Part shown: positions 1 to 64,000 of the stretch, one piece after another | How the letters are laid out: every line of letters starts with the position of its first letter | How positions within the stretch are numbered: position 1 is the stretch's first letter | Assembly (NCBI RefSeq): GCF_012927045.1 | Contig: NZ_JABBFW010000002.1 | Coordinates: 1-64,000 of the forward strand | Direction of reading: 5' to 3' | Length of the DNA: 64,000 nucleotides | Source: Azohydromonas caseinilytica | Lineage (GTDB): Bacteria > Pseudomonadota > Gammaproteobacteria > Burkholderiales > Burkholderiaceae_C | Notes under the pieces: model-generated | The model's input: only the letters and a program-made list of their open reading frames with translations | What the model was told of the DNA's origin: nothing | Databases searched by the model: none | Made by a program: the position numbers and the translations under genes

Positions 1-1
1 C

Positions 2-238
2 ATCCTCGACGAGCCCTCGATGGGGCTGTCGCCGATCATGGTGGACAAGATCTTCGAGGTCGTGAGCGACGTGCACGGCCAGGGCATGACGGTGCTGCTG
101 GTGGAGCAGAACGCCAGCCGCGCGCTGGGCCTGGCCGACCGCGGCTACGTCATGGACTCCGGCGAGATCACCATGACCGGCGACGCCAGGCAGCTGCTCA
201 ACGACCCCAAGGTGCGCGCGGCGTACCTGGGCGAGTGA
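2..238 (+). CDS. livF: Branched-chain amino-acid ABC transporter ATP-binding protein, C-terminal end (partial)
   Basis: Only the last 78 residues are inside the window; the gene enters from the left edge. The visible part starts in the Walker B and D-loop (ILDEPSMGLSP) and continues through the LLVEQN segment that replaces the usual H-loop context in LivF-type ATPases. It ends with the short LNDPKVRAAYLGE tail typical of LivF. The family powers uptake of leucine, isoleucine, valine or related amides at the inner membrane with LivG, LivH, LivM and a binding protein. Those partners would lie to the left. A strong bidirectional terminator follows. Assignment to LivF rather than LivG rests on the VEQN motif and the short tail. 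Confidence 0.9.
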   Translation: MLDEPSMGLSPIMVDKIFEVVSDVHGQGMTVLLVEQNASRALGLADRGYVMDSGEITMTGDARQLLNDPKVRAAYLGE

Positions 239-288
239 GCTGGCCGCGCGTCCGGGCCTTTTCAGGCTGGCGCGCTGTCCCTGACGAC

Positions 289-314
289 AAAAGGGCCGCA
301 TGCGCGGCCCTTTT
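289..314. terminator. Bidirectional rho-independent terminator
   Basis: An 11-bp perfect stem has A4 on its left side and T4 on its right (AAAAGGGCCGC, loop ATGC, then the complement). It sits between the converging livF and Bug-protein genes and can stop transcription from both sides. Confidence 0.9.
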
Positions 315-350
315 GCTTGGGTCGGTCCGTGGCGGACCGCGGGCGCCTGG

Positions 351-1328
351 TCAGTCCACCTGCGCGCCCGAGGCCTTCACCACCTTCTCGTACTTCTTCA
401 GCTCCGTTTGCACGAAGCGCCCGAAGGCTTCAGGCGTGGAGGGTGAGGGCTCGACCATGAGCGTGGCCATGCGGCTGCGCAGCTCGGGTGAGCCCAGTGC
501 CTCGACGAAGGCCTTGTTCAGGCGCTGCGTCAGCTCGGCCGGCAGCCGCGCCGGGCCGAAGATGCCGAACCAGGTCCCCACATCGAACTGCCCCAGCCCC
601 AGTGCCTGACCGCCCTCGGCGACGGTGGGCAGATCGGGCATGGCGGCGCTGCGCTTGGCCGTTGTCACGGCCAGCGCGCGCAGCCGGCCGCTCTTGATGT
701 TGGCCGCGGCCGAGGCGAGGTTGTCGAAGGTGAGATCGACCTGGCCCGACAACAGCGCCAGCTGCGCCGCGTTGCCGCCGGCGTAGGGGATGTGGACCAT
801 GAACACGCCGGCCTGCGACTTGAACATCTCGCCGGCCAGGTGTCCGGCGCTGCCGTTGCCGCCCGAACCGTAATTGAGCTTGCCGGGATTGGCCTTGGCA
901 TAGGCCACGAGGTCGCGGACGCTGGCGATCTTCAGCCGTGCCGCAGTCTCGGCGTTCATCACCAGCACATTGGGCACCTGCGCCACCAGCGTCACGGGCG
1001 TGAAGTCGCGCAGCGGGTCGTAGGGCAGCCGGCGGTAGAGCCAAGGATTGATGGCATGCGTGGCCACCGCGCCCATCACGAGGCTGTGGCCGTCGGGAGC
1101 CGCCTTGGCGATTTGGTCGGCACCGATGTTGCCGCCGGCGCCGGGCCGGTTTTCCACCACCACCAGCCCCAGGCTGTCCTTGACGCGCTCGGCCAGGGCG
1201 CGCGCCACCGTGTCCAGCGGACCACCGGGCGGGTAGGGAACGATGAAACGGATCGGCCGTGCCGAAGGCTGCGCGTGCAGCGGCAGCGCGGCGGCGGCAA
1301 GGAGGCCCAGGGCGGTGCGGCGTCGCAT
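351..1328 (-). CDS. Bug-family tripartite tricarboxylate transporter substrate-binding protein
   Basis: This is a 325-residue periplasmic binding protein of the TctC/Bug family. Residues 1-19 form a signal peptide (MRRRTALGLLAAAALPLHA). The typical blocks follow in order: the RFIVPYPPGGP strand near the mature N-terminus, NRPGAGGNIGAD, a YGSGGNGSAGHLAGE ligand loop and the PDLPTVAEGG segment. Members capture carboxylates for TctAB permeases, and many Burkholderiales copies are orphans, as here. The ATG at 1328 was chosen because it starts the signal peptide; the longer open frame reads back into the upstream gene. It begins 5 bp after the stop of the ferredoxin-type reductase, so the two are probably co-transcribed. 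The ligand cannot be read from the sequence. Confidence 0.9.
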   Translation of the reverse strand: MRRRTALGLLAAAALPLHAQPSARPIRFIVPYPPGGPLDTVARALAERVKDSLGLVVVENRPGAGGNIGADQIAKAAPDGHSLVMGAVATHAINPWLYRRLPYDPLRDFTPVTLVAQVPNVLVMNAETAARLKIASVRDLVAYAKANPGKLNYGSGGNGSAGHLAGEMFKSQAGVFMVHIPYAGGNAAQLALLSGQVDLTFDNLASAAANIKSGRLRALAVTTAKRSAAMPDLPTVAEGGQALGLGQFDVGTWFGIFGPARLPAELTQRLNKAFVEALGSPELRSRMATLMVEPSPSTPEAFGRFVQTELKKYEKVVKASGAQVD

Positions 1329-1333
1329 CGGGC

Positions 1334-2383
1334 TCAATCCTCCTCGTGCTTGTCCGCCTCGCTGGTGAAGGCGTCGGCGTAGAACTCTTCGTCGGGCAGG
1401 CCGCAGCGGCTGGTGAAGTCGCGGTGCGCGGCCTCCACCATCACCGGCGCACCGCAGGCGTAGACCTGATGGCCCGAGAGGTCGGGCAGGTCGGTCATCA
1501 CCACCTCGTGCACGAAGCCGGTGCGCCCGCTCCACTGGTCCTCGGGCAGCGGCTCACTGAGCACAGGGACATAGCGCAGCCAGGGCAGCTGGCTGGCGGC
1601 CTGCAGCGCCCAGTCGTGCATGTAGAGGTCGGCCTTGCGGCGGCAGCCCCAGTACAGCACGGCGGGGCGCGTGAGGCCCTTGGCCTGCATCTGCTCAATG
1701 ATGGCCTTCACCGGGGCGAGGCCGGTGCCGCTGGCCAGCAGCACCATGGGCTTGTCGCTGTCCTCGCGCAGGAAAAAACTGCCGAAAGGCCCTTCGATGC
1801 GCAGGATGTCGCGCGGCTTGAGGGTGCTGAAGACCTGGTCGGTGAACAGCCCGCCGGGCATGTGGCGGATGTGCAGCTCCATCGTCGGCGGCGCGGAGGC
1901 CTCGATCGGGCCGGCATGCGGCGGATTCGCCATGCTGTAGCTGCGCCGTGCGCCGTCGCGCAGCAGGAACTCGATGTACTGCCCGGCGTGGTATTCGAAA
2001 GGCATGTTGGCCGGCAGTTGCAGCTTGAGCACCGCCACGTCAGGCGCGGGCTTGTCGATGCTGATGACGCGCACGGGCAGCTTGCGCACCGGGAACTCGC
2101 CGGCGCCGGGCACGCTGCGCGCCTCGATCACGCAGTTGCTCTGCGGCGTGGCGCAGCAGGTCAGGATCAGGCCCGCCGCCTCCTCGGCCTCCGACAGCGC
2201 CTTGTGCTGGTGCAGGCCGTGCGTGACCTGGCCCTCCAGCAGCTTGCTCTTGCAGGAGCCGCAGGCGCCGTCCTTGCAGCCGTAGGGCAGGCCGATGCCC
2301 TGACGGATGGCCGCGGCCAGGATGGTTTCGCCATCCACCTCGAAACTCAGCCCCGCGGGCTGCACGTCGATCTTGTAGCTCAT
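1334..2383 (-). CDS. CDP-6-deoxy-L-threo-D-glycero-4-hexulose-3-dehydrase reductase-like [2Fe-2S] flavoprotein
   Basis: The 349-residue protein has a plant-type ferredoxin domain first (C36-x4-C41-x2-C44 and a fourth Cys at about 76). An FAD domain follows with RRSYSMANPP near residue 150, then a ferredoxin-NADP reductase-type nucleotide domain with ASGTGLAPVKA near 227. This order matches the CDP-6-deoxy-3,4-glucoseen reductase/AscD group and the reductase components of aromatic and alkene oxygenases. It passes electrons from NAD(P)H through FAD and the 2Fe-2S cluster to a partner not visible here. Annotation as a sugar reductase is often transferred automatically in Burkholderiales, so the physiological acceptor is unknown. 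The SDR gene diverges upstream, and the Bug gene lies 5 bp downstream. Confidence 0.8.
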   Translation of the reverse strand: MSYKIDVQPAGLSFEVDGETILAAAIRQGIGLPYGCKDGACGSCKSKLLEGQVTHGLHQHKALSEAEEAAGLILTCCATPQSNCVIEARSVPGAGEFPVRKLPVRVISIDKPAPDVAVLKLQLPANMPFEYHAGQYIEFLLRDGARRSYSMANPPHAGPIEASAPPTMELHIRHMPGGLFTDQVFSTLKPRDILRIEGPFGSFFLREDSDKPMVLLASGTGLAPVKAIIEQMQAKGLTRPAVLYWGCRRKADLYMHDWALQAASQLPWLRYVPVLSEPLPEDQWSGRTGFVHEVVMTDLPDLSGHQVYACGAPVMVEAAHRDFTSRCGLPDEEFYADAFTSEADKHEED

Positions 2384-2517
2384 GGTTGAAGGCCGCACGG
2401 CCCGTACACTGGCGCGCCGCCGCGGCTGCAGCAGGAAGAACAAAGGTGCGATTGTCGCCTGCCGGGCTGCCCTCACACCGCCGCGTGCCGTCTTCCGCGC
2501 TGTCGATCCGTCCCGCC

Positions 2518-3411
2518 ATGAGCCTGCCCACTGCCTTCCGCCGTCCTGTCCTGTTGATCGTGGGCTGTGGTGACGTGGGCTTGCGCGTGGCGCGGCTGTT
2601 GGCCGGGCGCTGGCGCGTGCTGGCGCTGAGCAGCTCGCCGCAGCGCTTCGACACCCTGCGCGCCGCGGGCGTGCAGCCGCTCCATGGCAACCTGGACGAC
2701 GCCGCCACGCTGGCCCGCCTGGCCGGGATGGCCGACGCGGTGCTGCACCTGGCGCCGCCGCCGGGCGAAGGGGAGGGCGATCCGCGCACGGCGCGGCTGC
2801 TGCAGGCGCTGTCACGGCGCCCGCGCGCACGGCGCCTGGTGTACGGCAGCACCACGGGTGTCTATGGCGACTGCGGCGGTGCCTGCTTCGACGAGACGCG
2901 CACGGTGCGCCCGGCCACCGCGCGCGCGCGCCGTCGCGTGCATGCCGAGGCCCAGGTGCGCGCCTGGGGACGGCGCTGCGGCGTGGCGGTGACGATCCTG
3001 CGCATCCCCGGCATCTATGCGCTGGACCGGCCCGGCGGCCATCCCGCCGAGCGGCTGCGGCGTGGCAGCCCGGTGCTGCGCACCGAGGACGACGTCTACA
3101 CCAACCACATCCATGCCGACGATCTGGCGCGCGCCTGCGTCGCGGCGCTGCATCGCGGCGCGCCGCAGCGCGTGCTGCACGCCAGCGACGACACCGAGCT
3201 GCGCATGGGCGACTACTTCGACTTCGCCGCCGACCTGTTCGGCCTGCCGCGCCCGCCGCGCATCTCCCGTGAGGAAGCGCTGCAGCGGCTCTCGCCGCTG
3301 CAACTGAGCTTCATGGGCGAGTCGCGGCGGCTGGTGAACCGCCGGCTCAAGCGGGAGCTGCGGCTGGTGCTGCGCTATGCCACGGTGCGCGAGGGACTGC
3401 AGGGCGGCTAG
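2518..3411 (+). CDS. NAD(P)-binding SDR-family protein (YeeZ-like, atypical extended SDR)
   Basis: The 297-residue protein opens with a Rossmann motif (IVGCGDVGLRVARLL, about residues 15-28) and has the STTGVYGD strand near 120 expected of extended SDR epimerases. Where a classical SDR carries Tyr-x3-Lys, the sequence reads RRRVHAEAQ, so the standard proton-relay pair is absent. The same is true of the YeeZ-like subgroup, so this may be a family property rather than decay. The later DVYTNHIHADDLARA block is typical of nucleotide-sugar epimerase relatives. The ATG at 2518 gives the usual short N-terminus. Its stop overlaps the stop of the opposite gene in a CTAG tetranucleotide. The substrate is unknown. 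Confidence 0.75.
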   Translation: MSLPTAFRRPVLLIVGCGDVGLRVARLLAGRWRVLALSSSPQRFDTLRAAGVQPLHGNLDDAATLARLAGMADAVLHLAPPPGEGEGDPRTARLLQALSRRPRARRLVYGSTTGVYGDCGGACFDETRTVRPATARARRRVHAEAQVRAWGRRCGVAVTILRIPGIYALDRPGGHPAERLRRGSPVLRTEDDVYTNHIHADDLARACVAALHRGAPQRVLHASDDTELRMGDYFDFAADLFGLPRPPRISREEALQRLSPLQLSFMGESRRLVNRRLKRELRLVLRYATVREGLQGG

Positions 3412-4541
3412 ATGCCTTCAGCCTTGCTCAGCGTGGTCATGCGGTCCACGCTGTGGAGCGTGAGGCGGTGCGGTTCACCTTCCCGGCGGATGTCCAGGGT
3501 AATGACGCGTTCGGGCTGTCCGCCGTTCCACAGCTGCTTCCACAACTGCTCCAGGGACTGCACCTGGGCGCCGTCGATGCGCTCGATGCGGTCACCCGGC
3601 TGCACCCCGGCCTCCTCGGCCGGGCTGTCGTCGTTCACGCGCAGCACCCGCACCTGGCCATCGCGCTCCATGCAGTTCAAGCCCAGCCAGGCACGGCGGC
3701 TGGCGACCGTGGTGCCGTTGTGGCGCAGCTCGGCCAGGATGGGTTTGAGCAGCTCCACCGGCACGAACATGTTGCCCGGCAGATGGGTGGGCGAGTCGTT
3801 GCCCAACGCGTCGGCCACCAGCAGCGAGCCCACGCCCAGCAGCTCACCTTCGGCGTTGAACACCGCGGCGCCGCTGTGGTCGGTGCGCGGCGGAGCGGTG
3901 AAGAGCGCCTGGTCGATCTGGTACTCCCAGTAGCCGGCAAAGGGACGCCGCGACACCAACTGCGCCAGGCTCACGGCGCCGTTGTCACCGCCGCTGACCA
4001 CCATCAGCGGCTCGCCATGGCGCAACGCCGCGCTGTCACCCAACGGTACCGGCGCCAGCGGCAGCGGTGTGAGAGCCTGCAGCAGGCCAAAGCCGGTGGC
4101 GACGTCGTAGGCCACCACGCGCGCGGGCAGGCGGCGCTGGTCATCGAGCACCAGCTGCACCTGCTCGGCCTCGACGATGAGGTAGCCGATGGTCAGCACC
4201 AGCCCGTCGCTGTCGATCACCACGCCCGAGCCCTGGCGCTCGCGCCCTACCGAGGCGTTGGAGCGGGCGTCGGCCAGCCCCAATACCTCCACGCCCAGCA
4301 CGGCGTCGCTGGCGCGGCGCAAGGCCTGGATGCGCGCCTGCTCCGACATCCCGCCGCTTTCCTCAGCGGCCTCGGGCGACGGTGCAATTGCCGCGGATGA
4401 AGCCTCCTGGGCCTGTGCCACGGTCCACACCCAGGCGCTGGCCAGCGCCATCACCAGCGTCAGCCACAGCCGCAATCGCGGAGCGGACAGAAAGTGGCGC
4501 AAGCGGCGCCGTGGCTGGGTGGTCAGCAGGGGAGAAGACAT
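3408..4541 (-). CDS. HtrA/DegP-like periplasmic PDZ protein with degenerate protease triad
   Basis: This 377-residue protein has an N-terminal signal anchor (hydrophobic segment about 22-45), a trypsin-like domain (about 80-270) and one PDZ domain (about 284-365, AWLGLNC then PAEEAGVQPGDRIERI). The layout is that of DegS/DegP-type S1C proteases. The catalytic His position (LTNNHVV in active enzymes) reads LTIGYLI, with Tyr120 in its place. The Asp position reads DVATGFGLL, with Gly150 in its place. Only the Ser block remains (DHSGAAV, S223). It is therefore probably a non-proteolytic binding protein. It is transcribed leftward on its own, and the gene to its right is a rhomboid protease. Membrane-anchored versus cleaved export is not decided. 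Confidence 0.8.
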   Translation of the reverse strand: MSSPLLTTQPRRRLRHFLSAPRLRLWLTLVMALASAWVWTVAQAQEASSAAIAPSPEAAEESGGMSEQARIQALRRASDAVLGVEVLGLADARSNASVGRERQGSGVVIDSDGLVLTIGYLIVEAEQVQLVLDDQRRLPARVVAYDVATGFGLLQALTPLPLAPVPLGDSAALRHGEPLMVVSGGDNGAVSLAQLVSRRPFAGYWEYQIDQALFTAPPRTDHSGAAVFNAEGELLGVGSLLVADALGNDSPTHLPGNMFVPVELLKPILAELRHNGTTVASRRAWLGLNCMERDGQVRVLRVNDDSPAEEAGVQPGDRIERIDGAQVQSLEQLWKQLWNGGQPERVITLDIRREGEPHRLTLHSVDRMTTLSKAEGI

Positions 4542-4648
4542 GGCGCACTCCCGGGAGGGACTGCCTGAACTCAGGCAATGCGCATGCCAAGGCCGCGCGG
4601 GCGCGCGACGGGACGAAAAGATGATGCAGCGCCGAATCCGGCGCGTCG

Positions 4649-5248
4649 TCAGCGGCGGCGGCCGAACGGTGTCTGGCCGCGCCAGTAGCGGATCATCAGG
4701 AAGCCGCCGAGCATGCCGCCGAGGTGGGCAAAGTGCGCGATGCCGCTGCCGCTGCCGCCCGACATGCCCATCAACAGCTCCAGCCCGCCGAACACCGCCA
4801 CGAAGACCTTGGCCTTCATCGGGATGGGCGGGAAGAGCGGAATGATCGTGCGGTTGGGAAACATCATGCCGAAAGCCAGCAGCAGCCCGAACAGCGCGCC
4901 GGACGCGCCCACGGTAGGCGAGTACGAGCCAATGAGCTGGGTGAACAGCAGCTGCGCCACGGCCGCGCTCAGCACGCTGGCAATGAGGAAGTGCAGGTAG
5001 CGGCGGCTGCCCCACAGCCGCTCGATCTCGCTGCCGAACATCCACAGCCCCAGCATGTTGAAGAACAGGTGCATGACGCTGCCATGCAGGAACGCGTAGG
5101 TCAGCGGCTGCCAGGGCCAGAAGTTGCCACTGCGCAGCGGCCACAGCGCCAGCAACGACTCGAAGGGCACGGGCAGCAGCAAGCCGATGCAGAACATCCC
5201 CACGCAGGCGAGCATGAACGCTTTGGTGATGGGGGGCATCGAGGGCAT
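4649..5248 (-). CDS. Rhomboid-family intramembrane serine protease
   Basis: The 199-residue protein has about six transmembrane helices, and the rhomboid signatures are all present. HxxxN occurs as H60LFFN64, the nucleophile block is G-A-S116-G, and the catalytic His is H172 in AHFAHLGG. Members cleave transmembrane substrates in the inner membrane. The ATG at 5248 gives a normal N-terminus; an ATG at 5239 is an alternative. A longer in-frame opening reaches back into the tRNA-Leu gene and must be rejected. The gene ends 107 bp before the HtrA-like gene, so the two could share a transcript. No substrate can be inferred. Confidence 0.88.
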   Translation of the reverse strand: MPSMPPITKAFMLACVGMFCIGLLLPVPFESLLALWPLRSGNFWPWQPLTYAFLHGSVMHLFFNMLGLWMFGSEIERLWGSRRYLHFLIASVLSAAVAQLLFTQLIGSYSPTVGASGALFGLLLAFGMMFPNRTIIPLFPPIPMKAKVFVAVFGGLELLMGMSGGSGSGIAHFAHLGGMLGGFLMIRYWRGQTPFGRRR

Positions 5249-5370
5249 GGCGGTACGGCAGCGCAGAACGTGCCGGGCGTCAGGTGCGGGAAGAGGCTGC
5301 CTGCAGCATCCGCGCGTGCGGATGGTGCGCCGGCGGCCGGCGAAGGCGGCGTTGCTGTCGCAACCATGCG

Positions 5371-5455
5371 TGGTGCCCGGGGCCGGACTCGAACCGGCAC
5401 GCCTTGCGGCGGGGGATTTTGAATCCCCTGCGTCTACCGATTTCGCCACCCGGGC
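5371..5455 (-). tRNA. tRNA-Leu (anticodon CAA)
   Basis: Read on the minus strand, an 85-nt cloverleaf begins GCCCGGGTGGCGAAA and ends with the encoded CCA (5371-5373). The acceptor stem is GCCCGGG/CCCGGGC. The anticodon stem GGGGA/TCCCC encloses the loop TTCAAAA, giving anticodon CAA. The T-arm reads GCCGGTTCGAGTCCGGC. A long variable arm (CGCCGCAAGGCG) marks it as class II. It decodes UUG. Confidence 0.97.
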
Positions 5456-5564
5456 CGTGGGTGCGAAGCAGCGCTCGCGTATTGAAAGCGGATTATGTCA
5501 TGGGCGCAGGCAGGTCCCGGGGGGCACTGCGACAATGGCGCATAAACGATTCCATTGCCTGCTC

Positions 5565-6470
5565 ATGCCCTCGTACAAGACCCTCGAAGAGTTCATCGGC
5601 GACACGCCGCTGGTGAGGCTGCAGCGCCTCGAAGGCGCGATGCTGGCCGAGCGCAACAACATCCTGCTCGGCAAGCTCGAAGGCAACAACCCTGCCGGCT
5701 CGGTCAAGGACCGTCCCGCCATCAGCATGATCCGCCGCGCCGAGGAGCGCGGCCAGATCAAGCCCGGCGACACCCTCATCGAAGCCACCTCGGGCAACAC
5801 CGGCATCGCGCTGGCCATGGCTGCGGCCATCCGCGGCTACCGCATGCTGCTGATCATGCCGGAGGACCTCTCCGTGGAGCGCGCGCAGACCATGAAGGCC
5901 TTTGGCGCCGAGCTCATCCTCACGCCGCGCAGCGGCGGCATGGAGTACGCCCGGGATCTGGCCGAGCAGATGCAGCGCGACGGCAAGGGCCTGGTGCTCG
6001 ACCAGTTCGCCAATGCCGACAACCCGCGCATCCACTACGAGACCACCGGGCCGGAGATCTGGCGCGATACCGAGGGGCGCATCACGCACTTCGTCAGCGC
6101 CATGGGCACTACCGGCACCATCACCGGCGTGAGCCGCTACCTCAAGGAGCAAAACCCGGGCGTGCGCATCGTCGGCGCGCAGCCGTCGGAAGGTTCGCGC
6201 ATCCCGGGCATTCGCAAATGGCCCGAGGCCTACCTGCCCAAGATCTACGACCCGTCGGCCGTGGACGAGCTGGTGTACGTGAGTCAGGCCGATGCCGAGG
6301 ACATGGCCCGGCGCCTGGCGCGCGAAGAGGGCTTGTTCGCCGGCATCTCGGCGGCCGGCGCCTGCTGGGCGGCGCTGCAGATCGCGCGCACGGTGCGCGA
6401 CGCCACCATCGTGTTCGTGGTGTGCGACCGCGGCGACCGCTATCTCTCCACCGGCGTGTTTCCGGCCTGA
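5565..6470 (+). CDS. cysM: Cysteine synthase B (O-acetylserine sulfhydrylase, CysM type)
   Basis: This 301-residue PLP enzyme makes cysteine from O-acetylserine and sulfide or thiosulfate in the cytoplasm. It has the PLP lysine K48 in NPAGSVKDR, the substrate loop TSGNTG near 79-84, the glycine-rich phosphate loop GTTGTITG and the CysM-type SEGSRIPGIRKWPEAYLP segment. The MPSYKTLEEFIGDTPLVRL start fits the family N-terminus. An in-frame ATG ten codons upstream (5535) is possible but adds unusual sequence. tusA follows 21 bp downstream, so two sulfur-handling genes are probably co-transcribed. Confidence 0.93.
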   Translation: MPSYKTLEEFIGDTPLVRLQRLEGAMLAERNNILLGKLEGNNPAGSVKDRPAISMIRRAEERGQIKPGDTLIEATSGNTGIALAMAAAIRGYRMLLIMPEDLSVERAQTMKAFGAELILTPRSGGMEYARDLAEQMQRDGKGLVLDQFANADNPRIHYETTGPEIWRDTEGRITHFVSAMGTTGTITGVSRYLKEQNPGVRIVGAQPSEGSRIPGIRKWPEAYLPKIYDPSAVDELVYVSQADAEDMARRLAREEGLFAGISAAGACWAALQIARTVRDATIVFVVCDRGDRYLSTGVFPA

Positions 6471-6491
6471 GCTGCTGAAGGATCAACCTCG

Positions 6492-6719
6492 ATGCAAGTG
6501 GACAAGGAAATCGACACGCGCGGCCTGAACTGCCCGCTGCCCATCCTCAAGGCGAAGAAGGCCCTGGCCGAGATCGACAGCGGCCAGGTGCTCAAGGTGG
6601 TGGCCACCGACCCCGGGTCGGTGCGCGACTTCCAGGCCTTCGCGCGCCAGACCGGCCACGAGCTGGTGGAGCAGACCAGCAGCGGCGACGAGTTCGTGCA
6701 CTGCCTGCGCAAGCGGTAG
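6492..6719 (+). CDS. tusA: TusA-family sulfurtransferase
   Basis: The 75-residue protein matches the small TusA/SirA fold. The active-site Cys lies in the family CPxP motif (NCPLPILKAKKAL), followed by the TDPGSVRDF turn. TusA proteins accept persulfide sulfur and hand it to tRNA thiolation or other sulfur pathways. It lies 21 bp after cysM, consistent with a shared message. Whether it serves tRNA 2-thiouridine synthesis or another route is not shown by the sequence. Confidence 0.9.
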   Translation: MQVDKEIDTRGLNCPLPILKAKKALAEIDSGQVLKVVATDPGSVRDFQAFARQTGHELVEQTSSGDEFVHCLRKR

Positions 6720-6731
6720 TCGGAAAGAAAA

Positions 6732-6756
6732 ACACCCACGCCGTGGGCGTGGGTGT
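6732..6756. terminator. Bidirectional rho-independent terminator between tusA and galU
   Basis: An 11-bp perfect stem (ACACCCACGCC, loop GTG, complement). On the minus strand it is followed by T5CT3, a strong T-tract for galU. On the plus strand the tail is weaker (CTTC). Confidence 0.85.
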
Positions 6757-6796
6757 CTTCATCGGGCGCCACTGACCCGGCAGTGGCGGTGATGGA

Positions 6797-7666
6797 TTAC
6801 AGCGTCAGCTGCTTGAGGTAGCCGCGGAACCAGGTGCCGATTTCGGGATGCTCCAGCGCCAGCTCGACATTGGCCTTCAGGAAGCCTTCCTTGCTGCCGC
6901 AGTCGTAGCGCTTGCCCTGGTAGTTGTAGGCGAAAACCTTCTCGCGCCGCAGCAGCCCGGCAATGCCGTCGGTGAGCTGCAGCTCGCCGCCCACGCCCAC
7001 GTTCTGGGTGCGGATCTCGTGGAACACGCCCGGGGTGAGGATGTAGCGCCCGGCCACGCCCAGCCGCGACGGGGCCTCCTCGGGCGCGGGCTTCTCGACG
7101 ATGCGGGTGACTTCGGTCATGCGCTCGTTCACCGGCGTACCGGCCACGATGCCGTAGCGCTTGACGTAGGCCAGCGGCACCTCCTGCACGGCCAGGATGG
7201 AAGTACGCCACTCGGCGAACTGCTCCACCATCTGCTTGAGCACCGGCGTCTCGCCCACCATCAGGTCGTCCGCCAGCAGCACGGCGAAGGGCTCGTTGCC
7301 CACCAGCCGCTCGGCGCACAACACGGCATGGCCCAGGCCCAGGGATTGCGCCTGGCGCACGTAGATGCACTCCATGTCGGCGGGCTTGACGCTGCGCACC
7401 ACGTCCAGCAGTTCCTGCTTGTTGGCCTGCTCCAGCGTCTTTTCCAGCTCGAAGCTCATGTCGAAGTGGTCTTCGATGGGGCGCTTGTGGCGCCCGGTGA
7501 CGAAGATCATTTCGCGCACGCCGGCAGCGTAGGCCTCTTCCACCGCGTACTGGATCAGCGGCTTGTCCACCACCGGCATCATTTCCTTGGGTTGCGCCTT
7601 GGTCGCAGGCAGGAAGCGCGTACCCAAACCGGCAACCGGGAAAACGGCCTTCTTGATTTGCATCAT
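6797..7666 (-). CDS. galU: UTP-glucose-1-phosphate uridylyltransferase
   Basis: This 289-residue cytoplasmic enzyme forms UDP-glucose from UTP and glucose-1-phosphate, feeding capsule, LPS and trehalose pathways. The nucleotide loop [19 protein letters not shown] lies near residues 13-31. Further blocks are [13 protein letters not shown], the LADDLM strand and the [11 protein letters not shown] lysine segment. Length and motif order are full for GalU. Two adjacent Met codons allow a start one residue later. It is monocistronic, with a terminator 41 bp downstream and the end of valS 152 bp upstream. Confidence 0.95.
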
Positions 7667-7818
7667 GTGAATCGTGGCTCCATCACGTGGTGATGACCGA
7701 TTCTGGCACGGGCTTCTGCCGTAACTGGCTGTTGCAGGCCGCCTGGAGCCGGGGTCCCGGAGGAGCCTGAGAGAGGACCCTTGTCAGGCCCCCGTCATCT
7801 TCCCGGGTCTGATTTCGC

Positions 7819-10650
7819 TCAAGCCGCGGGCAGCCGCGCCAGCTGCTGCTGCAGGCGCTCCAGGTTCTGGCTGAAGTCGGCCACGCGCTGGCGCTCCTGG
7901 GCCACCACGGCGGCAGGGGCGCGGGCCACGAAGCTCTCGTTGCCCAGCTTGGCGTTGGCCTTGGCGATCTCGCCTTCCAGCCGTGCCACTTCCTTGGACA
8001 GCCGCGCGCGCTCGGCCGCGACGTCGATCTCGACGTGCAGCGCCAGCCGGATCTCGCCCTGCACCGCCACCGGCGCCATCTGTGTGGCCTGCGCGAAAGC
8101 CGCCTCGTCGGCGAAGACGCGCACCTCCGACACCTTGGCCAGCGCCTTGAGCACCGGCGCGGCGACGTTGACGAAGCCCTCGTCGCCAAAGGTGTAGAGC
8201 GGTACGCGCTCGGCGGGCGAGAGGTTCATCTCGCCGCGCAGGTTGCGGCAGCTGCCCACCAGCGCCTTGAGCTTGGCGACCCAGGCGTCGGCCTGCGGGT
8301 CCACGCGCTCCAGCTGCGGCCGGGGGTAGGCCGCGGTGACGAGGCTCTGCCCGTCGCCGGCCACCTTGCGGCCGGCCACCGGCGCCACGCGTTCCCATAG
8401 CTCGGCGGTGATGAAGGGTGTGATCGGGTGCAGCAGGCGCAGCACCGTCTCCAGCACGCGGATGAGCGTGCGGCGCGTGGCGCGCTGCTGCTCGGCCGTG
8501 CCGGTCTGGATCTGCACCTTGGCAATCTCCAGGTACCAGTCGCAGTACTCGTCCCAGACGAAGGAGTAGATGGCGTTGGCGACGTTGTCGAGCCGGTACT
8601 CGGCAAAGCCCTGCTCGACCGCCGCCTCCACGCGCTGCAGCTCGCCGCTGATCCAGCGGTCCGCCGGCGAGAAGTCGAGGTAGCCGCCGGGCACGCATTC
8701 CTGCGCGCCATGCTCGGCCAAGCCGCAGTCCTGGCCCTCGCAGTTCATGAGCACGAAGCGCGTGGCGTTCCAGAGCTTGTTGCAGAAGTTGCGGTAGCCC
8801 TCGCAACGCTTGGAGTCGAAGTTGATGTTGCGGCCCAGGCTGGCCAGCGCGGCGAAGGTGAAGCGCAGCGCGTCAGCGCCGTAGCCGGGGATGCCCTCGG
8901 GGAACTCCTTCTGCGTGTCCTTGCGCACGCGCGGCGCGGTCTCGGGCTTGCGCAACCCGGTGCTGCGCTTGGCCAGCAGCGGCTCCAGCGCGATGCCGTC
9001 GATGAGGTCCACCGGGTCGAGCACGTTGCCCTCGGACTTGCTCATCTTCTTGCCCTGCGCGTCGCGCACCAGGCCGTGGATGTAGACGTGGCGGAAGGGC
9101 ACCTGGCCGGTGAAGTGCACCGTCATCATGATCATCCGGGCCACCCAGAAGAAGATGATGTCGAAGCCCGTGACCAGCACGGAAGAGGGCAGGAACAGGT
9201 CCAGCTCCTGCGTCTTCTCCGGCCAGCCCAGGCTGGAGAAGGGCACCAGCGCCGAGGAGTACCAGGTGTCGAGCACGTCCTCGTCGCGGGTGAGCTCGCC
9301 GCGGTAGCCGGCGGCCTCGGCCCGGGCGCGGGCCTCCTCCTCGCTGCGCGCGACGAAGATTTCGCCGCCGCTGCCGTACCAGGCCGGGATCTGATGGCCC
9401 CACCACAGCTGGCGGCTGATGCACCAGTCCTGGATGTTCTTCATCCACTGGTGGTAGGTGTTGATCCACTGCTCGGGCACGAACTTCACCGAGCCGTCAT
9501 CAACGACTTGGATGGCCTTTTCGGCGATCGACTTGCCGTCGGCGCCGGGCTTGGTCATGGCCACGAACCACTGGTCGGTGAGCATGGGCTCGACGACCTG
9601 GCCGGTGCGCGCGCAACGCGGCACCATCAGCTTGTGCTTCTTGACCTCGGCCAGCAGCCCCTGTTCCTCCAGGTCGGCCACGATGGTCTTGCGCGCCTCG
9701 AAGCGGTCCAGGCCGCGGTAGGCCTCGGGCGCCTGCTCGTTGAGGCTGGCATCGAGCGTGAAGATGCTGATCATCGGCAGGCCATGGCGCTGGCCCACCG
9801 CGTAGTCATTGACGTCGTGCGCGGGCGTGACCTTCACCACGCCGGTGCCGAACTCGCGGTCCACGTACTCGTCGGCGATCACGGGGATGGTGCGGCCCGT
9901 CAGCGGCAGCGCCACCTGCTTGCCGATGAGCGCCTGGTAGCGCTCGTCCTGCGGATGCACCATCACCGCCACGTCGCCCAGCATGGTCTCGGGGCGGGTG
10001 GTGGCCACCACCAGCTCACCGGAGCCGTCGGCCAGCGGGTAGCGGATGTGCCACAGCGAGCCGTCCTCTTCCTCGCTCTCCACCTCCAGATCCGACACGG
10101 CGGACTTGAGCACCGGGTCCCAGTTGACCAGGCGCTTGCCGCGGTAGATCAGCCCCTCCTCGTACAGCCGCACGAAGGTCTCGGTGACGACCTTCGAGAG
10201 CTTCTCGTCCATCGTGAAGTACTCGTGGGGCCAGCTCACGCTGTCGCCCATGCGGCGCATCTGCTGCGTGATGGTGGAGCCGCTCTGTTCCTTCCACTCC
10301 CACACCCGCGCCACGAAGTTCTTGCGGCCGAGCTCGTGGCGGCTGATGCCCTTTTCCTGGAGCTGGCGCTCCACCACGATCTGCGTGGCGATGCCCGCGT
10401 GGTCCGTGCCCGGCACCCACAGCGTGTTGAAGCCGCGCATGCGGTGGTAGCGCGTGAGCGAATCCATGATCGTCTGGTTGAACGCATGGCCCATGTGCAG
10501 CGTGCCCGTGACGTTGGGCGGGGGCAGCTGGATGCTGAAGGACGGCTTGGCCGGGTCCAGCGTCGGCTCGTAGGCACCGCTCTTTTCCCACAGCGGGCCC
10601 CAGTGGGCCTCGATGGCGGCGGGCTCGAAGGATTTGGCGAGTTCGGTCAT
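7819..10650 (-). CDS. valS: Valyl-tRNA synthetase
   Basis: This 943-residue class I synthetase charges tRNA-Val. The HIGH motif appears as HMGH in [16 protein letters not shown] (about residues 42-57), and KMSKS in [17 protein letters not shown] (about 550). The editing domain lies between them. The C-terminal arm (about 880-943) is the expected tRNA-binding coiled coil, rich in Arg, Glu and Ala. The KMSKS-proximal segment has an insert ([17 protein letters not shown]) seen in beta-proteobacterial ValRS. The start at 10650 follows a leader with a 10-bp hairpin. Confidence 0.97.
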
Positions 10651-10667
10651 GGCGGAAGCAAAGGCAC

Positions 10668-10699
10668 GCCGGCGCGCTGGAAGCGCGTTGCGCGCCGGC
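10668..10699 (-). promoter_or_regulatory. Leader hairpin in front of valS
   Basis: A perfect 10-bp inverted repeat (GCCGGCGCGC and complement, 12-nt loop) ends 17 bp upstream of the valS ATG. Just further upstream, a minus-strand TACAAT (10728-10733) is a plausible -10 box, although no good -35 is seen. The hairpin would lie in the valS 5' leader. Function is not established. Confidence 0.35.
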
Positions 10700-10853
10700 G
10701 CCGTCAGGGTTCATAGGGGGGTGCGGGATTGTAGGGTGCGCCCCAGGGGCCTCCTGCGGGCGCTCGGATTGCCCCGCGGGCGGACGCGCCGGGGTTCACG
10801 AACCAAGGCCGCTCCCGGCGCGCGCCGCCTTTGTGCCACCCACCGATGAGCCG

Positions 10854-11675
10854 ATGAAACCGCCCAAGCCCTTGCATCCCATCCTCTGCGCCGCCCTGCT
10901 CGGCGGCGCCGTCACCGCGGCCCCGGCGGCCGAGCCGCTGTGGGAGCTGGGCGCGGGGGGCACCGTGCTGCAGCTGCCTCATTACCGCGGCTCGGACCAG
11001 TCGCACACCTGGCTGCTGCCGCTGCCCTACGTGGTCTACCGCGGCCCTGTGCTGCGCGCCGATCGCGAGGGCGCGCGGGCGCTGCTGTGGAACACGCAGC
11101 GGCTGGATATCGACCTCAGCCTGGCCGGCACCCCGCCGAACCGCAGCCGCGACAACGAGGCCCGGCGCGGCATGGCGGACCTGCCCACCATCGTCGAGCT
11201 GGGACCCAACCTCAACTGGAACGTGGCGCAGGGCGAGCGCTGGCGGCTGGACTTGCGGCTGCCCGTGCGTGCGGCGCTGGGGCTGGGCTCGGAAGGCGGC
11301 TTCAAGGGCTGGGTGGCGACGCCGCAGCTGCGCCTGTCGCTGCCCGAGGCGCGCGGCTGGCGCGTGGCGCTGTCGGCGGCGGCCGTGGCGCAGAACCGGC
11401 GCTACAACGAGGTGTTCTATGGCGTGCCGGCCGCCAACGCCGCGCCCGGGCGGCCGGCCTACCAGCCCGGCGGCGGCATGGCGGGCGGCTACCTGATGAG
11501 CACGGCGACGCGGCGCCTGGGCCCGTGGTGGCTAGGCGGCTTCGTGCGCTGGGACACGCTGCGCGGTGCCAGCTTCCTCGACAGCCCGCTGGTGCGCCAG
11601 CGCGAGCACTGGTCGGCGGGCGTGGCGCTGACCTATGTCTTCGCCAGCTCCTCGCGCCCGGGCGAGGAGGACTGA
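10854..11675 (+). CDS. MipA/OmpV-family outer-membrane protein
   Basis: The 273-residue protein has a signal peptide (about 1-27, ending AAPAAEP), then alternating hydrophobic and polar strands and a terminal aromatic strand before an acidic tail (VALTYVFASS). The opening GAGGTVLQLPHYRGSDQ is the characteristic start of mature MipA/OmpV proteins. E. coli MipA scaffolds murein enzymes, while most relatives are uncharacterised outer-membrane barrels. The ATG at 10854 fits the signal peptide. It stands alone, with no partner in the operon. The barrel assignment is by family, not by structure. Confidence 0.8.
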   Translation: MKPPKPLHPILCAALLGGAVTAAPAAEPLWELGAGGTVLQLPHYRGSDQSHTWLLPLPYVVYRGPVLRADREGARALLWNTQRLDIDLSLAGTPPNRSRDNEARRGMADLPTIVELGPNLNWNVAQGERWRLDLRLPVRAALGLGSEGGFKGWVATPQLRLSLPEARGWRVALSAAAVAQNRRYNEVFYGVPAANAAPGRPAYQPGGGMAGGYLMSTATRRLGPWWLGGFVRWDTLRGASFLDSPLVRQREHWSAGVALTYVFASSSRPGEED

Positions 11676-11700
11676 AGTCAACGGCGCAGAGCAGCGCGGG

Positions 11701-11750
11701 ATTGGCCAGTCTGACTGGATAGTGGCCGCACTATATGCGGCTATTGTTCG
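11701..11750 (+). repeat. GGATTGG element copy A (convergent intergenic region)
   Basis: A 50-nt segment between the ends of the MipA-like gene and guaC aligns without gaps to 33770-33819. The outer blocks ATTGGYCAGT and TATTGTTCG are 9/10 and 9/10 identical, and about 63 percent is identical over 60 nt. It contains the 13-bp palindrome CCAGTCTGACTGG (11706-11718) and a GCCGCA/TGCGGC hairpin. The middle hairpin is kept in the other copy with different bases. Confidence 0.5.
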
Positions 11751-11764
11751 GATTTTCTGAGCAA

Positions 11765-11787
11765 TCCAGGGCTACATCAGCCCTGGA
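11765..11787. terminator. Hairpin downstream of guaC and the MipA-like gene
   Basis: A perfect 9-bp stem (TCCAGGGCT, loop ACATC, complement) lies in the 156-bp convergent gap. It lacks a T-tract on either strand, so it is a weak terminator candidate or an RNA 3'-end stabiliser. Confidence 0.4.
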
Positions 11788-11831
11788 CCGCGCTGGGCAG
11801 GGCACGGCCGTCGCCGTCGCCCGTGCCGGGC

Positions 11832-12809
11832 TCACATCAGCAGGTGCTCGCCCGCGTTCTCGCCGCCGAGGATGACGTAGTTCACCTTGCGCAGGTCGCG
11901 CAGCTCGCGCCCGCCGGCGTAGGAGATGGAGCTCTGCAGGTCCTCGCGCATCTCGCGCAGCGTGTCGGCGAGCTTGCCCTTGACCGGTTCCAGGATGCGC
12001 TTGCCCTCGACGTGCTTGTACTCGCCCTTGTTGAAGTCCGAGGCCGAGCCGTAGTACTCCTTGTAGAGCTGGCCATCGACCTCGACCGTGCGCCCCGGGC
12101 TTTCCTCGTGGCCGGCGAAGAGCGAGCCCACCATCACCATCGCGGCGCCGAAGCGCACGCTCTTGGCGATGTCGCCGTGGTGGCGGATGCCGCCGTCGGC
12201 AATGATGGGCTTCGTCGCCACGCGCGCGCACCACTTCAGCGCCGAGAGCTGCCAGCCGCCGGTGCCGAAGCCCGTCTTCAGCCGCGTGATGCAGACCTTG
12301 CCCGGGCCGATGCCGACCTTGGTGGCGTCGGCGCCCCAGTTCTCCAGGTCGATCACGGCCTCGGGCGTGCCCACGTTGCCGGCGATCACGAAGGCCTGCG
12401 GCAGCTTCTGCTTGATGTAGCCGATCATGCGCTGGACGCTGTCGGCATGGCCGTGGGCGATGTCGATGGTGATGTAGTCGGCGCCCACGCCTTCGGCGGC
12501 CAGGCGGTCGATGGCGGCGCGGTCGGCCTCCTTCACGCCCGAGCTGATCGAGACGAGCAGCCCCTGCTCGCGCATCGAGCGCGCGAAGGCGACGTTGTCG
12601 AGGTCGAAGCGGTGCATGACGTAGAAATAGCCCTCGCGCGCCAGCCCGGCGGCGATGCGCTCGTCGACGACCGTCTTCATGTTGGCCGGCACCACCGGCA
12701 GCTTGAAGCGGTGCGGGCCGAACTGCACCGAGGTGTCGCACTCGCTGCGGCTTTCCACGCGGCAGCGGCGCGGCAGCAACAGCACGTTGTCGTAATCAAA
12801 GATGTCCAA
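11832..12809 (-). CDS. guaC: GMP reductase
   Basis: The 325-residue TIM-barrel enzyme reductively deaminates GMP to IMP with NADPH. The catalytic Cys is C173 in [15 protein letters not shown]. The phosphate-binding [19 protein letters not shown] and [12 protein letters not shown] segments follow. The absence of a CBS domain pair and the length of 325 separate it from IMP dehydrogenase. The start [13 protein letters not shown] is the standard N-terminus of the short GuaC2-type enzymes. A strong terminator isolates it from the upstream patatin gene, so it has its own promoter in the region 12810-12930. Confidence 0.93.
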
Positions 12810-12931
12810 AGCTGGCTCCAGATGAAGGTCTAGAGGCGGCGCGTTGTGGCAGTGCGCGGCCCAATGGCTGCGAGCGCTTGACCTGGAGCCCGGCTGTCCC
12901 GCGAAGCCGTCAGCAAGGACGGTGCGGGCAC

Positions 12932-12963
12932 AAAAAACCGGGCTCCAAAAATTTGGGCCCGGT
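12932..12963 (-). terminator. Rho-independent terminator of the PuuD-patatin transcript
   Basis: On the minus strand a two-part stem (ACCGGGC/GCCCGGT outer, CCAAA/TTTGG inner) is followed directly by T6. It starts 9 bp past the patatin stop and separates that operon from guaC. Confidence 0.88.
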
Positions 12964-12971
12964 GGCGCATT

Positions 12972-14057
12972 CTACGCAGGGGCGGCGTCGGGGCCGGGCG
13001 GCAATGCCCCGGCGCCGAGCAGGGCCGCGAGGTCGGCGCTGGAGTGCTGGCCGATGGCCTGGCCCTGCTGCGCCAGCCACGCCTGGGCCTGCGCGCGGCC
13101 ACGGTCGCGCAGCGTCTCCAGGAAGGGGCGGTGCGGGATCAGCTTGGTGTGCAGTGGCAGCCCGGCGAGCTGCTCGTCGGCCTCGATCACGTGCACCCGC
13201 AGCGCGGCCACGCGGCGGCGCCAGCCCCAGCCGCGCCACGCGCCCTGGCGCGCCAGCGTCTGCAACTGCAGCAGCCAGCGCAGCTCGTGCAGGAAGCAGG
13301 CGTTGAAGCCGATCTCCAGCGCGCGCTGCTGGATGCGCGACGCGGTGCGCGGCAGCTCGCCGAAGACGCGCGGATTGAGGGTGACGATGAGCAGGTCCGG
13401 CGCCGTGCCCTCGCACACCAGCGGCAGCAGCGCGGGGTTGGCGGCGTAGCCGCCGTCCCAATACGGCTCGCCGTCGATCTCCACCGCCTGCATCACCATC
13501 GGCAGGCAGGCCGAGGCCAGCGCCGCCTCCACGCTGAGCTCGTGGCGGCGGAACAGCCGCAGCTGCCCGGTGTTGGCATTGGTGGCGGCGATGAAGAGCT
13601 GCGGCCCGCGGCTGGCGCGCAGCCGCTCGAAGTCGATCTGCGACTCCAGCAGCCCGCGCAGCGGATTGAGGTTGAGCGGATTGAGCGCGTAGGGCGAGAG
13701 CAGCCGCGTCCACTGCAGCAGCGCCTGCGCGGCCGGGTGCAGGCTGGGCACCTCGTCGTCGCTGCGCGCCGGGCGGATGGCGCCGGCGGGCATCTGCTGG
13801 CTCACGGCATGCCAGAAGCGGTGCAGCGCCTCGCGCGCGCCCGCGGGGCCGCCGTCGAGCAGCCCATGCGCCAGCACGATGGCGTTCATGGCGCCGGCGC
13901 TGGTGCCGCTGAGCGCCTCGATGCGCAGGTCGTCGCGCTGCAGCAGCTCGTCGAGCACGCCCCAGGTGAAGGCGCCGTGCGCGCCGCCGCCCTGCAGGGC
14001 GAGCGCGACCGGGCGCTGCGCCGCGCCGCGCAGCCAGGGCCAGAGCCGGGGGCTCAA
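12972..14057 (-). CDS. Patatin-like phospholipase-family protein (TTG start)
   Basis: This 361-residue serine lipase-fold protein has the oxyanion loop LQGGGAHGAF (about 21-30), the nucleophile elbow G-T-S-A-G (about 50-54) and the Asp of the dyad in WDGGYAANP (about 205). All catalytic elements are intact, so lipid acyl hydrolase activity is expected. The only start upstream of the glycine loop is TTG at 14057. It overlaps the stop of the PuuD-type gene as TTGA, which suggests translational coupling. The C-terminus (about 300-361) is Ala/Gln-rich and not conserved. Whether it is cytosolic or membrane-associated is unknown; there is no signal peptide. Confidence 0.82.
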   Translation of the reverse strand: MSPRLWPWLRGAAQRPVALALQGGGAHGAFTWGVLDELLQRDDLRIEALSGTSAGAMNAIVLAHGLLDGGPAGAREALHRFWHAVSQQMPAGAIRPARSDDEVPSLHPAAQALLQWTRLLSPYALNPLNLNPLRGLLESQIDFERLRASRGPQLFIAATNANTGQLRLFRRHELSVEAALASACLPMVMQAVEIDGEPYWDGGYAANPALLPLVCEGTAPDLLIVTLNPRVFGELPRTASRIQQRALEIGFNACFLHELRWLLQLQTLARQGAWRGWGWRRRVAALRVHVIEADEQLAGLPLHTKLIPHRPFLETLRDRGRAQAQAWLAQQGQAIGQHSSADLAALLGAGALPPGPDAAPA

Positions 14058-14854
14058 CGCCGTTCCTTGCGCTCGGCCACGGCGCTGAGGAAGTCCAGCA
14101 GGATCGGGTCGCCTCCGAGCCGGCGCGGGTCGGGCGCGTCACCGGCCATGAACTCCGGGTGCCACTGCATGCCGAAGACGTAGCTGGAGCCGCGCCAGCG
14201 CACCGCCTCCACCACGCCGTCGGGCACGCCGCGGGCTTCGACCACGAGGTCTTCACCCAGGTCCTTCACCGCCTGGTGGTGGATGGAATTGACTTCGCCG
14301 TGCGTGGCGCCGCCGTAGAGCTGCGACAGCCGTGAGCCCGGGGTGAGCTCGATGTCGTGGAACTGCTGGTCGTAGCGCATGAGGTCGCGGTGGCCGATGG
14401 CCTCGGGCAGTTGCGTGGGGATGTCCTGGTACAGCGTACCGCCCAGCGCCACGTTGATGAGCTGGCAGCCGCGGCAGATGCCGATCACGGGCTTGCCGGC
14501 GGCAAGGAAGGCACGAAAGAGTTCGATCTCGTAACGGTCGCGAATGCGGTCACCGGTCCAGTCCGCGTGCATCGGGTCCTCGCCGTAGCTGCGCGGCGAG
14601 ACGTCGTTGCCGCCCTGCAGCACCAGCCCGTCGAGCTGCCGGGCGTAGTCGGCCAGGTTGACCTCGCGCGGCTGCAGCAGCCCTTCGCGCTCGATGGCCG
14701 GGATCATCAGCGCCAGCACATGCGGCTTGAGGACCCAGTGGGCGACGGACTGCTCCAGGTAATGCAGCGTGCGGGTGAAGACGCCGCCGGTGTCGGCCAC
14801 CGGGGCCTGCGGGTAGTAGATGCGGGCGGAAATGCCGATGAGCAGGGGAGCCAT
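14054..14854 (-). CDS. Class I glutamine amidotransferase-like gamma-glutamyl-gamma-aminobutyrate hydrolase (PuuD family)
   Basis: The 266-residue protein carries the nucleophile Cys127 in GICRGCQLINV, the LQGGNDVSPRSYGE block near 79-92 and the His/Glu pair in MQWHPEFM (about 240). These are the marks of PuuD-type peptidase C26 enzymes, which release GABA from gamma-glutamyl-GABA in putrescine breakdown. No other Puu gene is nearby, so the substrate is open. The ATG at 14854 (MAPLLIGISARIYYP) was preferred to a start 12 codons upstream. It is coupled through a TTGA overlap to the patatin gene. Confidence 0.85.
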   Translation of the reverse strand: MAPLLIGISARIYYPQAPVADTGGVFTRTLHYLEQSVAHWVLKPHVLALMIPAIEREGLLQPREVNLADYARQLDGLVLQGGNDVSPRSYGEDPMHADWTGDRIRDRYEIELFRAFLAAGKPVIGICRGCQLINVALGGTLYQDIPTQLPEAIGHRDLMRYDQQFHDIELTPGSRLSQLYGGATHGEVNSIHHQAVKDLGEDLVVEARGVPDGVVEAVRWRGSSYVFGMQWHPEFMAGDAPDPRRLGGDPILLDFLSAVAERKERR

Positions 14855-14925
14855 GGCCTGGAAGGAGCGAATGCGGTGCCTGGGCCGCACCCCCGTGGAG
14901 CGGGGGGCAGCTCCTAAAATGCCCC

Positions 14926-17274
14926 ATGGGTTCCCCGTCGATCAATGAAACCGCGCCGGCCGCCGCAGGGCCGGCCGTGCCGAACGCGCTGCTGCGCCAC
15001 CTCAATCCCGAACAGCTCGCCGCCGTGACGCTGCCGGCCCAGCCGGCGCTGATCCTGGCCGGCGCGGGCTCGGGCAAGACCCGCGTGCTGACCACGCGCA
15101 TCGCCTGGCTGCTGCAGACGGGCCAGGTCTCGCCCGGCGGGCTGCTGGCCGTGACCTTCACCAACAAGGCCGCCAAGGAAATGATGGCGCGCCTCTCGGC
15201 GCTGCTGCCCTTGAGCGTGCGCGGCATGTGGATCGGCACCTTCCACGGCCTGTGCAACCGGCTGCTGCGCGCGCACTGGAAGCAGGCCGGGCTGCCCTCG
15301 GGCTTTCAGATCCTGGACGCGGCGGACTCGGTGTCCGCGGTGAAACGCGTCATCAAGGCCATGAAGCTGGACGAGGAGCGCTTCGTCCCGAAGCAGGTGA
15401 GCTGGTTCATCGCCGCCTGCAAGGAGGAAGGCAAGCGCCCCGCCGACGTGGAGCAGCGCGACCCGCACACGCGCCAGCTCGCGCTCATCTACCAGGCCTA
15501 CGAGGAGCAGTGCCAGCGCGAGGGCGTGGTGGACTTCGCCGAGCTGATGCTGCGCAGCTACGAGCTGCTGCGCGACCACGAGGCGCTGGCGGTGCACTAC
15601 CGGCAGCGCTTCCGCCACGTGCTGGTGGACGAGTTCCAGGACACCAACCGGCTGCAGTACGCGTGGCTGAAGATGCTCGCGCCCCCGGGCGGCGGGCAGA
15701 GCGTGTTCGCCGTGGGCGACGACGACCAGTCCATCTACGGCTTCCGCGGCGCGCGCGTGGGCAACATGGCCGACTTCGAGCGCGAGTACCGCGTGCAGAG
15801 CGTCGTCAAGCTGGAGCACAACTACCGCAGCTACGGGAACATCCTCGACGCCGCCAACGGGCTGATCGCGCGCAACAGCCGCCGCCTGGGCAAGAACCTG
15901 CGCACCGAGGCCGGCCCCGGCGAGCCGGTGCGCGTGCACGAGAGCGTGAGCGACCACGCCGAGGCGCAGTGGATCGTCGAGGAAGCGCAGCTGCTGCACC
16001 GCGGCGGGCTGCCGCGCAGCGAGATCGCCATCCTCTACCGCTCCAACGCGCAGAGCCGGGTGCTGGAGAGCGCGCTGTTCAACGCCGGCATCCCGTACCG
16101 CGTCTATGGCGGCCTGCGCTTCTTCGAGCGCGCGGAGGTCAAGCACGCGCTGGCCTACCTGCGCCTCGTCGAGAACCCGCATGACGACACCAGCTTCCTG
16201 CGCGTCGTGAACTTCCCGGCGCGGGGCATCGGCGCGCGCAGCATCGAGCAGCTCACCGACGCCGCGCGCGCCAGCGGGCGCAGCCTGCACCAGAGCGTGG
16301 GCGCGGTCACGGGCCGGGCGGGCACCAACCTGGCGGCCTTCAACGACCTGATCCTGCGCCTGCGCGAGCGGACCAAGGGCCTGACGCTGCGCGAGATCAT
16401 CAGCCGCATGCTCGACGCCAGCGGGCTGCTCGATTTCTACCGCGCCGACAAGGACGGCCAGGAGCGCATCGAGAACCTGGAGGAACTGGTCAACGCCGCC
16501 GAGGCCTTCGTCACCCAGGAAGGCTTTGGCAAGGAAGTGGTGGCGCTGCCGGTGGACGAGCTGCGGCCCGAGGACGCGCCGGCCATCGGCGCGGAGCTGC
16601 TGCCCGATGCCGAGACCGGCGAGATCGTCAGCCCGCTGGCGGCCTTCCTCAACCACGCTTCGCTGGAGGCGGGCGACAACCAGGCGCAGGCCGGCTCGGA
16701 CGCGATCCAGCTCATGACGGTGCACTCGGCCAAGGGCCTGGAGTTCGACGCCGTGTTCATCACCGGGCTGGAGGAGGGGCTGTTCCCGCACGAGAACTCG
16801 CTGTCCGACGCCGACGGGCTGGAGGAGGAGCGGCGCCTGATGTACGTAGCCATCACGCGCGCCCGCAAGCGCCTGTACCTGAGCTTCAGCCAGACGCGGC
16901 TGCTGCACGGGCAGACCCGCTACAACGTCAAGAGCCGCTTCTTCGATGAGCTGCCCGAGGGCGCGCTCAAGTGGATCACGCCGCGCACGGGCTTCCAGGG
17001 CGCCATGGCCTTCACGCCGCGGCAGGCGTGGCAGCAGGCGGCCGGGTCGCCGTTCCAGGCGCGCAAGGAGCCCGCGCCGCCGCCGCTGGTGCCCAAGGCC
17101 GCGCCTTCGCACGGGCTGTCGGTGGGCAAGGCGGTGTTCCACAACCGCTTCGGCGAGGGCGTGGTGGTGACGCTGGAGGGCAGCGGCGAGGACACCCGCG
17201 CCGAGGTCAACTTCGGCCGCCACGGCCGCAAGTGGCTGGCGCTGTCGGTGGCCAAGCTCACGCCGATCGACTGA
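14926..17274 (+). CDS. uvrD: UvrD/Rep-family superfamily 1 DNA helicase
   Basis: This 782-residue 3'-5' helicase acts in nucleotide-excision and mismatch repair. Walker A is G46AGSGKT52, the Walker B region is LVDEFQDTN (about 240), and motif III is GDDDQSIYGFRGA. Motif V (LMTVHSAKGLEFD) and motif VI (EERRLMYVAITRAR) follow. The C-terminus has the UvrD/PcrA-type Tudor-like domain (VGKAVFHNRFGEGVVV). A TAAAAT box at 14915-14920 sits only 5 bp before the ATG, so the message may be nearly leaderless. Confidence 0.93.
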   Translation: MGSPSINETAPAAAGPAVPNALLRHLNPEQLAAVTLPAQPALILAGAGSGKTRVLTTRIAWLLQTGQVSPGGLLAVTFTNKAAKEMMARLSALLPLSVRGMWIGTFHGLCNRLLRAHWKQAGLPSGFQILDAADSVSAVKRVIKAMKLDEERFVPKQVSWFIAACKEEGKRPADVEQRDPHTRQLALIYQAYEEQCQREGVVDFAELMLRSYELLRDHEALAVHYRQRFRHVLVDEFQDTNRLQYAWLKMLAPPGGGQSVFAVGDDDQSIYGFRGARVGNMADFEREYRVQSVVKLEHNYRSYGNILDAANGLIARNSRRLGKNLRTEAGPGEPVRVHESVSDHAEAQWIVEEAQLLHRGGLPRSEIAILYRSNAQSRVLESALFNAGIPYRVYGGLRFFERAEVKHALAYLRLVENPHDDTSFLRVVNFPARGIGARSIEQLTDAARASGRSLHQSVGAVTGRAGTNLAAFNDLILRLRERTKGLTLREIISRMLDASGLLDFYRADKDGQERIENLEELVNAAEAFVTQEGFGKEVVALPVDELRPEDAPAIGAELLPDAETGEIVSPLAAFLNHASLEAGDNQAQAGSDAIQLMTVHSAKGLEFDAVFITGLEEGLFPHENSLSDADGLEEERRLMYVAITRARKRLYLSFSQTRLLHGQTRYNVKSRFFDELPEGALKWITPRTGFQGAMAFTPRQAWQQAAGSPFQARKEPAPPPLVPKAAPSHGLSVGKAVFHNRFGEGVVVTLEGSGEDTRAEVNFGRHGRKWLALSVAKLTPID

Positions 17275-17280
17275 AGGGCT

Positions 17281-17306
17281 GCGGCCTGGGTTGCTGCCCG
17301 GGCCGC
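17281..17306 (+). terminator. Hairpin after uvrD
   Basis: A 10-bp stem with one T-G wobble (GCGGCCTGGG pairing with CCCGGGCCGC, loop TTGCTG) starts 6 bp after the uvrD stop. There is no T-tract (TTCC follows), so it is a weak or rho-assisted terminator. Confidence 0.45.
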
Positions 17307-17352
17307 TTCCATGCGCAGCGGGGCAATTGTTTCCTGCCGGTTTACGGCTGGG

Positions 17353-17401
17353 TCACTCGGTTGCCCTGGGTGAGAAAGCTGTCTCCCTTGGACTGACAAT
17401 C
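17353..17401 (-). repeat. GGATTGTCAG element copy 1 (convergent gap after uvrD)
   Basis: A 49-nt core runs from TCACTC to GACAATC on the plus strand. It is 38/50 identical without gaps to 35433-35481 and has the same length as 45239-45287. It holds a TCAC/GTGA hairpin and ends in GGACTGACAATCC. Similarity to the 35-kb copy extends about 29 nt further left. Confidence 0.6.
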
Positions 17402-17454
17402 CGCGCCGGCTTGGCTGGTGTGGCTGTTGCTTCAGCCATGCCCGGGTGTGCGGG

Positions 17455-17652
17455 TCACTCGTCCTCGTCGTCGCCGATGGCGTCCACGCTCTTCTCGATG
17501 ACCTTGCCGGTCACGGAGATGCCGGTGCTGACCACGGCGCCGGTGACGGCGATGGCCGCCCCGGCGGCGGCGCCGGCCACCGTCACCACGGCGCAGCCGG
17601 AGAGCAGCAGCGGGGCGGCGAGCAGGGCGAGGAGCAGGGGGCGGATCTTCAT
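17455..17652 (-). CDS. Small glycine/alanine-rich lipoprotein
   Basis: The 65-residue protein has a clear lipobox: LLLALLAAPLLLSGC, with lipidation at Cys20. An Ala/Gly/Val-rich hydrophobic stretch (about 22-50) and a strongly acidic tail (DAIGDDEDE) follow. It belongs by appearance to a family of tiny beta- and gamma-proteobacterial lipoproteins of unknown role. It lies alone between two gaps. The signal peptide is convincing, so I regard it as a real gene. Confidence 0.7.
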   Translation of the reverse strand: MKIRPLLLALLAAPLLLSGCAVVTVAGAAAGAAIAVTGAVVSTGISVTGKVIEKSVDAIGDDEDE

Positions 17653-17932
17653 GGGGCGCGATTGTGGGGGGTGGGGGGGCGGCCGCCGGCCCGGGGGCGT
17701 TCACGGGACGGTCATGGGTGTGACATGCGGCCGTCACGGGGCGTGGCGACACTGCCGCGGTCGCTGCCCCGGGCAGCCCGTCACACCGAAGTGATCACCA
17801 TGACTTGCCTGAGTGAGAGTTTCCTGGCCGCCACGCGGCTGGCGCTGGGCCTGCCGGCCACGGCCGTGCCGCGCGGTCCGAAGCAGCGGCTGCCGCAGGG
17901 AGTGAAAGCGGTTGAGCTGCGCCGCGCGGCGC
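17653..17932. other. 280-bp intergenic region with no supported gene
   Basis: Between the small lipoprotein and the BPSS1780-like gene I see no convincing coding region. A plus-strand opening of 72 codons (17803 region to 18018) runs into the 3' end of the opposite gene and lacks a ribosome site. GTGATCAC at 17791-17798 is an 8-bp palindrome. Confidence 0.4.
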
Positions 17933-18799
17933 TCACGCCGCTCCGTCCAGCGGCGCCTGGTCTTTCGGCGCTCCCCCACTGCCCGCCGGCTCTTCATTCC
18001 AGCCAAAGCTGTCGCTGAAGGTGAAGTACAGCGAGACGTAGAAGGCGCAGCTGAACATCAGCCCCGCGGGCAGCACGGCCACGCCGGCGAGCTGGCGCGC
18101 GCCCAGCAGCGAGAACACCGTGGTGACCAGCAGCAGGAAGCCCAGCAGCAGCGCCATCCAGGTCAGCCCGTAGACCACCAGCGCGCCGCGGTTGCGCCAG
18201 CAGGCGATCCAGCTGGAGAACAGCGACTGCGCCGTGCCCTGCTCGGCCCACCACACCAACGCCGGCGCATGCCAGAAGGGCAGCGCCAGCAGCGTGGTCA
18301 GGGTCACGCGCAGCAGCAGCCCGAACTGCAACTGCGCGTCGCGCAGCAGCGCGCCGGGGTCGCCGTTCTCGACGATCATTTCCACGTGCAGCTGCTCGAA
18401 GCGGCCGCCGTCCACCCAGTCGCACAGCCCCGCGATCAGCGCCGTGGCCACGCCGTAGAAGAAGCACAGCTTGAGCAGCCTTCGGCGCCGTGACTTGGGT
18501 CGGGCGCGCAGCAGCTCCACGTACTGCGCCGGATGTACCGGCTTGCCCTGCAGCGCCCCGCGCGTGGCCACCATGAAGCCCAGCGACAGCAGCGGCAGCG
18601 CCATCATCACCACGATCGGCCCGACCAGCGGCAGCGACATCACGAACAGCGCCACGAACAGGAAGGACAGGAACAGCAGCGTGAAGCCCATGGGCCGGCG
18701 CAGGAACAGCGCGAAGGCCCGCTGCACCCACAGCACGCCCCGGCGCGGCGGCAGGGTCTGCAGCAGCAGGGGCGGCGGGGGCAGGGGCAATGCACTCAT
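17933..18799 (-). CDS. BPSS1780-family inner-membrane protein
   Basis: The 288-residue protein has about six transmembrane segments (for example FTLLFLSFLFVALFVMSLP and LTWMALLLGFLLLVTTVF). The RGVLWVQRAFALFLRRP segment opening the first helix pair is the usual start of BPSS1780-type proteins. The function of the family is unknown. Its ATG overlaps the thrB stop by 4 bp (ATGA), which places it in the thrB operon. That order (DUF2782, thrB, this gene) recurs in Burkholderiales and suggests a shared promoter rather than a shared pathway. Confidence 0.8.
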   Translation of the reverse strand: MSALPLPPPPLLLQTLPPRRGVLWVQRAFALFLRRPMGFTLLFLSFLFVALFVMSLPLVGPIVVMMALPLLSLGFMVATRGALQGKPVHPAQYVELLRARPKSRRRRLLKLCFFYGVATALIAGLCDWVDGGRFEQLHVEMIVENGDPGALLRDAQLQFGLLLRVTLTTLLALPFWHAPALVWWAEQGTAQSLFSSWIACWRNRGALVVYGLTWMALLLGFLLLVTTVFSLLGARQLAGVAVLPAGLMFSCAFYVSLYFTFSDSFGWNEEPAGSGGAPKDQAPLDGAA

Positions 18800-19776
18800 G
18801 CGTCGCGCTCTCCTTGGGGATGCCACGGCGTGGCGATGCGCTCGCGCAGCACCCGCTCGAAGTGCATGGGGTCGTGCGGCTTGAGCATGCTGGCATCGCG
18901 CGGCAGGTGCAGGTCCCACAGCCGCGACACCCAGAAGCGCAGCGCCCCCGCGCGCAGCAGCGCGGGCAGCAGCCGGCGCTCGGCGCTGGTCAGGGGGCGC
19001 ACGCGCTCGTAGGCGGCGACGAAGACGGCGGCGCGCTCGTCCACGCCGCGGCCGCTGTCGAGGTCGATGCACCAGTCGTTGAGGCACACCGCGATGTCGA
19101 ACAGGTACGTGTCGATGCCGGCGAAGTAGAAGTCGAAGAAGCCGGTGAGGCGTTCGCGCCCGGGCAGGCCTTCGAACATCACGTTGTCGCGGAACAGGTC
19201 GGCGTGCACCGGGCCGCGCGGCAGGTCTTTATAGGCGGCGGAGACGGCCAGCTCGGCCTGGAAGGCCAGTTCCTCCTCGATGAGCGTGCGCTGCTCGGGA
19301 GCGAGGAAGGGCAGCACCACCGGCACCGTCTCCTGCCACCAGGGCAGGCCGCGCAGGTTGGGCTGGGCCAGCGGAAAGTCGCGCCCGGCCAGGTGCATGC
19401 GTGCCAGCATCTCGCCGACCTGCTCGCAGTGGTGCAGGTCGGGGGCGAGCTGGTGGCCGCCGACGAGCTTGTTGACCAGCGCCGCGGGCTTGCCCTTGAG
19501 CTGGTGCAGGATCTGGTCGTTGCCGTCCGAGCGCGGCTCGGGCACCGGGATGCCGCGCTGCGCCAGGTGGCGCATCAGGTGCAGGTAGAAGGGCAGCTGC
19601 TCGAAGCTCAGGCGCTCGAACAGCGTCAGCACCCACTCGCCCTGCGTGGTGGAGACGAAGTAGTTGGTGTTCTCGATGCCCGCGCCGATGCCGCGCAGCG
19701 CGGTGAGGCGGCCCACGTCCAGCGTGGAGACGAAGGCGTCGACCTCTTCAAAGGTCACTTCGGTGAAGACGGCCAT
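18796..19776 (-). CDS. thrB: Homoserine kinase (type II, kinase-like fold)
   Basis: The 326-residue enzyme phosphorylates homoserine for threonine synthesis. It belongs to the aminoglycoside-phosphotransferase fold used by beta-proteobacteria. The start AVFTEVTFEEV and the GIGAGIENTNYFV segment are typical. The catalytic loop is VHADLFRDNVMF (about 196-207), and FFDFYFAG carries the metal-binding Asp. It follows DUF2782 by 3 bp and overlaps the BPSS1780 gene by 4 bp. Confidence 0.93.
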   Translation of the reverse strand: MAVFTEVTFEEVDAFVSTLDVGRLTALRGIGAGIENTNYFVSTTQGEWVLTLFERLSFEQLPFYLHLMRHLAQRGIPVPEPRSDGNDQILHQLKGKPAALVNKLVGGHQLAPDLHHCEQVGEMLARMHLAGRDFPLAQPNLRGLPWWQETVPVVLPFLAPEQRTLIEEELAFQAELAVSAAYKDLPRGPVHADLFRDNVMFEGLPGRERLTGFFDFYFAGIDTYLFDIAVCLNDWCIDLDSGRGVDERAAVFVAAYERVRPLTSAERRLLPALLRAGALRFWVSRLWDLHLPRDASMLKPHDPMHFERVLRERIATPWHPQGERDA

Positions 19777-19779
19777 GGG

Positions 19780-20100
19780 TCAGAAGCTCAGCATGTTCCA
19801 CACGCGCTGCCCGGCAGCGCCCCGGCTGTTGCCCGGGCCGCTGCTCATGTCGCGCTCGCCGCCGCCGGGAATGACCTCGTAAGGCGCGGCGTTGCGCGGA
19901 CGCACGACGAGGCGCTGGGTCTGACCCCGCACGCGCAGCTCCTCGACGCGCACGCCCTCATCCTCGATCACCAGGTGCTGGACATTGGGTTCGGGCGGAA
20001 GCTGGCGCGCGTTTTCGGCGGTCTGGGCAGTCTGGGCGGCCAGCGGCAGCGTCGCGCACAGCGCGGCCAGCGCCGCGGCAGGGCGGAGGAGGGCGTTCAT
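19780..20100 (-). CDS. DUF2782 periplasmic protein
   Basis: The 106-residue protein has a signal peptide (MNALLRPAAALAALCATLPLAAQ) and the DUF2782 core (VRVEELRVRGQTQRLVV then YEVIPGGGERD). It ends in VWNMLSF, the usual C-terminus. The family is confined to proteobacteria and has no known function. It is the first gene of the thrB operon and diverges from polA across 77 bp. The ATG at 20100 gives the signal peptide; the longer open frame does not. Confidence 0.82.
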   Translation of the reverse strand: MNALLRPAAALAALCATLPLAAQTAQTAENARQLPPEPNVQHLVIEDEGVRVEELRVRGQTQRLVVRPRNAAPYEVIPGGGERDMSSGPGNSRGAAGQRVWNMLSF

Positions 20101-20177
20101 GGCGCCATTGTAGGAGCGGGGCGGGGGCTCTCTCGGGGGGCATGGATGGCACTTCGGCCTGATTGACAATCCGCCAA

Positions 20178-22928
20178 ATGAGCGAGAACAAGACCCTCCT
20201 GCTGGTGGACGGCTCCAGCTACCTCTACCGCGCCTACCACGCGCTGCCCGACCTGCGCGGCCCCGGCGGCGTGCCCACCGGCGCGCTGCACGGCATGGTG
20301 GCGATGATGCAGCGGCTGCGCGAGCAGGTCCCGGCGGCGCACGCGGTGTGCGTCTTCGACGCCTCCGGGCCCACCTTCCGCGACGAGTGGTACCCCGACT
20401 ACAAGGCGCACCGTGCCCCGATGCCCGAGGCGCTGGCCGAGCAGATCGAGCCCATCCACGAGGTGGTGAAGCTGCTGGGCTGGCCGGTGCTGCAGGTCGA
20501 GGGCGTGGAGGCCGACGACGTGATCGGCACGCTGGCGCGCGTGGGCGCGGCTTCCGGGCACGAGGTGGTCATCTCCACCGGCGACAAGGACTTGGCGCAA
20601 CTGGTCACGCCGCAGGTGACGCTCATCAACACCATGAGCAACGAGCGCCTGGACGAGGCCGGCGTGCTGGCGAAATTCGGCGTGGCGCCGAACCGCATCG
20701 TCGATTACCTGACCCTGGTGGGCGACACGGTGGACAACATTCCCGGCGTCGAGAAGGTCGGCGCCAAGACCGCCGCCAAGTGGCTGGCCGAGTACGGCTC
20801 GCTCGACGGCGTGATCGAGGCGGCGCCCAAGATGAAAGGCGTGACGGGCGAGAACCTGCGCAAGGCGCTGGACTGGCTGCCGCAGGGCCGGCGCCTGGTC
20901 ACCGTGCACTGCGACTGCGACTTGGCCAAGCATGTTCCCGGCTGGCCGGCGCTGGACGCGCTGGCGCTGCGCCCGGTGCATCGCGACGATCTGCTGGCCT
21001 TCTACACGCGCTTCGGCTTCAAGACCTGGAAGCGTGACCTGGAGGAAGAGATCGCCATGGAGGGCCGCGCCGACGCGCAGGGTGACCTGGTCACGCTCAT
21101 GGACACAGCCTCCACGCCCGTCGAGAAGCGCTACGAGACGGTGCTGACCATGGAGGCGCTGGAGCAGTGGCTGCGGAAGATCGACGCCGCGCCGCTGACC
21201 GCGCTGGACACCGAGACCGATTCGCTGGACGCGCTGCAGGCCCGCATCGTGGGCCTGTCGCTGTCGGTGGCGCCCGGCGAGGCCTGCTACGTGCCGCTGC
21301 GCCACGACTACGCCGGCGCGCCCGACCAGTTGCCGCTCGATGCCGTGCTGGACAAGCTGCGCCCGTGGCTGGAGGACAGTTCGAAACCCAAGCTGGGCCA
21401 GCACGCCAAGTACGACCTGCACGTGTTCCAGAACGCCGGCATCAGCGTGCGCGGCTACGTGCACGACACGCTGCTGCAGAGCTACGTGCTGGAGGCGCAC
21501 AAGCCGCATTCGCTGGAGAGCCTGGCCGAGCGGCATCTCAATCGCCGTGGCCTGAGCTACGAGGACCTGTGCGGCAAGGGCGCCAGCAAGATCCCGTTCA
21601 CGCAGGTGGACATCGAGCGCGCCTCCGAATACGCCTGCGAGGACGCCGAGATGTGCCTGGCGGTGCACCGCGCGCTGTGGCCGCGCGTCGAGGCCGAGCC
21701 CGGGCTGCTGCACGTCTACCGCGACATCGAGCTGCCCATCTCGGCGCTGCTGGCGCGCATGGAGCGCACGGGCGTGCTGATCGACCGCGAGGTGCTGGCC
21801 AAGCAGAGCCATGAGCTGGGCCAGCGGCTGCTGGCGCTGGAGCAGGAGGTGCACGAGCTCGCCGGCCAGCCCTTCAACCTGGGCAGCCCCAAGCAGCTCG
21901 GCGAGATCCTGTTCAACAAGCTGGGCTTGGCGGTGGTGAAGAAGACCGCCAGCGGCGCGCCGTCCACCGACGAGGAGGTGCTGGAGAAGCTGGCGCTGGA
22001 CCACCCGCTGCCAGCGCGCCTGCTGGAGCACCGCGGCCTGGCCAAGCTCAAGAGCACCTACACCGACAAGCTGCCGCAGATGGTCAACCCGGCCACCGGC
22101 CGCGTGCACACCACCTACGCGCAGGCGGTGGCGGTGACGGGGCGGCTCTCCAGCAACGAGCCGAACCTGCAGAACATCCCCATCCGCACGCCGGAAGGCC
22201 GGCGCGTGCGCGAGGCCTTCATCGCGCCCGAAGGCTGCGTGATCGCCAGCGCCGACTACTCGCAGATCGAGCTGCGCATCATGGCCCACATCAGCGGGGA
22301 CGAAGGGCTGCTGCGCGCCTTCACCGAGGGCAGCGACGTGCACCGCGCCACCGCGGCGGAGGTGTTCGGCGTGGCCGCCGCGGACGTCAACAGCGAGCAG
22401 CGCCGCTACGCCAAGACCATCAACTTCGGGCTCATCTACGGCATGAGCGAGTTCGGGCTGGCGCGGCGGCTGGGCATCGAGACCAAGGCGGCGCGCACCT
22501 ACATCGAGCGCTACTTCGCGCGCTATCCCGGCGTGAAGCGCTACATGGACGAGACCCGCGCCCAGGCCGCCGAGCGCGGCTACGTGGAGACGGTGTTCGG
22601 GCGGCGGCTGTATCTGCCCGAGATCCGCGGCGGCAGCGGTCCGCGCCGCGCCGAGGCCGAGCGCCAGGCCGTCAACGCGCCGATGCAGGGCACGGCGGCG
22701 GACCTGATCAAGCTGGCGATGCTGGCGGTGCAGCGCGCACTGGACGAGCAGGGCCGGCTCACGCGCATCGTGCTGCAGGTACACGACGAGCTGGTGTTCG
22801 AGGTGCCCGAGGCCGAACTGGACTGGGTCAAGACCGAGGTGCCGAAGCTCATGGCCGGCGTGGCGGCGCTGAAGGTGCCGCTGCTGGCCGAGGTGGGTGT
22901 GGGACGCAACTGGGACGAGGCGCACTGA
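20178..22928 (+). CDS. polA: DNA polymerase I
   Basis: This 916-residue enzyme has all three domains. The 5' nuclease (about 1-290) shows LLVDGSSYLYRAYHALP and STGDKDLAQLV. The 3'-5' exonuclease (about 325-510) keeps the DxE motif (LDTETDSL). The polymerase domain has the DYSQIELRIMAH motif A, the RYAKTINFGLIYGM O-helix and the VHDELVFEV motif C. Proofreading residues are therefore retained. GACAAT ends 7 bp before the ATG, so the transcript may have almost no leader. Confidence 0.96.
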   Translation: MSENKTLLLVDGSSYLYRAYHALPDLRGPGGVPTGALHGMVAMMQRLREQVPAAHAVCVFDASGPTFRDEWYPDYKAHRAPMPEALAEQIEPIHEVVKLLGWPVLQVEGVEADDVIGTLARVGAASGHEVVISTGDKDLAQLVTPQVTLINTMSNERLDEAGVLAKFGVAPNRIVDYLTLVGDTVDNIPGVEKVGAKTAAKWLAEYGSLDGVIEAAPKMKGVTGENLRKALDWLPQGRRLVTVHCDCDLAKHVPGWPALDALALRPVHRDDLLAFYTRFGFKTWKRDLEEEIAMEGRADAQGDLVTLMDTASTPVEKRYETVLTMEALEQWLRKIDAAPLTALDTETDSLDALQARIVGLSLSVAPGEACYVPLRHDYAGAPDQLPLDAVLDKLRPWLEDSSKPKLGQHAKYDLHVFQNAGISVRGYVHDTLLQSYVLEAHKPHSLESLAERHLNRRGLSYEDLCGKGASKIPFTQVDIERASEYACEDAEMCLAVHRALWPRVEAEPGLLHVYRDIELPISALLARMERTGVLIDREVLAKQSHELGQRLLALEQEVHELAGQPFNLGSPKQLGEILFNKLGLAVVKKTASGAPSTDEEVLEKLALDHPLPARLLEHRGLAKLKSTYTDKLPQMVNPATGRVHTTYAQAVAVTGRLSSNEPNLQNIPIRTPEGRRVREAFIAPEGCVIASADYSQIELRIMAHISGDEGLLRAFTEGSDVHRATAAEVFGVAAADVNSEQRRYAKTINFGLIYGMSEFGLARRLGIETKAARTYIERYFARYPGVKRYMDETRAQAAERGYVETVFGRRLYLPEIRGGSGPRRAEAERQAVNAPMQGTAADLIKLAMLAVQRALDEQGRLTRIVLQVHDELVFEVPEAELDWVKTEVPKLMAGVAALKVPLLAEVGVGRNWDEAH

Positions 22929-22935
22929 CGCCGCG

Positions 22936-22963
22936 CTGACACGGCCGGGGGCATTGCTAAGAT
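22936..22963 (+). promoter_or_regulatory. Promoter of the ZIP transporter gene
   Basis: CTGACA (22936-22941) is separated by 16 bp from TAAGAT (22958-22963), which is preceded by TGC as an extended -10. Transcription would begin near 22970 and give a leader of about 78 nt. It is the best sigma-70 match I found in the window. Confidence 0.6.
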
Positions 22964-22976
22964 GCCGCCCCCTGCC

Positions 22977-23036
22977 GGCCGCGCCTGCCAAGGCGCGGCC
23001 CGTCCATTTCCTCGCAGACCGCGCTCCGGCGCGGTC
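22977..23036 (+). promoter_or_regulatory. Two-hairpin leader ending in a terminator in front of the ZIP gene
   Basis: Hairpin 1 is a perfect 10-bp stem (GGCCGCGCCT, loop GCCA, 22977-23000). Hairpin 2 is a perfect 8-bp stem (GACCGCGC, loop TCCG, 23017-23036), followed by GCTGTTTTTCC and then directly by the ATG at 23048. No Shine-Dalgarno sequence is visible. It may terminate polA, or attenuate the ZIP transcript. Confidence 0.55.
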
Positions 23037-23047
23037 GCTGTTTTTCC

Positions 23048-23830
23048 ATGACCCTTGCGTACATCATCGTCGCCACCCTGCTGGGCGGGCTGCTGTCGGT
23101 CCTGATCGCCGCGCAGCTCACGCTCAGCGTGCTGGGCCGGCTGGTGAAGAGCCTGGTGAGCCTGTCGGCCGGCGTGCTGCTGGGCACGGCGCTGCTCAAC
23201 GTGCTGCCCGAGGCCTTCGAGGATGCGACCGATTCGCACGGGCTGTTCCTGACCCTGCTGGTGGGACTGCTCTTCTTCTTCCTGCTGGAAAAGGCCGAGC
23301 TCTACCGCCACGGCCACCACCACGAAGGCGACGACCCGCACCACCACCACCATCACGGCTTCGACGCCGAGCAGGCGGGCAAGGGCGGCTGGACCGTGCT
23401 GCTGGGCGACAGCATCCACAACTTCTGCGACGGCATCATCATCGCCGCGGCCTTCCTGTCGGACCCGCAGCTGGGCCTGGTGACGGCGCTGGCGGTGATC
23501 CTGCACGAGATCCCGCAGGAGGTCGGCGACTACATCGTGCTGCTCAATGCCGGCTTCTCGCGCGGGCGCGCACTGCTCTACAACGCGCTGTCGGGCCTGG
23601 CCTCGGTGGTGGGCGGGGTGGTGGGCTACCTGGTGGTGGAGCCCTGGAAGCCGTTGTTCCCGTACCTGCTGGTCATCGCCGCCAGCAGCTTCATCTACGT
23701 GGCGGTGGCGGACTTGCTGCCGCAGCTGCAGCGCCGGCTGAGCCTGCGCGCCACGCTGGCGCAACTGGGCTGGCTGGCCGCGGGCTTGGGTCTGGTGCTG
23801 CTGGCCACGCGCACGCTGCACCACCACTGA
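23048..23830 (+). CDS. ZIP-family divalent metal transporter
   Basis: The 260-residue protein has about eight transmembrane helices. A cytoplasmic His-rich loop (about 87-105, including six consecutive His) is typical of ZIP transporters. The metal path motifs are HNFCDGIIIAAA in helix IV and HEIPQEVGDYIVLL in helix V. Members import zinc or, in some bacteria, other divalent ions. It has its own promoter and a structured leader. The metal specificity cannot be read from sequence. Confidence 0.9.
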   Translation: MTLAYIIVATLLGGLLSVLIAAQLTLSVLGRLVKSLVSLSAGVLLGTALLNVLPEAFEDATDSHGLFLTLLVGLLFFFLLEKAELYRHGHHHEGDDPHHHHHHGFDAEQAGKGGWTVLLGDSIHNFCDGIIIAAAFLSDPQLGLVTALAVILHEIPQEVGDYIVLLNAGFSRGRALLYNALSGLASVVGGVVGYLVVEPWKPLFPYLLVIAASSFIYVAVADLLPQLQRRLSLRATLAQLGWLAAGLGLVLLATRTLHHH

Positions 23831-23836
23831 GGCCTG

Positions 23837-23876
23837 CCGTTCGGGCTGAGCCCTTCGACAGGCTCAGGGCGAACGG
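23837..23876. repeat. REP-like 40-bp palindromic unit
   Basis: Arms CCGTTCG and CTGAGCC are repeated as exact complements on the other side, with a 2-nt GG/GG mismatch between them and an 8-nt CTTCGACA loop. The same sequence unit recurs at 33019-33117 and 51055-51153. It lies just after the ZIP stop. Confidence 0.85.
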
Positions 23877-23887
23877 GTGTGGAGCTG

Positions 23888-23928
23888 AAAACAAAAACGC
23901 CGGGACGCGGCAAGCGCGGTCCCGGCGT
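23888..23928 (-). terminator. Rho-independent terminator of the universal stress gene
   Basis: On the minus strand, ACGCCGGGAC and its complement (10-bp stem, 12-nt loop) are followed by T5GT4. It lies 72 bp past the stress-protein stop. Confidence 0.85.
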
Positions 23929-23999
23929 GGTGCCGACGCGATGGCTGTCGCATCGGCCGGCGCCACCGGCTTGACCGGCCGGGGGCGCGCAACGGGTCG

Positions 24000-24434
24000 T
24001 CAGCGCACCACCAGCACCGGGATGGTGGCGTGCGTGAGCACCTTCTGGGTCTCGCTGCCCAGCAGCAGCGCGGCCACGCCGCGGCGGCCGTGCGAGGCCA
24101 TGACGATGAGGTCGCAACCCAGGCTCTGGGCCTGCTCGCAGATCGCCTCCCACGGGTGCAGGGCCTCGATGGTGAGGGCCTTGCAGCTCACGCCGCTGGC
24201 CTGCGCCGCCTCCAGCACGCCGCTGACGCGCTGGTTGGCGATGCGGTCCTGCGCGTCGAAGAACTCCTGCGGCGGCGTGGGCTGCATCTCGGAGATGGCG
24301 CCGTAGGGGAAGGGCTCCTTGGCACTGAGCGTGACGAGCTCGGCGCCGGTGAGCTTGGCCAGGTCGATGGCCTGGCGCACGGCCTTGGCGGTGATCTCGG
24401 AACCGTCGGTGGGAACGAGGATGCGCTTGTACAT
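24000..24434 (-). CDS. Universal stress protein (UspA family)
   Basis: The 144-residue single-domain protein begins MYKRILVPTDGSE and ends with the ATP-binding signature SHGRRGVAALLLGSETQKV followed by PVLVVR. The G-x2-G-x9-G-(S/T) spacing is intact, so it belongs to the nucleotide-binding class. The family helps survival under stress, but the biochemical output is unclear. It is the last gene of the leftward group with the sulfurtransferase and has its own terminator. The upstream gap is 79 bp, enough for a promoter. Confidence 0.92.
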   Translation of the reverse strand: MYKRILVPTDGSEITAKAVRQAIDLAKLTGAELVTLSAKEPFPYGAISEMQPTPPQEFFDAQDRIANQRVSGVLEAAQASGVSCKALTIEALHPWEAICEQAQSLGCDLIVMASHGRRGVAALLLGSETQKVLTHATIPVLVVR

Positions 24435-24513
24435 GAGGGACTCCTTCCTGGTGTTGGGCGCTGGGCCGATGCACCGAGTGTCGCGCCGGCGGGTGCCGCC
24501 GGCTTGATGCCCA

Positions 24514-25377
24514 TCAAGAGCGTGCGACGGGCCGCGCCGGGTCGGAGCACCACTCGCTCCACGATCCGGGATAGAGCGGGCTGCCGCCGAGGCCGGCGTG
24601 CTCGAAGGCGAGCAGGTTGTGGCAGGCCGTCACGCCCGAGCCGCACTGCTGCACCAGCCGCGCCGGGTCGCCGCCGGCCAGCAGCGGCGCCAGCTCCGCG
24701 CGCAGCGCCTGGGCGCTCTTGAAGCGGCCGTCGGGCTGCAGGTTGAGCTTGAAGAAGCGGTTCAGGGCGCCGGGAATGTGGCCCGCCACCGCGTCCAGCG
24801 GCTCCGTCTCGCCGCGGTAGCGCTCGGGAGCGCGGGCGTCCAGGATGCGCACGCGGCCCAGTTGCGACAGCAACGCGGTGGCATCGAGCGTGGGCATGGT
24901 GGAGGCGCCCACCGGGTAGGGCGCGGCCGCGGCGTCGCGCGCGGGCACGGCGGGGTCGAGCACACCGCCGGCCTCGGCCCAGGCCTGGCGGCCGCCGTCG
25001 AGCACCGCCACCGCGTCGTGGCCCAGCCAGCGCAGCAGCCACCAGGCGCGCGCGGCGAACATGCCGCCCTGCGCGTCGTAGGCCACGGCCTGCACGCCCG
25101 GGCGCAGGCCGAGCCGGCCCAGCAGCGCGGCCAGCGCCTCGCGCCCGGGCAGCGGATGGCGGCCGGGAAAGCGGCCCTGGGCGTCGCGCACGGCCGGGGC
25201 GCTGAGCTCGCGCTCCAGGTGCAGGTAATGCGCGCCGGGCAGGTGCCCTTCGGCGTAGGCGCGCTCGCCGGCGCTCGGGTCGGCCAGGTCGAAGCTGCAG
25301 TCCAGTAGCAGCACGGGCTGTCCGGCACGCTGCAGCGCCTGCAGCTGGTCCACGGTGATCAGGGTGCGGTAGGGCAT
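24514..25377 (-). CDS. sseA: 3-mercaptopyruvate/thiosulfate sulfurtransferase, tandem rhodanese
   Basis: The 287-residue protein has two rhodanese domains. The first is inactive, as is normal (VLLLDCSFDLADP opening). The second has the active Cys in QQCGSGVTACHN (about 240). The loop C-G-S-G-V-T is the mercaptopyruvate form rather than the C-R-K-G-V-T thiosulfate form. The linker between domains and the LDGGRQAWAEAGG block fit SseA. It would transfer sulfur from 3-mercaptopyruvate in the cytoplasm. It lies 56 bp after the DMT exporter. Confidence 0.88.
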   Translation of the reverse strand: MPYRTLITVDQLQALQRAGQPVLLLDCSFDLADPSAGERAYAEGHLPGAHYLHLERELSAPAVRDAQGRFPGRHPLPGREALAALLGRLGLRPGVQAVAYDAQGGMFAARAWWLLRWLGHDAVAVLDGGRQAWAEAGGVLDPAVPARDAAAAPYPVGASTMPTLDATALLSQLGRVRILDARAPERYRGETEPLDAVAGHIPGALNRFFKLNLQPDGRFKSAQALRAELAPLLAGGDPARLVQQCGSGVTACHNLLAFEHAGLGGSPLYPGSWSEWCSDPARPVARS

Positions 25378-25433
25378 GGGCGGGAGGTCTCCGTCGGGAA
25401 GAGCGGCATTGTCCGCGCCGGGAGGCGCCCGGC

Positions 25434-26306
25434 TCACTGGCCGGCGCCCGCGGGCTGGCTGCGCAGCCAGGTGGCGGCCAGCCCGGCGGCGACGATGAGC
25501 GCGATGCCCGCCAGCGCGGTGAGCGTGAGCGGGTCGCCCAGCACCAGCGCGCCCAGCAGGCAGGAGAACACGATGCCGCTGTACTGCAGGCTGGCGTTGC
25601 TCAGGGTGCGGCCGATGGCGTAGGCGCGCGTCATCATCATTTGCGCCACCGTGGCCAGCACGCCGGTGGCCAGCAGCAGCGCCAGCCCTTCGGCGCTGTG
25701 CGCATGGACGCCGCTGAAGGCCATGCCCACCACGCCGGCGGCCATGCCGCCCAGCGAGAAGTAGAAGACGATGCGGTACTCGGGCTCGCCCGCGCGGCCC
25801 AGCGCCTGCACCTGCAGGTAGGCCGAAGCGGCGAGCATGCCGGACACCAGCCCGGCCAGGCCATATCCCAGCTGCTCGGGGCCCATGGTCGGCCGCAGCA
25901 CCAGCACCACCCCGGCGAAGCCGGCCAGCACCGCCGCCACCAGCCGGGCATCGACGCGCCGGCCCCCGCGCAGCAGCGCCGCGCCCAGCAGCAGGAACAC
26001 CGCCATCCAGACCGAGGACATGTAGTTCAGCGTCATGGCCGTGGCCAGCGGCAGCCCGGCCAGGGCGTGGAACCACAGGCTCAGCGCGCACACGCCGGTG
26101 AAGCTGCGCCGTCCGTGCATCGCCAGCCGTTGCGTGCGCAGCGTGCCGCCGCGCAACCTGGTCAGCGCCGCGATGGTGAGCGCGCCGACCAGGCCGCGGT
26201 AGAAGACGATCTCCGCCGTGGCGTAGTGGGCCGAGGCCAGCTTGATGCACAGCCCCATGGCGGCGAAGAGGAACGAGGCGCAGAGGATCAGCAACGGGGC
26301 GGGCAT
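25434..26306 (-). CDS. DMT-superfamily (EamA) transporter
   Basis: The 290-residue protein has ten predicted transmembrane helices in two EamA halves, ending with IALIVAAGLAATWLRS. The FRGLVGAL-like stretch in helix II (IVFYRGLVGALTIAAL) and the VLRPTMGPEQ loop are typical of this family. Members export amino acids, purines or nucleotide sugars. The ATG at 26306 gives the first helix directly. No neighbour suggests a substrate. Confidence 0.85.
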   Translation of the reverse strand: MPAPLLILCASFLFAAMGLCIKLASAHYATAEIVFYRGLVGALTIAALTRLRGGTLRTQRLAMHGRRSFTGVCALSLWFHALAGLPLATAMTLNYMSSVWMAVFLLLGAALLRGGRRVDARLVAAVLAGFAGVVLVLRPTMGPEQLGYGLAGLVSGMLAASAYLQVQALGRAGEPEYRIVFYFSLGGMAAGVVGMAFSGVHAHSAEGLALLLATGVLATVAQMMMTRAYAIGRTLSNASLQYSGIVFSCLLGALVLGDPLTLTALAGIALIVAAGLAATWLRSQPAGAGQ

Positions 26307-26324
26307 CCCGCGATTGTCGGCCGC

Positions 26325-26356
26325 GCAAAGAAAACGGCCGCCGGGGCGGCGGCCGT
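26325..26356 (-). terminator. Rho-independent terminator after the hemerythrin-like gene
   Basis: A 9-bp stem (ACGGCCGCC and complement, 5-nt loop) is followed on the minus strand by TTTTCTTTG. It separates this gene from the DMT exporter. Confidence 0.82.
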
Positions 26357-26388
26357 GCGAAGAACGAAGCGTGGAACCGGCGCGGCGC

Positions 26389-26880
26389 TCAGGCGGCGGC
26401 GGGCAGCGGCATTTCCTCGGGTTCCGGACGCGCCTGCAGGCGCTGCAGCTGGGCGCGCGCATGGGGCAGCAGGCGCTCGCGGCGGTCGACGTAGGCGTCG
26501 AGCAGCGCCTCCGCGTCGCGCGGCGGGCTCATGCGGCGCAGCAGCATCTCTTCCCAGCGCATGCCGGCCATCAGGCGGCGGCGGCCGTCGGCGAAGAAGC
26601 TCCACCAGTCGGCGCTGTGGGGCTCCAGCCGCAGGCCCTGGAACAGCGCGTGGCGGCAGGCGCGCCGGCGGGCCTGCAGCGCCTGCGCGGCATGCGCCGG
26701 AGCGCCTGCCATCGGCAGCACCTCCGCCAGCGCCGCGTCGCGCGCCGCCACGAAGGCGAGCAGCTCGCGCAGCGCCGCGCAGCGCAGTTGCGGGCGCTCA
26801 CGCTTGAGGCCTTCAATCTTGTCGAGGTAGATGCGAATCGTTTGGTGGTCGTCGCGAACCGTGTTCCACAACGTGTGCAT
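26389..26880 (-). CDS. Hemerythrin-like (HHE) four-helix protein lacking most iron ligands
   Basis: The 163-residue protein starts MHTLWNTVRDDHQTIRIYL, which matches the first helix of hemerythrin/HHE proteins (His12). The second helix should read like HxxxEE before the LxP turn, but here it is FVAARDAALAEVLPM. The third and fourth helices have Arg, Ala or Met where His and Glu are expected (RRRACRHAL, LMAGMRWEEMLL). It therefore probably keeps the fold without a diiron site. The C-terminus is Ala/Pro-rich. The identification is from pattern only, and an unrelated helical bundle is possible. Confidence 0.45.
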   Translation of the reverse strand: MHTLWNTVRDDHQTIRIYLDKIEGLKRERPQLRCAALRELLAFVAARDAALAEVLPMAGAPAHAAQALQARRRACRHALFQGLRLEPHSADWWSFFADGRRRLMAGMRWEEMLLRRMSPPRDAEALLDAYVDRRERLLPHARAQLQRLQARPEPEEMPLPAAA

Positions 26881-26938
26881 GGGTGAGGTACCTCCCAAAG
26901 GGGGATTTTCAGCCTTAGCAAGCCGTGTTCCCGCTCCT

Positions 26939-27544
26939 TCAGTTGCTGGGGGTGACCAATGCCACGGAAAGCCCGAAACCAAGTAGCCAACCGGCCACCA
27001 CGTCGGCCACGTGGTGCGCGCCCAGGGTCACGCGCGACACGCCCACGGCCAGCGGCAGCAGCGTGCCCAGCATCCAGGCGCCGGTGCGCAGCGCGTCGGT
27101 GGGCAGCAGCGGCGCGGTGATCGCCGCCGCCGTGAGCCACCAGGCGCTGGCCATCAGCGTGTGGTTGCTGGGGAAGGAGCTGCCGAAGGTGATGCTGCGC
27201 GACGCCTGGGGCCGGCCCAGCTGCGTGCGGTGCTTGAGCCAGCGCCCCAGCGGCCCGGGCAGCACGGTGGCCAGCGCCAGGGCCAGCGCGGCATCCGTGC
27301 CGCCGGCGGCCCACAGCGCCGGCGCGGCCACCAGGCCCAGCAGCGCCACCAGCGTCGAGGAGCCCAGGGCGGAGATGTCCAGCGCCGCCGCCACCACGCG
27401 CGGGTGCTGGTGGCGTCCTACCATCACGGCCACCCGCCGCTCCAGCGCCTGCCAGCGCGCCCAGCGCTCCAGGCGCGGCGCCGCCCACAGCAGCAGCGCC
27501 GTCACCGCCAGCGGCAACAGCAGGAGCAACCAGCGTCCATGCAT
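26939..27544 (-). CDS. PAP2-family membrane phosphatase
   Basis: The 201-residue protein has about five transmembrane helices. All three PAP2 motifs are present: K-x6-RP (KHRTQLGRP), PSxxH (FPSNHTLMA) and SR-x5-H-x3-D (SRVTLGAHHVAD). Substrates may be phosphatidic acid, undecaprenyl pyrophosphate or similar lipids. A GGGAG ribosome site lies 7 nt before the ATG. Its start codon overlaps that of the opposed diacylglycerol kinase gene in the palindrome ATGCAT. Confidence 0.88.
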   Translation of the reverse strand: MHGRWLLLLLPLAVTALLLWAAPRLERWARWQALERRVAVMVGRHQHPRVVAAALDISALGSSTLVALLGLVAAPALWAAGGTDAALALALATVLPGPLGRWLKHRTQLGRPQASRSITFGSSFPSNHTLMASAWWLTAAAITAPLLPTDALRTGAWMLGTLLPLAVGVSRVTLGAHHVADVVAGWLLGFGLSVALVTPSN

Positions 27545-28501
27545 CAACCGGCTCCCGGTTCCGAGTCCGCTTCCCACGCCGCGCCCCGGTTCGCGCTGGT
27601 GCTCAACCAGCGTGCCGGCGCCCATGGCGACGCCGAGTTGCGCTTGCGGCTGGTGCAGGCCTTCACCCGGGAAGGCGTGGAGCCGCAGGTGTTCGAGGCC
27701 GTGGACGGCCGGCTCGATGCGTTGGCGCAGGCCGCCGCGGCCAGCGGCGCCGAGGTGCTGGTGGTCGCCGGCGGGGACGGCAGCTTCAACACCGTGGCCA
27801 ACGCCGTGGCTGGGCGGCCCGAGCCCCGGCCGGAGCTGGCGCTGCTGCCGCTGGGTACCTTCAACCACGTGGCGCGGCGCCACGGCATCCCGCTGGCGCT
27901 GGAGGAGGCGGTGGCCGTGGCGGTGCACGGCGAGGCCCGGCCGCTGGCGGCCGGAGAGGTCAATGGGGCGCTGTTCTTCAACAACTGCTGCTTCGGGCTG
28001 TACTCCAGCCTGATCCAGGCGCGCGAGGGGCACAAGAAGCGCTTCGGCCGCCGCCGCGTGGTGGCGCTGGCCTCGGCGCTGTGGACGCTGCTGCGCCCGC
28101 ATGCGCGGCGCGCGGTGGTGCTGGACCTGGGCCACGAGCGGCGGCGGCTGCGCAGCTCGCTAGTGTTCGTGGCGGCCAATCCGCTGCAGCTGGAAGACGT
28201 GGACGCCGCGCTGGCGCGGCAGGTGGCCGATGGCGCCCTGGGGCTGCTGTCGGTGCGCGAGGTCGATGCGTGGCGGTTGCTGAAGCTGGCCTGGGGCGCG
28301 TGGCGCGAGGAGCTGTCCTCGCTGCAGGAAGTGTTCGCCCAGCCGCTGCGGCAGGCGACGCTGCACGTGCGTGCGCGGCGCCTGCCGGTGGTGCTGGACG
28401 GCGAGCTGCGCATGCTGCGCACCCCGCTGGTGTTGCGCCGGCGCGAGGGGCTGCTGCGCTTGCGCGCCCCCGTGCCGGAAGCGGCCGGCCCGCTGGCGTG
28501 A
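27539..28501 (+). CDS. Diacylglycerol kinase-family lipid kinase
   Basis: The 320-residue protein has the DAGK catalytic domain. It opens FALVLNQRAGAHGD, and the nucleotide loop VVAGGDGSFNTVANA appears near residue 78. The LPLGTFNHVARRHGIPL block follows at about 100. Members phosphorylate diacylglycerol or related lipids. AGGAG (27522-27526) lies 12 nt before the ATG. The gene product acts in the reverse direction to a PAP2 phosphatase, which is the gene it faces, so the pair could balance phosphatidic acid. The substrate is by family only. Confidence 0.88.
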   Translation: MHQPAPGSESASHAAPRFALVLNQRAGAHGDAELRLRLVQAFTREGVEPQVFEAVDGRLDALAQAAAASGAEVLVVAGGDGSFNTVANAVAGRPEPRPELALLPLGTFNHVARRHGIPLALEEAVAVAVHGEARPLAAGEVNGALFFNNCCFGLYSSLIQAREGHKKRFGRRRVVALASALWTLLRPHARRAVVLDLGHERRRLRSSLVFVAANPLQLEDVDAALARQVADGALGLLSVREVDAWRLLKLAWGAWREELSSLQEVFAQPLRQATLHVRARRLPVVLDGELRMLRTPLVLRRREGLLRLRAPVPEAAGPLA

Positions 28502-28517
28502 GCCGGCGGCGCGGGCC

Positions 28518-29639
28518 TCACCGGGCGGTGAGCTCCGCGCCCATGACGCGCCGGTACCACTCGTGGAAGTGCTGCATGCCGTCTTCCATCGGGCTCTGGT
28601 AGGGGCCGACCTCGTCGTCGCCGCGCTTGAGCAGCGCCAGCCGGCCCGCGTCCATGCGCTCGCCGATCTCGTCATCCTCGACGCAGGTCTCCATGTAGGC
28701 GGCCTGCTGGGCCTCGACGAACTCGCGCTCGAAGGCGGCGATCTCCTCGGGGTAGTAGAACTCGACGAGGTTGAGCGTCTTTTGGGTGCTGATCGGGAAC
28801 AGCGTGGAGACCACCAGCACGTTCGGATACCACTCGACCATGATGTTCGGGTAGTACGTCAGCCAGATCGCGCCCTGCTGGGGCCGCTGGCCCTGGCCGT
28901 AGCGCAGCACCGCCTCGTGCCACTGCCTGTAGACGTCCGAGCCGGGCTTGCCCAGCGCGCCGTTGACGCCCACGGTCTGCACCGAGTACTCCTTGGCGAA
29001 CTCCCAGCGCAGGTCGTCGCAGGTGACGAAGCCGCTCAAGCCCGGGTGGAAGGGCCCGACGTGGTAGTCCTCCAGATAGACCTCGATGAAGGTCTTCCAG
29101 TTGTAGTTGCACTCGTGCACCTGGACCTTGTCGAGCACGTAGCCGCTGAAGTCCAGCGCCGCGCGCGGGCCCATGCCGGCGAGGTCGGCCTCGATGTCGC
29201 GGCCGTTGTCCTCGAACACCAGGCCGTTCCAGGTGCGGACCTTGTAGTTGTTGAGGTTCAGGCAGGGGTCGTGCGCGAAGTGCGGCGCGCCCAGCAACTG
29301 GCCGTGCAGGTCGTAGGTCCAGCGGTGCAGCGGGCACACCACGCTGTGCTTGGTGTTGCCGCGCCCGCGCAGCATCACGGCCTGGCGATGGCGGCAGACG
29401 TTGGAGATCAGCTCCAGCCCCTGGGGCGTGCGCACCAGGGCCCGGCCTTCGCCTTCCTGGGGCAGCGCGTAGTAGTCACCCACCTCCGGCACCGCCAACT
29501 CGTGCCCGAGGTAGCGCGGGCCAGGCTGGAAGATCAATCGTTGTTCATTGCGGAACAACGCCTCGTCGAAATAGGTGGAAACCGAAAGTTGCGAGCGGCT
29601 GCGCTCAAGAGCTTCAAGGCTGATGCTCAGGTCGGACAT
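28518..29639 (-). CDS. Rieske aromatic ring-hydroxylating oxygenase alpha subunit
   Basis: The 373-residue protein has an N-terminal Rieske domain with C-x-H (NVCRHRQAV) and C-x2-H (CPLHRWTYD), spaced as in oxygenases. The catalytic domain shows YNWKTFIEVYLEDYHVGPFHPG, the 2-His iron site block. Members hydroxylate aromatic compounds, or act as monooxygenases or demethylases. No ferredoxin, reductase or beta subunit lies nearby, so partners come from elsewhere. The best reductase-like gene in the window is at 1334-2383, but a link is guesswork. The ATG at 29639 was chosen over one six codons upstream. Confidence 0.88.
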   Translation of the reverse strand: MSDLSISLEALERSRSQLSVSTYFDEALFRNEQRLIFQPGPRYLGHELAVPEVGDYYALPQEGEGRALVRTPQGLELISNVCRHRQAVMLRGRGNTKHSVVCPLHRWTYDLHGQLLGAPHFAHDPCLNLNNYKVRTWNGLVFEDNGRDIEADLAGMGPRAALDFSGYVLDKVQVHECNYNWKTFIEVYLEDYHVGPFHPGLSGFVTCDDLRWEFAKEYSVQTVGVNGALGKPGSDVYRQWHEAVLRYGQGQRPQQGAIWLTYYPNIMVEWYPNVLVVSTLFPISTQKTLNLVEFYYPEEIAAFEREFVEAQQAAYMETCVEDDEIGERMDAGRLALLKRGDDEVGPYQSPMEDGMQHFHEWYRRVMGAELTAR

Positions 29640-29922
29640 GATCCCCAGGATCTCCAAAAACCAATGTCAACCCGCCCACCACAAGACTTGAGGGTGGGAT
29701 GGAAATATGCCTTCCGGGCGGAAGGCAAGGGGCGGATTGTAGCCAGGGGGGGTAGGGGTGCCTTTGAGGTGTGCAAAGTCCTTGCGAAAGGCTGCAAGCC
29801 AGGACCAACCCTAGGCCGCAACGGCGTGGAGCCGTTGTGCCGGGGCGCCACAGCAGCCGCGTTGCCAGGGCCGGGAAAGGTCAGCTGACTACAATCACGC
29901 CTCGCTTTTTTCGCCTCACGAA
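29640..29922. promoter_or_regulatory. 283-bp divergent control region (Rieske gene and xseB operon)
   Basis: No gene is seen. A TACAAT box at 29890-29895 is a plausible -10 for xseB-ispA-dxs, although a -35 at normal spacing is not evident. Two hairpins lie within: GCCTTCC/GGAAGGC near 29711-29728 and CAACGGC/GCCGTTG at 29819-29837. I could not match it to a known riboswitch. Confidence 0.4.
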
Positions 29923-30165
29923 ATGCCGCGTCAGCCTGCCTCAGACAAACAAACCCCGGCGTCCGCCAGCTACGAAGACGCGCTGGCCGAGCTGGAGCGC
30001 CTGGTGCAGGCGATGGAAGACGGGCAGCTGCCGCTGGACCGGTTGCTGGAAAGCTACAAGCGCGGCGCGGAGCTGCTGGCCCTGTGCCGCGGGCGGCTGC
30101 AGGCGGTGGAAGAGCAGGTCAAGCTGCTGGAAGAGGGGCAGCTCAAGCCCTGGACGGGCACATGA
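29923..30165 (+). CDS. xseB: Exodeoxyribonuclease VII small subunit
   Basis: The 80-residue protein contains the XseB core [32 protein letters not shown] in compact form, with the usual LLEEG tail. It is the regulatory subunit of exonuclease VII with XseA, which is not in the window. Its stop overlaps the ispA start (ATGA), matching the conserved xseB-ispA-dxs order. Confidence 0.95.
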
Positions 30166-31049
30166 ATATGAAGTTGGATGACTGGGTGCAGTCCGTGCTC
30201 GACGAGGTCGAGTCGGTGCTGCAGGGTTGGGTTCCCGCGGAGGCCCCGGCCGGCCTGGGCGAGGCCATGCGCTATGGCGTGCTCGACGGCGGCAAGCGGC
30301 TGCGCCCGCTGCTGGTGATGGCGGCCTGCGAGGCCGTGGACGGCCAGCGCGAGGCGGCGCTGCGCGCGGCGGTGGCGGTGGAGCTGATCCACGCCTACTC
30401 GCTGGTGCACGACGATCTGCCCTGCATGGACAACGACGTGCTGCGCCGCGGCAAGCCCACGGTGCACGTGCGCTACGGCGAGGCCCAGGCCATGCTGGCC
30501 GGCGACGCGATGCAGGCCCTGGCCTTCGAGGTGCTCACGCCCCCGCAGGGCACGGTCGAGCCGGCGCTGCAGGCGCGGCTGTGCGGGCTGCTGGCGCGCG
30601 CGGCCGGGCATGCCGGCATGGCCGGCGGCCAGGCCATCGACCTGGCCAGCGTGGGGTGCAAGCTCGACGAGGCGGCGCTGCGCGACATGCACCGGCGCAA
30701 GACCGGCGCGCTGCTGCAGGCCAGCGTGGTCATGGGCGCGGCCTGCGGCCATCCCCCTGCCGACGCATTGGCCGCGCTGGCCGACTATGGTGCGGCGCTG
30801 GGCCTGGCCTTCCAGGTGGTGGACGACATCCTGGACGTGACCCAGGAGTCCCACACCCTGGGCAAGACCGCGGGCAAGGACCTGCACGACAACAAGCCGA
30901 CCTATGTCTCGGTGCTGGGCCTGGAGGCCGCGCGCCGGCATGCCCTGGAGCTGCGCGACCAGGCCCGCGCCGCGCTGGCCCGCTCCGGACTGGCCAGCAC
31001 CGCACGGCTGGCGGCCCTGGCCGACAAGGTCGTGGACCGCGACTGCTGA
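30162..31049 (+). CDS. ispA: Farnesyl/geranyl diphosphate synthase
   Basis: The 295-residue prenyltransferase has the first Asp-rich motif in [10 protein letters not shown] (about 84-93) and the second in DDILDVTQ (about 220), plus GGKRLRPLL near 44. It condenses IPP and DMAPP in the cytoplasm. The start ATG overlaps the xseB stop, and dxs follows 30 bp downstream. Chain length is expected to be C15 by context. Confidence 0.95.
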
Positions 31050-31079
31050 CGACGGCCGAGCGCCGCACACCACTGCACG

Positions 31080-32987
31080 ATGAACGCTCACCCCCTGCTC
31101 GAAACGATCAACGCCCCGGCCGACCTGCGCCGCCTCTCGCGCGCGGAGCTCAAGCTGCTGGCGCACGAGCTGCGCGACTTCGTGCTGCAGAGCGTGAGCC
31201 GCACCGGTGGCCACCTCTCCAGCAACCTCGGCACGGTGGAGCTCACCATCGCGCTGCACGCAGTCTTCGACACCCCGCACGACCGGCTGGTGTGGGACGT
31301 GGGCCACCAGACCTACCCGCACAAGATCCTCACCGGGCGACGCGAGCGCATGGGCTCGCTGCGCCAGCTCGGCGGCATCAGCGGCTTCCCGCGCCGCGAC
31401 GAGAGCGAGTACGACACTTTCGGCACCGCCCACAGCTCCACGTCCATCTCCGCGGCGCTGGGCATGGCGCTGGCCGCGCAACTCAAGGGCGAGAACCGCC
31501 ACGCCGTGGCCATCATCGGCGACGGCGCCATGACCGCGGGCATGGCCTTCGAGGCGCTGAACAACGCCGGCGTGCCGCACGCGGGCATCCCGGCCAACAT
31601 GCTGGTGGTGCTCAACGACAACGACATGTCGATCAGCCCGCCGGTGGGCGCGCTCAACAAGTACCTGGCGCGGCTGATGAGCGGCAAGTTCTACGCCGCC
31701 GCGCGCGAGGGCGCCAAGAGCGTGCTCAAGAACGCGCCGCCGCTGCTGGAGCTGGCGCGCCGCCTGGAGGAGCACGCCAAGGGCATGGTGATCCCGGGCA
31801 CGATCTTCGAGGAGTTCGGCTTCAACTACGTCGGCCCCATCGACGGCCACGACCTCGACGCCCTCATCCCCACGCTGGAGAACCTGCGCGACAAGAAGGG
31901 CCCGCAGTTCCTGCACGTGGTCACCAAGAAGGGCTACGGCTACAAGCTGGCCGAGGCCGACCCCATCGCCTACCACGGCCCCGGCAAGTTCGATCCGGCG
32001 CTGGGCCTGGTCAAGCCGGCCACGCCGCCGAAGCCGACCTTCACCCAGGTCTTCGGCCAGTGGCTGTGCGACATGGCCGCGGCCGATCCCCGCCTGGTGG
32101 GCATCACGCCGGCCATGCGCGAGGGCTCGGGCATGGTGGAGTTCCACCAGCGCTTCCCGCAGCGCTACTTCGACGTGGGCATCGCCGAGCAGCACGCCGT
32201 GACCTTCGGCGCCGGCCTGGCCTGCGAGGGCTTGAAGCCGGTGGTGGCGATCTACTCCACCTTCCTGCAGCGCGGCTACGACCAGCTCATCCACGACGTG
32301 GCGTTGCAGAACCTGCCGGTGGTGTTCGCGCTGGACCGCGCCGGCCTGGTGGGCGCCGACGGCGCCACGCATGCCGGTGCCTACGACATCGCCTTCCTGC
32401 GCTGCATTCCCAACGTCAGCCTGCTGGCGCCGGCCGACGAGGACGAGTGCCGCACCGCGCTGACCACCGCCTTCCGCCAGCAGCACCCGGTGGCCGTGCG
32501 CTACCCGCGCGGCGCCGGCGTGGGCAAGCCGGTGCAGCCGGGCTTTGCGGAGTGGCCCTGGGGCAAGGGCGAAGTGCGCCGCCGCGGCCAGCGCATCGCG
32601 ATCCTGGCCTTCGGCACGCTGCTGTACCCGGCGCTGGAGGTGGGTGAGCGGCTGGACGCCACGGTGGCCAACATGCGCTTCATCAAGCCGCTGGACACCG
32701 CGCTGGTGGCCGAGCTGGCGCGCACGCACGACGCGATCGTCACCGTCGAGGAGGGCTGTCTGCCCGGCGGCGCCGGCGCGGCGGTGATGGAGGCGCTGCA
32801 GGCCGCGGGGCTGGACACCCCGGTGCTGGCGCTGGGCCTGCCCGACGAGTTCATCGAGCACGGCGACCCGGCCAAGCTGCTGGCCCTGGTGGGGCTGGAT
32901 GCGGCGGGCATCGAGCAGGCCGTGCTCAAGCGCTTCGGCCCCAAGCCGGCGCTGGTGGCGCCGGTGCAGGCGGCGGTCAACGAGTGA
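31080..32987 (+). CDS. dxs: 1-deoxy-D-xylulose-5-phosphate synthase
   Basis: The 635-residue thiamine-diphosphate enzyme makes DXP from pyruvate and glyceraldehyde-3-phosphate, the first step of the MEP route. The ThDP and Mg motif is [20 protein letters not shown]-like near 145-165. The catalytic Glu region is [13 protein letters not shown] (about 370), and the C-terminal transketolase domain is complete. It is the last gene of the xseB-ispA-dxs operon. Confidence 0.97.
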
Positions 32988-33018
32988 ATCCAGTTCGTCT
33001 CGGTCGGTGAAACAAATC

Positions 33019-33117
33019 CCGTTCGCCCTGAGCCTGTCGAAGGGCCGGCGCTCAGATATCGCCGCAGGGCTTCGACAGAGCCTGTCCTGAGCTTGTCGAA
33101 GGGCTCAACTCGAACGG
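33019..33117 (-). repeat. REP-like 99-bp paired element
   Basis: The element starts CCGTTCGCCCTGAGCC and ends CTCGAACGG. Its reverse complement aligns along its length with 51055-51153, and both are exactly 99 bp. Each half carries the CTTCGACA loop of the 40-bp unit at 23837. It lies in the 240-bp gap after dxs. Confidence 0.85.
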
Positions 33118-33156
33118 ATTACTTCAGTTCCAAAGGCGAGTTGGTGTGAAACGGCA

Positions 33157-33176
33157 GCGCCGGCCAAGTCCGGCGC
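33157..33176 (+). terminator. Hairpin after dxs
   Basis: A 7-bp GC stem (GCGCCGG, loop CCAAGT, complement) lies between dxs and the DUF1841 gene. It has no T-tract, so it is a weak candidate. Confidence 0.3.
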
Positions 33177-33227
33177 CGCATTCGCCAAGCCCGTCTTGCC
33201 GGCGGGGCGGCGTGATGCCCACGCCGC

Positions 33228-33662
33228 TCAGCGCGCCGTCGCCCGGCGCCGCACGCACTCCAGGTAAGCCTGCCCGTCCGGCGGCAGCCCCGTGCGTTGC
33301 GAGGCCCAGATCATCTCGCCCAGGCACTCCATCACCTCGTGCTGCGCCTCGTGCGCCGAGCCCAGCTTGGCCGCCAGGAGCTCGAAAGCCTGCTTGATGC
33401 CGCGCGGCTGGTCGATGGACACCTGCTCGCTGATGGACAGGTGCATCGACAGGTGCAGGAAGGGGTTCACCCGCCCGTCCTCCACCTTGTAATCGGCCGC
33501 CAGCGCGGCCTCCACGTCCGAAAGCTCGCCGTGGTACTCGGGGTGCTCGGCCACCCAGGGCGCGGCCACGGCCTCCATCGGGGTGAGCACGCCGCCCTCG
33601 CGGTGCTTGCGCCAGACCTCGCAGAAGAAGCGGCGCACGTCATGTTGGGAAGGTTGGAACAT
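33228..33662 (-). CDS. DUF1841 protein
   Basis: The 144-residue protein matches the DUF1841 layout. It opens with FQPSQHDVRRFFCEVWRK, and the central NPFLHLSMHLSISEQVSIDQP block is the family signature. It is soluble, with no signal peptide. The family is beta- and gamma-proteobacterial and has no known role. It is transcribed alone, with 211 bp upstream that contain a GGATTGG element. Confidence 0.85.
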   Translation of the reverse strand: MFQPSQHDVRRFFCEVWRKHREGGVLTPMEAVAAPWVAEHPEYHGELSDVEAALAADYKVEDGRVNPFLHLSMHLSISEQVSIDQPRGIKQAFELLAAKLGSAHEAQHEVMECLGEMIWASQRTGLPPDGQAYLECVRRRATAR

Positions 33663-33769
33663 AGCCCGCGATTGTCGCCGTGGCTCTTGTCCCGCCCCGG
33701 GGCGCTGGCTTCGACGACTCCCGGGCTAATCCCGGAACCGGCCCGTCACGGTCCTTGGACAGGAGACGG

Positions 33770-33819
33770 ATTGGTCAGTTTGGTTGGTCAATGACCCCAA
33801 TGAGCGGGGATATTGTTCG
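33770..33819 (+). repeat. GGATTGG element copy B
   Basis: This aligns without gaps to 11701-11750. The outer blocks are ATTGGTCAGT and TATTGTTCG. The middle CCCC/GGGG hairpin replaces GCCGCA/TGCGGC in the other copy. It lies between the TRIC gene end and the DUF1841 start. Confidence 0.5.
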
Positions 33820-33873
33820 AGATCTGTGGACAGTTTGGTGCTAGCCACCCTGCCGGGCACGGCCCGAGGCCGT

Positions 33874-34539
33874 TCAGGATGTCGGGTCGTCCTCGAAGCG
33901 CCAGGCCGGCACGCGCCAGTCCAGTTGCAGCGCCAGCAGCCGCAGGCCGAACACCACCAGCGCCGCAGCGGCCAGCGCCAGTTCGTCGCCGCCGCCCAGC
34001 GCTTGCACGCCCACCACGACCCAGCCGCCGGTGAAGGCCAGCACGGCATAGGGGCGGTGGTCGCTGAAGGCGGAGGGGATCTGGTTGCAGACGACATCGC
34101 GCAGCACGCCGCCGAAGGTGGCCGTCATCACGCCCATGACCACGGCGATCAGCGCCGGCATCTGTGCCTGCAGCGCGATCTGCGTGCCGCTGGCAGCGAA
34201 CAGGCCCAGCCCCAGCGCATCGGGCCACAGCATGGCGCGCTCGGTGGGCTGCAGGTGGCGCGCGCGCATGAACAGCATCGCCCCCAGCGCCAGCGCCAGC
34301 AGTGCCCAGACCCAGCCCGCGTGCTGCACCCAGAAGAACGGGCGCCTGTCCAGCAGCACGTCGCGCAGCGTGCCGCCGCCGAAGGCGGTGAGCCCGGCCA
34401 CCACGCACACGCCCACCACGTCGAGCCGCTTGCGCGCCGCCTCCACCAGCCCGGACAGCGCGAAGGCCAGCGTCGCCACGATCTCGATCACCAGTTGCGC
34501 CGTGGACAATGCGCCCCACCAGTCCGGAAGTCTCTCCAT
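33874..34539 (-). CDS. Trimeric intracellular cation (TRIC)-type channel protein
   Basis: The 221-residue protein has seven predicted helices in two related halves. Each half carries the family glycine motif: FGGGTLRDVLLDRRPFFW and FGGVLRDVVCNQIPSAF. This is the UPF0126/YadS family, shown to include potassium-permeable trimeric channels. The ATG at 34539 starts the first helix after a short lead. It diverges from the TSUP gene across 66 bp. Confidence 0.88.
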   Translation of the reverse strand: MERLPDWWGALSTAQLVIEIVATLAFALSGLVEAARKRLDVVGVCVVAGLTAFGGGTLRDVLLDRRPFFWVQHAGWVWALLALALGAMLFMRARHLQPTERAMLWPDALGLGLFAASGTQIALQAQMPALIAVVMGVMTATFGGVLRDVVCNQIPSAFSDHRPYAVLAFTGGWVVVGVQALGGGDELALAAAALVVFGLRLLALQLDWRVPAWRFEDDPTS

Positions 34540-34605
34540 GTCTTGCCTGCTCCCCCGTTGCGGCGCGCATTGTCGCCGCGGCGCCACCCCCGCTTTGCCC
34601 GCCGC

Positions 34606-35358
34606 ATGCCGCCGCTGATCACCGACCCGTCCTTCTATGCCGTGGCGGCGCCGGCGGTGCTGCTCATGGGGCTGGCCAAGAGCGGCTTCGGCGCCGGCTT
34701 CGGCGCGCTGGCGGTGCCGCTGATGGCGCTGGCCGTGCCGGTGCCGCAGGCCGCGGCCATCATGCTGCCGCTGCTGGCGGTGATGGACGCGCTGGGCCTG
34801 GCGGTGTTCCTGCGCGAGTTCGACCGCGCCCTGATCCGCCTGCTGCTGCCCGCCGGGCTGCTGGGCACGGTGCTGGGCACGCTGCTGTTCGGCGTGCTGC
34901 CGGCCAAGATCGTGGCCGGGCTGGTGGGCGTGATCACGCTGGCCTTCCTGGCCATCCGCTGGTTCTTCCCGCCGCGCGCCGATGCGCCGCCGCCGCCACG
35001 CTGGCTGGGCTTCCTGCTGGGCCTGACCTCGGGCTTCACCAGCTTCGTGGCGCACGCGGGCGGGCCGCCGGCGGCCTTCTACCTGCTGCCGCTGCGGCTG
35101 TCGCCGGTGGCGTTCACGGCCACGACGGCGGTGTTCTTCGCCGCGGTCAACGCCTCCAAGTGGATTCCATACGCTTGGCTGGGGCTGATCGACATGCGCA
35201 ACCTGGCCACCTCGCTGGTGCTGATGCCGCTGGCGCCGGTGGGCGTATGGCTGGGCGTGCACGTGGTGCGCCGCATCTCGCAGCGCGTGTTCTACGGGCT
35301 GTTCTCGCTGGGGATGCTGCTCACCGGCGTGAAGCTGGTGTGGGATGCGGTGGTCTGA
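34606..35358 (+). CDS. TSUP-family (TauE/SafE) membrane exporter
   Basis: The 250-residue protein has about eight helices. The repeated G-x-G motifs of TSUP transporters appear as GLAKSGFGAGFG near residue 22 and GLTSGFTSFVAHAGGPP near 140. The family exports sulfite, sulfoacetate and related organosulfur anions. The neighbours do not show which one. There is no clear ribosome site, but the start MPPLITDPSFY fits the family. Confidence 0.85.
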   Translation: MPPLITDPSFYAVAAPAVLLMGLAKSGFGAGFGALAVPLMALAVPVPQAAAIMLPLLAVMDALGLAVFLREFDRALIRLLLPAGLLGTVLGTLLFGVLPAKIVAGLVGVITLAFLAIRWFFPPRADAPPPPRWLGFLLGLTSGFTSFVAHAGGPPAAFYLLPLRLSPVAFTATTAVFFAAVNASKWIPYAWLGLIDMRNLATSLVLMPLAPVGVWLGVHVVRRISQRVFYGLFSLGMLLTGVKLVWDAVV

Positions 35359-35432
35359 GCCGGCCGGTGCCGCTGCAACCCGGCCGCCGGGGCCGCGGCG
35401 GGAAAATCGTTCACCTCTGCTTCACAACTCGC

Positions 35433-35481
35433 GCACTCGGAAGCGCTGAGTGATGAAGTTGTTGCCCCTGGGCTGACAATC
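35433..35481 (-). repeat. GGATTGTCAG element copy 2 (convergent gap after TSUP gene)
   Basis: A 49-nt core from GCACTC to GACAATC, with a CACTC/GAGTG hairpin, 38/50 identical to 17353-17401 without gaps. It ends in GGGCTGACAATCC. It sits between the 3' ends of the TSUP and Kef-type genes. Confidence 0.6.
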
Positions 35482-35521
35482 CTCCGCGGCCAGCGCGGAC
35501 CTGCCGCTCCCAGGTGGCCCC

Positions 35522-37414
35522 TCACCCCGCCGGCGGCGGCTCCGAGGGCGCCACGCCGGGCGCGGGCAGCGGCGCTTCCCCGGTGGCGGCCTTGCGCGCC
35601 GCGGCGGCTTCAGCCCGCTCGGCGCGCTCGCGCGCCCACAGCGCCTCCAACTGCTCGCGGCCCTGGCGCGCCATGGCCAGCAGCCGCTGCTCGTCGCCGA
35701 AGTGCGGCGCCATCTGCTCCAGCAGCTCGATGCTGTGCGCGCGGAAGCGCTGCGCCTGCGTGCGGGCGAACTCGCGGTCGTAGCCCATGAGCTCCAGCAC
35801 GCTGCGCGCGCTGAGCAGGGCGCTGTCGAAGGTCTCGCGCTCGATGAGCGAGACGCCGCGGTGGCGCAGCCCGTAGTAGTGCGTGACGTTGCGTGCCCGC
35901 GCCACGACTTGCAGCTGCGGGAAATGCTGCTTCACCAGGTCCACCACCGCCAGGCTCTGCGCGATGTCGTCGATGGCCACCACGATCACGCGCGCCTGCT
36001 CGGCGCCGGCCATGCGCAGCAGGTCCAGCCGCGTGGCGTCGCCGAAGAACACCGGCCAGCCGAAGCGGCGCACCGTCTCCACCTGGTCGGCGTCGTGCTC
36101 CAGCACCGTGGCCGCCAGGCCCTGTGCCGCCAGCAGCCGGCCCACCACCTGGCCGTAGCGGCCGAAGCCCGCGATGATCACCGGCGCCTGCTGTGGCTCC
36201 TCCAGCACCGGCAGCTCGCCATGGCTGCGCTGCGCCGCCAGGCGCGGCGCCAGCCAGCGGTCCGCGGCGCGCAGCAGCAAGGGCGTGAGCGCCATCGACA
36301 GCGCCACCGCCGCCACCAGCAGCGAGGCGGTGCCCGCATCCATCACCCCGCGCAGCGCCGCGGCCTGGAACACCACGAAGCCGAACTCGCCGCCCTGCGC
36401 CAGCAGCAGCACGAACACCGGGCGCTCGGGCAGCGGCAGCCGCATGCCCGTGGTCATGGCCATGAGCAGCAGCGCCTTGAGCGCCACGAAGCCCACCACC
36501 ACTCCCAGCAGCGCCAGCGGGCGCGACGCCACCACGCCGAAGTCCACGCTCATGCCCACGGCCATGAAGAACAGGCCCAGCAGCAGGCCCTTGAAGGGCT
36601 CCAGGTCGGTCTCGATCTGGCGCCGGTACTCGCTGTCGGCCAGCAGCACGCCGGCGAGGAAGGCGCCCAGCGCCATCGACAAGCCCGCGGCCTGCATCAG
36701 CGCGGAGATCGCCACCACCAGCAGCAGCGACGCGGCGGTGAACACCTCCGGCGTGCGGCTGCGCGCGCTCCAGCGCAGCGCCGGGCGCAGCAGCAGCCGG
36801 CCGCCCAGCACCACCGCGCCGATGACCAGCGCCGCGCGCAGCGCCGCGGGCCAGCCGGCCCAGCCGTCCTCGTGCACGGTTTCGTGCGGCACGCCGGCCA
36901 GCAGCGGGATCAGCGCCAGGATCGGGATGGCGGCGATGTCCTGCAGCAGCGCCACGCCCAGCACGCCCTGGCCGGCGGCCGTGCTCCTGAGGTTGCGCTC
37001 GGCCAGCTCGGTCAGGCCGATGGCGGTGGAGGACAGCGCCAGGCCCAGCGCCGCCACCAGCGCCAGCCGCCCCGGCGTGCCCAGCAGCATGGCCACGCCA
37101 GCCAGCAGCGCCGCCGAGCCGATGAGCTGCACGCTGCCCCAACCGAAGATGGGCCGGCGCATCGCCCACAGCCGGCGCGGCTCCAGCTCCATGCCGACCA
37201 GGAACAGCATCAGCACCACGCCGAACTCGGAGAAGTGCAGCATCGCCTGCGCGTCGCCCGCCAGGTCCAGCCCGAAGGGGCCGATGGCGATGCCCGCGCC
37301 CAGGTAGCCCAGGATCGAGCCCAGCCCCAGGCGCCGCGCCAGCGGCACCGCGATCACCGCGGCGCCCAGGTACAACAGGCCCGACAGCAGCCAGCCACTG
37401 ACTTCATGCTCCAT
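35522..37414 (-). CDS. Kef-type monovalent cation:proton antiporter (CPA2) with RCK domain
   Basis: The 630-residue protein has a 12- to 13-helix CPA2 exchanger domain (about 1-385) that opens GSILGYLGAGIAIGPFGL. A TrkA-N/RCK domain (about 400-520) follows with IIAGFGRYGQVVGRLL and EHDADQVETVRR. The C-terminal 100 residues are Ala/Arg/Glu-rich. In Kef systems the RCK domain binds NAD(H) and glutathione adducts, and the pump releases K+ in exchange for H+. No KefF/KefG partner is adjacent. The ATG at 37414 was chosen; a GTG lies one codon before it. Confidence 0.9.
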   Translation of the reverse strand: MEHEVSGWLLSGLLYLGAAVIAVPLARRLGLGSILGYLGAGIAIGPFGLDLAGDAQAMLHFSEFGVVLMLFLVGMELEPRRLWAMRRPIFGWGSVQLIGSAALLAGVAMLLGTPGRLALVAALGLALSSTAIGLTELAERNLRSTAAGQGVLGVALLQDIAAIPILALIPLLAGVPHETVHEDGWAGWPAALRAALVIGAVVLGGRLLLRPALRWSARSRTPEVFTAASLLLVVAISALMQAAGLSMALGAFLAGVLLADSEYRRQIETDLEPFKGLLLGLFFMAVGMSVDFGVVASRPLALLGVVVGFVALKALLLMAMTTGMRLPLPERPVFVLLLAQGGEFGFVVFQAAALRGVMDAGTASLLVAAVALSMALTPLLLRAADRWLAPRLAAQRSHGELPVLEEPQQAPVIIAGFGRYGQVVGRLLAAQGLAATVLEHDADQVETVRRFGWPVFFGDATRLDLLRMAGAEQARVIVVAIDDIAQSLAVVDLVKQHFPQLQVVARARNVTHYYGLRHRGVSLIERETFDSALLSARSVLELMGYDREFARTQAQRFRAHSIELLEQMAPHFGDEQRLLAMARQGREQLEALWARERAERAEAAAARKAATGEAPLPAPGVAPSEPPPAG

Positions 37415-37593
37415 CACGCGTGCTCCAGGGCCGGTCGTTCGAGGGCGGGCAGGGCGGCAGGGACATCGTCGTCATCGGCAAGCACATGGGAATTGCCACG
37501 ATAGCCCATGCACGGACGGTAACCCGGAGGGCTGTCGCGGTCCGCACGGCAGCGCTACGCTCAAGGCCGTTGTTCCTTGCTCGGGAGACGGTG

Positions 37594-38319
37594 ATGAAGG
37601 TGCTGCTCGTGGATGACCATCCACTGATTCTTTCGGCGCTGCAGGGCGTCATTCGTGGACTGGGCAACGATGTCAGCGTGACCTGCGCCGCCAGCGCGCG
37701 CGAGCTGCGCCAGCGGCTGGCCGAGGATGCCGACTACGACCTGCTGCTGCTGGACCTGCAGCTCGGCGACGCCGACGGCTTCGAGGTGCTGACCGAGATG
37801 CGCCGCGACCACCCCGCGCTGCCGGTGGTGGTGGTCTCGGGCACCGACCGCGCGCCCGACGTGCTGCGCGCCATCGACCTCGGCGCCATGGGCTTCGTGC
37901 CCAAGCGCGCCTCCAACGAGCTGCTGTTCGAGGCGCTGCGCCTGGTGATGTCGGGCGGCATCTTCGTGCCGCCCGTGCCCACCGGCCTGGGCAGCGGCCT
38001 GCCGCCCGCGGCGCAGGAGCCGCCCCCGCCGCCGCTGCTGCAGCCGCGCATGCAGCCGGCCCAGGGCGCGGCCTCGGGGCTGCCCGTGCCCAACGTCGCC
38101 GGGCTGACGCCGCGCCAGAACGAGGTGCTGGGCAAGCTGCTGCAGGGGCTGCCCAACAAGCTCATCGCGCGCGAACTCAACCTGTCGGTGGAAACGGTCA
38201 AGGACCATGTGGCGGCCGTGCTGCGCGTGCTCAACGTCAGCACGCGCACGCAGGCCGTGCTGGCCGTGAGCCGCATGGCGCAGCAGCAGGGCGGCTCGGC
38301 GTCGGCACAGCGCCACTGA
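37594..38319 (+). CDS. LuxR/NarL-family response regulator
   Basis: The 241-residue protein has a receiver domain (about 1-120), with the acidic pair in LLVDDHPLIL and phospho-acceptor Asp in LLLLDLQLGDADG. A Pro-rich linker (about 135-165) leads to a LuxR HTH (about 170-230: LTPRQNEVLGKLLQGLPNKLIA). A GGGAG ribosome site lies upstream of the ATG. A hybrid kinase follows 4 bp downstream, so the two form a two-component pair. Targets are unknown. Confidence 0.92.
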   Translation: MKVLLVDDHPLILSALQGVIRGLGNDVSVTCAASARELRQRLAEDADYDLLLLDLQLGDADGFEVLTEMRRDHPALPVVVVSGTDRAPDVLRAIDLGAMGFVPKRASNELLFEALRLVMSGGIFVPPVPTGLGSGLPPAAQEPPPPPLLQPRMQPAQGAASGLPVPNVAGLTPRQNEVLGKLLQGLPNKLIARELNLSVETVKDHVAAVLRVLNVSTRTQAVLAVSRMAQQQGGSASAQRH

Positions 38320-38323
38320 GGCC

Positions 38324-40168
38324 ATGAGCACCGTGCTGCCGACGACCACCGCGGCGGCACCGACCGCGCCCGCCGTGGCCGCACCGTCGTCCGAGGCGCA
38401 ACGGCTGGAGCATGCGCGCGCGCTGTACGTGCAGACGCCCGCCACGCTGGCGGGCAACCTGGTGGGCGTGCTGCTGGTCCTGGCCTTCTACAGCGGCGTG
38501 GCCGACCGGTGGCGGCTGTTCGGCTGGGTCGGCGTCATGGCGGTGCTGTGGTGCCTGCGGCTGGCGCATTACCTGCGCTTCAGGCGCCATCGCGATGCCG
38601 ACGATGCCACGCTGCTGGACTGGCGCAGCAGCTGGCGTGCGCTGGCGCTGCTGCTGGGCAGCTGCTGGGGCGCGGCGGCGTGGCTGTTCTGGGACCTGGG
38701 CACGCCCTCGCACCAGGTGGCGCTGCTGCTGATCATCTACAGCTACTGCGTCGGCTCGGTGCAGATGCTGGCCGGACAGCCCAAGGTCTTCATGACGTTC
38801 CTGTGCCTGGTGCTGCTGCCCACCGTGGCCCGCGTGGCCAGCGACACCGGCCACCCCTTCCACCTGCAGCTGGCGCTGATCATCTGCGTGCTCTTCGGCG
38901 CCGTGTGGCTCATGGGCCGCACCTACCGCAGCGCGCTGGCGCAGGCCATCGACCTCAAGCTGCACACCGACCAGCTCGCCGCGCAGCTGCGCGTGGAGAT
39001 GGCCGCGGCCGAGGAGGCGCGCCGCGCCGCCGAGGCCGCCAGCCGCGCCAAGACGCAGTTCTTCGCCGCCGCCAGCCATGACCTGCGCCAGCCGCTGCAC
39101 GCCATGGGGCTGTTCGCCGAGACGCTGCGCCAGCGCTGCAGCGACCCGGGCGTGGCTGCGCTGGTCAACAGCATCAACGAGAGCGTGGACGCGCTGGAGG
39201 GCCTGTTCGGCGAGCTGCTGGACATCACCCGCATCGACACCGGCGGCGTGGAGCTCAAGCCCGAGGCGGTGCGGCTGCGTGACGTGTTCGCGCGGCTGCG
39301 GCTGCACTTCGAGCCCATCGCCTTCGAGAAGGGGCTGGCGCTGAGCTTCCGCGGCGACGCGCATGTGGTGCACGCCGACCCGGTGGTGCTGGAGCGCATC
39401 CTGCGCAACCTGGTGAGCAACGCCATCCGCTACACCGAGGACGGCGGCGTGCTGGTGAGCTGCCGCCGCCGCGGCGAGCGGCTGCTGCTGCAGGTGTGGG
39501 ACAGCGGCATCGGCATCGCCGAGCAGAGCCTGCCGCGCATCTTCGACGAGTTCTACCAGGTCAACAGCCACCGCCCGCTGGAGCCGCACCAGCGCAAGGG
39601 CCTGGGGCTGGGGCTGGCCATCGTCAAGCGGCTGGCCGACCTGATGGATGTGCCGCTGAACGTGCGCTCGCGGGTGGGCCACGGCACGGTGTTCAGCCTG
39701 GAGGTGCCGCCGGGCGTGGTGGAGGCGCCGCCGGCCGGGCTGGTGGACGCCTCCCCCAAGATGCCGCTGGGGCTGAGCCTGCAGGAGCGGCTGATCGTGG
39801 TGGTGGAGGACGAGCCGGCCGTGCGCGAGGGCCTGACCGTGCTGCTCAAGGCCTGGGGCGCGCGCGTGGTGGACTTCGACGCCGTTGGCGCCGCGCAGGC
39901 CTGGACCGAAAGCCCTGCGCCGGAGCGCCCGGACCTGCTGATCGTGGACTACCGGCTGCCCGAGGGGCGCACCGGGCTGGATGCGCTGGACATCATCCGC
40001 CGCCGCTGGCCCGAGGCGCGGCTGCCGGCCATCGTCATCACGGGCAGCAGCCTCAGCGGGCACGAGAACGAGGCCGAGGAGCACGATTTCCACCTGCTGA
40101 TCAAGCCCGTGCTGCCCAACAAGCTGCGCGCCATGATCGGCTTCAAGCTGAGCATGCCCCCCAAATGA
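38324..40168 (+). CDS. Hybrid sensor histidine kinase with C-terminal receiver
   Basis: The 614-residue protein has about six membrane helices in the first 210 residues. HisKA follows with the phosphorylated His in ASHDLRQPLHAMG (about 247), then HATPase (NLVSNAIRYTEDGG). The receiver domain (about 485-610) has Asp in LLIVDYRLPEG. The SHDLRQPLHA form is typical of FixL/RpfC-like hybrid kinases in Burkholderiales. It lies 4 bp after the NarL-type regulator and probably phosphorylates it. The signal is not identified, and no PAS domain is seen. Confidence 0.9.
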   Translation: MSTVLPTTTAAAPTAPAVAAPSSEAQRLEHARALYVQTPATLAGNLVGVLLVLAFYSGVADRWRLFGWVGVMAVLWCLRLAHYLRFRRHRDADDATLLDWRSSWRALALLLGSCWGAAAWLFWDLGTPSHQVALLLIIYSYCVGSVQMLAGQPKVFMTFLCLVLLPTVARVASDTGHPFHLQLALIICVLFGAVWLMGRTYRSALAQAIDLKLHTDQLAAQLRVEMAAAEEARRAAEAASRAKTQFFAAASHDLRQPLHAMGLFAETLRQRCSDPGVAALVNSINESVDALEGLFGELLDITRIDTGGVELKPEAVRLRDVFARLRLHFEPIAFEKGLALSFRGDAHVVHADPVVLERILRNLVSNAIRYTEDGGVLVSCRRRGERLLLQVWDSGIGIAEQSLPRIFDEFYQVNSHRPLEPHQRKGLGLGLAIVKRLADLMDVPLNVRSRVGHGTVFSLEVPPGVVEAPPAGLVDASPKMPLGLSLQERLIVVVEDEPAVREGLTVLLKAWGARVVDFDAVGAAQAWTESPAPERPDLLIVDYRLPEGRTGLDALDIIRRRWPEARLPAIVITGSSLSGHENEAEEHDFHLLIKPVLPNKLRAMIGFKLSMPPK

Positions 40169-40171
40169 CGC

Positions 40172-40191
40172 AGGCCGCCCGGGGGCGGCCT
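40172..40191 (+). terminator. GC-rich terminator after the hybrid kinase
   Basis: An 8- to 9-bp stem (AGGCCGCC, loop, complement) lies 4 bp after the kinase stop, followed by GTTC. A second GC hairpin (GCGCCGCC/GGCGGCGGC) starts at about 40200. It separates converging genes. There is no long T-tract. Confidence 0.55.
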
Positions 40192-40235
40192 GTTCGGGAG
40201 CGCCGCCGTCGGGCGGCGGCGCGGGCGTCAAGCGC

Positions 40236-41300
40236 TCAGGGCCGGCACAGGCCCAGGATGCGCTCCTGCTGCCCGCACTGCGTGCTCACCGGCTGGACCG
40301 GACGGTTGGCGCGGGCCTGCGTCTGTGCGTTCGCGCAGGTGTTCATCTCGCGCACCATCGGCGCGTAGTAGCTCCAGCCCTTGCCCAGCGGCGGCAGCGA
40401 CAGGCTGACTTCCTTCCACTTCGGGTGTCCCTCGGCCTGCAGCGTGGGGAAGTTCTGGCACAGCGAGCGGGCGAAGCGGGTGAGGTGGGTGGTGGTGTCG
40501 GCGCGGCCGTAGTTGAAGGTCACCAGGAAGGCCTTCACGGCCACGCCCGGCACGTCCTCGGGCAGCAGGTTGGGGTAGTTGCTGGCCTTGATCACCGAGG
40601 GGAAGTAGGTCTGCAGCGCCGCCTTGCTGGCCGGGTTGGAGGCATCGAACTTGAGCAGCCGGATGAGCTGGCGCGCCTCGGGCTTCATGTCCACCAGCAG
40701 CTTGGCCGGCTGCCCGGCCACGGCCACCACCACATCGATGCTCTTGTCCACGGTGAGCTTGACCAGCGCCTCCTCGTTGCTGAGGTAACTGGCCTGCCCT
40801 TCGGGCAGCGGCTTGCCGAACATCTGCTTGTACAGCGTGGTGGCCGACAGCGCCGTGCCGCTGAGCAGCGGGCCGACGTTGATCTTGGCGTCCCGGATCT
40901 CGTGCACGCTCTGCAGCGGCGAGTCGGCCCGGGTGATGAAGTAGATCTCCTCGTTGTAGAGCGGCATGACCACGCGCAGCGGCTTGATGGTCTCGGCCGC
41001 CTGCGGGTTGCCGGCCGAGGCCCGGTCGAGGAAGGCCTGGTACACGTCGGACTGCACCAGCGCCAGCTTCACGCCGGGCTCGTTGCGCAGGCGCTGCACG
41101 TTTTCCGCGGAGCCGGCGGAGGGCAGGGCCTCCAGCGTGATGTCGGCGTCCGGCGCCACGAAGCGCGCCAGGTCGCGGCCGATCTGGATGTAGGTGCCGC
41201 GCTCGGAGGCGGTGACGATCTTGTAATCGGCAGATGCCGCCTGTGCGGCCAGGGTGGCCAGGGCACAGGCCAGGGCGAGCCCGGTGCGGACGATGCGCAT
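40236..41300 (-). CDS. TAXI-family TRAP solute-binding protein with LGLC tail
   Basis: The 354-residue protein has a signal peptide (MRIVRTGLALACALATLAAQA). The TAXI core follows with VTASERGTYIQIGRDLARFV, then LVQSDVYQAFLDRA. TAXI proteins feed TRAP permeases, but none is nearby. The C-terminus has an added tail ending TQCGQQERILGLCRP. The protein encoded by the gene just upstream ends in the same pattern, TPCNATVAALGLCEP. The two genes are 23 bp apart and probably form one unit. Binding of a solute versus a regulatory role is open. Confidence 0.82.
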   Translation of the reverse strand: MRIVRTGLALACALATLAAQAASADYKIVTASERGTYIQIGRDLARFVAPDADITLEALPSAGSAENVQRLRNEPGVKLALVQSDVYQAFLDRASAGNPQAAETIKPLRVVMPLYNEEIYFITRADSPLQSVHEIRDAKINVGPLLSGTALSATTLYKQMFGKPLPEGQASYLSNEEALVKLTVDKSIDVVVAVAGQPAKLLVDMKPEARQLIRLLKFDASNPASKAALQTYFPSVIKASNYPNLLPEDVPGVAVKAFLVTFNYGRADTTTHLTRFARSLCQNFPTLQAEGHPKWKEVSLSLPPLGKGWSYYAPMVREMNTCANAQTQARANRPVQPVSTQCGQQERILGLCRP

Positions 41301-41323
41301 GACAGTTCCTCCCAATGGTGGTC

Positions 41324-42187
41324 TTAGGGTTCGCACAGCCCCAGCGCCGCCACCGTGGCATTGCAGGGCGTGGCGGCCGGCGCGCGTGCCGCCGGCAGGG
41401 CGACCGGGGCGGCCGGCGTGGCCGGCGCAGCCCGGGTGACGGATGCCTCGGCCACCTGCCGGGAGGGCAGGGCCGGCGCCATGGGCGCCACCGCCTGTTG
41501 CACCTGGCCCTGACCGGTGGCCGTGGGTGGCAGCGTTGCCGTGGCGGGCAGCGCGGGCGCGGCCGGTGCGGTGGCCAGCTGCTGCGTCACCGGTGCCGGT
41601 GCGGTGTTCAGCGCCGCGGCGGTCGCGGCCGTGGGCTGCACGGTCATCGGGGCGGTGGCCTGGGCCACGGGGGCGGTGCTGCGCCCCAGCAGGTAGCTGC
41701 CCGTGGCCACCAGGGCCGTCAGCGCCAGCATGGCGCCGACCACGGTGGTAGAGGGCCGGCCGGCGCGCCCGGCCAGGGGCAGGGCCGCGGGGGGCTCTTG
41801 CCGGTGCTGCGGTCCGGGCAGGCTGAAATGGAAATCGGCATGGCCCGAGGCGGGCACGGCAGCGGCGGCGGGGTGCTCCATCGAGGCCGCCGCGGGTGCC
41901 GATTCGGCATCGCCGGGGTCCGGGGAGGTGTAGCGCGGCGCGATGGCCAGGGTGTTGTCGTCGTTGAAATGCAGCATGAAGCCCTTGGGCTCGGGCTGCT
42001 CGCCCGGTGCGGCTTCCGCGGACGGCGCTGCCGACGAGGCCTTGGCGGCCGCTGTCGCTGCGGCGGCCGCCGCGGCGGGTGAATGCAACGGCGCGCCGCA
42101 GACGCTGCAGAAATGGGCGCGCGCCGGATTGCTGTGATGGCAGGCGGCGCATTCGGCCACCCAGGATGCGGATGGTGCTGTGGGCAT
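41324..42187 (-). CDS. Zinc-ribbon membrane protein with LGLC tail
   Basis: The 287-residue protein has an N-terminal C-x2-C...C-x2-C zinc ribbon (ECAACHHSNPARAHFCSVCG, about 12-31). An Ala/Pro linker follows, then one transmembrane helix (about 150-165: VVGAMLALTALVATGSYLLG) and a long Ala/Pro/Thr-rich outer segment. It ends in TPCNATVAALGLCEP. The composition suggests a tether between cytoplasm and periplasm. The shared tail with the TAXI protein, 23 bp downstream, suggests the two act together. I recognise no named family. Confidence 0.7.
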   Translation of the reverse strand: MPTAPSASWVAECAACHHSNPARAHFCSVCGAPLHSPAAAAAAATAAAKASSAAPSAEAAPGEQPEPKGFMLHFNDDNTLAIAPRYTSPDPGDAESAPAAASMEHPAAAAVPASGHADFHFSLPGPQHRQEPPAALPLAGRAGRPSTTVVGAMLALTALVATGSYLLGRSTAPVAQATAPMTVQPTAATAAALNTAPAPVTQQLATAPAAPALPATATLPPTATGQGQVQQAVAPMAPALPSRQVAEASVTRAAPATPAAPVALPAARAPAATPCNATVAALGLCEP

Positions 42188-42455
42188 GGCTTCAATCCCG
42201 CCCGGCCGGGTGTCCCGCGGCCCGGGCTCCGCTACGCCGCCGGTCGGCGTCCCTCGCCATGTCGCTGACACATGGCTCGGGAAGGGTATGCGTCCGCACC
42301 CATGCCGCAGCGCAGCATCCCCCCGCTTGCAGGGGTGTCGATTTCGCCCATCAGGGGGAGGACAAACATCCGGCTTGCCGCTTAGCGCGCTCTGCGGCAG
42401 CCGCGTGGTGCACGGGCTTGTGGCGGGGGTGCCCGGGATCGTCCCGGGCCCCGCC
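42188..42455. other. 268-bp intergenic region with no supported gene
   Basis: The region lies between scpA and the zinc-ribbon gene. It holds a hairpin (GCCCGGG/CCCGGGC at 42431-42449) that could end scpA, without a T-tract. I see no coding region or recognisable RNA. Confidence 0.4.
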
Positions 42456-43403
42456 TCATTCGGTCTGCGGCGCGGCCAGCCGCACGTAGATGGGCGCGAA
42501 GGCCTCGGCCTGCGTGATCTCCAGCAGCCGCTCGCGCGCGAGCTCCAGCATGGCGACGAAGGTCACCACCAGCACCGGCAGGCCGCGCTTGACGTCGAAC
42601 AGCGCCTCGAATTCGAGATAGCGCCGCTCCTTGAGCCGGCGCAGCACGATGCTCATGTGCTCGCGCACCGAGAGCTGCTCGCGCGTGATGGTGTGGTGCT
42701 GGTTGAGCTTGGCGCGGCGCACGATGGCCAGCCAGGCCTCGCGCAGCTCCTCGGGCGCAACCTGCGGCAGCGGCCGCTCCAGCGCCTGCTCGATGGCCAC
42801 CTGCGCCGCCATGAAGTCGCGGCCGAGCGTGGGCAGCGCGTCGATCTTGGCGGCGGCCGACTTCATCTGCTCGTACTCCAGCAGCCGGCGCACCAGCTCG
42901 GCGCGCGGGTCCTCGGGCTCGGCGCCGTCCTCGTTCTTGGGCGGCGGCAGCAGCAGCCGGCTCTTGATCTCGATGAGCATGGCCGCCATGAGCAGGTACT
43001 CGCTGGCCAGCTCCAGGTTGCGCTTGCGGATCTCCTCGACGTAGCCCAGGTACTGGCGCGTGACCTCGGCCAGCGGGATGTCGAGGATGTTGAAGTTCTG
43101 GCGCCGGATCAGGTAGAGCAGCAGGTCCAGCGGCCCCGCGAAGGCTTCGAGGATGACCTCCAGCGCATCGGGCGGGATGTAGAGGTCCTGCGGCAGCTTG
43201 AACAGCGGCTCGCCGTAGAGCCGCGCCACGGCGGTGTCGCCCGCGTCCGGGGCGGACTGCGGCAGCGGCACGCCGGCGGTGTGCGCGGCGTCCGCGGCGC
43301 CGGGGTGCGGCGCCGCTGCCCCCTGCGCAGCAGGGTGTGTCGTGGCGGTGTCGGGCCCGGGCGCCGTGGGGGCGGCGGGCGTCAGGGTGGCGGATACGGC
43401 CAT
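42456..43403 (-). CDS. scpA: Segregation and condensation protein A
   Basis: The 315-residue kleisin-type subunit joins SMC and ScpB in chromosome condensation. The FAGPLDLLLYLIRRQNFNILDIPLAEVTRQYL block (in parts, about 88-120) and the EYLLMAAMLIEIKSRLLLP stretch are the ScpA signature. The first 60 residues are a low-complexity Ala/Pro/Thr extension not needed by the family. It follows the DUF3460 gene by 48 bp. scpB is not in the window. Confidence 0.93.
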   Translation of the reverse strand: MAVSATLTPAAPTAPGPDTATTHPAAQGAAAPHPGAADAAHTAGVPLPQSAPDAGDTAVARLYGEPLFKLPQDLYIPPDALEVILEAFAGPLDLLLYLIRRQNFNILDIPLAEVTRQYLGYVEEIRKRNLELASEYLLMAAMLIEIKSRLLLPPPKNEDGAEPEDPRAELVRRLLEYEQMKSAAAKIDALPTLGRDFMAAQVAIEQALERPLPQVAPEELREAWLAIVRRAKLNQHHTITREQLSVREHMSIVLRRLKERRYLEFEALFDVKRGLPVLVVTFVAMLELARERLLEITQAEAFAPIYVRLAAPQTE

Positions 43404-43451
43404 CGAAGCTGCTGAGGCGGCCGTCGCGGGCGGCGCCCGCGTGCCGCGAAC

Positions 43452-43655
43452 TTACTGGGCCTTGGTCTGGTAGACGTACGGTTGCTGCGGCACGCGAGCG
43501 GTGCGCCACTCGGACGTCGCCTGGCGGTCCTGCGGGCGGTCCCACAGCAGGGCGCGGCCGGCGCGTTGCTGCGCCTCGATCTGCGGGTTCTTGGCCTTGA
43601 GCTCGTCCATGAACTGGGTGAACTCGGACTTGTAGGGCTTCCAGAAGAGCGGCAT
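43452..43655 (-). CDS. DUF3460 protein
   Basis: The 67-residue protein begins MPLFWKPYKSEFTQFMDEL, the DUF3460 signature, and ends with PQQPYVYQT. The family is small, soluble and beta-proteobacterial, with no known function. It often precedes scpA, as it does here. An ATG 12 codons upstream is possible, but it adds a Pro-rich leader outside the family. Confidence 0.85.
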   Translation of the reverse strand: MPLFWKPYKSEFTQFMDELKAKNPQIEAQQRAGRALLWDRPQDRQATSEWRTARVPQQPYVYQTKAQ

Positions 43656-43723
43656 GGCGGGCGGCGGGACAATGTTGGGGGAATCCGGCATTTTAACTTT
43701 GCGGGGGGTGGCGATTGGTCTGG

Positions 43724-44197
43724 ATGAAGCTGGCCGCGCTGGCGGCGCTGGGTGTTTTGCTGGCCGGCTGTGACGAGCGGCACATCGCCAAGCTCGAAGA
43801 GGGCCTGTCCACCGAGGCTGACGTGCGCCGCGAATTCGGCGAGCCCGAGCGCGTGCGCGAGGAGAGCGACGGCTCGCGCACGCTGGAGTACACGCGCCAG
43901 CCCGCCGGCCGCCAGAACTACCTCATCACCATCGGCCCTGACGGGCGCATGAGCGCGCTGCGCCAGGTGCTTGCCCCGCGCTACTTCGCCCAGGTGCAGC
44001 CCGGCATGACGCGCGAGCAGGTGCGCGACCTGCTGGGCCGTCCGGCCAAGCGCACGCCCTACCGGCTCAGCCAGACCGAGGTCTGGGACTGGCGCTACCT
44101 CGACGGCCAGCAGGAGAAGATCTTCAGCGTCACCTTCGATGCCCAGGGCCTGGTCCAGAAGACCGGCAGCATGGACGAGCACATCAACGACCGCTGA
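43724..44197 (+). CDS. BamE/SmpA-like outer-membrane lipoprotein
   Basis: The 157-residue lipoprotein has lipobox LLAGC (Cys about 16) and two SmpA-type repeats: EEGLSTEADVRREFGEP and VQPGMTREQVRDLLGRP. BamE is a small subunit of the outer-membrane beta-barrel assembly machine. This tandem-repeat form is a relative found widely in Burkholderiales, and it may not be the Bam subunit itself. The ATG at 43724 starts the signal peptide; an upstream TTG is a weaker choice. Confidence 0.82.
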   Translation: MKLAALAALGVLLAGCDERHIAKLEEGLSTEADVRREFGEPERVREESDGSRTLEYTRQPAGRQNYLITIGPDGRMSALRQVLAPRYFAQVQPGMTREQVRDLLGRPAKRTPYRLSQTEVWDWRYLDGQQEKIFSVTFDAQGLVQKTGSMDEHINDR

Positions 44198-44267
44198 CCG
44201 GCCCCGCCGGCCGTTTCCCATCCACCCTTGCCCGAGCCGTCGCCGCGCGGCGCCTTCCCCCATCGCC

Positions 44268-45176
44268 ATGAGCACCGAAACCGAGCTGAAATTCCAGATC
44301 CCCGCCGCCGCCCGCGAGGCGCTGCGTGCCGAAGTGAACGCCGCCGGCGGGCAGCCGCTGCGGCTGCAGGCGCGCTACTTCGACACGGCCGAGCGCGCGC
44401 TGGCCGCGGCCGGCATGGCGCTGCGCCTGCGCCGCGAGGGCGAGCGCTGGGTGCAGACGCTCAAGGGCCGCGGCGACGGCGTCATGAAGCGCCTGGAGCA
44501 CGAGGTGGCGCTGGACGAGGCCGAGCCCGCGCTCGACCTGTCGCGCCACGACGGCACGCCCGCCGGCGCGGCGCTGCGCCGCGCGCTGGGCGATGCACAG
44601 CCGCAGCCCACCTTCGAGACCGACGTGCACCGCACCGTGCTGCGCCTGCAGCAGGCCGATGCGCTCATCGAGCTGGCGCTGGACGAGGGCGTGCTGCGCG
44701 CGGGTGCCGCGGCGGCCGAGCTGTGCGAGCTGGAGTACGAGCTGCTGCAAGGCCCGGTGCAGGCGCTGCTGGCGCTGGCCGGCGAGGGTGTGCTGCGCCA
44801 CGGCCTGTGGCTGGACGTGCGCAGCAAGGCCGAGCGCGGCGAGCGCCTGGCGCGCGGCATCGCCGTGGTGCCGCCGCTGCGCCTGGAGCCCGAATCGCTG
44901 GACACGGCGCTGCGCCAGCTGCTGGCCAACGCCTGCGAGCTGGCCGACGGCCTGGGTGGCGATGAGCACCTGGAGGCCCTGCGCGAGGCGGTGGACGCCG
45001 CCCTGCGCGCCGAGGCGCTGCTGCCCGTGGCCACCGCACTGCAGGCGCTGCGCGAGCAGCTCGATGCCGTCGCCGCCCACCCCGAGGCCGAGCGCCTGCC
45101 CGCCGCCGGCGAGCTGCTGCGCGCACCCGGCTTCAACCGGCTGGCGCTGGAGCTGCTGGGCGCGGCGCAGGGCTGA
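44268..45176 (+). CDS. CYTH-domain protein (inorganic triphosphatase-like)
   Basis: The 302-residue protein has the CYTH signature ExExK as E4TELK near the N-terminus. Basic and acidic residues on the tunnel strands follow (LRLRREGERWVQTLKGRGDG and ETDVHRTVLR). The domain ends near residue 205. CYTH enzymes hydrolyse inorganic triphosphate or act on related nucleotides. The C-terminal 95 residues are helical and Ala/Leu-rich, far shorter than the CHAD domain often found in this position. It may be a shortened CHAD or another helical tail. Confidence 0.82.
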   Translation: MSTETELKFQIPAAAREALRAEVNAAGGQPLRLQARYFDTAERALAAAGMALRLRREGERWVQTLKGRGDGVMKRLEHEVALDEAEPALDLSRHDGTPAGAALRRALGDAQPQPTFETDVHRTVLRLQQADALIELALDEGVLRAGAAAAELCELEYELLQGPVQALLALAGEGVLRHGLWLDVRSKAERGERLARGIAVVPPLRLEPESLDTALRQLLANACELADGLGGDEHLEALREAVDAALRAEALLPVATALQALREQLDAVAAHPEAERLPAAGELLRAPGFNRLALELLGAAQG

Positions 45177-45238
45177 TCCAGCGCGGCCCCGCCGCTGGGC
45201 GGACTGGGGAGACTGTCTACACTGGCATGACAATCGCC

Positions 45239-45287
45239 TCACTCATTGGCGCTCAGTGAGTCAGGCGTCCTCTCCGAGTGGACAATC
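45239..45287 (-). repeat. GGATTGTCAG element copy 3 (convergent gap after CYTH gene)
   Basis: The 49-nt core runs from TCACTC to GACAATC. It is about 61 percent identical to copy 2 and has the same length as the other two. Its hairpin is TCACT/AGTGA. A second GACAATC lies just to the left (45229-45235), preceded by CTGTCTACACTGG at the same 16-nt spacing as in copy 1. Confidence 0.55.
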
Positions 45288-45296
45288 TCCCGCCGC

Positions 45297-46973
45297 TCAG
45301 GCTGCCTTTGGCGCCGCCGCGTAGAGCGCCAGCGCCTGCTCCAGCGTGGCCACGATGTGGCCGCGGCCGATGACCTCCTCGAACTCGGTGCGCTGCAGCA
45401 GCGACAGCGGCTGCTCATTGACCTCGGCCAGCATCAGTTCGATGCCACGCCGGCGCAGCGTGCGCGCCAATTGCGCCAGCGTGTCCACGCCGGTGCTGTC
45501 CAGCGCCACCAGGCGGTGCATCTCCAGCACCAGCACGCGCGTGCCCGGCGGCAGCTGCTCGGCCAGCGGCTCCAGCTTGCCCACCGCGCCGAAGAACAGG
45601 GCGCCGTAGACCTGCCGCACCTGCACGCCCGGCGACAGCTCCGCCACCGGCAGCGGCTCGATGCGGAACAGCTCGCTCATGCGCCAGATGAAGAACACGC
45701 AGGCCATGACCAGCCCGGCTTCCACCGCCACCGTCAGGTCGAACACCACGGTGAGCACGAAGCTGCCCAACAGCACCAGGCGGTAGCTCAGCTTGAACTG
45801 GCGCAGCCGCGCGAACTCGTGCCACTCGCCCATGTTCCAGGCCACGAACAGCAGGATGCCGGCCAGCGCCGCCAGCGGCACATGCTCGGCCAGCGGCGCC
45901 GCCACCAGCACGATGGCCAGCAGCGTGAGCGCGTGCACCATCCCCGCCACCGGGCTGCGCGCGCCGGCGCGCACGTTGGTGGAGGTGCGGGCGATGGTGC
46001 CCGTGGCCGGCATGCCGCCGAAGAAGGGCGTCACGAAGTTCGCCACGCCCTGCGCCATCAGCTCCTGGTTGGGGTCGTGGCGCGGCAGGTCGCTCATGTT
46101 GTCGGCCACGCGCGCGCACAGCAGCGACTCGATGGCGCCCAGCAGCGCGATGGTCAGCGTGGGCATCAGCAGCTGCTTGGCGGTGGCCCAGTCGAAGGCC
46201 GGCAGCGCGAAGGCGGGCAGCGACTGCGGGATGCCGCCGAAGCGCGAGCCGATGGTTTCCACCTCCAGCCCCAGCCCCCGCGCCGCCACGGTGGCCAGCG
46301 CCAGCGCGATCACGGTGCCCGGCACCTGCGCCGCATGGCGGCGCAGCTTCTGCAGCAGGCCCAGCGGCGCGGTGGGCATGGCGTAGGACTTGGGCCACAG
46401 CACCACCAGCGCCAGGCTGCCCAGGCCCAGCGCCAGCGCGGAGGCGTTGAAGGTGTGCAGGTGCGCCCACAGCGCGGCGATCTGGGCGAAGAAGTCCGCC
46501 GGCATCTTGTCGATGCGCAGGCCCAGCAGGTCCTTCAATTGGGACAGTCCGATGAGCACCGCGATGCCGTTGGTGAAGCCGATGACCACGCCCACCGGGA
46601 TGTAGCGCACCAGCGCGCCCAGCCGCAGCAGCCCCATGGCGAACAGCAGCACGCCGGCGAGCATGGTGGCGATGAGCAGATTGGCCAGCCCGTACTGGGC
46701 CTGGATGCCGTAGACGATGACGATGAACGCCCCGGCCGGCCCGCCGATCTGGACGCTGGAGCCGCCCAGCGCGGCAATGAGGAAGCCGGCGATGACGGCG
46801 GTGAAGATGCCTTGTTCGGGCTTGAGGCCGCTGGCGATGGCGAAGGCCATGGCCAGCGGCAGGGCAACGATGCCGACCGTCAGGCCGGCGCCCAGGTCAG
46901 CAATGAGCTGCTGTCGGGTGTAGCCGCGCAACGCCTGGAGCGAGCGCGGATGGAAACGGTGCAGGGCGAGCAT
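45297..46973 (-). CDS. SulP-family anion transporter with STAS domain
   Basis: The 558-residue protein has 10-12 helices (about 25-415) and a C-terminal STAS domain (about 425-550) with LEMHRLVALDSTGVDTL. The opening ADLGAGLTVGIVALPLAMAFAIA is the SulP helix-1 signature. Substrates in the family include sulfate, bicarbonate and C4-dicarboxylates. The ATG at 46973 is preceded by GGAGGT, 3 nt away, inside a 10-bp hairpin stem. metG ends 136 bp upstream on the same strand. Confidence 0.9.
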   Translation of the reverse strand: MLALHRFHPRSLQALRGYTRQQLIADLGAGLTVGIVALPLAMAFAIASGLKPEQGIFTAVIAGFLIAALGGSSVQIGGPAGAFIVIVYGIQAQYGLANLLIATMLAGVLLFAMGLLRLGALVRYIPVGVVIGFTNGIAVLIGLSQLKDLLGLRIDKMPADFFAQIAALWAHLHTFNASALALGLGSLALVVLWPKSYAMPTAPLGLLQKLRRHAAQVPGTVIALALATVAARGLGLEVETIGSRFGGIPQSLPAFALPAFDWATAKQLLMPTLTIALLGAIESLLCARVADNMSDLPRHDPNQELMAQGVANFVTPFFGGMPATGTIARTSTNVRAGARSPVAGMVHALTLLAIVLVAAPLAEHVPLAALAGILLFVAWNMGEWHEFARLRQFKLSYRLVLLGSFVLTVVFDLTVAVEAGLVMACVFFIWRMSELFRIEPLPVAELSPGVQVRQVYGALFFGAVGKLEPLAEQLPPGTRVLVLEMHRLVALDSTGVDTLAQLARTLRRRGIELMLAEVNEQPLSLLQRTEFEEVIGRGHIVATLEQALALYAAAPKAA

Positions 46974-46974
46974 G

Positions 46975-47026
46975 GGACCTCCGGAAGTGGTGGACGGCGG
47001 GCGCACGGGGGCGCCGCCGGAGGTCC
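46975..47026 (-). promoter_or_regulatory. Hairpin sequestering the SulP ribosome-binding site
   Basis: GGACCTCCGG (minus strand 47026-47017) pairs perfectly with CCGGAGGTCC (46984-46975), and a CGGCG/CGCCG inner stem extends it. The second arm contains GGAGGT, the Shine-Dalgarno sequence, 3 nt before the ATG. The stem is long enough to block translation unless it is opened. Confidence 0.65.
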
Positions 47027-47109
47027 GCAGTGGTGCAGCCGCGCGATGAAGCGGCGGCGGCGCGACAGCCCGGCCACCAGGCTATGCCTCGGGGCCGGGC
47101 GCCGCGCCA

Positions 47110-49209
47110 TCAGCGCACCCGCATGCCGGGCTGCGCCCCCGGCCAGGGTTCCAGGATGTGGATGCCGGGCTGTGCCTTCTCGTCGGCGTGGCTGGCCGCC
47201 AGCACCATGCCTTCGCTGAGGCCAAACTTCATCTTGCGCGGCGCCAGGTTCGCGACCATGACGGTGAGCTTGCCCACCAGCTGCTCGGGCGTGTAGGCCG
47301 ACTGGATGCCGCTGAAGACGTTGCGGGTGCGGCCTTCGCCCACATCCAGCGTGAGCTGCAGCAGCTTGTTGCTGCCTTCCACCTTGCGCGCCTCGACGAT
47401 GCGGGCGATGCGCAGGTCGATCTTGGCGAAGTCGTCGATGCCGATGGTCGGCGCGATCTCCTCGCCGCCGGGCAGCTCCGGCGCTTCCTCGGCCGGCGCC
47501 GGGGCGGCTGCCGGCGGCTCGAACAGCGCGTCCAGCAGCTTGGGATCGACGCGCTGCATCAGGTGCTGGTAGGCGCCGATGCGGTGCGCGCCCAGGGCCC
47601 GGGCGGCGTCGGCGAAGGTCAGCGGTTCCACCTGCAGGAACTTCTCCACCTGCGCCGCCACGGCCGGCAGCACGGGCTTCAGGTAGATGGTGAGCAGGCG
47701 GAAGGCTTCGATGCAGGTGCTGCACACGTCGTGCAGCGCCGCGGCCAGCTCAGGGTTCTTGGCCAGCTCCCAGGGCTTGTGCTGGTCCACGTAGGCGTTG
47801 ACGCGGTCGGCCAGCGCCATCACCTCGCGCACCGCCTTGCCGAACTCGCGCTCCTCGTACAGGCGCTCGATGTCCTCGCGTGCGGCGCGCAGGCCGTCGA
47901 GCAGGGCGCGGCCTTCCACGCCCAGGTCGGCGGAGAGGTGGCCGTCGAAGCGCTTGGCGATGAAGCCGGCGGCGCGGCTGGCGATGTTGACGTACTTGCC
48001 CACCAGGTCGGAGTTCACCCGCGCGACGAAGTCCTCGGGGTTGAAGTCCACGTCCTCGACCTTGGCGTTGAGCTTGGCGGCGATGTAGTAGCGCAGCCAC
48101 TCGGCGTTCATGCCGATGTCCAGGTACTTCAGCGGGCTGATGCCGGTGCCGCGCGACTTGCTCATCTTCTCGCCGCTCACGGTGATGAAGCCGTGCACGA
48201 AGATGTTGTCGGGCACCTTGCGGCCGCTGAAGTGCAGCATCGCCGGCCAGAACAGGGTGTGGAAGTACGTGATGTCCTTGCCGATGAAGTGGTACTGCTC
48301 CACCGCCGGGTCGGCCATGAACTGCTCGAAGCTGCGTGTCTCGCCGTAGCGCGCCTTGGGGCCGCCCTGGTCGAACCAGGCCTTGAGCGAGGCCAGGTAG
48401 CCCACCGGCGCGTCCAGCCAGACGTAGAAGTACTTGCCCGGGGCGTCGGGGATCTCGATGCCGAAGTAGGGCGCGTCGCGGCTGATGTCCCAGTCGGACA
48501 GGCCCACGTGGCCTTCCTCGTCGGCGGCGAACCACTCCTTGATCTTGTTGAGCACCTCGGGCTGCAGCCGGCCGCTGGCCTGCGTCCACTGCTGCAGGAA
48601 CTCCAGGCAGCGCGGCGAGGACAGCTGGAAGAAGTGGTGCTCGGAGCTCTTCATCACCGGCGTGGCGCCGGTGAGCGTGGAGTAGGGGTTCTTGAGCTCG
48701 GTGGGGGCGTAGACCGCGCCGCAGACCTCGCAGGAGTCGCCGTACTGGTCCTTGGCCGCGCAGCGCGGGCACTCGCCCTTGATGTAGCGGTCGGGCAGGA
48801 ACATCGACTTCACGGGGTCGAAGAACTGCTCGATGTTGCGGATGGCGATCAGGCCCTCGCGGCGCAGGGCGCGGTAGATGTCCTGCGCCAGCTCATGGTT
48901 TTCCGGGGCGTCGGTGGAGTGCCAGTGGTCGAAGGCGATGTGGAAGCCGTCGAGGTACTGCTTGCGGCCCGCGGCGATCTCGGCCACGAACTGCTGGGGC
49001 GTCTTGTTGACCTTCTCGGCGGCGATCATGATCGGCGCGCCATGGGCGTCATCGGCGCCCACGAAGTGCACCTGGTGGCCGCGCATGCGCTGGAAGCGCA
49101 CCCAAATGTCGGCCTGGATGTACTCCATGATGTGGCCGATGTGGAAGGCGCCGTTGGCATAAGGCAGCGCGGTGGTGACGAAGAGCTGACGGGGCTTGAG
49201 GCTGGTCAT
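47110..49209 (-). CDS. metG: Methionyl-tRNA synthetase
   Basis: This 699-residue class I synthetase charges tRNA-Met. It has HIGH as FHIGHIMEY (about 22-30), a four-Cys zinc knuckle ([19 protein letters not shown], about 144-162) and KMSKS in [11 protein letters not shown] (about 343). It also has a C-terminal EMAP-II-type tRNA-binding domain (about 595-699: [20 protein letters not shown]). The start [20 protein letters not shown] is standard. It diverges from apbC across 112 bp. Confidence 0.97.
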
Positions 49210-49321
49210 CGAGGGTGTGTTCGCGCGCAGTGCAATCCTCGATTCTAGGCTTGCGGTCAAGGTCAGTTCCCCTGGGCTAGACTGCGCGCCGTTTCTGGAA
49301 ACACCCTTTCACCACACCCCT

Positions 49322-50413
49322 ATGGCCGCCACCGAAGCCGCGCTGCTGGACGCGCTCAAGACCGTCATCGATCCCAACACGGGGCGTGATTTCGTCTCCA
49401 CCCGCCAGCTCAAGAACCTGCGGCTCGACGGCGGCGACGTCAGCTTCGACGTCGAGCTGGGCTACCCGGCCAAGAGCCAGATCGCCCCGCTGCGCCGCGC
49501 GCTCATCGCCGCCGCGCGCAGCGTGAGCGGCGTGGACAACGTCAGCGCCAACCTCAGCGTCCACGTCGTGGCGCACGCGGTGCAGCGCGGCGTGCAGCTG
49601 CTGCCCAAGATCAAGAACATCGTCGCCGTCGCCTCCGGCAAGGGCGGCGTGGGCAAGAGCACCACAGCCGTGAACCTGGCGCTGGCGCTGGCCGCCGAGG
49701 GCGCGCGCGTGGGCATCCTCGACGCCGACATCTACGGCCCCAGCCAGCCGATGATGATGGGCATCGAGGGCCGCCCCGAGAGCGCCGACGGCCAGACCAT
49801 GGAGCCGCTGGAGAACTACGGCGTGCAGGTCATGTCCATCGGCTTCCTCATCGACGCCGACAACCCCATGATCTGGCGCGGCCCCATGGCCACGCAGGCG
49901 CTGGAGCAGCTGCTGCGCCAGACCAACTGGGGCGACCTGGACTACCTGATCGTGGACATGCCCCCGGGCACCGGCGACATCCAGCTCACGCTCTCGCAGA
50001 AGGTGCCGCTCACCGGCGCCGTGATCGTGACCACGCCGCAGGACATCGCGCTGCTGGACGCGCGCAAGGGCCTGAAGATGTTCGAGAAGGTGGGCGTGCC
50101 CATCCTGGGCGTGGTGGAGAACATGGCCGTGCACGTGTGCTCCAACTGCGGCCATGTCGAGCACATCTTCGGCGCCGAGGGCGGCAAGAAGATGGCGGCC
50201 GAGTACGGCGTGGACTACCTGGGCGCGCTGCCGCTGAACCTGGGCATCCGCGAGCAGGCCGACAGTGGCCGCCCCACCGTGGTGAGCGACCCCGAGGGCG
50301 AGATCGCCGGCATCTACAAGGCCGTGGCGCGCCAGGTGGCGGTCAAGATCGCCGCCAAGGCCAAGGACTTCAGCAGCAAGTTCCCCACCATCACCATCTC
50401 CAAGAACACCTGA
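49322..50413 (+). CDS. apbC: Iron-sulfur cluster carrier protein (Mrp/NBP35 ATPase)
   Basis: The 363-residue protein has an N-terminal DUF59/MIP18 domain (about 1-85) and a ParA-type ATPase with deviant Walker A SGKGGVGKSTT (about 102-112). The C-x2-C cluster site is CSNCG (about 278). It assembles and passes 4Fe-4S clusters to apoproteins. A TAGACT box near 49271 could be its -10. The formate-dehydrogenase accessory genes follow directly, and the ferredoxin-rich protein there would need cluster delivery. Confidence 0.95.
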   Translation: MAATEAALLDALKTVIDPNTGRDFVSTRQLKNLRLDGGDVSFDVELGYPAKSQIAPLRRALIAAARSVSGVDNVSANLSVHVVAHAVQRGVQLLPKIKNIVAVASGKGGVGKSTTAVNLALALAAEGARVGILDADIYGPSQPMMMGIEGRPESADGQTMEPLENYGVQVMSIGFLIDADNPMIWRGPMATQALEQLLRQTNWGDLDYLIVDMPPGTGDIQLTLSQKVPLTGAVIVTTPQDIALLDARKGLKMFEKVGVPILGVVENMAVHVCSNCGHVEHIFGAEGGKKMAAEYGVDYLGALPLNLGIREQADSGRPTVVSDPEGEIAGIYKAVARQVAVKIAAKAKDFSSKFPTITISKNT

Positions 50414-50414
50414 G

Positions 50415-50906
50415 ATGTCGGAGCGGCCGTCGGTCCGGGTCGCGGTCCTGATGGAGCGCGAGCAGCAGCCCAATCGCTGGGAGGACTGGCGCCACCGCAT
50501 CGCCGAGGTGGTGCCCGACGAGGGCGCCTTCGGCACCGAGCCGCGGCTGCTGCGCGACGACGGCAAGACCGCCAGCTTCCTCTTCCCCGGCTTCACGCTG
50601 GAGCTGTTCAGGGACGAGGCCGAGGGCTACTACCTCAACCTCAGCTCCGGCTCGCCGGTGTGGTTCGTGATGTGGCGCGTGCATGACGAGGACCCCTCGC
50701 GTGCCTGGCCCGAGATCGTCAGCCTCTCCTACAACGAGGCCGGCCGCTGGCTCGACGCCCAGGAGCGCGTGGACAACGTGCCGCTGCATCCCGAGGTGCG
50801 CGACTGGCTGCAGGCCTACGTCGACGCCCACTACCGCCCCGAGCCCAAGAAGCGCCAGCGCCCGGTGTCGTTCCAGCGCCCGGAGGAGCGCGGGCGCGAG
50901 GATTGA
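50415..50906 (+). CDS. DUF3305 protein
   Basis: The 163-residue soluble protein shows the DUF3305 layout: VAVLMEREQQPNRWEDWRH at the start and LNLSSGSPVWFVMWR in the middle. It belongs to the accessory block that usually travels with formate dehydrogenase genes in beta-proteobacteria. Its function is unknown. It starts 1 bp after the apbC stop codon, which implies co-transcription. The Arg-rich C-terminus is basic. Confidence 0.87.
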   Translation: MSERPSVRVAVLMEREQQPNRWEDWRHRIAEVVPDEGAFGTEPRLLRDDGKTASFLFPGFTLELFRDEAEGYYLNLSSGSPVWFVMWRVHDEDPSRAWPEIVSLSYNEAGRWLDAQERVDNVPLHPEVRDWLQAYVDAHYRPEPKKRQRPVSFQRPEERGRED

Positions 50907-50957
50907 GGCGCCGGCGCGTCCGACCCCGCCTCATCCGTCCCGCAGCAGGAGTCCCCG

Positions 50958-51656
50958 ATGGCCGAAGACGGCTTCTTCTCGCGCTGGTCGCGGCGCAAGG
51001 CGCAGGTGGCGCGCGGCGAGCAGCCGCCCGAGCCGCCGCCGGAAGTAAAGAGTTCCGTTCGGGCTGAGCCCTTCGACAAGCTCAGGACAGGCTCTGTCGA
51101 GGCCCCGCTGCCTGATCAGGCTGCAGGCCTTTCGACAAGCCCAGGGCGAACGGACAACGTACCCGCCGCGCCTGCCGAGCCGCCGCCCACGCTGGAAGAC
51201 GTGGCCAAGCTCGGCCGCGATTCGGACTATTCCCGCTTCGTCGCGCCGGACGTGGCGCCGGACGTGAAGAACGCCGCGCTGCGCAAGCTGTTTGCCGATC
51301 CGCACTTCAACGTGATGGACGGGCTCGACATCTACATCGACGACTACGGCAAGCCCGATCCGCTGCCCCCCGGCATGCTGCGCCAGCTGGCGCAGTCCAA
51401 GCTGCTGGGCCTCTTCGACGACGAGGACGAAGAGAAGAACAAGCCCGAGGACGGGGCCGGCGCGCCCGCCGCGGCGGCTGCCGCGCCTGAAGAGGCGCCG
51501 CCCGCGGCCGAGCCCGCGCTGCCGCCCGATACCGCGGCCGTGGCGTCACGGCCGCTCCTGACGGAACCCGAAGTTCATGAAAACGCTGATCTGCAACTGC
51601 AACCGGACGATGCCGCTGGACGGCCCGGCCCTGGCCAAGGCCCTGCCGCAGGCTGA
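50958..51656 (+). CDS. DUF3306 protein carrying an in-frame REP-derived segment
   Basis: The 232-residue protein begins FFSRWSRRKAQVARGE, the DUF3306 signature. The core continues LGRDSDYSRFVAPDVAPDVKNAALRKLF (in parts, about 82-118). Residues about 33-65 are translated from a 99-bp REP-like repeat, read without interruption (RAEPFDKLRTG), and are not expected in the family. The last 27 residues overlap the start of the next gene by 80 bp. The function is unknown, and the family travels with formate dehydrogenase genes. Confidence 0.8.
   Translation: MAEDGFFSRWSRRKAQVARGEQPPEPPPEVKSSVRAEPFDKLRTGSVEAPLPDQAAGLSTSPGRTDNVPAAPAEPPPTLEDVAKLGRDSDYSRFVAPDVAPDVKNAALRKLFADPHFNVMDGLDIYIDDYGKPDPLPPGMLRQLAQSKLLGLFDDEDEEKNKPEDGAGAPAAAAAAPEEAPPAAEPALPPDTAAVASRPLLTEPEVHENADLQLQPDDAAGRPGPGQGPAAG
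51055..51153 (+). repeat. REP-like 99-bp element inside the DUF3306 gene
   Basis: The element runs from CCGTTCGGGCTGAGCC to GGGCGAACGG and is 99 bp long, so it adds exactly 33 codons without a stop. It aligns to the reverse complement of 33019-33117. It splits the N-terminal motif of DUF3306 from its core. Confidence 0.88.
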
Positions 51657-53715
51657 AGGGCTGCAGACCGTCCACAACCTGCTGTGCCGCCACGAGGCGG
51701 TCCACTTCCAGCGCGCGGCCAAGGCCGCCGCCGTGGCCGGCGAGCAGCTGCTGGTGGGCTGCACGCAGGAGAAGCGCCTGTTCCTGGAGCTCAACGCCCA
51801 GACCGAGGGCGCGCTGCCGGCCGAGGAGCAGCCGATCCGCTTCGTCAACCTGCGCGAGAGCGGCGGCTGGTCCAAGGACGCGCGCCAGGCCATGCCGAAG
51901 CTCGCCGCGCTCATCGCCGCGGCGCAGCTGCCCGACCCCGACCCGGTGCCCACCGTGAGCTACCGCAGCGCCGGACGGCTGCTGGTCATCGGCGCGGCGG
52001 AAGCCGCCGAGCGCGCCGCCGCGATGCTGGCGGACAAGCTGGACGTGAGCCTGCTGCTCAGCGACGTGGGCAGCGCGCTGCCGCAGGTGCGCGAGCGCGC
52101 GGTGCATGCCGGGCGCCTCACGGGCCTGAGCGGCTGGCTGGGCGCGTTCCAGGTGCGCTGGGACAGCGCCAACCCCATCGACCTGGACCTGTGCACGCGC
52201 TGCAACGCCTGCGTGGACGTCTGCCCGGAAGGGGCCATCGGCTTCGACTACCAGATCGACCTGGGCCGCTGCACCGGGCACCGCGCCTGCGTGAAGGCCT
52301 GTGCCGTGGCCGGCGCCATCGACTTCAACCGCGCGACTGAAAGCCAGTCCGAGACTTTTGACTTGATCCTGGACCTGCGCCCCGCGCCGGCCTTCAGCCA
52401 GCACGCGCTGCCGCAGGGCTACTTCCACGTCGGCGCCGACGCCGGGAAGCTGTTCGACGCCGTGCTGAAGCTGCGCGAGCTCACCGGCGAGTTCGAAAAG
52501 CCGAAGTTCTTCCAGTACAAGCAAAAGATCTGCGCCCACAGCCGCAACGAGCGCGTGGGCTGTGACGCCTGCGTGCAGATCTGCTCGGCGCGCGCCATCA
52601 CCAGCGAGCTCGCCACCACGGGCGGCATCCGCGTCGAGCCGCACCTGTGCGTGGGCTGCGGTGCCTGCACCACGGTGTGCCCGACCGGTGCGCTGAGCTA
52701 CGCCTATCCGGACGCGCCCACCACCGCCAAGCGGCTGCGCACGCTGCTCACCACCTACGCCCGCGCCGGCGGGCGCGACGCGGCGCTGCTGCTGCATAGC
52801 CAAGGCGCGGGTTCGCGGCTGCTGGGCGAGCTGGGGCGCGCCGCGCGCACCGATGCCGATACCCACGGCCTGCCCGCGCGCGTGCTGCCGGTGGAGCTGT
52901 GGCACACGGCCAGCGTCGGCCTGGAGCTGTGGCTCACGGCCAAGGCGCAGGGGGCGTCACAGGTGTTCATCCTGCTCACCGACGAGGAGGCGCCCGAGTA
53001 CCGCGCCGCGCTGGCCGAGCAGGCCGAGGTGGCCAACACGCTGCTGGCGGGGCTGGGCTATGCGGGCGTGCACGTGCAGCTCCTGGAAGCCCGCGACGCG
53101 CGCGACCTCGCGGCGCTGGACGCCACGCTGCGCTCGGCGCTGCCGGCTTCCGTGGTGCGGCTGGCCGCCGCCTTCGCCGCGCAAAGTGAAAAGCGCGCCA
53201 CGCTGGAGCTGGCGCTGGAGCACCTGGTGGCCCAGGCACCGCAGGCGCTGCCGGAGGCCATCGCGCTGGCCGCGGCCAGCCCGCTGGGCAGCATCAACGT
53301 CGATACCGGCCGCTGCACGCTGTGCCTGAGCTGCGTGGGCGCCTGCCCCTCGGCGGCGCTGGCCGACAACCCCGACAAGCCGCAGCTGCGCTTCATCGAG
53401 AAGAACTGCGTGCAGTGCGGTTTGTGCGCCGGCACCTGCCCGGAGGACGCCATCACGCTGCAGCCGCGGTTGTGGCTGGCCGACGCGGGCAAGGCGCGCA
53501 AGCAGGCCCGCGTGCTCAACGAGGCGCAGCCCTTCGCCTGCATCCGCTGCGGCAAACCCTTCGGCACGCTGCAGGCGGTGGAGGCCATGCTGGGCCGCCT
53601 GGCGGGTCACCCGATGTTCCAGGGCGAGGCGCTGCAGCGGCTGAAGATGTGCGGCGACTGCCGCGTCATCGACATCTATTCCAACCCCAGCGAAGTGCGG
53701 ATCACGGATTTGTGA
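51577..53715 (+). CDS. Multi-cluster 4Fe-4S ferredoxin-like protein of the formate dehydrogenase block
   Basis: The 712-residue protein opens with MKTLICNCNRTM and carries several ferredoxin motifs. These include CTRCNACVDVCP (about 206), CVGCGACTTVCP (about 359), CTLCLSCVGACP (about 580) and CVQCGLCAGTCP (about 612). Further Cys pairs lie at CDACVQIC and near the C-terminus (CIRCGKPF, CGDCRVIDIY). It is probably a soluble electron-transfer or assembly protein. The gene order apbC, DUF3305, DUF3306, this gene, TorD is that of formate dehydrogenase clusters. Its first 80 bp overlap DUF3306. The catalytic subunits are missing downstream. Confidence 0.85.
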   Translation: MKTLICNCNRTMPLDGPALAKALPQAEGLQTVHNLLCRHEAVHFQRAAKAAAVAGEQLLVGCTQEKRLFLELNAQTEGALPAEEQPIRFVNLRESGGWSKDARQAMPKLAALIAAAQLPDPDPVPTVSYRSAGRLLVIGAAEAAERAAAMLADKLDVSLLLSDVGSALPQVRERAVHAGRLTGLSGWLGAFQVRWDSANPIDLDLCTRCNACVDVCPEGAIGFDYQIDLGRCTGHRACVKACAVAGAIDFNRATESQSETFDLILDLRPAPAFSQHALPQGYFHVGADAGKLFDAVLKLRELTGEFEKPKFFQYKQKICAHSRNERVGCDACVQICSARAITSELATTGGIRVEPHLCVGCGACTTVCPTGALSYAYPDAPTTAKRLRTLLTTYARAGGRDAALLLHSQGAGSRLLGELGRAARTDADTHGLPARVLPVELWHTASVGLELWLTAKAQGASQVFILLTDEEAPEYRAALAEQAEVANTLLAGLGYAGVHVQLLEARDARDLAALDATLRSALPASVVRLAAAFAAQSEKRATLELALEHLVAQAPQALPEAIALAAASPLGSINVDTGRCTLCLSCVGACPSAALADNPDKPQLRFIEKNCVQCGLCAGTCPEDAITLQPRLWLADAGKARKQARVLNEAQPFACIRCGKPFGTLQAVEAMLGRLAGHPMFQGEALQRLKMCGDCRVIDIYSNPSEVRITDL

Positions 53716-53748
53716 TCTGCAAATCAAACCCTGTCGAACGCCAAAAGC

Positions 53749-53839
53749 CCGTTCGTGCTGAGGTATCGAAGCACGAGCGGGCGCTGCGGCCTGCCGCGCA
53801 GCCGAGGCCGTTCATCCTTCGATACCTCAGGACGAACGG
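53749..53839. repeat. REP-like 91-bp palindromic element between ferredoxin and TorD genes
   Basis: Arms beginning CCGTTCGTGCTGAGGTATCG and ending GGACGAACGG are inverted over about 22 bp, with one mismatch. The CCGTTCG/CGAACGG ends match the other REP-like copies, but the arm reads GAGGTATCGAAG. It fills most of the gap. Confidence 0.75.
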
Positions 53840-53871
53840 AAATCAGAGTCCAAAGACTTCATGAAGTCCGT

Positions 53872-54504
53872 ATGAGCAACAACGACCTCCAGGCCCTGAG
53901 CCTGGCCACCATGGACGACGCCGAGGAACTGGCCCGCGCCGAGGCCTACGGGCTGCTGGCGCGGCTGTGGTGGGCGCCGCCGGACGCGGCGCTGCTCCAG
54001 CAGTTCGCGGTGGCGGTGACCGAGGCGCCGCAGCCCGGCGCCTTCCTGGAAGCGCCGTGGCAGGCGCTGGTGGCGGCCATGCGCGCCACCACGGAGGACG
54101 CGGCGCGCCAGGAGTACGTGGCGCTGTTCGAGGGTGTGGGCAAGCCCGAGGTGTTCCTGTACGGCTCCTACTACCTGGCGGGCTTCCTCAACGAGCGCCC
54201 GCTGGTGGCGCTGCGCGACGACCTGGCGCGCCTGGGACTGGAGCGCGACCCGTCGCGCGGCGAGACCGAGGACCACGTCGCCTGCGTGTTCGAGGTCATG
54301 CGCTTCCTCATCGCCGGCGACGACGTGGCGGTGTGCAACCTGGAGCAGCAGCGCCGCTTTTTCCGCGCCCATGTGCAGCCGTGGGTCGAGCGGCTGTGCG
54401 AGGCGGTGCAGGCCCAGCCGCGGGCGCGGCTCTACGCGGCGCTGGCCGGCTTCACCGCGGCCTTCATGCAGGTCGAGACCCAGGGTTTTGACTTGATCGA
54501 GTGA
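53872..54504 (+). CDS. TorD/DmsD-family molecular chaperone
   Basis: The 210-residue helical protein belongs to the TorD family, which binds Tat signal peptides of molybdoenzymes before export. The block YVALFEGVGKPEVFLYGSYYL (in parts) and the later EDHVACVFEVMRFLI stretch are family marks. It would serve formate dehydrogenase or a related molybdoenzyme. The enzyme genes are not in the window. The next gene converges from the other strand 12 bp away. Confidence 0.85.
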   Translation: MSNNDLQALSLATMDDAEELARAEAYGLLARLWWAPPDAALLQQFAVAVTEAPQPGAFLEAPWQALVAAMRATTEDAARQEYVALFEGVGKPEVFLYGSYYLAGFLNERPLVALRDDLARLGLERDPSRGETEDHVACVFEVMRFLIAGDDVAVCNLEQQRRFFRAHVQPWVERLCEAVQAQPRARLYAALAGFTAAFMQVETQGFDLIE

Positions 54505-54516
54505 GGCCGCCCGGCC

Positions 54517-54972
54517 TCAGGACAATGGCGGCGGGGCGTCCTCGCTCTCGTCCGCGCCCGGCGAGTAGCCGCGCAGCCGGTTCGGCCGGGCCGCGTTGGT
54601 GGTCTTGTCTGCCAGGTACTCGCGGATCGCCGCCAGCGAGGCCCGGGGCAGGGCGGTGAAGCGCAGCCCCATCAGGAAGCCGTTTTCCTTGCCGCTGAAG
54701 CGGTTGCTGACCACCTGCGCGCGAGCCAGTACCTGGAACGTCCCCTCGGGGATGGCTGGGACCAGCAGCCGCACGCCGCACACCGCGTGGTCCGGCACGC
54801 TCAGCGGCGACACCACCAGCAGGCCGCCGACGCTGATGTCCAGCGTGCGCGCCTCGACGATGCGCCGGCCGGGCAGCAGCAGGTGCACGGTGCTGACGAA
54901 GCGCTCGCGTTGATGTCGGCGGAATTCGGCGCCCGTGCCCAGCTTCTGGGCCTGTGTGCTTCCTGCGGACAT
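54517..54972 (-). CDS. PilZ-domain protein
   Basis: The 151-residue protein has the c-di-GMP-binding motifs of PilZ: R-x3-R as RRHQRERF (about 20-27) and D-x-S-x2-G as DISVGG (about 45-50). The rest forms the PilZ beta-barrel. It may regulate motility or exopolysaccharide, but no partner is nearby. The ATG at 54972 was chosen because a longer open frame upstream is Arg/Pro-rich and lacks homology signs. It lies directly after the end of the TorD gene on the opposite strand. Confidence 0.82.
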   Translation of the reverse strand: MSAGSTQAQKLGTGAEFRRHQRERFVSTVHLLLPGRRIVEARTLDISVGGLLVVSPLSVPDHAVCGVRLLVPAIPEGTFQVLARAQVVSNRFSGKENGFLMGLRFTALPRASLAAIREYLADKTTNAARPNRLRGYSPGADESEDAPPPLS

Positions 54973-55227
54973 GCGGTACGGCTGGTTGGTGGACTGCTGA
55001 AGGCGCTGGCTGCAACGGGGCGTGGCAGCGGCGAAGCCGCGACCAGGGCGGCCATGGGCCGGGTGGAGTGTGCGCGGGAGCTTCGTCATCGGTTGAGCGT
55101 GCCGCGCTTTATACATTCAGTTGCACCGGCGCCATCCGTAGAAATCACGATCCGGGCGGGATCATGGCGACGACTTGGTAACAACGGGTTTCTATCGTGT
55201 GCCGGGGCGCTGGCAGGAGGTGCTGCC
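54973..55227. other. 255-bp intergenic region with no supported gene
   Basis: This is the upstream region of the PilZ gene and the 3' side of the M20 gene. It contains a GATCC/GGATC hairpin near 55150 that could end the M20 transcript. I see no coding region. Confidence 0.35.
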
Positions 55228-56589
55228 TCAGCGGGCGAGGTGGTCCAGTGCCAGCGTCACCAGCGTGCGCACGCCCACGGGCAGGGCCTGCTCGTTGAAG
55301 TCGAAGCCCGGCGCGTGGTTGGGCGACACGGTCGCCGGCGTCTTGCCCTCGGGCAGCGCGCCCAGGATGAAGAAGAAGCCCGGCACCACGCGCTGGAACT
55401 CGGAGAAGTCCTCCGAGGCGCTGATCTTGGGCAGCGTCACCACCTTGCCGCCGGTGGCCCGGCGCAGCGACTGCGCCGCGCTCTCGCTGAGCGGCGCGGG
55501 ATTGGCCGTCACGGCGTAGTTGGTGGGGCCGAAGCTCACGCTGGCCTGCGCGCCGCCGGCCGCGGCCACCGACTCCACGGTGCGCGTGATGCGGCGCTTG
55601 GCGTCGGCGCGCATCTCCTCGTCGAAGGCACGCAGCGAGCCCTGCATCTCCACCGACTCGGGAATCACGTTCTCGCGGTTGCCGCCGTGGATTGAGCCGA
55701 TGGTGAGCACGGCGGGCTCGCGGGTGATGTCGAGCTGGCGGCTGACGATGGTCTGCAGCGCCGTGACGATCTGGGCCGACACGGGGATCGGGTCCACGCC
55801 CGTCCAGGGCATGGCCCCATGCGCCTGCGCGCCCTTGACGGTGATGCGCACCGAGTCGGCGCTGGCCATCAGCGGGCCGCTGCGCCAGCCCACCGCGCCC
55901 ACGGGCAGGTTGGGGGCGATGTGCAGGCCGAAGATCGCGTCCACCTTCGGGCCGTCCAGCACGCCCTGCTCGACCATGGCCCGCGCGCCCCAGCTCGCCG
56001 GCGCGGCGTGGCCGCCGGGGTCCGGGATGCCTTCCTCGGCCGGCTGGAAGATGAACTTCACGGTGCCGGGCAGCTGCGCCCGCATGCCGGCCAGCACCTC
56101 GGCCACGCCCATCAGGATGGCGGTGTGGCCGTCGTGGCCGCAGGCATGCGCCACCGGGACCATCTCGCCGCCGTGGCGGCCCTTCTCGCGCGAGGCGAAG
56201 GGCAGGCCGGTGTTCTCGGCGATGGGCAGCGCGTCCATGTCGGCGCGCAGCGCCACCACCTTGCCCGGCAGCGCGCCCCTGAGGACACCGACCACGCCAT
56301 GCCCGCCCACGCCGGTCTTCACTTCCAGCCCCAGCGCGCGCAGGTGCTCGGCCACCAGCTGGGCGGTGCGCACCTCCTGGCCCGAGAGCTCGGGGTGGGC
56401 GTGGATGTCGCGCCGCCAGGCCACGAGCCGGGGCTGCACGGCGGCGATGCGCGCGGCCAGCGCGGCGGCTTCGGGGTCCGGCGCCTGCTGGGCTTGCTGC
56501 GCCTGCGCGCCGCCGCACAGCGCCGCCAGCGCCAGCGCGGCCGTGATCCGGGGTGTCCAAGGGGTTCGCGGCATGGGAGAAGCGTCCAT
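55228..56589 (-). CDS. Exported M20-family amidohydrolase (amino-acylase/hippurate-hydrolase type)
   Basis: The 453-residue protein has a signal peptide (about 7-30, ALALAALCGGAQAQ), so it should act outside the cytoplasm. The M20D motifs are complete: HAHPELSG, RADMDALPI, the metal site HACGHDGH (148-155) and QPAEEG (about 185). Members remove acyl groups from amino acids or peptides. It lies 59 bp after the GlxA-type regulator and is likely co-transcribed with it, divergent from the GNAT-HDO-MFS-PLP operon. Deacylation of a product of that operon is a natural hypothesis. An alternative start is the ATG at 56574. Confidence 0.87.
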   Translation of the reverse strand: MDASPMPRTPWTPRITAALALAALCGGAQAQQAQQAPDPEAAALAARIAAVQPRLVAWRRDIHAHPELSGQEVRTAQLVAEHLRALGLEVKTGVGGHGVVGVLRGALPGKVVALRADMDALPIAENTGLPFASREKGRHGGEMVPVAHACGHDGHTAILMGVAEVLAGMRAQLPGTVKFIFQPAEEGIPDPGGHAAPASWGARAMVEQGVLDGPKVDAIFGLHIAPNLPVGAVGWRSGPLMASADSVRITVKGAQAHGAMPWTGVDPIPVSAQIVTALQTIVSRQLDITREPAVLTIGSIHGGNRENVIPESVEMQGSLRAFDEEMRADAKRRITRTVESVAAAGGAQASVSFGPTNYAVTANPAPLSESAAQSLRRATGGKVVTLPKISASEDFSEFQRVVPGFFFILGALPEGKTPATVSPNHAPGFDFNEQALPVGVRTLVTLALDHLAR

Positions 56590-56648
56590 CTGAGCCAGGG
56601 GAGAGGAGGGCGCCTGGGCCCGTGCAAGCCAGGCGCGCGAGTGTGCCT

Positions 56649-57623
56649 TTATTCCACTTCCGCGTTCCGGTTCTGCTGGCGCAGCTGCGAGGGCGGGATC
56701 TCCTCGCACTTGTTCCAGTTGGAGCGGAAGGCCTGCATGCTGCTGAAGCCGCAGCGCTCGGCGATGCGCTCCAGCGTCAGCGTGGAGCCGGTGATGAGGC
56801 GGCGCGCCAGGTCCATGCGCAGCTCCATCTGGTAGCGCTTCATGGTGATGCCGGTTTCGGCCTTGAATATGCGCGCCAAGTGCCGGCTGCTGAAACCCGA
56901 TTTTCGCGCCAGCGCCTCGCAGGTCCAGGCCTTGGACAAATTGTTGGAAATCTCGTCCTGCATGCTGTGCACCAGCTGGTTGCCATGGGCGCGGTAGCGG
57001 AATCTCACGCCCAGCTCCGGGTCGTTGCCGAAGCGGCGGAAATGCACCACGTTCTCGCGCGCGACCTGAATGGCCACATGGTCGCCGAAACTCTGGGCAA
57101 TCAATTGCAGGGCCAGGTCGATGCCCGAGGCCACGCCGGCCGAGGTCCAGAGTTTCCCGTCCTGGACGCAGATGCGGTTGTCCACCACCTGGGCCGCCGG
57201 ATGCAGCCGCCGCAATTGCTGGACGAACTGGTGATGGGTGGTGCACAGGCGGCCGTCGAGCAGGCCGGCCTCGCCCAGCAGGAAAGTCCCGGTGCATATG
57301 CCTGCCACCTGGGGCGGATTCCTGGTGGATATTTGCTTGCGCAGCCAGTCGGCGGCCTGGAACCAGGCCGGCGAGCCCATCAGTTTCTCGTCCAGCTTGC
57401 TGCCGATGACGAAAATCACGTTGTCCGGGTCCAGCCTGTCGGGCAGCGGTGAAATATGCCGCAGTGCCACGTTCTGGAAGGTGAGAACATCCTGTTGCGG
57501 ACCGATGCACTGGATATTGACGCCGGATATGCCTAATTCGCCCAGCGTGCCCATGATTTGCAGCGGGCCGGCCAGGTCCAGCATGTGCACATGCGGGAGC
57601 ACCAGGAAGTAGGCCTTATTCAT
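56649..57623 (-). CDS. GlxA-family AraC-type transcriptional regulator
   Basis: The 324-residue protein has an N-terminal DJ-1/PfpI-like domain with the typical Cys elbow (GICTGTFLLGEAGLLDGR, about 117-134). A C-terminal AraC DNA-binding domain follows (about 225-320), with ALARKSGFSSRHLARIFKAE and IAERCGFSSMQAFRSNW. Relatives sense amines, arginine, carnitine or related small molecules. An AGGGAG ribosome site precedes the ATG at 57623. It diverges from the GNAT-HDO operon and precedes the M20 gene, so it probably controls both. Confidence 0.87.
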   Translation of the reverse strand: MNKAYFLVLPHVHMLDLAGPLQIMGTLGELGISGVNIQCIGPQQDVLTFQNVALRHISPLPDRLDPDNVIFVIGSKLDEKLMGSPAWFQAADWLRKQISTRNPPQVAGICTGTFLLGEAGLLDGRLCTTHHQFVQQLRRLHPAAQVVDNRICVQDGKLWTSAGVASGIDLALQLIAQSFGDHVAIQVARENVVHFRRFGNDPELGVRFRYRAHGNQLVHSMQDEISNNLSKAWTCEALARKSGFSSRHLARIFKAETGITMKRYQMELRMDLARRLITGSTLTLERIAERCGFSSMQAFRSNWNKCEEIPPSQLRQQNRNAEVE

Positions 57624-57848
57624 CGTGGCTCCCTTGCGTCGCTGCAACGGCGGCTGACTTTGATGTGGTGGATGTCATTTTTATTGCTTGTCGGTTGGGG
57701 TAACCCATTTTTACATATAGGGAAGTCATCGGTGAGTGCCCTGCGGCAACTCATGTCCGTTTTTTTGCTATTTGTAGCCTGAAGTTTGCTGTCAGCCCCT
57801 GGGGACGGTAGTTAGTATCGGTAACCCGACCGATTTACAGGGCCGCTC
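57624..57848. promoter_or_regulatory. AT-rich divergent control region with repeated GGTAACCC boxes
   Basis: This 225-bp stretch separates the GlxA gene from the GNAT operon and is visibly richer in A+T than its surroundings. GGTAACCC occurs at 57699-57706 and 57820-57827, each preceded by TCGG. TCGGT/ACCGA inverted repeats (57818-57833) overlap the second. A possible -10 is TAGTAT at 57813-57818. A T7 run (57762-57768) follows a GAGTGCC hairpin. These are candidate regulator sites, not proven ones. Confidence 0.5.
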
Positions 57849-58400
57849 ATGGTTGCAGACCTGAATTGTGGCTGGATTTCCAGTCTCGACCCCCATGAGG
57901 GCCAGGCCATCATTGGCTTGATCAATACGACGGTGAACGACGGCGGCACGCTGGGCTATGCGGCGCCGATGTCGGAAACCGAAGCCAAGTATTTTCTTTT
58001 CAACCTGAACCGCCGCATGGCCTCGGGTGAATCCCATGTGCTGCTGGGCCGCGTGGGCGGGGAGCCGGCAGTCATGGCGATTTTGACGCTCAACGGCATG
58101 CACAATTGTCGGCATCGCGCCGAAATCGGCAAGGGCGTGGTGGCGCCGCAATTCCGAAATGGGCAGGTGGTCAAGGCCGCTTTCCGGGAAATCGTCCGGC
58201 GCGCCGAGGCGCTGCAGGTGGAGCAACTGGTGCTCGACGTGCGCGAGGGCAGCCGCGCCCATATGCTGTGGCAGCGTTTCGGATTCAGGACCTACGGCGT
58301 GCTGGAAGATTATGCCCGCATCGGTGGCGTGAGCCACCGGGGGCATTTCATGGTGCAGACCACGGCTTCGCTGCGGGCCCACATGTTCGGACCGGATTGA
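57849..58400 (+). CDS. GNAT-family N-acetyltransferase
   Basis: The 183-residue protein has the GNAT core: the beta4-alpha3 segment AEIGKGVVAPQFRNGQVVKAAFR (in parts, about 92-114), then QLVLDVREGSRAHMLWQRFGF. The acetyl-CoA loop is degenerate (FRNGQVVK rather than Rx2GxG). It is the first gene of a rightward operon with the HDO enzyme, an MFS transporter and a PLP enzyme. It may acetylate an amine or amino acid made or handled by the others. Base composition is more AT-rich than downstream genes. Confidence 0.8.
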   Translation: MVADLNCGWISSLDPHEGQAIIGLINTTVNDGGTLGYAAPMSETEAKYFLFNLNRRMASGESHVLLGRVGGEPAVMAILTLNGMHNCRHRAEIGKGVVAPQFRNGQVVKAAFREIVRRAEALQVEQLVLDVREGSRAHMLWQRFGFRTYGVLEDYARIGGVSHRGHFMVQTTASLRAHMFGPD

Positions 58401-58437
58401 CGGCGGATTGACCCAATTCACCAGAGGGAGCAGGTCC

Positions 58438-59175
58438 ATGCAGGACAAGCGAGTTTTCAAGGAGGCACTGCGGCAGGAATTGCAGCGTCATTTGACCTTG
58501 TCGCATCCGATATTCGGAAAACTGTTCGACCCCGGGCAACCCGATATCGAGCTCCTGCGCCAGGTCGCGCTCCAGGGCTATCAGCTCACCAAGCATTTCC
58601 TGGGCTATGTCGAGCACCTGTTCTTCTATTGCCCGCTGCCCCATTTCAAGAGGGCCCTGCTGTGCAACGTCTACGAGGAGGAGACGGGCCGGCTGTCCCG
58701 GACCGACAACCACGTGGTGCTGATACAGCGCTTCCTGCGTGCCCTGGACATCAGCGATGAGCAGCGCGACGCGGTGCGGCCGCTGCCGGCCACCCGCGAG
58801 CTGATCGAGTACCGGGCGGCGGCGGTGCGCGACCCGGCCCTCTACCACATCGGCGCCGCGGCGGTACTCATCGCCAGCGAGGGCCAGAACCTGGAAACCA
58901 GCGACGGCGAGCCCCGGCATGAGCTGCTGGCGCGCGCCTACGGCCTCAAGCCCGAGGACCTGCTGTTCTTCTCGGTGCACCAGAAGGAGGACGTGGGCCA
59001 TGTGGAGCAGGGCCTGAGCCTGGTGTCGGAGCTGTGCGGCACGGCGCGGATGCAGCAGGAGGCGCTGCAGGCGGTGGACCACACCTGCGGGCTGTTCTAC
59101 GCGATGTACGAAAACATGTACCGCGAGTACTGCCGCGCTCCGGTCGCGGTCCGGACCACCCTGGCGGCGGCCTGA
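58438..59175 (+). CDS. Heme-oxygenase-fold diiron oxidase (HDO, TenA/PqqC/CADD-like)
   Basis: The 245-residue protein contains the HDO ligand set. E80-E82 lie in NVYEEETG, then H92 in NHVVL, E148 in ASEGQN, and H181-x3-D185-x2-H188 in FSVHQKEDVGHVE. The spacing is the same as in CADD-type HDO proteins, whose ligands are Glu, His, Glu, His, Asp, His in that order. HDOs cleave or oxidise carbon chains of amino acids or fatty acids with O2. An AGGGAG ribosome site lies upstream of the ATG. The gene follows the GNAT by 37 bp. The substrate is not known. Confidence 0.85.
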   Translation: MQDKRVFKEALRQELQRHLTLSHPIFGKLFDPGQPDIELLRQVALQGYQLTKHFLGYVEHLFFYCPLPHFKRALLCNVYEEETGRLSRTDNHVVLIQRFLRALDISDEQRDAVRPLPATRELIEYRAAAVRDPALYHIGAAAVLIASEGQNLETSDGEPRHELLARAYGLKPEDLLFFSVHQKEDVGHVEQGLSLVSELCGTARMQQEALQAVDHTCGLFYAMYENMYREYCRAPVAVRTTLAAA

Positions 59176-59186
59176 CGGGAGCGGTC

Positions 59187-60440
59187 ATGGCCCACACGGA
59201 CCGCTATCTGATCCACCGCCTGGTGGCCCTGGGCTTCGTGGTGATGTTCCTGTCCACCACCGTCAAGGGCGTGTACCAGATGTTCTTCGTGCCGCTGGCC
59301 GAGCATTTCGGCCGCGGGCGCGCGGACCTGGCCTGGTCCATGTCGCTGTTCATGCTGGTGTCCGGGCTGATGTCGCCCGTGGTGGGCGCGCTCAGCGACC
59401 GCGCCGGCCCGCTGCGCACGGTGGTGGCGGGCGCGCTGGTGGGGGGCGCCGCGCTGGCGCTGCCGACGCTGTTCCCCGGGTCGCTGGCGCTGTTCATCGC
59501 GGCCTACGGCCTGGGCGGGGCCTTCGCGCTGGCGGCCATGACCTACGTGCCCATGGGCGTGCTGGTGGACCGGCTGTTCGAGCACCGCAAGAAGGGCTTC
59601 GCCTTCGCGCTGGTCACCAACGGAACCTCCATCGGCTTCATCGTGCTGTCGCCGCTGTGGATGGCGCTCAGGCCGCACCTGGGCTGGGCCGAGGCCTTCG
59701 GCGGCGTGGCGCTGCTGCTGGCCGGGCCGGTGGCGGTGCTGGCCTGGCTCGGCGCCCGCGCCATGGACCAGGCCGGCCTGTCGCAGGCGCCCGCCGAGGC
59801 CGGCCCCCGGGTGGCGGTGTGGCGCCAGGTGCGCGCCGACCCGGGCTTCTACGTGCTGGCGCTGGGCTTCCTGGGCTGCGGCGCGACCATGGCCTTCATC
59901 GACGTGCACCTGATTCCCTTCTGGGAAGGCGTGCAGGCCTCGCGCGCGCGCATGGGGCTGAGCCTGAGCCTGCTGGGCGTGCTGGAGCTGGCCAGCGGCC
60001 TGTTCACCGGCTGGCTGGCCATGCACTGGAAGAAGCACGCGCTGCTGGCGGGCTTCTACCTGCTGCGCTCGGTGGCGATGCTGCTGCTGCTGGCCGGCGG
60101 CAACCCCGAGGTGCAGACACTGGGCTTCGCGGTGGTGTTCGGCGCCAGCTACCTGGGCACCGTGGTGATCACGTCCATGTACTGCTTCGAGCGCTACGGC
60201 GCGGCCATCAAGGGGCAGGTGTTCGGCCTGCTGTTCCTGGTGCACCAGCTCGGCGCCTTCGCCTCGGTACAGCTCGGCGCCTGGAGCTTCGACGCCAGCG
60301 GCCACTACCGCAACGTCATCGCGGCCCTGGTGCTGCTGACGGCGCTGGGCGGGCTGGCCGGGTTCCTGGGCCTGCGCGAGCGCACGCCGGTCGCGCCCAC
60401 GGTCATCGCCGCGTCCCGCTCCCGGGTCGGCGCGAAGTAG
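59187..60440 (+). CDS. MFS transporter
   Basis: The 417-residue protein has 12 predicted helices in two halves. The loop 2-3 motif GALSDRAGPLRTV (about 68-80) matches the MFS GxxxDRxGR signature. It lies 11 bp after the HDO gene and 35 bp before the PLP enzyme. Export of the operon product is plausible, but import cannot be ruled out. The resemblance to oxalate/formate-type MFS proteins is only general. Confidence 0.87.
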   Translation: MAHTDRYLIHRLVALGFVVMFLSTTVKGVYQMFFVPLAEHFGRGRADLAWSMSLFMLVSGLMSPVVGALSDRAGPLRTVVAGALVGGAALALPTLFPGSLALFIAAYGLGGAFALAAMTYVPMGVLVDRLFEHRKKGFAFALVTNGTSIGFIVLSPLWMALRPHLGWAEAFGGVALLLAGPVAVLAWLGARAMDQAGLSQAPAEAGPRVAVWRQVRADPGFYVLALGFLGCGATMAFIDVHLIPFWEGVQASRARMGLSLSLLGVLELASGLFTGWLAMHWKKHALLAGFYLLRSVAMLLLLAGGNPEVQTLGFAVVFGASYLGTVVITSMYCFERYGAAIKGQVFGLLFLVHQLGAFASVQLGAWSFDASGHYRNVIAALVLLTALGGLAGFLGLRERTPVAPTVIAASRSRVGAK

Positions 60441-60475
60441 GCCCATCCATCCACGCACATCGGCAGGGGGAAGAA

Positions 60476-61693
60476 ATGACTGCGCATCACATGGCGACCC
60501 GGGCCCTCCACGAAGGGCATCACCAAGACCTGTCGGACTCGCACTGCGAGCCCATCGCCATGACCTCGGCCTATGTCTTCAAGTCGGCCGCCGAGGCCGC
60601 CGCGCGCTTCTCCGGCGCGAGCAAGGGCAACGTCTACTCGCGCTTCACCAATCCCACGGTGCGCGCCTTCGAGCAGCGCCTGGCCTCCATGGAGGGCGCG
60701 CAGGACGGCATCGCCTTCTCCTCGGGCATGGCCGCCATCGCCGGGGTGGCGCATGCCTGGCTGGAGGCGGGCAAGAACGTGGTGGTGTCCAAGGACGTGT
60801 TCGGCACCACGCTCACGGCCTTCCGCCACTACTTCGGCCGCCTCGGCGTGCAGGTGCGCACCGTGGAGCTGACCCGGCTCGACGCCTGGCGCCGCGCCAT
60901 CGACAGCAACACCCGGCTGGTGTTCCTGGAGTCGCCTTCCAACCCCGTGCAGCAGGTGGCCCACATCCGCTCGATTGCGGCGCTGTCGCACGCCATGGGA
61001 GCGCTGCTGGTGGTGGACAACACCATGCTCACGCCGGTGTTCCAGAACCCGCTGGAACTGGGCGCGGACCTGGTGCTGCACTCGGCCGGCAAGTACATCG
61101 ACGGCCAGGGCCGCTGCGTGGCCGGCGCCGTGCTGGGCAGCGAGCGCCTGGTGTCCGACCTGCGCGGCGTCATGCGCACGCTGGGCAGCAGCCTCAGCGC
61201 CATGAACGCCTGGATGCTGCTCAAGAGCCTGGAGACGCTGCAGATGCGCGTGCGCGCCATGAGCGCCTCCGCCGGCGCCGTGGCGCGCTGGCTGCAGCAG
61301 CATGGCAGCGTGCGCGGGGTGCACTACACCGGGCTGGCCGAGCATCCGCAGCACACCCTCATCGGCCAGCAGCAGCGCGGGCACGGCGCCGTGTTCAGCT
61401 TCGAGGTGGGCGACACGCGCGAGGAGGCCTGGCGCTTCATGGACGCGCTTCAGCTCGTGGCCATCGCCACCAACATCGGCGACACGCGTTCCATGGTCAC
61501 GCACCCGGCCTCCACCACCCACTGCCGGCTCACGGCCGAGGAGCGGCGCCAGGCCGGCATCGGCGACAACCTGGTGCGACTGTCGGTGGGCCTGGAAGAC
61601 CTCACCGACCTGGTGGACGACCTCGACGCCGCCCTGGCGCGGGCCGACATCGTCCCGCGCGAGCTCCAGGAAAGCCTGGCCACCGCCTCCTGA
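60476..61693 (+). CDS. Cys/Met-metabolism PLP enzyme (O-succinylhomoserine sulfhydrylase, MetZ-like)
   Basis: The 405-residue enzyme has the PLP lysine K206 in LHSAGKYIDGQGR, Y54SRFTNPT for substrate and PLP contact, F81SSGMAAIAG and D181 that binds the pyridine N. MetZ normally has SATKY, and here it is SAGKY. It would catalyse a gamma-replacement or gamma-elimination on a homoserine-type substrate. In the operon it follows the MFS gene, with a GGGGGAAG ribosome site before the ATG. A role in methionine synthesis is possible, but the linked HDO and GNAT genes suggest a special pathway. Confidence 0.87.
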   Translation: MTAHHMATRALHEGHHQDLSDSHCEPIAMTSAYVFKSAAEAAARFSGASKGNVYSRFTNPTVRAFEQRLASMEGAQDGIAFSSGMAAIAGVAHAWLEAGKNVVVSKDVFGTTLTAFRHYFGRLGVQVRTVELTRLDAWRRAIDSNTRLVFLESPSNPVQQVAHIRSIAALSHAMGALLVVDNTMLTPVFQNPLELGADLVLHSAGKYIDGQGRCVAGAVLGSERLVSDLRGVMRTLGSSLSAMNAWMLLKSLETLQMRVRAMSASAGAVARWLQQHGSVRGVHYTGLAEHPQHTLIGQQQRGHGAVFSFEVGDTREEAWRFMDALQLVAIATNIGDTRSMVTHPASTTHCRLTAEERRQAGIGDNLVRLSVGLEDLTDLVDDLDAALARADIVPRELQESLATAS

Positions 61694-61706
61694 GGCGCAG
61701 GACGCC

Positions 61707-61916
61707 ATGGCGCTGACGCTGCTCAAGCTGCTGCTGGCCGCCGCGCTGGCGCTGCCGTTCCTGCTGACGGCGCTGCGCAGCCGCTCCCGGCGCCAGGCCC
61801 GGCGCTGGCTGCTGCTCATGCTCGGCGCCCTGTGGGCCGGACTGCTGGCCGACCCGCTGCAGTACGGCAACCGGCTGGTGGACCAGGCGGTGCTGGGGGC
61901 GAGCTGCCGCTTTTGA
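61707..61916 (+). CDS. Small two-helix membrane protein at the end of the HDO operon
   Basis: The 69-residue protein has two hydrophobic helices (ALTLLKLLLAAALALPFLLT, then WLLLMLGALWAGLLADPL) separated by a basic loop (RSRSRRQARR). It begins 13 bp after the PLP enzyme stop. It is not recognisable as a family. Membrane topology with a positive inside loop looks real rather than a chance opening. It may help the MFS transporter or anchor the enzymes. Confidence 0.6.
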   Translation: MALTLLKLLLAAALALPFLLTALRSRSRRQARRWLLLMLGALWAGLLADPLQYGNRLVDQAVLGASCRF

Positions 61917-62170
61917 GGGTGGGGCGGCTGATACCGAACGAGCTGGGTTGGGCATCGTCCAAGCGCAGTGCGGTGGGGAAGAGTCGCTGGACGTTGGCCG
62001 AAAGCTGACGCGCTCCGTACTCCACTTCGTCACTCCCGCGAAGGCGGGAACCCAGGCGGTCCCCAAGCTGCGCGTGAGCTGGTTGCTAGGCCGACAAAAG
62101 CTCAGCAAGTGGTGTGCGCCTGCATTCGCACTGGCGCTCTGACTTCCGGCGCACGTCCCCCGTTCCTCCT
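61917..62170. other. 254-bp convergent gap carrying a CCCGCGAAGGCGGG repeat
   Basis: No gene is seen. Between 62030 and 62055 lies the sequence TCACTCCCGCGAAGGCGGGA with a CCCGC/GCGGG stem and GAAG loop, followed by ACCCAG. This matches a short repeat common in proteobacterial genomes. It could also end the converging transcripts. Confidence 0.55.
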
Positions 62171-63160
62171 TCAATCCGGCTTGATCTTGGCCCGCTCGAT
62201 CACCGGCTTCCAGCGCTTCTGTTCCGCGGCGATGAAGGCGGCGAAATCGGCCGGGGTGCTGCCCACGGCCAGGGCGGCCTCGGTCTTGTAGTGCTCCTGC
62301 GCCGCGGGCGTCTTCACGGACGCGGCCGCCGCCGGGGCCAGGCGCTCCAGCGCGGCCTGCGACAAGTTGGCCGGCGCCATCAGCCCGTACCACTGCGTCA
62401 TCTCGAAGCCCGGGAAGCCCTGCTCGGCCACGGTGGGCACCTCGGGCAGCTGCGGGATGCGCTGCGGCGTGCCGGTGGCGATGCAGCGCAGCTTGCCGGC
62501 CTTGATGAACTGCAGGATCGCCGGTGCGCCCACCGAGGCCGCGTCCAGCCGGCCGGCGATCAGGTCGGTCAGCATCGGGCCGGTGCCGCGGTAGGGCACG
62601 TGCAGCATGAACGTGTCCGTGGCCATCTTCAGGTACTCCATGGCCAAGTGGCCGGCGCTGCCGTTGCCGGCCGAGCCGTAAGTGAGCCGGCCCGGTTTGC
62701 TCTTGGCCAGGGCAATGAGCTCCTTGAGGTTCTTCACCGGCAGCGCCGGGTTGACCACGTACAGGCTGGGCACCTTGGCCAGCAGGCTCACGGCCTTGAA
62801 GTCCTTGTTCGGGTCGTAGGGCAGCTTGGGGAAGATGAAGGGATTCACCGCCAGCGTGCCGATGTGGCCGAGGATCAGCGTGTGCTGGTCGTCCGCGCGC
62901 GCCACCTCGCCCATGGCGACGTTGCCGGCGCCGCCGGGCTTGTTGTCCACGTACACCGACTGTCCCAGCGATTTCGTGAGCTCCGCGGCGGCAGCGCGCG
63001 CCACGATCTCGGAGCTGCCGCCCGGGGCGAAGGGCACCACCAAGCGCACGGCTTTAGAGGGCCAAGCCTGGGCCTGGGCCAGCCCCGGCCACAGGGTCGC
63101 GCCGCCGAGGGCGCCGCCCAGCGCCAGCCACTGGCGGCGGGTGAGTTGTAGATCGTTCAT
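62171..63160 (-). CDS. Bug-family substrate-binding protein coupled to an amidohydrolase
   Basis: The 329-residue protein has an N-terminal twin-arginine-like signal (TRRQWLALGGALGG) ending near AQAQA. The Bug core follows: RLVVPFAPGGSSE, NKPGGAGNVAMGE, YGSAGNGSAGHLAME and PQLPEVPTVAEQG. It is the periplasmic binding protein of a tripartite tricarboxylate system. The ATG overlaps the stop of the amidohydrolase (ATGA). This links it to hydrolysis of a cyclic carboxylate, perhaps an aromatic ring-cleavage product. TctAB permease genes are not in the window. Confidence 0.9.
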   Translation of the reverse strand: MNDLQLTRRQWLALGGALGGATLWPGLAQAQAWPSKAVRLVVPFAPGGSSEIVARAAAAELTKSLGQSVYVDNKPGGAGNVAMGEVARADDQHTLILGHIGTLAVNPFIFPKLPYDPNKDFKAVSLLAKVPSLYVVNPALPVKNLKELIALAKSKPGRLTYGSAGNGSAGHLAMEYLKMATDTFMLHVPYRGTGPMLTDLIAGRLDAASVGAPAILQFIKAGKLRCIATGTPQRIPQLPEVPTVAEQGFPGFEMTQWYGLMAPANLSQAALERLAPAAAASVKTPAAQEHYKTEAALAVGSTPADFAAFIAAEQKRWKPVIERAKIKPD

Positions 63161-64000
63161 GACGTGGGGTCCTGCAGGTAGAGGGCGGGCGCGTGGGCCC
63201 GCAGGAGGTGCGCCGTGGCGGCGTCGCCGAGTACCCGGCGCAGCGGCGCCAGGGTGCTGTCGTAGGTGGGCAGGGCGTCGGGCGCGAAGCTCGTGTGCGG
63301 CCAGTCCGAGCCCCACACGCAGCGGTCGCCGAACAGCGCGGCCGCGCGCTCGATGGCCGGCCACAGCGCCGGGTAGGGTTCCACGGACTGCAGCCGGTAC
63401 CAGCCCGACAGCTTGATCCAGGCGCCGCCCTCGGCCAGGGCCGCGGCGGCGGCCCAGGCCGGGTCCTCGGCGGGCAGCGCGGCATGCAGGCCGGCGAGAT
63501 GGTCCAGCACGAACGGCAGATCCATTTCGCGCTGCAGCGTCGCCAGGCCGGCCAGATGCCCGGCCCGCGCATACCACTGCACATGCCAGCCGCGCCGGCG
63601 CAGCCGGGGGGCCAGTGAGCGCAGCGCGTCGCCGGCATCGCCCTGGTGGCCCACGGGCGACACCAGGTTGAAACGGATGCCGCGCACGCCGGCCGCGTGC
63701 AGCTCGTCCAGCGTGGCGTCGGAGACGTCCGGCTCGACCACCGCCACGCCGCGGTGCCGGCCGGCGCTGGCCTGCAGCGCGCGCAGCATCACGCTGTTGT
63801 CGCTGCCGTAGACGCTGGGCTGCACCAGCACCAGGTGCCGGATGCCGTGGCCGGCGGCGCGGGCCTCGATCTCGTGCAGCGGCCGGTGCGCCGGCACGTA
63901 GTGGCCCGGCTGCACCGGCGCGGCGATGTCGAAGACATGCACGTGGCAGTCCCAGCCGCCGTCTTCCGGTGAATCAGAGAGGCGGGTGATGCCTGGCTCC
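63157..64000 (-). CDS. Amidohydrolase related to 2-pyrone-4,6-dicarboxylate hydrolase (5' end cut off)
   Basis: The gene runs off the right edge, and 280 residues are visible. The metal motif W-D-C-H-V-H-V-F-D lies near the visible N-terminus. The metal and catalytic Asp follow in WGSDWPHTSF (about 220), and FVLDHLAGLH lies between them. This is the COG3618 group, which includes LigI, the lactonase of protocatechuate 4,5-cleavage. It probably hydrolyses a cyclic ester or lactone. The Bug protein overlaps its stop by 4 bp, which suggests uptake and hydrolysis of the same compound. The true start is outside the window. Confidence 0.85.
   Translation of the reverse strand, partial: EPGITRLSDSPEDGGWDCHVHVFDIAAPVQPGHYVPAHRPLHEIEARAAGHGIRHLVLVQPSVYGSDNSVMLRALQASAGRHRGVAVVEPDVSDATLDELHAAGVRGIRFNLVSPVGHQGDAGDALRSLAPRLRRRGWHVQWYARAGHLAGLATLQREMDLPFVLDHLAGLHAALPAEDPAWAAAAALAEGGAWIKLSGWYRLQSVEPYPALWPAIERAAALFGDRCVWGSDWPHTSFAPDALPTYDSTLAPLRRVLGDAATAHLLRAHAPALYLQDPTS

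What the first reader, a model, noticed from the sequence alone, without database searches (positions are those of the whole stretch)
55228..61916. GlxA/M20 and GNAT-HDO-MFS-MetZ divergent cluster: possible undescribed amino-acid metabolite pathway
A GlxA-type regulator and an exported M20 amidohydrolase face an operon of GNAT acetyltransferase, HDO, MFS transporter, MetZ-like PLP enzyme and a small membrane protein. HDO enzymes such as BesC and CADD cleave amino-acid chains, and BesB is a PLP enzyme of the cystathionine-gamma-lyase fold. An acetylase inside and a deacylase outside, with an exporter between, resemble the mask-export-unmask logic of some antibiotic producers. The pathway is inferred from gene content; no halogenase or ligase is seen.
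Basis: partly seen in the sequence, partly recalled or inferred. Interest (0 to 1): 0.8.

Follow-up and report, generated by a model that had tools for sequence, protein, structure and literature searches.

The report
Undescribed homoserine-derived amino acid pathway
A small set of bacterial genes that keeps the same order in many unrelated bacteria, and whose core also sits inside antibiotic-type assembly lines, probably builds and acetylates an unusual amino acid by a route that we could not find described.

Summary
GNAT-HDO-MFS-MetZ-like keeps the same order in 19 of 25 database loci of this HDO, from Pseudomonas to Acinetobacter and Marinobacter, so "adjacent only in this strain" is refuted. 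The MetZ-like enzyme is not housekeeping MetZ: it forms its own clade (99/96) and has Gly for Thr just before the PLP lysine in all 19 loci. The HDO has the CADD fold and six metal ligands but lacks CADD's two sacrificial residues. The GNAT resembles tabtoxin-resistance acetylase and is fused to the HDO in 3 of 25 loci. Six loci lack MetZ and MFS; five of these carry NRPS/PKS genes. Instead of MetZ they have a nicotianamine-synthase-like gene in the genome (6 of 6 genomes of that kind; 0 of 19 others) or an SbnA-like gene in the locus. All three families move an aminocarboxyalkyl group. Best reading: a pathway to a 4-substituted 2-aminobutyrate, oxidised by the HDO, acetylated and transported. 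Substrate and product are unproven. The M20 gene is not a conserved member.

The parts
57849..58400 (+). GNAT acetyltransferase; nearest solved relative is tabtoxin resistance protein
   Evidence: Acetyltransf_1 24.7 bits; profile of 21 GNATs (window and 20 loci) hits 1ghe at 3.2e-17; one frame with the HDO in L029, L031, L035
58438..59175 (+). HDO (heme-oxygenase-like dimetal protein), CADD fold, ligands E81 H92 E148 H181 D185 H188
   Evidence: PF14518 73 bits; AF2 pLDDT 90.4; best fold match 1rcw_B Z 26.9, 1.8 A, 212 residues; the six residues in 32 of 32 rows compared, two outgroups included
59187..60440 (+). MFS transporter, direction unknown
   Evidence: MFS_1 110 bits; best NCBIfam L-lactate MFS 79.6 bits, cut-off 320 not met; present in 19 of 19 MetZ-type loci
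60476..61693 (+). MetZ-derived PLP enzyme with S-A-G-K in place of S-x-T-K
   Evidence: PRK08133 514.6 bits, cut-off 522 not met; own clade 99/96 beside housekeeping MetZ; SxGK in 19 of 19 loci; another MetZ-type protein, 48% identical, elsewhere in the genome
61707..61916 (+). small membrane protein, 69 aa
   Evidence: no Pfam or NCBIfam match; similar frame after the MetZ-like gene in 13 of 19 loci by eye; BLAST supports L013 and L023 only
56649..57623 (-). GlxA-type regulator (DJ-1/PfpI + AraC), likely controls the operon
   Evidence: homologue in 19 of 19 MetZ-type loci
57764..57790 (+). candidate regulator site: TTTGCT direct repeat 21 bp apart, 85 bp before the GNAT start
   Evidence: 0 mismatches at -85 in L023 and -95 in L020, 1 in L021 and L022, 3 in L013; no match with 2 or fewer mismatches within 350 bp before GNAT in the other 14 MetZ-type loci; chance matches occur elsewhere. 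Suggestive only
55228..56574 (-). M20 amidohydrolase with signal-like N-terminus; membership doubtful
   Evidence: TIGR01891 336 bits; adjacent only in the two Azohydromonas, which share synteny on both sides

Best explanation
A biosynthetic operon for a noncanonical amino acid. Step 1 (inferred): the MetZ-derived PLP enzyme takes O-succinyl- (or acetyl-) homoserine and replaces its leaving group by a nucleophile other than sulfide, giving a 4-substituted 2-aminobutyrate; nicotianamine-synthase-like (NAS) and SbnA-like enzymes do the equivalent job from SAM or a serine ester in related clusters. Step 2 (fold and ligands shown by model and alignment, reaction inferred): the HDO oxidises this intermediate with O2. 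Step 3 (inferred): the tabtoxin-resistance-type GNAT, fused to the HDO in three loci, acetylates the product or an intermediate. Step 4 (inferred): the MFS protein moves the product out, and in 12 of 19 loci a hydrolase that looks exported may act on it. The GlxA-type protein regulates the operon. Elsewhere the GNAT-HDO core feeds NRPS or PKS lines.
For: Same gene order in 19 of 19 MetZ-bearing loci of distant bacteria. The MetZ-like copies form one group (99/96) apart from 12 housekeeping MetZ rows, 10 of which come from genomes that also carry the operon. SxGK in 19 of 19 loci against SxTK in 17 of the 19 distinct paralogues that were fetched; the pattern did not match the other two. Positions D209, R213, R234, W246 are shared with true MetZ and mostly differ in five other family members, which suggests that the O-succinylhomoserine substrate is kept; T205G and T340M are changed in 16 of 16 operon rows compared. 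NAS gene in 6 of 6 genomes whose GNAT-HDO has neither a MetZ-like nor an SbnA-type context and in 0 of 19 others; background 3 of 274 class genomes over the cut-off, 10 of 274 at E<=0.001. Three-gene set HDO-NAS-GNAT in L081. SbnA-like gene in L009 and L032. HDO tree: the three contexts need 2 changes, the least possible; SbnA group 100/100, MetZ group 84/91. GNAT-HDO fusion in 3 of 25 loci. NRPS/PKS neighbours.
Against: No substrate or product is known. The stand-in argument rests on two inferred replacements on a tree whose root hangs on very long outgroup branches. In Lysobacter the NAS gene is on another contig and in Tahibacter about 67 kb from the HDO. The SbnA-like gene was not seen in G566, whose fetched stretch is only 3.7 kb, so its type is assumed from its neighbours; the SbnA model's cut-off is not met (318.6 of 350 bits). 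In 2 of 15 MetZ-type genomes (Aliivibrio G439, Alcaligenes G447) the operon copy was the only family member at E<=1e-60, so there it could also serve methionine synthesis. L082 is an HDO of the subfamily with no GNAT or NAS found in its 12.5-kb stretch. Transport direction is unknown. GlxA-type regulators often control catabolism (recalled).
Confidence: 0.52

Rival explanations
1. Catabolic or detoxifying operon: MFS imports a 4-substituted 2-aminobutyrate (canavanine-like), the MetZ-like enzyme cleaves it as a gamma-lyase, GNAT and HDO dispose of the fragments.
For: A GlxA-type regulator and neighbouring hydrolases that look exported suit uptake and breakdown. PLP gamma-lyases of this fold degrade canavanine in Pseudomonas (recalled; the passages of PMC10018355 seen speak only of a canavanine degradation operon).
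Against: The GNAT-HDO core with NAS or SbnA-like genes in or near NRPS/PKS genes fits building, not breakdown; the enzyme keeps MetZ-type residues rather than those of most other family members compared.
Confidence: 0.2
2. Mask-export-unmask production of a toxic amino acid: GNAT acetylates for self-protection, MFS exports, an exported hydrolase removes the mask. This is a narrower form of the best explanation.
For: GNAT nearest to tabtoxin resistance protein; hydrolase with signal-like N-terminus in 12 of 19 loci, its frame overlapping the MetZ-like stop by four bases in L027 and L030.
Against: That hydrolase was not seen in 7 of 19 loci; M20 is not shown to belong; no toxicity data.
Confidence: 0.2
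3. The PLP enzyme is an ordinary MetZ and the neighbours serve sulfur assimilation.
For: Score just under the MetZ cut-off, 514.6 versus 522; the only family member at E<=1e-60 in 2 of 15 MetZ-type genomes.
Against: Another MetZ-type protein in the window's genome and further family members in 13 of 15 MetZ-type genomes; own clade and SxGK; no role for HDO and GNAT in methionine synthesis is known to me.
Confidence: 0.06
4. The HDO is a self-sacrificing 4-aminobenzoate synthase of the CADD type.
For: Closest solved sequences and fold; TIGR04305 hit.
Against: TIGR04305 74 bits, cut-off 200; the sacrificial Tyr is F/V/I/L and the Lys is Arg in 30 of 30 family rows, while outgroup L010 has Tyr and Lys; two hits over the pabB cut-off in the genome.
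Confidence: 0.02

Closest known systems
CADD / NePabS 4-aminobenzoate synthase (HDO)
   Same: Nearest in sequence and fold, same six metal ligands
   Different: Sacrificial Tyr and Lys absent; different gene context
Fluopsin C pathway (FlcB, FlcE, FlcD, FlcC; passages of PMC11363339)
   Same: An HDO acts on an amino acid first joined to another small unit
   Different: There fumarate is added to cysteine; here homoserine-, SAM- or serine-derived donors are inferred, and a GNAT is part of the core
BesB/BesC of beta-ethynylserine biosynthesis
   Same: HDO plus a PLP enzyme of the same fold class (recalled for BesB)
   Different: BesC is a more distant fold match than CADD (Z 20.1 and 26.9); the PLP enzyme is MetZ-derived; no halogenase among the genes shared by the loci
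O-succinylhomoserine sulfhydrylase MetZ
   Same: Fold and several MetZ-typical residues
   Different: Own clade, SxGK, just below the curated cut-offs
Nicotianamine-synthase-like and SbnA-like enzymes
   Same: Aminocarboxypropyl or aminocarboxyethyl transfer (NAS: PMC11794875 passages; SbnA recalled), apparently standing in for the MetZ-like enzyme
   Different: Unrelated families, found with the same GNAT-HDO core in other loci

Membership tests
HDO superfamily | E-H-E-H-(D/E)-H metal ligands on the heme-oxygenase fold | tested here: met
   All six in 32 of 32 rows; fold Z 20-27 to CADD, HrmI, FlcD, UndA, BesC; PF14518 over cut-off
CADD-type 4-aminobenzoate synthase | Sacrificial Tyr27 and Lys152 in CADD numbering (passages of PMC11965152) | tested here: not met
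   F/V/I/L and Arg at the aligned places in 30 of 30 family rows; outgroup L010 has Tyr and Lys
CADD-type 4-aminobenzoate synthase | TIGR04305 curated cut-off of 200 bits | tested here: not met
   74.3 bits
SznF-type 3H/4C HDO (N-oxygenase) | Seventh ligand, a glutamate from an auxiliary helix (PMC13108848 section 4) | tested here: inconclusive
   A carboxylate at position 59 in 28 of 30 rows (27 E, 1 D) but Gly in L081 and L082; no geometry was measured
Housekeeping MetZ | PRK08133 and TIGR01325 cut-offs | tested here: not met
   514.6 of 522 and 476.5 of 510 bits
Housekeeping MetZ | S-x-T-K motif and place in the MetZ clade | tested here: not met
   SxGK in 19 of 19 loci; separate group 99/96
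BesB/BesC-type system | Halogenase and ligase beside the HDO and the PLP enzyme | tested here: inconclusive
   Clusters seen in three or more MetZ-type loci are GNAT, HDO, MFS, MetZ-like, GlxA, the DLH-like gene and the small ORF; no halogenase model was searched
Tabtoxin-resistance-type GNAT | Acetylation of a toxic amino acid | not testable with these tools
   Only sequence kinship: 1ghe 3.2e-17 by profile
SbnA | TIGR03945 cut-off of 350 bits (gene of L009) | tested here: not met
   318.6 bits, best of its NCBIfam hits; hence 'SbnA-like' only
NRPS/PKS precursor pathway | Core genes beside NRPS or PKS genes | tested here: met
   For the GNAT-HDO core in L029, L031, L032, L033, L035 and, by cluster with L032's PKS, L009. 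Not seen for L024 or for the window's operon

The most novel reading that the evidence does not exclude
GNAT-HDO is the core of a donor-interchangeable module: a SAM-, homoserine- or serine-derived aminocarboxyalkyl unit is attached to an amine, the HDO N-oxygenates or oxidatively cleaves the adduct, and the GNAT acylates the nitrogen, giving a hydroxamate- or aminooxy-type amino acid without a flavin N-hydroxylase, used either free (window operon) or as an NRPS/PKS building block.
Probability: 0.2. Interest if true: 0.85.

Novelty: new variant of a known kind. Interest (0 to 1): 0.66.

Why it matters
About a dozen HDOs have a validated function, and a recent review says that most of their reactions were unprecedented for diiron catalysts (PMC13108848 section 4). 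Here gene content narrows the substrate of an orphan HDO: three unrelated enzyme families that transfer an amino-acid unit appear to stand in for one another beside one HDO-GNAT pair. That makes the pathway testable in vitro with purified proteins and in ordinary soil bacteria, and it marks several NRPS/PKS clusters as likely to use an unknown building block.

Tried and rejected
GNAT-HDO fusion in Mitsuaria (L013) was first noted from a long frame and withdrawn: the two matches are in different frames. Only L029, L031 and L035 hold both in one frame.

A seventh, N-oxygenase-type ligand (E59) was considered and weakened: Gly in both G095 copies.

Azetidine-2-carboxylate as common product was considered, because nicotianamine synthases and the HDO PolF can make azetidines (passages), and dropped as first choice, because PLP replacement chemistry by MetZ-like or SbnA-like enzymes is not expected to give it (recalled chemistry).

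The gvg cluster of 4-formylaminooxyvinylglycine: its marker gvgI is a formyltransferase, and the terms 'heme oxygenase' and 'iron-containing' do not occur in that paper's main text (PMC8064604, passages). Dob3 of diazo biosynthesis is a ferritin-type enzyme (PMC13061610, passages). DtpC of Acinetobacter is an HDO beside katE (PMC13232832, passages); it was not compared by sequence.

Plasmid records: no match to the HDO at E<=1e-20 in 72,556 records.

SbnB partner: ornithine-cyclodeaminase-type hits exist in the three genomes searched; in G566 the nearest one over the cut-off on the HDO's contig is about 418 kb away. Not pursued.

Literature: ten searches, partly aimed at other leads; in no listing did I see a GNAT-HDO-MFS-MetZ operon or a GNAT-HDO-NAS set. 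Listings were cut short (10 of 119; 12 of 28; 8 of 19), and the library holds open-licence papers only. Papers seen: sections 4, 8 and 11 of PMC13108848; passages of PMC11363339, PMC11965152, PMC12614342, PMC11794875, PMC13232832, PMC8064604, PMC10018355, PMC13061610; all others in listings only.

Limits of counts. The scan used six peptide patterns of one protein and so reaches close relatives only. L016 and L034 are near-copies, L014 and L016 are from one genome, L009 and L079 are congeners, so rows are not independent. Paralogues listed without a fetched locus were not examined for the motif. Rows dropped before the MetZ tree: L034, L041, L044, L061, L062, L069, L073, L075, L077 (duplicates or near-copies) and L043 (27% identical). 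The comparison used the window, 15 operon rows, 11 MetZ rows and 5 others. Searches were not given the genomes of L019, L022 and L034 (L016 lies in the genome of L014, which was given). Small-ORF likeness and signal-like N-termini were judged by eye.
Full report
What is there. The window lies in an Azohydromonas-like genome: the same-genus genome G001 has its match on a contig of the same length as that of A. australica DSM 1124 (L023). The finding's seven genes are confirmed with small coordinate changes. GNAT, HDO, MFS and the MetZ-like gene run in one direction with gaps of 37, 11 and 35 bases (coordinates), and a GlxA-type regulator faces them. The small ORF follows the MetZ-like stop by 13 bases.

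It is a conserved unit. A scan of one genome per species with peptide patterns of the HDO gave 25 loci. In 19 of the 25, GNAT, HDO, MFS and MetZ-like genes follow in this order on one strand, and a GlxA-type gene lies in the same locus (opposite strand in 18, same strand in L030). They come from Pseudomonas, Mitsuaria, Cupriavidus, Iodobacter, Alcaligenes, Azohydromonas, Bacterioplanes, Methylobacter, Marinobacter, Aliivibrio and Acinetobacter. Among these 19, identity to the window falls to about 53% (HDO), 43% (MetZ-like), 33% (MFS) and 28% (GNAT), so the order has outlived much sequence change. The subfamily is rare and patchy: 2 of 369, 4 of 399 and 1 of 299 genomes drawn from class, family and phylum, each count including the window's genome. 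P. indoloxydans has two copies of the operon (L014, L016).

Accessory genes. A hydrolase with a signal-like N-terminus is in 12 of 19 loci; the member scanned is of the dienelactone-hydrolase kind, and in L027 and L030 its frame overlaps the MetZ-like stop by four bases. A small hydrophobic frame follows the MetZ-like gene in 13 of 19 loci and in the window, with a Cys near a similar C-terminus; this rests on inspection, and BLAST at E<1e-3 supports only L013 and L023. The M20 gene is next to the set only in the two Azohydromonas, which share the flanking genes too, so it is not shown to belong.

The PLP enzyme is not the usual MetZ. The window's genome has another MetZ-type protein, 48% identical. 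Of 15 MetZ-type genomes behind the loci, 13 have a further family member at E<=1e-60; in Aliivibrio (G439) and Alcaligenes (G447) the operon copy was the only one. In a tree of 37 rows the 19 operon copies (18 loci and the window) form one side of a branch (99/96), next to 12 housekeeping MetZ rows (100/99), 10 of which come from genomes that carry the operon. The residue before the PLP lysine is Gly in all 19 loci and the window, and Thr in 17 of the 19 distinct paralogues fetched; the pattern did not match the other two. Met340 in place of Thr is a second change, seen in 16 of 16 operon rows compared; D209, R213, R234 and W246, shared with true MetZ, are kept, and most of five other family members lack them. 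I infer that the donor substrate is kept and the second substrate changed.

The HDO. AlphaFold2 gives a confident model (pLDDT 90.4). The best structural matches are Chlamydia CADD (Z 26.9, 212 residues, 1.8 A), then the N-oxygenase HrmI (23.9), PqqC (23.7), FlcD (21.8), UndA (21.7) and BesC (20.1). The six HDO ligands are present in 32 of 32 rows, but CADD's sacrificial Tyr and Lys are F/V/I/L and Arg in 30 of 30 family rows; the outgroup L010 has both. The genome has two hits over the pabB cut-off. So it is an HDO of unknown reaction, not a CADD-type 4-aminobenzoate synthase.

The GNAT. A profile of 21 sequences finds the tabtoxin resistance acetyltransferase first (1ghe, 3.2e-17). In L029, L031 and L035 GNAT and HDO are in one open frame; in L029 and L035 there is no Met at the junction, in L031 there is. 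The two proteins therefore probably act on the same or successive compounds.

The other contexts. Six of 25 loci lack MFS and MetZ-like genes. L031, L033 and L035 carry NRPS genes, L029 an NRPS end with a thioesterase, L032 a PKS; nothing of the kind was seen in L024. L009 (genome G031) has a protein that clusters with L032's PKS. A NAS-like gene (PF03059) is near GNAT and HDO in L024, L031 and L033 and in the three-gene set HDO-NAS-GNAT of L081 (genome G095). An SbnA-like gene is in L009 and L032 (the SbnA cut-off is not met). Of 25 whole genomes searched, NAS is in 6 of 6 that have neither the MetZ-like operon nor the SbnA-type locus, and in none of the 16 MetZ-type and 3 SbnA-type genomes; G566 is counted as SbnA-type from its neighbours, its SbnA-like gene not having been seen. 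In Tahibacter the NAS gene is about 67 kb from the HDO on a contig of the same length, in Lysobacter on another contig; both lie next to NRPS genes. Background: 3 of 274 class genomes over the cut-off, one of them the HDO carrier G095, and 10 of 274 at E<=0.001. The cluster-type NAS proteins are 38-70% alike in local alignments and 27-35% to Sorangium's second NAS; the nearest solved named relative of L031's is thermonicotianamine synthase. On the HDO tree the contexts need two changes, the least possible for three labels: the SbnA group (100/100) and the MetZ group (84/91) sit among NAS-type rows, with a root that hangs on long outgroup branches. The simplest account is that MetZ-like and SbnA-like enzymes each took over the task of a NAS-like enzyme once. 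All three families move an aminocarboxyalkyl group onto a nucleophile (NAS: PMC11794875 passages; MetZ and SbnA recalled). This is the main new result. It predicts that the window's MetZ-like enzyme makes a 4-substituted 2-aminobutyrate. Against it: two events are few, and L082 shows the HDO without GNAT or NAS found in its 12.5-kb stretch.

How it likely works. Donor transfer, O2-dependent oxidation by the HDO, acetylation, then transport; the order of the middle steps is not fixed by the data. Fluopsin C biosynthesis gives a precedent for joining an amino acid to another unit before an HDO acts (PMC11363339 passages). Which nucleophile and which oxidation are open; glutamate is suggested only by kinship to SbnA and thermonicotianamine synthase (their substrates recalled). 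Control by the GlxA-type protein through a TTTGCT direct repeat is suggested by its similar placement in the window, L023 and L020 and by nothing more.

Novelty. The parts are known families; the combination and the donor swap were in no listing of my ten searches, within a library of open-licence papers and with some listings cut short. I rate it a new variant of a known kind (HDO-centred amino-acid biosynthesis).

Noticed in passing
L014 and L016 (Pseudomonas indoloxydans JCM 14246): Two diverged copies of the whole GNAT-HDO-MFS-MetZ operon in one genome.
   Followed up: partly
L082:1612-2382 (-), genome G095: A second HDO of the same subfamily without GNAT or NAS found in its 12.5-kb stretch, in the genome that has the HDO-NAS-GNAT set.
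   Followed up: partly
G000:C19:11730-12206 (L002, L012): A second Haem_oxygenas_2 protein (36.8 bits, over cut-off) elsewhere in the window's genome.
   Followed up: no
L024:10714-11307: In Sorangium a frame alike to the DJ-1/PfpI part of the GlxA regulator (28% over residues 1-184) sits between HDO and GNAT.
   Followed up: no
L029, L031, L035, L032, L009: NRPS/PKS-linked GNAT-HDO loci share an AMP-ligase-like and an Amidohydro_2-like gene; L029, L031 and L035 also share a gene that I took by eye for a ketosynthase-III relative, for which NCBIfam gave nothing at 1e-15.
   Followed up: partly
window 62171-63160 and 63157-63942 (-): A likely Bug-type solute receptor and an amidohydrolase-like protein (both named from recall, no family search) follow the operon on the other strand; among the 25 loci they match only in L023.
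   Followed up: partly
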